Assembly (NCBI GenBank): GCA_001871015.1
Contig: MNUO01000117.1
Location: 1-15,084 of the forward strand
DNA length: 15,084 bases
Origin: Candidatus Desantisbacteria bacterium CG1_02_38_46
GTDB lineage: Bacteria; Desantisbacteria; UBA1551; UBA1559
Direction of reading: 5' to 3'
Shown: piece by piece, positions 1-15,084 of the stretch
Layout: every line of letters begins with the position of its first letter
How positions within the stretch are numbered: position 1 is the first letter of the stretch
Notes under the pieces: model-generated
The model's input: only the letters and a program-made list of their open reading frames with translations
Told to the model about the DNA's origin: nothing
Databases searched by the model: none
Program-made: the position numbers and the translations under genes

Positions 1-222
1 ATACGAAAAGAAATGTGGAGGATAAAAAAAGCAGTGAGATTTGCAAGTAGATTGAAACTCAGAGTAAATACCGGGCACGGTTTAACATATAAGAATGTAG
101 TGCCGATTGCAAAGATTCCAGGTATTGAAGAGATAAGTATCGGACATAGCATTATTTCCAGGGCAGTTTTTGTTGGCCTGGAACAGGCAGTAAAGGAGAT
201 GGTGGAATTATGTATATTTTGA
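1..222 (+). CDS. pdxJ: Pyridoxine 5'-phosphate synthase, C-terminal part (runs off left edge)
   Basis: This is the 3' end of a gene whose reading frame is open to base 1 ([10 protein letters not shown]...). The readable 73 residues match the C-terminal end of PdxJ, the TIM-barrel enzyme that joins 1-deoxyxylulose 5-phosphate and 3-amino-2-oxopropyl phosphate to make pyridoxine 5'-phosphate (vitamin B6 pathway, cytosol). The diagnostic run is [11 protein letters not shown], followed by a segment ending in [15 protein letters not shown], where the GHG and IGH(S/A)I motifs build the phosphate-binding end of the barrel. The ATG at 13 is internal, not the start. The stop overlaps the start of the next gene by 13 bases, so the two are probably co-transcribed and translationally coupled. 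Recognition is from family motifs; only the C-terminal third is visible. Confidence 0.88.
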
Positions 223-1826
223 AATGGTTGCAAAAATGTTTTAATAATTTCTTAATCTGGTGCAGGGAAAATTCTGTGTCTGTCAGGTGGTTAATTGCAG
301 CAACCAGTTTTATCTTCATTTTTATTTTGCTCTCTTCTCCTTTTATTGTTCAGCGGATAAAAATAGATAATTTGAAAGTGGGAGAAATATGTCAGGAAGA
401 CATAATTTCTTCTAAATTCATCACTCATACTTTTGAAGACGGAAACACCGTAATTTTAAAAAAAGGTCAGGTAATTATAAGAAAGGGTGAAGAAATTACT
501 GCGGATAAACTGAAAAAGATAGAGGTTTTCTATTCTTCAGAGCAGGGTTTTGTTCTTTCCGCTCTCTTTGGTATGGGTTTAATGAGTATTGCTTTTCTTC
601 TGATGATTGTCTTTTATTTATATGTTTACAAGAGAACAATATTTAATAATAATAAGTTATTATTTCTGATAAGTTTAATTATAATTGTAACACTCGGGGT
701 ATCACGGTTGATTTCTTCGCTTGGCGCAATCTCTAATTTTCTCATACCTGTTGCCTTTGCTTCAATAACACTGGCAATCCTCGTGGATTCTTCCACTTCA
801 TTTATAATTACTGTGATATTAAGTGTTATGGCAGGTATAGTTTGCAAATTTGATATGAATGTTACATTTGTGATGTTGAGCGGTGGACTGGTAGGCATCT
901 ATGGTGCGACAAAAGTTAAAAGGAGGATTGACCTTACAAAAGTTGGGCTCTATGTTGGAGGAATGAATTTTCTTGTAATTACGGCAGTTGGCCTGGTTGG
1001 CCGGTTGTCTTTCAACAGGATAATAATCGAGGGATTGTGGGGTGCTGGCAACGGATTGATATTTTCAGTTTCACTGGTTATGGGAACCCTTCTTTATTTC
1101 GAAAGTATGTTCGGGATTACAACAAATTTTAAACTTATGGAATTAAGTGACCTCAACCTCGATTTACTGAAAAACTTATTTCTGAAGGCGTCAGGCACAT
1201 ACCAGCACAGTCTTTTAGTCAGCGAACTTGCTGAAAAAGCCGCAGAAGAAGTTGGAGCGAACTCACTTCTAACAAAAGTCGGTGGTTATTATCATGACAT
1301 AGGCAAGATGGAAAATCCCACATATTTTATTGAAAACCAGATGCCTGGAGTGAATACCCATAATGGTATAAACCCCGAGATAAGCAACTCAATACTTAAT
1401 GCCCACATAAAAGATGGAGTGGAAATTGCAAAAAGGTATCATCTCCCTCCAGAAGTTATTGATATAATTGAGCAGCATCACGGAACAAGTTCAAAGATGT
1501 ATTTCATGTCTAAAGAGAATTCTCAGGAATTTCGCTATCCAGGACCAAAACCGCAGACTAAAGAGGCAGCACTGGTGATGCTTGCTGATTCAGTTGAAGC
1601 TGCTACAAGAGCTTCTTCAAACAAGAATTTTCAAGCTATGGAAAAGAAAGTGAAAACAATAATAAACAATTATCTAACTGACCTTCAATTGGAGGAATGC
1701 CCACTGACACTGCGCGACCTTACAAAGATTGGAAATTCATTCATCAAGGTTCTGAGCGGTATTTATCATTTCAGAATTGAGTATCCAGAGAATAACATCA
1801 ACCATAACCAGAAAAATACAGAATAA
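210..1826 (+). CDS. pgpH: PgpH/YqfF-type 7TM-HD phosphohydrolase (putative c-di-AMP phosphodiesterase), short form
   Basis: Membrane-anchored HD phosphohydrolase of 538 residues. One transmembrane helix (about residues 27-48) is followed by a short extracytoplasmic piece (about 50-108), a block of several hydrophobic helices (about 110-300) and a cytoplasmic HD domain. The HD signature is complete: H333 in TYQHSL, H362-D363 in YYHDIGK, then QHHGT at 422-426 and FRYPGPKPQ, with D in MLADSVEAA. Characterised PgpH proteins hydrolyse cyclic-di-AMP; that activity is inferred here from family membership. Family members are usually about 700 residues; this one has lost most of the middle of the external 7TMR-HDED domain, keeping its start (GEICQEDI) and end ([13 protein letters not shown]). 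The start is supported by GGTGGA/AGGAG at 194-206. It overlaps pdxJ by 13 bases and lies 2 nt before ybeY, an order seen in many bacterial operons. Confidence 0.88.
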
Positions 1827-1828
1827 GT

Positions 1829-2221
1829 ATGGAAATAAACGTAAGCAATTATCAAAAGAAAATAAAAATAAGTAAAAAATGGGTGAAGAAAGTCGCCATA
1901 TCGGTTCTTAAAAAAACAGGAATCAAGGGAGAATTGAGTATAATTCTGGTGGACAATAAGGACATTAAAAAGCTCAATCACAAATACCGCCATAAAAACC
2001 GTGCTACAGACGTCTTGTCGTTTTCCCAGGAAAAAGAAGAAAAAGTAGCCTGTCCCCTTTTTCTGCTTGGGGATGTTGTAATTTCGGTTGAAAGGGCAAA
2101 GTCTCAAGCCAGAGAATACGGCCATACTTTTAAGGACGAGATGCGCATACTTATTAGACACGGAATTCTACATTTATTAGGTTATACCCATAAACAGATG
2201 GGAAAAAATGAGGGAGATTAA
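1829..2221 (+). CDS. ybeY: Endoribonuclease YbeY, C-terminally shortened
   Basis: YbeY is a small zinc-dependent RNase involved in 16S rRNA 3'-end maturation and ribosome quality control. The family signature HGxLHLxGYxH is present at residues 111-121 (HGILHLLGYTH), giving the three zinc-binding histidines H111, H115 and H121; the usual D before the last His is T. The internal motif N-x-x-Y-R-x-x-x-x-x-T-D-V-L-S-F is also intact. The protein is 130 residues, shorter than the common ~150, and stops 9 residues after the last His; the usual C-terminal helix is missing. The stop lies exactly where a roughly 2-kb insert begins, which suggests the insert trimmed the gene's 3' end. Zinc ligands are retained, so it may still be active. 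It starts 2 nt after pgpH, as in a tight operon. Confidence 0.85.
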   Translation: MEINVSNYQKKIKISKKWVKKVAISVLKKTGIKGELSIILVDNKDIKKLNHKYRHKNRATDVLSFSQEKEEKVACPLFLLGDVVISVERAKSQAREYGHTFKDEMRILIRHGILHLLGYTHKQMGKNEGD

Positions 2222-2222
2222 A

Positions 2223-2288
2223 ATGGCGCTGGTCTTGCGAACCGTAGGTGAGTCCGCCTTGGGTGGAAAAACCAGAATCGACGACTCA
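2223..2288. other. tRNA-Ser-like fragment at left edge of the insert
   Basis: Bases 2223-2237 are identical to the D-loop/anticodon-stem stretch of the tRNA-Ser fragment at 4155-4169. The next bases (CGAACC) resemble a serine anticodon loop with CGA in place of UGA. Beyond about 2243 the similarity fades: I find no 5' acceptor arm, no T-arm with GGTTCGA and no 3' acceptor strand, so this is not a functional tRNA. The remaining 40 bases can form a short hairpin (TCCGCC/GGGTGGA near 2252-2267), but I do not recognise them. Confidence 0.4.
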
Positions 2289-2369
2289 AGTAAGTGCTAT
2301 GGAATTTTGTGGAAAAGTTTTATCGTTAAATATCTGCATTTATATAGAGCGTCATAAATAATTACGTAT

Positions 2370-2492
2370 TGTAGTGGTCGAGATTGCTCGATTTGTAGTG
2401 GTCGAGATTGCTCGACTTGTAGTGGTCGAGCTTGCTCGACTTCTGGCAGAGTAAACTCTGCACTTCCAGAGTGCCTACTTTTGGCCACTACA
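2370..2492. repeat. Tandem 24-bp hairpin repeat with closing inverted arm
   Basis: Three head-to-tail 24-bp units lie at 2370-2393, 2394-2417 and 2418-2441. Each begins TGTAGTGGTCGAG and contains the palindrome TCGAG-WTTG-CTCGA (4-base loop). They differ at only two positions. Two further hairpins follow: GCAGAGT/ACTCTGC at 2446-2461 and an overlapping alternative GCACT/AGTGC at 2460-2474. The block closes with CCACTACA at 2485-2492, the reverse complement of TGTAGTGG that opens each unit. The whole block could therefore fold as one large nested structure. It resembles REP/MITE-like intergenic elements. The 320-bp gene gap 2222-2541 is filled mainly by this repeat and the tRNA-like scrap. Confidence 0.85.
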
Positions 2493-2541
2493 GTTCGAAT
2501 GTGCAAATATTTAAGACGTTACATATAATAGGAGTTGTAAA

Positions 2542-3825
2542 ATGAGCACTTCACATAAAATCATTATCGGGGATTCAAGACAGATGAAGGAAGCGCCGAA
2601 TGAATCAGTCCATCTTATTATTACTTCTCCGCCGTACTGGCAATTAAAGGATTATGGAAATGGGAAACAGATAGGCTTCAACGATACCTATGAAGAATAC
2701 ATTAATAATCTTAATTTAGTGTGGAATGAGTGCCACAGGATTTTACATAAGGGTTGCCGATTATGTATTAACATTGGCGATCAATTTGCCCGCTCAGTTT
2801 ATTATGGGAGATACAAAATTATTCCGATAAGAACAGAAATAATAAAGTTCTGTGAGAGTGCGAGTTTTGATTATATGGGAGCAATAATCTGGCAAAAGGT
2901 TACCACCTGCCATACAACGGGTGGAGCAACAGTGATGGGTTCTTTTCCGTATCCGAGAAGTGGAATTATTAAACTTGATTATGAGTTTATTTTGATTTTT
3001 AAAAAATATGGAGATTCTCCTAAGGTAAGTAAAGAAATCAAAGAACAATCAAAATTGACCCAAGAAGAATGGAATAAATATTTTACCGGACACTGGAATT
3101 TCCCAGGTGAAAAGCAGAATAAACATTTGGCAATGTTTCCTGAGGAATTGCCGAAGCGTCTTATTAAAATGTTCAGTTTCGTTGGAGATACAGTGCTTGA
3201 CCCATTTCTCGGAAGCGGAACAACTTCTTTGGCCGCTAAAAGTCTAAAGAGGAATTCTATTGGATATGAAATAAGTGAAGAGTTTTTGCCAATTATAAAG
3301 GAAAAAGTGGAAACAAAACAAAAAACTCTTTTTCAGGATATAAATATTGAAATAATCAAACAAGAAAAGTCATGGATAGATTTTAGTGAAGAAATTAAAA
3401 AACTACCTTATATTTTCAATGACCCGATAAAATTTGACAAAAAAATTGACCCCAGAAAATTGAGGTTTGGTTCAAAGATAGATAATTCTCATTACGAAAA
3501 AGAAAAATATCACAAGGTAAAAGAAATAATTTCTCCAGAGATATTGATTTTAGATGATGGGCTAAAAATCCGGTTATTGGGTGTTAAGGAGAAACCAGAA
3601 AAAACCGAAGAAGCGATTCATTTTTTAGAAGAAAAAACCCGTGGACAAAAGGTATTTTTAAAATTTGATAATAAAAAGTATGATGAAAGCAATAATTTGC
3701 TTTGTTATCTTTATCTATGGAATAAAACTTTTTTAAACGCACATCTAATCAAAAATGGTCTGGCTTATGCAGACAATACTTTTGATTACAAATTATGGAC
3801 AATTGCAAAAGATTTTGGGTGTTAA
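2542..3825 (+). CDS. Type II DNA methyltransferase (m4C-type, beta class) fused to an SNase-like domain, C-terminus disrupted
   Basis: Site-specific DNA methyltransferase of 427 residues. The catalytic motif TSPPYW (28-33) precedes the AdoMet-binding motif DPFLGSGTT (220-228), the order of the beta class. SPPY rather than DPPY is typical of N4-cytosine methylation. The overall text (GFNDTYEEY, FTGHWNFPGEKQ) resembles enzymes paired with MjaI-like nucleases, which recognise CTAG; specificity here is inference. Residues about 307-415 look like a staphylococcal-nuclease fold (ILDDGLKIRLLGV, then GQKVFLKFD and LIKNGLA), but the usual second catalytic Arg before the A/C-Y-x-Y segment is absent (SNNLLCYLYL), so it may be a DNA-binding relic. 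The last residues (LWTIAKDFGC) seem to be out-of-frame endonuclease sequence, implying a 3' deletion. The RBS GGAG lies 7 nt before the ATG. It protects host DNA in an R-M system. Confidence 0.82.
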   Translation: MSTSHKIIIGDSRQMKEAPNESVHLIITSPPYWQLKDYGNGKQIGFNDTYEEYINNLNLVWNECHRILHKGCRLCINIGDQFARSVYYGRYKIIPIRTEIIKFCESASFDYMGAIIWQKVTTCHTTGGATVMGSFPYPRSGIIKLDYEFILIFKKYGDSPKVSKEIKEQSKLTQEEWNKYFTGHWNFPGEKQNKHLAMFPEELPKRLIKMFSFVGDTVLDPFLGSGTTSLAAKSLKRNSIGYEISEEFLPIIKEKVETKQKTLFQDINIEIIKQEKSWIDFSEEIKKLPYIFNDPIKFDKKIDPRKLRFGSKIDNSHYEKEKYHKVKEIISPEILILDDGLKIRLLGVKEKPEKTEEAIHFLEEKTRGQKVFLKFDNKKYDESNNLLCYLYLWNKTFLNAHLIKNGLAYADNTFDYKLWTIAKDFGC

Positions 3826-4114
3826 AGTAGAACCAGCACCTGATGAATGGGATAGAGGGTATAATGTAGATTTTTTTATCAAGGTGAAAGACAAATATAT
3901 CGGACTTCAGATTAAACCAGCGGGGCATGCTTACATCACACAAATTATTAATGAGTTAAAATTTCAGAAAAATACACACGAAAAATTTACTGCCAAATAT
4001 GGTGGTAAAATCTTCTATATAATTTCAGTCAAAGAAGGGAAAAATAAAATTATTCACAATTCTGAAACTATTGAAGAAATTAAAAAAGAAATTGAAAGAT
4101 TAAGCAAAGTATGA
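3755..4114 (+). pseudogene. 3' remnant of an MjaI-like type II restriction endonuclease
   Basis: The frame at 3755-4114 (119 codons) overlaps the methyltransferase end by 71 bases in another frame. From about codon 17 it reads like the C-terminal catalytic part of MjaI-family endonucleases: LQKILGVKVEPAPDEWDRG, then NVDFFIKV, then YIGLQIKP. The D...QIK arrangement fits a PD-(D/E)XK-type active site with Q in the acidic position. Family enzymes I recall are considerably longer, so the N-terminal portion is missing. The first 16 codons are only the methyltransferase gene read out of frame, and there is no RBS at the ATG. The simplest reading is a deletion that fused the methyltransferase 3' end to the middle of the endonuclease, around 3785-3805. 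It probably no longer cuts DNA, leaving an orphan methyltransferase. Family assignment is from memory of motifs. Confidence 0.62.
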
Positions 4115-4133
4115 TTCGTTAAATCAAATATTC

Positions 4134-4187
4134 GGAGAGGTGGCCGAGTGGCTGATGGCGCTGGTCTTGAAAACCAGTATTCAGCCA
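4134..4187 (+). tRNA. tRNA-Ser(UGA), 5' fragment only (pseudo-tRNA)
   Basis: The sequence begins with the serine acceptor strand GGAGAGG (4134-4140), then TG, and a D-stem GCC/GGC (4143-4145 with 4157-4159). A perfect 5-bp anticodon stem follows, CTGGT/ACCAG (4161-4165 with 4173-4177), enclosing the loop CTTGAAA, so the anticodon is TGA. It continues into the first strand of a long variable arm (TATTCAGCC). After about 4187 the expected second strand of the variable arm, the T-arm and the 3' acceptor strand CCTCTCC are all absent; the sequence runs straight into the ribosome-binding site of dagK. It therefore cannot make a normal tRNA by itself. Its abrupt end coincides with the right edge of the inserted module. 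Confidence 0.85.
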
Positions 4188-4200
4188 ATAGAGGAAGAGC

Positions 4201-4911
4201 ATGAACGGAAAAAGAACCATGCGGGACAGTTTTGATGCTGCTATCAGAGGGTTAGTAGAAGTATTGCAGACTCAGAGGAATATGAAATTTCACTTCCTTG
4301 CAGCAATCGCGATACTTATTATAAGTCTATTCCTCAATTTGACCAAAATTGAATTAATTGTGCTGGCGTTTGCAATAGTACTGGTTTTGATTACAGAGAT
4401 CATTAATACAATTGTAGAATTTATTACTGACCTTTTCTCTCCTGAATTTAGTGATATAGCTGGTATGGTAAAAGACATATCTGCAGGGGCAGTTTTGCTT
4501 TCAGCTATAAATGCCGCAGTCACCGGTTATCTTCTTTTTTTTACACGACTCATCCCGAAATTTCCCACAATAGTATTCAAGGTGCAGCAGGCTCCACCAC
4601 ACCTTACTTTTATAGCAATTGTTTTAGTAGTATTTCTTGTGCTTATTGCCAAAGCGCGCGCCTACCACAGTGGTAAATTATCATTTCTTCGTGGCGGAAT
4701 GCCCAGTGGTCATTCTGCAGTGGCATTTGCCTGCCTGGCTGTGGTAGTTTTTATGTCCGGGGATTTATTGATTTCAACTTTAACTTTCTTCTTGAGTTTT
4801 TTAGTTAGTTTGAGCAGAATAAGAGAAAAAGTCCACAATGTGAAGGAAGTAGTTGTCGGGGCAGTACTGGGTTTTTTGGTTACAATTTCCATATTCCAGT
4901 TATTCAGTTAA
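4201..4911 (+). CDS. Fused diacylglycerol/undecaprenol kinase (DagK) - PAP2-like phosphatase
   Basis: Integral membrane protein of 236 residues with two domains. Residues 1-115 are prokaryotic DagK: an amphipathic N-terminus (MRDSFDAAIRGLVEVLQ), E-I-I-N-T-I-V-E-F at about 67-75, and the KDISAGAVLLSA helix with its conserved D and A. This family phosphorylates diacylglycerol or undecaprenol with ATP. Residues about 120-236 resemble a PAP2 (type 2 phosphatidic acid phosphatase) domain: motif 2 PSGHSA at 168-173, then S-R-x5-H near 204-212. Motif 1 (K-x6-R-P) is not visible, and the closing D of motif 3 is E (HNVKE), so catalysis is uncertain. The pairing suggests recycling of a lipid carrier or phospholipid by opposing kinase and phosphatase steps. 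The start is set by GAGGAAGAG just upstream. It normally follows ybeY, but a 2-kb insert intervenes. Confidence 0.82.
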   Translation: MNGKRTMRDSFDAAIRGLVEVLQTQRNMKFHFLAAIAILIISLFLNLTKIELIVLAFAIVLVLITEIINTIVEFITDLFSPEFSDIAGMVKDISAGAVLLSAINAAVTGYLLFFTRLIPKFPTIVFKVQQAPPHLTFIAIVLVVFLVLIAKARAYHSGKLSFLRGGMPSGHSAVAFACLAVVVFMSGDLLISTLTFFLSFLVSLSRIREKVHNVKEVVVGAVLGFLVTISIFQLFS

Positions 4912-4915
4912 AAAT

Positions 4916-5887
4916 ATGTTTATTAAATTTATCATTTTATTTTTTCTTCTTTTACTTTCCGCTTTTTTTAATATGGCTGAAATAACTCTGACATCGCTTG
5001 ACAAGTGGAAATTGGAGAAATTGATAAAAAAGAGAGAAGAGGAGTGGGCTGATGAGGTAAGTCGTCTTCTTACCACAGTGCTTGTGGGAACAGATATTGC
5101 CAACCTCTCAGCGTCCGCGATCGCTTCCACTATTGCCCTCGATATTTTTGGAAATAAAGGCATAGCTATTGCAACAGGAATAATGATTTTCGTAATCCTT
5201 TTCTTTTGTGAGATTACACCAAAGATTTTTAGCAAACAGCATGCGAAGACGATGTCTCCATTCATTATCAAGGTGCTTATGTTATTTGACAAGTTGTTTT
5301 ACCCGGTTACAAGGTTATTTGTTCTCTTTGCGAATTTTCTGATTTTTCTTTTCAGGGGAGAAAGCGTGAAGAGCGTTCCTTTTATCACAGAGGAGGAGTT
5401 GAGAAGTCTTGTGGATATCGGGGAGAAAGAAGGAGTTCTGGAAAAAGATGAGAGGGAGATGATACACAGTGTTTTTGAATTTGGAGATGTGAAAGTTTCC
5501 CAAATTATGAAACCTTTAGAGACAATTGTAGCAGTCAAGGAAGAGATGCAGTTGAACGAAATACTTAACATAGCAGTAGAATCCGGTTATTCCAGAATTC
5601 CTGTTTATCGGGAGGACCTTAACCACATTACCGGTATAATCTATACAAAGGATATCCTTAACCTCTGGAAGAACAAAACCCTTATAAAATTACAGGATAT
5701 CATTCGTGAACCTTATTTTGTTATGGAATCAATGAAGGTGAAGGACCTCCTCAAACAATTTCAAAGTCGCAAATTGCATATCGGACTGGTTATTGATGAG
5801 AATAATATAACAAAGGGATTGGTGACATTAGAGGATGTCGTTGAGGAAATTGTTGGTGAAATTCATGATGAGTACGATATAGAGTAA
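4916..5887 (+). CDS. CNNM/CBS-domain membrane protein (HlyC/CorC-like, Mg2+/Co2+ homeostasis)
   Basis: A 323-residue protein. Residues 1-170 form the CNNM (DUF21) membrane domain, starting with a hydrophobic helix and the family-typical SAFFNMAEITLTSL. The segment with EITPKIFSKQHA is also characteristic. Residues about 195-320 form a CBS pair: the entry helix FGDVKVSQIMKP, then SRIPVYRED with ITGIIYTKDIL, and finally GLVTLEDVVEEIVGEI-DE. The C-terminal CorC/HlyC transport-associated domain found in longer members is absent; the protein ends right after CBS2. Family members are implicated in Mg2+/Co2+ efflux or sensing; older names say hemolysin. I place the start at ATG 4916, 4 nt after the dagK stop, because it begins the first membrane helix; an in-frame ATG at 4853 would lie inside dagK and add nonfamily residues. 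Expression probably depends on coupling to dagK. Confidence 0.85.
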   Translation: MFIKFIILFFLLLLSAFFNMAEITLTSLDKWKLEKLIKKREEEWADEVSRLLTTVLVGTDIANLSASAIASTIALDIFGNKGIAIATGIMIFVILFFCEITPKIFSKQHAKTMSPFIIKVLMLFDKLFYPVTRLFVLFANFLIFLFRGESVKSVPFITEEELRSLVDIGEKEGVLEKDEREMIHSVFEFGDVKVSQIMKPLETIVAVKEEMQLNEILNIAVESGYSRIPVYREDLNHITGIIYTKDILNLWKNKTLIKLQDIIREPYFVMESMKVKDLLKQFQSRKLHIGLVIDENNITKGLVTLEDVVEEIVGEIHDEYDIE

Positions 5888-5888
5888 T

Positions 5889-6695
5889 ATGTTATACAAA
5901 GTGAGGGCAATTGTTTTAGGAGGAAAGGATATTGGCGAGGCAGATAAGCTTATGACATTATACTCAGAGGAAAGAGGTAAGATAAAGGCGATTGCAAAGG
6001 GTGTCCGCAAAACCAGGAGCAAATTTGGTTCAAGTTTAGAGCTCTTTACGCTCTCAAGTTTGTTGATATATTCTAAAAATAATTCAAGCAGGCAATCGTA
6101 CCCTCATGCACCCACTTTAGATATCATAAGCGATGCTCAAATTCAGAATTCGTTTAGAAATCTGCGGGAAAACCTTGTTGAATTTGCTTATGGGAATTTT
6201 TTAGTCGAGTTAGTAAACAGGATGACTGGCGAGGAAGAGGATGATGGACACAGAATATTTCATTTGTTAAGAGAGTTCCTGAGCTCTGGCAGAGAGCTAA
6301 AGAATACCAATGTTTTAATTTACGGGTTTACCCTGCGCTTTTTTAATATTCTTGGATATAATCCCCAGATTGAGAAATGTGTCCTCTGCTCAAATGAAAT
6401 AAAGGTGGGGAAAGGATATAATTTTAGTGTCAATCAGGGAGGAATTCTCTGTAATAATTGTAAAAATGGAAAGACGGGCGTACTACCTGTTTCAGCTTCT
6501 TCTTTACAATATCTTAGGCAATTGATGAGAATAGAGCCGCGCTCCCTTAGAAATTTAAGAATCTCACTATATTGCGAGAGGGAATTAGAAGACATTGTGC
6601 AGGATTATCTCAACTTTTATCTTGAAAGAGACATGGAATCACTTTCTTTCCTATCTCAGGTGTCAGGTCTTGACAAATCAGGACTAAAGTCCTGA
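5889..6695 (+). CDS. recO: DNA repair protein RecO
   Basis: RecO anneals single strands and, with RecR/RecF, loads RecA onto SSB-coated DNA. The N-terminal OB-fold is evident (YKVRAIVLGGKDIGEADKL-MTLYSEERGKIKAIAKGVRK, residues 3-42). A C-terminal four-cysteine zinc site follows with C164-x2-C167 and C188-x2-C191. Length is 268 residues, close to the usual 240-270. It begins 1 nt after the stop of the CNNM gene, so it is the last member of the pgpH-ybeY-dagK-CNNM operon. The last 12 residues (from about 257, SGLDKSGLKS) are encoded by a palindromic repeat that starts at 6658, and the stop codon lies inside its inner hairpin. The natural C-terminus was probably FLSQV or slightly longer, so the tail is likely unstructured and harmless. 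Confidence 0.9.
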   Translation: MLYKVRAIVLGGKDIGEADKLMTLYSEERGKIKAIAKGVRKTRSKFGSSLELFTLSSLLIYSKNNSSRQSYPHAPTLDIISDAQIQNSFRNLRENLVEFAYGNFLVELVNRMTGEEEDDGHRIFHLLREFLSSGRELKNTNVLIYGFTLRFFNILGYNPQIEKCVLCSNEIKVGKGYNFSVNQGGILCNNCKNGKTGVLPVSASSLQYLRQLMRIEPRSLRNLRISLYCERELEDIVQDYLNFYLERDMESLSFLSQVSGLDKSGLKS

Positions 6696-6719
6696 GTTAC
6701 ATGTCAAGACCTGACACCT
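6658..6719. repeat. Palindromic mini-element, copy 1 (between recO and xylB)
   Basis: The 18-bp perfect inverted arms AGGTGTCAGGTCTTGACA (6658-6675) and its complement (6702-6719) surround an inner hairpin TCAGGACT-AA-AGTCCTGA (6678-6695). The element supplies the recO stop codon and ends 5 bases before the xylB ribosome-binding site. It lacks a following T-run, so it is not a standard intrinsic terminator. In RNA it would form a two-tier stem that could stop decay or attenuate read-through into xylB. A near-identical copy in the opposite orientation lies at 8238-8308. Confidence 0.92.
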
Positions 6720-6733
6720 CCCATGGAGGTCCG

Positions 6734-8260
6734 ATGCCGTATTTAATGGGTATTGATATAGGAACTACCAGTGCAAGAGCAATTATTATTGATGAAAGTG
6801 GAAAATTGGTTGGTGCGGGAGTTAGTGAATACCCACTTTATCATCCCCAACCTCTGTTCGTGGAACAGGAGCCTCTGGACTGGTGGGAAGGCACAAAGAA
6901 AGCCATTGGTGAGGCATTGAAAAATGCCAATGTCCAGTCCCATGAGATTGGCGGAATAGGTATATCCGGTCAGATGCACAGTCTTGTTCTTCTTGATAAT
7001 CATTGCAAAGTTTTGAGAAGAAGTATCCTGTGGTGCGACCAGAGGACGGTGAAACAATGTGAATATATTATGCGCAAAACTAAGCAGACTCTTGTCCAAT
7101 CAACAGGTAATCCGGCGCTCACCGGTTTTACCCTCCCGAAAATTATATGGGTTATGCAGGAAGAGCCAGAGATTTATGAAAAAGTTCATAAAATGCTTTT
7201 ACCAAAAGATTATATCCGATTCAAGTTGACAGGGGAATTTGCAACCGAGGTCTCAGATGCGTCAGGAACTCTTATGCTCGATGTGAAGAAGAGAAAATGG
7301 TCTGAGGAAATACTCTCTGCTTTCAGGATAAAAAAAGAAAATTTGCCAGTGGTTTATGAATCACCGCAGATTACTGGAAAAATAACATCAGAATCTGCAA
7401 AAGAAACAGGTTTAAAAGAAGGAATTCCTGTTGTGGGCGGCGCAGGTGACCAGGCAGCAGGTGGAGTTGGAAACGGAATAATCAAAGAAGGTTTGCTTTC
7501 TTCCACTATCGGTACATCAGGAGTTGTTTTTGCATCCCTTGACGATGTCAAAGTTGATCCTTTTTTGAGAACTCATACTTTCTGCCATGCTATACCGGGA
7601 AAATGGCATATAATGGGTGTAATGCTATGCGCAGGTGTGAGTCTTAAATGGTTCAGGGATACTTTTGGGATGGAAGAGGTGAATGTTGGTAAAATGACCG
7701 GGCAGGATCCATATGAGATTTTGACCATGGAAGCATCTCAGGTTAAACCCTGCTCTGAAGGACTTATCTTTCTTCCCTATCTGATGGGTGAGCGTACTCC
7801 ATATCCTGACCCTTATGCAAAGGGTGTATTTTTTGGATTGACACCCCGTCATACAAAAGCACATTTAGTTCGTGCTGTGATGGAAGGAGTGGCATTTGGT
7901 TTGAGGGATTCTCTTGAAATTATCAAGAAACTTCGTATAAAAATTGAAGAAATCAGGGCATCTGGTGGAGGAGCCAGAAGCACATTGTGGCGTCAGATTC
8001 AGGCGGACATTAACAATGCTCCAATGTCAACAATTAGCATAAAAGAAGGCCCGGCATTTGGTGTTGCATTGCTTGCAGGGGTGGGTACTGGTATTTATAA
8101 AAATGTGGAGGAAGCATGTGATAACACAATTCATGTGACTTCTGTGACTGAGCCGATAAAAGAAAATGTTAAAAGGTATGAAGAATATTACAGAATTTAT
8201 CGCTCACTTTACCAGAAGTTAAAAGATGAATTTGTTCAGGTGTCAGGTCTTGACATGTAA
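6734..8260 (+). CDS. xylB: Xylulokinase-type FGGY carbohydrate kinase
   Basis: A 508-residue cytosolic sugar kinase that would phosphorylate D-xylulose (or a related ketose) with ATP, feeding the pentose phosphate pathway. The N-terminal FGGY half has the phosphate-binding loop GIDIGTTSAR (residues 5-14), the substrate loop ISGQMHSLVLLD and WCDQRT. The central GGAGDQAAGGVGNG carries the catalytic D239, and the second half shows STIGTSGVV and the FGGY-type GGGARSTLWRQIQADI. The QMHS motif favours xylulokinase over glycerol kinase or gluconokinase. I chose ATG 6734 (MPYLMGIDIG), with GGAGG at 6725-6729; the longer in-frame start at 6701 only translates a palindromic repeat (MSRPDTS). The final 7 residues (QVSGLDM) come from a second repeat copy. 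No xylose isomerase or transporter is nearby, so the substrate supply is unknown. Confidence 0.87.
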   Translation: MPYLMGIDIGTTSARAIIIDESGKLVGAGVSEYPLYHPQPLFVEQEPLDWWEGTKKAIGEALKNANVQSHEIGGIGISGQMHSLVLLDNHCKVLRRSILWCDQRTVKQCEYIMRKTKQTLVQSTGNPALTGFTLPKIIWVMQEEPEIYEKVHKMLLPKDYIRFKLTGEFATEVSDASGTLMLDVKKRKWSEEILSAFRIKKENLPVVYESPQITGKITSESAKETGLKEGIPVVGGAGDQAAGGVGNGIIKEGLLSSTIGTSGVVFASLDDVKVDPFLRTHTFCHAIPGKWHIMGVMLCAGVSLKWFRDTFGMEEVNVGKMTGQDPYEILTMEASQVKPCSEGLIFLPYLMGERTPYPDPYAKGVFFGLTPRHTKAHLVRAVMEGVAFGLRDSLEIIKKLRIKIEEIRASGGGARSTLWRQIQADINNAPMSTISIKEGPAFGVALLAGVGTGIYKNVEEACDNTIHVTSVTEPIKENVKRYEEYYRIYRSLYQKLKDEFVQVSGLDM

Positions 8261-8308
8261 CTCAGGACTTTAGTCCTGATATTTGTCATTTGTCAAGACC
8301 TGACACCT
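8238..8308. repeat. Palindromic mini-element, copy 2 (inverted relative to copy 1)
   Basis: The same 18-bp arms occur at 8238-8255 and 8291-8308, with the inner hairpin TCAGGACT-TT-AGTCCTGA at 8262-8279. Apart from 9 extra bases, this copy reads as the reverse complement of copy 1. The extra bases probably arose from slippage of the repeated ATTTGTC at 8281-8294. The element encodes the last residues and stop of xylB and ends 9 bp before the start of the next gene. Confidence 0.92.
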
Positions 8309-8316
8309 CCCTATTT

Positions 8317-10419
8317 ATGAATAAATTTCCTATTTTTTTACTTATTTTCTTTTTATCTTTTCCTCTGTTTGCACAGGAGAATTATAAAAATGAGTTTTAT
8401 ATTGGTAGGGGATATCAGAAAATATCCTGGGCAGATAAATATAAAAACAGAGAGATGACTTTAGCTGTTGGGGTCAAATGGTGGTATAGCGACTATTTTT
8501 ATTATCCTCTTTTTACTTCTTATACTTTAAAAAGGACAAGCCTTCCGTCAATTAGATGTACAATTAACTGGCCAAAACACAGATTCTGCTATTTCTTCGC
8601 ACAGACATCTTCTCCATACGCTACTCCTGCATATGGTAAAACCTTACAGGCAACCAATAATACCTATTTAAATGCTTTTTATTTAGACCGAAATTTTAAA
8701 TCAAACTGGTGTGATTTTTATTTAGGCTTAAGTTTTATCAATCATCACAAAGATGTAGGTAATATTGATGAAAATTCACTTGATGGGAATATTCCTGATA
8801 CTTCCCCTTCACGTATTTACATATGGATTTTTGATGATTATCCTGACGATACAGACAGCGGTGCAGTTTTCTATGGTGGGGAACTCTATATAAATGGAAA
8901 CTTTTATAAGAAAATTGATCCTACTACTACCAGCCACGGTGGCAGCGGAAGTGTTGTAGGTAATGTTGCCTACGTGCAGGGATATCAATATCTTTATTAC
9001 TATATCGATCTTACTTCTTATCCTTATTTAGATATGAAAAAGATAGAAGTAGTTTTGGACCTGGCGAATGATTATAAAGTAGAACTACGCGGATGGAGAG
9101 CTGACCGGGGATACTTTCCTTATCCTTACATAACTTTACAGGCAGAGGGGAATGTTAAAGACTATTCTAATCGTGGAAGAAAAAGTATGACCTATGGAGT
9201 AGTGGCAGGCAATCGCATTTATGGAGTAAATCTTAATGGAAAAATTTTAGGAGTTAATTTTAAAACCGAATATTGCTTCAGTCAGACTTTTAGAAAGTTT
9301 CCACATAAATATGGAGAAAGATTCAAGGAAGAAGCCTCAATTTTTTATTTTCGAGGTGAAAGAAAGTTTGGTAAGTTTCTGGTCGGGGGTGATTATTTTT
9401 ATACCCAACCAATGTATAAATCTGGAATTGATGGCTATTGTATTAATGATGGTTATAATATCCAAGGTGCGTATCCTTACACTTCCACTGTTTATTTTTA
9501 TTATAATGATCCTAACTGGTTCCATCGTATTCCTGGATGGGAAGATGATTTTCTTAGCGACTTAAAAGGACCACGCTGGTCTTCTGTTGGACTTGACCGA
9601 AACAATAATACTTCTACTCCTGATGACATGGAAAGTGATGGTAAGCCTGATTATCTTTATGATTTAGATTTAAAAGGATACGGTATTTTTCTTGGATATG
9701 ATTTGTTGAAAAATTTAAATGTAAGATTAGATTATGATGATTTTAAAAAAATTACCACTGATGAGATTACCAGGCAAATAGGGGGATTGGTAAAATATAA
9801 TTTAGAAATTCCAAAGTACGGCTCAATAAATTTAGAAGGAAATTTGAAAAAAATAGAAGATACTATTCGCAATCCTGTTGGGGGTGCGAATCTTCTTGAT
9901 TATAGAGATAGTATAAGGGGAACGGCTGGAGCAAATGCAAAATTTTCTTTTCCGCAGGCTAAGAATATCTCTTTCAATTTAAAATGTTTATCTGATCACA
10001 ATTTTCAATTAGATAGGAACAACTACCTTACATGGTTTGGTTTAATTTTTAGAGTAAATTTTGATTTACTCCCGCGTAAATTATGTTTCATTCCTTTCTA
10101 TAAACTTTTGATTGAGGATGGATACACCTCTACTTATATGTTAAAACTTCAATATAAAATATTTGAAAAAACAAGTTTAAATATTGGTACATCTGTTAAA
10201 GCTTTTATCAATCCTTTTGATTCTTACGATGATTATCGTCATAATTATTTTGAATTTCAAATATTATCAAAAGCAGCACAATGGCAGTTGATTATCGGAT
10301 ATGAAATTATTAATGAAAGTTATTTAATCAACCCCTCTCGCAATAATGTAAAGAGAAATATTTGGTTCGGGGTTTACACTGATCCGCGTTGCTGGTTTAA
10401 TTTTCGCAAAGATTTTTGA
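8317..10419 (+). CDS. Secreted beta-rich protein, probable outer-membrane beta-barrel; function unknown
   Basis: I do not recognise a named family. The 700-residue product starts with a clear Sec signal peptide (MNKFPIFLLIFFLSFPLFAQ, cleavage after Ala-Gln or just before). The rest is rich in aromatic and alternating polar/hydrophobic residues with many short Gly/Tyr/Phe strands, for example LNVRLDYDDFKKI, and ends in Phe, features of outer-membrane beta-barrels. An insert at about residues 150-250 (YPDDTDSGAVFYGGELYIN) looks like a soluble beta domain, and DRNNNTSTPDDMESDGKPDYLYD near 430 is an Asp/Asn-rich, possibly metal-binding loop. I start at ATG 8317; the upstream TTG at 8290 only translates a repeat and would bury the signal peptide. 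It lies 18 nt before a secreted LamG protein, suggesting a surface pair. Confidence 0.65.
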   Translation: MNKFPIFLLIFFLSFPLFAQENYKNEFYIGRGYQKISWADKYKNREMTLAVGVKWWYSDYFYYPLFTSYTLKRTSLPSIRCTINWPKHRFCYFFAQTSSPYATPAYGKTLQATNNTYLNAFYLDRNFKSNWCDFYLGLSFINHHKDVGNIDENSLDGNIPDTSPSRIYIWIFDDYPDDTDSGAVFYGGELYINGNFYKKIDPTTTSHGGSGSVVGNVAYVQGYQYLYYYIDLTSYPYLDMKKIEVVLDLANDYKVELRGWRADRGYFPYPYITLQAEGNVKDYSNRGRKSMTYGVVAGNRIYGVNLNGKILGVNFKTEYCFSQTFRKFPHKYGERFKEEASIFYFRGERKFGKFLVGGDYFYTQPMYKSGIDGYCINDGYNIQGAYPYTSTVYFYYNDPNWFHRIPGWEDDFLSDLKGPRWSSVGLDRNNNTSTPDDMESDGKPDYLYDLDLKGYGIFLGYDLLKNLNVRLDYDDFKKITTDEITRQIGGLVKYNLEIPKYGSINLEGNLKKIEDTIRNPVGGANLLDYRDSIRGTAGANAKFSFPQAKNISFNLKCLSDHNFQLDRNNYLTWFGLIFRVNFDLLPRKLCFIPFYKLLIEDGYTSTYMLKLQYKIFEKTSLNIGTSVKAFINPFDSYDDYRHNYFEFQILSKAAQWQLIIGYEIINESYLINPSRNNVKRNIWFGVYTDPRCWFNFRKDF

Positions 10420-10437
10420 AAGCAATGGATTAAAATT

Positions 10438-12627
10438 ATGAATAAAAATTGCTTAATAATCTGCGCAATCTGTATTTTCAATCTGTGTACTTTTTTTGCA
10501 ACAAATCTTCATTCCGAAGCAGGGTTGGTGGGCTATTGGAAATTTAATGAAGGTTCAGGAAGCACTGCTTATGATACTTCGGGACAGAATAATCACGGAA
10601 CTATTAAAGGTGCAAGTTATACAAGTGCTTCTGTAGAGGGGTCAGCACTCAAATTTAGTGGGAGCAGTTATGTGGATTGTGGAGCTGGCGCGAGTCTTGA
10701 CTTAACAAATTTTACTGTTGAAGTATGGGCAAAGAGGACAAAGAATGGTGCCTGGCAGGTAGTGGTAGGTAAGCCAGGTCATGGAATTTCAGCAAATGAG
10801 AATTATTCAATCTGGTATGATACTAATAATAATATAAAGTGTTTTATTGGAAATGGCGCAACCTTTCAGGCGATCTCTTCTGGTAGCATAGATAATAATT
10901 GGCACCACATTGTATTCACTGTAGATGGAACTTATTTGAGACTTTATATTGATAAAGTGCCCGTTAGCCCAGTAGCACAAACTATTACTCCCGCATTCAG
11001 CAGCTCTAGCTTAAGAATTGGAAATGGAATTAGTGAATATCCATTTGGCGGAATTATTGATGAAGTTAGAATATATAATCGTGCATTAGATGAAACAGAG
11101 GTCTTAGAGCATTATAATACCGGCTACGAAAACTTAAGAAAAAAAGGTTCTTCTTTTTTGCAGACCTTAGATGGTGATTTTCTTGGCGGTATGATTATTA
11201 ATGCTGTGGTAGGAAAGGGAAATGTTGGGCTCACCTATGAAGAAAACTTTGACGATGGTTTAGCATATGGGTTTGTTCCCAATACAGGTGCCTGGACAGT
11301 AAAAGACGGAGAATATTACGGGGAAACCTGTGGTTCATCAGTGCAGTTTTACTCTCTTCTTGAAGGTCGTGAATTTACTGATTTCACTTTTAATTTTACA
11401 ATGATTTTAAGAGGCAAAGGTACCTATACTTTTTATTCAGGGTGTGTATTTAGATGGAAGGACAGCAGCAATTATTACCGAGTGTATAATTCTGGTAGTT
11501 ACGTTTATCTTTATAAAGTAGCAGGAGGATACAGTTATACCGTTGCTTATTCTTATTGTCCAATGACTAACAAAACAAAAGTAAATTATAAAGTTGTTGC
11601 CGAAGGTTCCCGTATCGAAGTTTGGGCAGATGGAGCAAAATATATTGTTGCCGAAGATTCAAGCATGCGTTCTGGTAAAATAGGTTTATGGGTAAGAGAT
11701 AGTGCTTATTTTGATAATTTAAGAATAAACACAGGGATGAAAGGAGAAATTATTTCTTCTGTCCACGACTATGGAAATATTCCACGTCTTGCGAGAATGA
11801 AGTGGGATACAGATATATCTATAGGAACAAGTGTTGAATTTTATTTTCGCAGTGCTTCTAATACCTATGCTCTTGAAAGTACCTCCTGGACAAGGGTAAA
11901 CAAAAGTGATGGTGTAGTAGGAATTCCCGGGCGTTACCTCCAATATAGAGCAGTGCTTTCCAGTTCCAATCGTGCAATTTCTCCCTTTATTAATGAAGTG
12001 CATATTTATCCTCAACCACTTGAGCGCATAGCTCTTAACCCTCATTCTCCAGTAGAACCAGGAAATTTAGAATTTAATCTATATTTTAGTGAGGATATGG
12101 ACGAAGGTTCACCGCCAGAAGTAAAATTTATCACTCCTTTCGGGGTTTCCTGTACATGTCCTATCGGGGTGTGGAGAAGTTCAAAATGGTATCAGACAAA
12201 TTATGAAATTAAACCTCTTTTAGGAGGGGGTTTTGCTATATTGATTGCAAAAGGTGCAGTTGCTTTATCTGATAGTTATGTAATGCCCTTGTATGCAGAT
12301 TCAGAATTACTTTTCATTGATGCATTTTCACTTTTTCCAGAAAGAGTAGAATTTTTCCCCAATCCTTTTTCTCCAAATCAAGATGGACTTAATGACTGGA
12401 CACTTCTTCATCTTTATTTAAATGAAAGTGCCCCTGTTTCCCTGAATATCTATAATTTGAATGGAGGATGTGTAAGAAAATGGTCTGAAGAAGAAAAAAT
12501 TTATGATGTCTGGTTTAAATGGGACGGCACTGATGATAATGGTAAAATACTTCCAATCGGTCTTTATATTTTTCAATTAAAATTAAAAAATAAAGTCTAC
12601 TCAGGAAGCTTAGTTCTTGTTAAATAA
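10438..12627 (+). CDS. Secreted LamG/jelly-roll multidomain surface protein with FlgD/type-IX-like C-terminal domain
   Basis: A 729-residue exported protein. Residues 1-28 are a signal peptide. Residues about 30-225 form a LamG/concanavalin-like domain (LVGYWKFNEGSGSTAYDTSG to GIIDEVRIYNRALDETEV). Residues about 268-430 form a second jelly-roll-like region (ENFDDGLAYGF to GKIGLWVRDSAYFDNLRI), similar in style to carbohydrate-binding or DUF1080-like folds. About 436-530 is a further beta domain, and about 532-635 an Ig-like domain (LNPHSPVEPG, FSEDMDEGSPPEV). Residues 639-729 match the FPNPFSPNQDGLND ... WDGTDDNGK-LPIGLYIFQLKL pattern of FlgD-Ig/gliding-type C-terminal domains, used in some phyla for surface sorting. 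Glycan binding is likely but no catalytic domain is visible. It follows a putative barrel gene by 18 nt, with a weak RBS. Confidence 0.78.
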   Translation: MNKNCLIICAICIFNLCTFFATNLHSEAGLVGYWKFNEGSGSTAYDTSGQNNHGTIKGASYTSASVEGSALKFSGSSYVDCGAGASLDLTNFTVEVWAKRTKNGAWQVVVGKPGHGISANENYSIWYDTNNNIKCFIGNGATFQAISSGSIDNNWHHIVFTVDGTYLRLYIDKVPVSPVAQTITPAFSSSSLRIGNGISEYPFGGIIDEVRIYNRALDETEVLEHYNTGYENLRKKGSSFLQTLDGDFLGGMIINAVVGKGNVGLTYEENFDDGLAYGFVPNTGAWTVKDGEYYGETCGSSVQFYSLLEGREFTDFTFNFTMILRGKGTYTFYSGCVFRWKDSSNYYRVYNSGSYVYLYKVAGGYSYTVAYSYCPMTNKTKVNYKVVAEGSRIEVWADGAKYIVAEDSSMRSGKIGLWVRDSAYFDNLRINTGMKGEIISSVHDYGNIPRLARMKWDTDISIGTSVEFYFRSASNTYALESTSWTRVNKSDGVVGIPGRYLQYRAVLSSSNRAISPFINEVHIYPQPLERIALNPHSPVEPGNLEFNLYFSEDMDEGSPPEVKFITPFGVSCTCPIGVWRSSKWYQTNYEIKPLLGGGFAILIAKGAVALSDSYVMPLYADSELLFIDAFSLFPERVEFFPNPFSPNQDGLNDWTLLHLYLNESAPVSLNIYNLNGGCVRKWSEEEKIYDVWFKWDGTDDNGKILPIGLYIFQLKLKNKVYSGSLVLVK

Positions 12628-12657
12628 TTGGTGTCAGGCCCATTTTCCCTTGATAGA

Positions 12658-12734
12658 TTACGTAGCTCAGACCTTCAGGTCTGATTTTATTCAGGACTAA
12701 AGTCCTGAGCTACGTAACTCAGACCTTCAGGTCT
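12658..12734. repeat. Cluster of three small hairpins within an inverted repeat (third repeat locus)
   Basis: A 13-bp inverted pair, TTACGTAGCTCAG (12658-12670) and CTGAGCTACGTAA (12705-12717), encloses the hairpin TCAGACCT-TC-AGGTCTGA (12667-12684) and the hairpin TCAGGACT-AA-AGTCCTGA (12691-12708). The latter is identical to the inner hairpin of the elements at 6678-6695. A second AGACCT/AGGTCT hairpin follows at 12721-12734. The GTGTCAGG at 12631-12638 also echoes the arms of the other elements. It sits downstream of the LamG gene, where it could act as an mRNA 3'-end stabiliser or weak terminator; there is no T-run. Confidence 0.85.
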
Positions 12735-12820
12735 CTGAAATTTTGCCATAAGGAAAAGGCTTAAATAAGTCTAATAGAATCAAAGGTTTTTGAAGACCTC
12801 TAAGAAAAAAGTAAGAAAAC

Positions 12821-12849
12821 TTGACTTTTTTCTTTTTTTGTAATATAAT
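12821..12849 (+). promoter_or_regulatory. Sigma70-type promoter of the insertion sequence
   Basis: TTGACT (12821-12826) and TATAAT (12844-12849) are separated by exactly 17 bp, so five of six -35 bases and all -10 bases match the consensus. It lies 57 bp upstream of the first IS gene at 12907 and reads into it. The spacer is a T-rich tract, which commonly raises promoter strength. Confidence 0.8.
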
Positions 12850-12906
12850 AGATAACATAAATAATATATTATTAAAACTATCCAGTAGGTATAAGAAAGG
12901 TTAAAC

Positions 12907-13323
12907 ATGATGAAAGATATACCTGAAAGATTGAAGAATGAAATTAAAAGATTGGCTCAGAGAAGATATTTTTTAGAAAAAAGTTGCCAGAATACAGGAG
13001 AAATGCTTCCCGTTTCTCTTGTTTTCAGGAAAACAATTGCTGGAGATAGGTATAAGTGGATGCTTAAACATAAAAAGAAGGGCTATGGTCCCTTTGCCTA
13101 TTTAACCTGGTATGATGGTAAAAATATGCGTAGTAAATATGTGCGTAAAGAAAGTTTAAGTAAAATCCAGCCATTAGTTGAAAGATATCGCCAATATTGT
13201 AAGAAGATGAAAGAAGTGCGCCTGTTTAATAAAAGAATTACAAAGTTAATTGATGAAATTGCAGAATTAAAATTCAGAAAAGTGGAGGAAGTTTATGCAA
13301 AAACAAGAAGAAATGAAAAATGA
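12907..13323 (+). CDS. DUF6788-like small IS accessory protein
   Basis: A basic 138-residue protein. The central segment, about residues 35-100, has the pattern seen in small genes placed before DDE transposases and annotated DUF6788: a Lys-rich strand, GYGPFAYLTWYDGKNMRSKYV, then a helix ending LVERYRQY. The ends are charged helices that could form coiled coils (ERLKNEIKRLAQRR; LIDEIAELKFRKVEEVY). The usual Cys pair of the family (GKPxCxC) is not visible. It is the first gene after the TTGACT/TATAAT promoter, with AAGG upstream of ATG 12907, and overlaps the transposase by 29 bases. A DNA-binding or regulatory role in transposition is inferred from position and charge only. Confidence 0.6.
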   Translation: MMKDIPERLKNEIKRLAQRRYFLEKSCQNTGEMLPVSLVFRKTIAGDRYKWMLKHKKKGYGPFAYLTWYDGKNMRSKYVRKESLSKIQPLVERYRQYCKKMKEVRLFNKRITKLIDEIAELKFRKVEEVYAKTRRNEK

Positions 13324-14929
13324 ACAGGGAATGTCTAATAATACAGAAAATGTTAAAAGTCATCAGGTAGGCTGGTTATTCTTAGAGCGAAATCAAAAAG
13401 AAGTTGCAAGAAAAATTCTTGGAAAAGATTACCAGATGGTAAAATATGGAGGATGGGGGTATTTGGATGAATTCTTTATTTTTATGAAGAAATTGGGCCT
13501 GTTTAATCTCCCACCAATAAAAGGTGAAGGATTTCAAAGAAAAATGTTCGCTCTTACCAAAATTATCCTTCTTTATCAGATGAAGGTTCTATTTAGTGTT
13601 CCAAGCATGAATCAGATTCCTGATACTCTCTTTCAGGACATAGGACTATTGGAAATATTGGGGTTTACTGGTTTACAAATTAAGAATGGATTCTGTAAAA
13701 GAGGACAGGGTAAACACAATGGTCCTATGCATAAAGATACATTAGCAGATGCTCTTGCTAAATTTTCTCCTTCTGAGATAGAAGAAATTCTTAATTACAG
13801 CATAAAGATACTTGCAAGAAATGGTCTTGTCTCTGATTCTAAATTTATTGCTGATTCAACACCAATACAGACAACCAGTAAATGTAAAGGTTGTGGATGC
13901 AAGGCCGTAAAAGAAAAGCATGTGAATAAGAATAAAGAAATTGTAGAAATAGAAAAACTAATCTATGGATTTAAGCTCCTTGTTATTAGAGGGGTAGAAT
14001 CAAATATTTGTGTAGCAGCAAAATTAGTGCAAATTCAGGAGCATGAATCCCAGTATTTATTAGAAATAATTAAGAAAGCACAAGAAAATTTAAATAAGAA
14101 AAGACTTGGTACTCTTCTTATTGACAGAGGATTTATTGATGGAGTAAATTTGTGGAAAGTTAAACATGAGTTTTATTTAGATTTCATTATTCCTTGTAAA
14201 ACAAATATGGAGATTACAAATGATGCAAGAGGTTTAAAAGGAATAAGACAAGAAGGAATATACTATCAAGAAAGAGAAATAAAGGAAAAAGTTAAAGTTG
14301 AAGGAAAGGATAAAGAAAAAGATAAAGAAAAAGAAAAACTTGTGGATAAAAGTGTTGCCATTATTGGAATAGAAAATTTAACCAGTTATGAGGAATATGG
14401 GGATGAAGAGCATCAGCGCCAGCATAAATTAAATAGATACAAAAAAGAAGAGTATCAGGGAAGAAAAAAATTTATGGGGAATCCTTTAAATGTAATTATG
14501 GTAACCAAATGGAAAGGAAAAGAATATTCTCCTGGCAAAGAAAAAGTTTTTCTCACGACCTTACCAGTAAATAATCCATTAGAAATTCTTGATTTATATG
14601 ACCTGCGCAGTTTGATAGAGAATACCACTTTCAGAGAATTGAAACAGGGATGGTTAATCAATAAAATTCCAAAGAAGACTTTTAATGCAGTTAATGCTCA
14701 TGTTTTACTCACTCTTTCTATGTTCAATCTTACAAATGCCTATCGAACAGAAAAAGGACAGGAAATTGCACAAAAAGGAATTCGCTCTTACCGGATAAAA
14801 AACTCTGCAAAGACAAGAGACAAAATAATTGTTATTGCTATTCCATATTATGCTATTTTTGATCTTGAAGAATTTGCTGTTCTTGTAGGTAATGGAAATT
14901 ATAAAGGAAATTTCACCCTTTTCTGTTAA
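13295..14929 (+). CDS. DDE transposase, IS4/IS1634-like, 3' end probably altered by another IS
   Basis: A 544-codon transposase. DDE residues are recognisable: D187 in IADSTPIQ, D277 in LLIDRGFIDG and E442 in LYDLRSLIENTTFRELKQGW. The last stretch fits the Y-x2-R-x3-E-...-K signature of the IS4 superfamily, though 7 rather than 6 residues precede K. A Cys cluster, CKGCGC, follows the first D. An insert of about 25 residues of K/E/D (KDKEKDKEKEK, near 340) is a simple-sequence expansion, coded by imperfect GATAAAGAAAAA repeats. The start at 13295 is decided by GGAGGAAG at 13284-13291, despite the 29-base overlap with the upstream gene. The last ~15 codons (GNGNYKGNFTLFC) appear to be the terminal repeat of an IS21-like element rather than native transposase. 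Probably close to full length, possibly still active. Confidence 0.85.
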   Translation: MQKQEEMKNEQGMSNNTENVKSHQVGWLFLERNQKEVARKILGKDYQMVKYGGWGYLDEFFIFMKKLGLFNLPPIKGEGFQRKMFALTKIILLYQMKVLFSVPSMNQIPDTLFQDIGLLEILGFTGLQIKNGFCKRGQGKHNGPMHKDTLADALAKFSPSEIEEILNYSIKILARNGLVSDSKFIADSTPIQTTSKCKGCGCKAVKEKHVNKNKEIVEIEKLIYGFKLLVIRGVESNICVAAKLVQIQEHESQYLLEIIKKAQENLNKKRLGTLLIDRGFIDGVNLWKVKHEFYLDFIIPCKTNMEITNDARGLKGIRQEGIYYQEREIKEKVKVEGKDKEKDKEKEKLVDKSVAIIGIENLTSYEEYGDEEHQRQHKLNRYKKEEYQGRKKFMGNPLNVIMVTKWKGKEYSPGKEKVFLTTLPVNNPLEILDLYDLRSLIENTTFRELKQGWLINKIPKKTFNAVNAHVLLTLSMFNLTNAYRTEKGQEIAQKGIRSYRIKNSAKTRDKIIVIAIPYYAIFDLEEFAVLVGNGNYKGNFTLFC

Positions 14930-14966
14930 TTGAATTTTCACCCCTCTCCCTTTACTTCTCCTTTAG

Positions 14967-14994
14967 ATTATACACCTTTTTGCCTTTTTGTCAA
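14967..14994 (-). promoter_or_regulatory. Minus-strand promoter-like sequence reading out of the IS21-like end
   Basis: On the minus strand TTGACA (14994-14989) and TATAAT (14972-14967) are both perfect consensus hexamers separated by 16 bp. It points out of the IS21-like end, antisense to the DDE transposase. The TGA stop of the minus-strand IstB-like fragment lies within its -35 hexamer. Confidence 0.6.
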
Positions 14995-15084
14995 TTTTCT
15001 TCTTTTGATTCCTGCTTTTTTTCTTTCTTCTTTTCCTCCTTTCCCAGCCTGCTTTGAAGCCTGTAGCTTTTCCCTGTGATGTTA
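14991..15084 (-). CDS. C-terminal fragment resembling IstB (IS21 helper ATPase)
   Basis: Reading the minus strand from the right edge gives a 30-residue open frame, NITGKSYRLQSRLG followed by a K/E-rich tail ending KEEN and a TGA at 14993-14991. The phrase (I/N)xG(K/E)SYRL is like the very end of IstB proteins, AAA+ helpers that assist the IS21 transposase IstA in target selection. The position, just inside putative IS21 terminal repeats, agrees with this. Only about 30 residues are visible and no ATPase motif is in the window, so the assignment is tentative. Confidence 0.42.
   Translation of the reverse strand, partial: NITGKSYRLQSRLGKEEKKKEKKQESKEEN

Follow-up and report, generated by a model that had tools for sequence, protein, structure and literature searches.

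The window analysed here is a stretch of 15,084 nt from contig MNUO01000117.1 of the Candidatus Desantisbacteria bacterium CG1_02_38_46 assembly (GCA_001871015.1), a MAG of 133 contigs that is 88% complete. Contigs of this assembly carry C-numbers below, and G001 and G046 denote other genomes. On the plus strand, the window holds ybeY (1829..2221; Pfam PF02130, E=1.3e-35), the 3' end of which is cut short by an insertion. The TAA at 2219-2221 lies at the junction, and compared with its relatives the encoded YbeY lacks the usual last ~10 residues. The host sequence resumes after the insert with a dagK-PAP2 fusion gene on the same strand (4201..4911; PF01219, E=6.6e-29, and PF01569), and a TA dinucleotide is found on both flanks of the insert. 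The first-pass annotation of this DNA had held that ybeY and dagK are usually adjacent and that the host site is a protein operon, and it had suggested inspecting the junction in relatives that lack the insert. This comparison bore out both claims. In two distant relatives, which belong to the same domain only, the order 7TM-HD, ybeY, dagK-PAP2, and CNNM is that of the window and the junction is uninterrupted, and in G046 the ybeY stop and the dagK start are 5 nt apart. Since the operon order is kept in these relatives and the window ybeY ends early, the insert interrupts a conserved operon. Neither ybeY nor dagK had a match in G001, the only other genome of the order, and there is no close empty site for comparison.

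The insert is bounded by pieces of a tRNA gene. A 15-bp direct repeat, ATGGCGCTGGTCTTG, is present at 2223-2237 and 4155-4169; the copies are exact, as had been reported, and are 90% identical when extended to 21 nt. The right end of the insert (4134..4177, plus strand) is an exact 44-nt 5' half of tRNA-Ser(UGA), in agreement with the truncated tRNA-Ser(UGA) first noticed at this edge. The same 44 nt make up the corresponding part of the intact tRNA-Ser(TGA) gene on contig C95 of this genome and recur in the halves on C91 described below. Because of this 44-nt identity to a resident tRNA, the right piece is not a product of chance, and a chance repeat is ruled out. The preceding bases (4114..4133, plus strand) agree at 14/20 positions with the sequence that precedes the intact gene and represent tRNA-Ser upstream sequence carried along. 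At the left edge, the second core copy (2223..2237, plus strand) is a truncated tRNA-Ser 5' half that runs from the end of the D loop to the anticodon loop. The tRNA-Ser-like scrap seen here earlier is therefore real, and only its assignment to a CGA-like loop fails, as the loop reads CTTGCGA and does not fit tRNA-Ser(CGA). ARAGORN found no intact tRNA within the window. A group I intron in the anticodon loop was also considered and rejected, with no Rfam match in the window and the arrays scanned.

Between the tRNA pieces lie a methyltransferase gene and an endonuclease remnant, and Pfam and PADLOC support the original description of both. The former (2542..3825, plus strand) encodes an N6/N4 DNA methyltransferase with a C-terminal SNase domain (PF01555, E=7e-46; PF00565, E=1.5e-6; PADLOC PDLC03259, E=5e-191), a type that is spread over many phyla with identity of up to 85%. 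The latter (3755..4114, plus strand; PADLOC PDLC03450, E=1.3e-7) comprises the last ~107 of ~210 aa, and full-length homologues of ~210 aa are found in many relatives. DNA similarity to these relatives ends near 3793 and picks up ~350 bp further on in the relative. Therefore, an internal deletion with its junction at 3793..3794 (plus strand) removed the start of the endonuclease and fused the end of the methyltransferase to the second half of the endonuclease. Functional Type II restriction-modification (R-M) systems have an intact endonuclease beside the methyltransferase; in the window, ~100 N-terminal residues are deleted relative to the ~210-aa homologues. Owing to this deletion, the restriction half is very likely dead and the methyltransferase orphaned.

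Two more diverged copies of this R-M type are present in the genome, on C86 (L211, 258-1505) and C58 (L213, 1-1100). Neither adjoins a tRNA piece, and the C58 copy appears to retain a full-length endonuclease. Among 60 loci of R-M relatives scanned for tRNAs, three contained one, and in none did it adjoin the R-M genes. The R-M pair itself was rejected as the mobile unit, as relatives share DNA only from ~2536 to 4114 and no flanks. A separate feature of the window is a set of three 24-nt repeats, TTGTAGTGGTCGAGNTTGCTCGAC (2369..2442, plus strand). This palindromic repeat occurs genome-wide at ~80 places, dispersed as short tandems. Further downstream, near-identical REP-like hairpins (AGGTGTCAGGTCTTGACA...) at 6658-6720 and 8237-8309 flank an FGGY-kinase-like gene, and Rfam microRNA matches at these hairpins were dismissed as chance.

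A search of the genome with the tRNA half as query led to C91, where two identical tRNA-Ser 5' halves lie in tandem, 1744 bp apart. The repeated segment of half and head measures 144 nt and is 85% identical between the copies. On one strand, a zeta-toxin-like kinase gene lies ahead of the first unit, which consists of a tRNA-Ser 5' half, a noncoding head of ~100 nt, an ORF of unknown family, and an MNT pair, that is, a toxin-antitoxin-like (TA-like) pair of a nucleotidyltransferase and a small partner. The second unit follows the MNT pair with a tRNA-Ser 5' half, a head, and a NucS-like gene that is cut by a transposase insertion. CRISPR-like direct repeats (CRISPR-DR7) are also present on this contig (L025, 12513-13541). 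On C76, two 5' halves of a different tRNA gene, tRNA-Arg(CCU), lie in tandem, and each is followed by a head of the C91 type (78-79% identical to C91). The first C76 unit comprises the half, the head, a radical-SAM protein, a type III R-M fragment, and an MNT-HEPN pair, and the second comprises the second half, the second head, and a HEAT-repeat protein. The N-terminal part of the radical-SAM protein is presumably TcmP-like. The cargo of the arrays is largely TA, R-M or defence-like, and on both contigs repeated tRNA fragments separate variable cargo, as in additive flexible genomic islands.

All tRNA halves end 3-5 nt beyond the anticodon loop and then diverge, the pattern of tRNA islands with a crossover in that loop. 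Duplication affects the 5' halves only; the genome showed no orphan 3' half of tRNA-Ser, as expected for elements that carry the 5' half. The tandem tRNA-Ser 5' halves and the intact tRNA-Ser(UGA) are on different contigs (C91 and C95) that are not joined in the assembly. An intact tRNA-Arg(CCU) was not found in this 88%-complete assembly, and G001 has one.

The heads share a 31-nt motif, AAATAAGT-N7-AATCAA-N3-TTTTTGA. The genome has five exact copies, all oriented like the tRNA, and in four cases a tRNA half immediately precedes the motif. One exact copy (12763..12793, plus strand) has no tRNA half before it; a DUF6788 ORF and a DDE transposase follow ~110 bp downstream. At one mismatch or fewer, the motif gave one weak match in 144 other genomes, and the reversed control gave none. 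It was absent from the viral contigs and reference genomes searched, so only two genomes are known to date to have the cassette family. Repeated TTTCACG blocks in the head region resemble integrase arm sites and may serve as such.

Comparison with the array halves (CTTG|AAAACCAG) clarifies the left piece of the window, in which the 15-nt partial ASL is followed by a 30-nt insertion (2238..2267, plus strand) and then by AAAACCAG at 2268-2275, the normal end of the tRNA half in the C91 and C76 arrays. Together with the first ~22 nt of a head (AATCGACGACTCAAGTAAGTGC), this element forms a segment (2268..2297, plus strand) that is the best window match to both C91 heads, with 26/34 positions matched against a best of 19/34 on the other strand. 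Conservation in the window does not extend to the remainder of the head (AATCAANNNTTTTTGA). The head match spans only ~22 nt and, once the core is removed, its 17/22 equals the shuffle maximum of 17 and is near the chance ceiling. Because this match is short, membership of the window insert in the family rests mainly on position and the two tRNA pieces.

A similar cassette was found in G001. On C69 of that genome, GCGCTGGTCTTGAAA precedes a head of diverged sequence; next come an ORF for a lipoprotein-like product and a tRNA-Ser 5' half that is interrupted by ~100 nt in the D arm. The adjoining gene, which we take from its sequence to be lpxB, is not a tRNA gene. With a partial core on the left and a 5' half on the right, this is therefore a second genome with a cassette away from a tRNA gene.

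Candidate RNAs were observed near the tRNA halves of both genomes. In one type, a start that resembles the 5' end of tRNA-Ser leads into a hairpin and then into a conserved block, GGGTGGAAGAGTGGAAYGAC...ATGCAGAGCACCCAGGA; it lies just upstream of tRNA-Ser halves or within them. This element is present on C91 (L025, ~5160-5030, minus strand) and, in G001, on C35 (L110, ~1160-1060, minus strand) and C113 (L115, 3811-3926). The copies scanned (C91 and C113) had no Rfam match, and the element may be a novel structured RNA or a tRNA whose D loop carries an insertion. A similar block, GTAAGAACC-hairpin-GAACCTTGTTG, is present upstream of a tRNA-Arg(CCU) half on C76 (L112, 6134-6240) and upstream of the intact tRNA-Arg(CCU) of G001 on C115 (L205, 1372-1490).

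As first reported, the insert contains no integrase. None of the cassettes seen holds a tyrosine integrase of the non-Xer kind, and the PF00589 matches of the assembly are on other contigs. These tyrosine recombinases are XerC/D-like proteins, a trio on C15, and a decayed fragment, and none is tied to heads. The trio consists of three consecutive overlapping tyrosine recombinase genes near a nucleotidyltransferase gene (L111, 2018-5326) and is presumably of the recombinase-in-trio (RIT) kind. It was rejected as the cassette integrase, as no head or tRNA half was found beside it. No helper integrase was identified in the assembly, which, being 88% complete, may lack it.

Taken together, the insert probably belongs, and we say so with some reserve, to a family of mobile cassettes that are small (about 1-5 kb), lack an integrase, and attach at tRNA genes; such a family would be a rare variant of known tRNA islands. 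Each cassette would have a noncoding head, from one to a few same-direction genes, mostly for defence or TA functions, and, at the right end, a tRNA 5' half that extends to the anticodon stem. A tyrosine recombinase would be supplied in trans, with crossover in the 7-bp anticodon loop and the flanking stem serving as inverted core sites. The anticodon stem and 7-nt loop fit the layout of core sites and overlap of tyrosine recombinases (PMC8371274). The incoming 5' half would join the resident 3' half and restore the tRNA, and the old 5' half would stay upstream of the new cassette, so that repeated rounds would yield tandem units of 5' half, head, and cargo upstream of the tRNA. Of this scheme, the arrays, their common head, the two tRNA species, the intact tRNA-Ser, the displaced operon, and the endonuclease deletion were observed; the recombinase, the crossover, and the order of events are inferred.

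The window unit would then be a stretch of such an array, consisting of the end of one half, a head, the methyltransferase with the broken endonuclease, and the full next half. It may have been moved to the 3' end of ybeY, either through relaxed integration or through breakage followed by joining, and have decayed there. The ybeY target has no visible core, so simple site-specific integration at ybeY is not demonstrated. The first-pass annotation had proposed that the module was moved from a tRNA-Ser locus. An intact tRNA-Ser(UGA) in the genome, with its 14 of 20 upstream bases shared with the right half of the window, speaks for this proposal; it is not supported in that no R-M copy was found at the tRNA-Ser locus, and the C86 and C58 copies do not adjoin a tRNA piece. 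Nor is the insert a one-off, as tandem halves of tRNA-Ser and tRNA-Arg(CCU) are followed by the same head and by defence or TA cargo.

Other routes into the operon can be considered. A circular cassette could have been integrated directly by a relaxed tyrosine recombinase at a secondary site, provided that the ybeY-dagK site already held a short anticodon-stem-like sequence. Such an event would leave a core at either end and a right boundary that coincides with the end of the core, as is seen in the window and on G001 C69. However, a circle would bring only the loop and the right arm to the left junction, so the further matching bases, ATGGCGCTGGT, would need to have been in the ybeY operon already, and the genome has no lone core-like sequence elsewhere. 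We regard this route as unlikely. Somewhat less likely again is an illegitimate translocation, in which random breakage of a tRNA-Ser neighbourhood with the R-M pair was followed by joining into the operon and no cassette system existed. The two-base TA on either side of the insert is compatible with microhomology, and this R-M type is spread across phyla in the absence of tRNA context, but this route would leave unexplained why two tRNA genes have tandem halves with a common head and why the anatomy recurs in G001.

A former tRNA-Ser gene between ybeY and dagK, split by a cassette and later deprived of its 3' half, would account for the 5' half and some upstream DNA at the right edge. It is improbable, as the host genes are only 5 nt apart in a distant relative, tRNA-Ser(UGA) exists elsewhere (C95), and there is no 3' half near the site. 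An assembly artefact that joined a tRNA-Ser contig to the ybeY contig is conceivable in a MAG in 133 pieces, but is very improbable given that a single contig contains the whole insert along with the damaged end of ybeY and that an independent genome (G001) has the same anatomy.

The proposed cassettes share features with several known systems. Integrative elements that carry a 5' tRNA half are rare: in the Islander collection, 159 of 3919 tRNA-gene islands have a 5' tDNA fragment, and only four arrays of three or more were found, each member with its own integrase (PMC4383910). The pTN3-like archaeal elements also use the 5' tRNA half (PMC8371274). As in both, crossover would take place within the anticodon loop, the 5' half travels with the element, the tRNA would be restored, and tandem accretion is possible. 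Unlike Islander islands, each of which requires an integrase gene, the present cassettes are 1-5 kb and have none, and, unlike in Islander or pTN3-like elements, one head is common to two different tRNA genes. Additive flexible genomic islands of Methylophilaceae contain 20-bp tRNA-Lys repeats (PMC10872708). Serial insertion at one tRNA gene and recurring tRNA fragments between variable cargo are common to both; however, the Methylophilaceae repeats correspond to the final 20 bp of the tRNA, whereas here full 5' halves are followed by a conserved head.

CALIN are arrays of integron cassettes with no integrase (PMC11389934). They resemble the present arrays in their tandem same-direction cassettes, short cargo including TA and defence genes, and lack of a nearby integrase. 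In contrast, the site here is a tRNA 5' half rather than a recognised attC, and there is no attI or IntI; for attC, Rfam, applied without an attC model to the window, L025, and L099, named none. The cargo of the window resembles Type II R-M with a methyltransferase-SNase fusion (PADLOC PDLC03259/PDLC03450), with an identity of as much as 85% between its methyltransferase and copies in many phyla. Unlike other such systems, its endonuclease is truncated by the ~350-bp deletion and the copy is bounded by tRNA pieces.

No description of tandem integrase-less arrays with a head common to two tRNA species was found in the literature searched. The shared head and cores make the cassette idea testable in related metagenomes. 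If the cassettes are real, they would be missed by island finders that need an on-board integrase. A broader proposal, which we put forward only tentatively, is a cassette system based on tRNA genes, in which integrase-less defence cassettes with a common head use the tRNA 5' half as the recombination end. A helper recombinase would collect them in tandem upstream of several tRNA genes, from where they may be re-deposited in ordinary operons, and possibly the tRNA promoter drives the next cassette. Such cassettes, if real, would provide bacteria with a further route, besides integrons and defence islands, to stock defence and TA genes.
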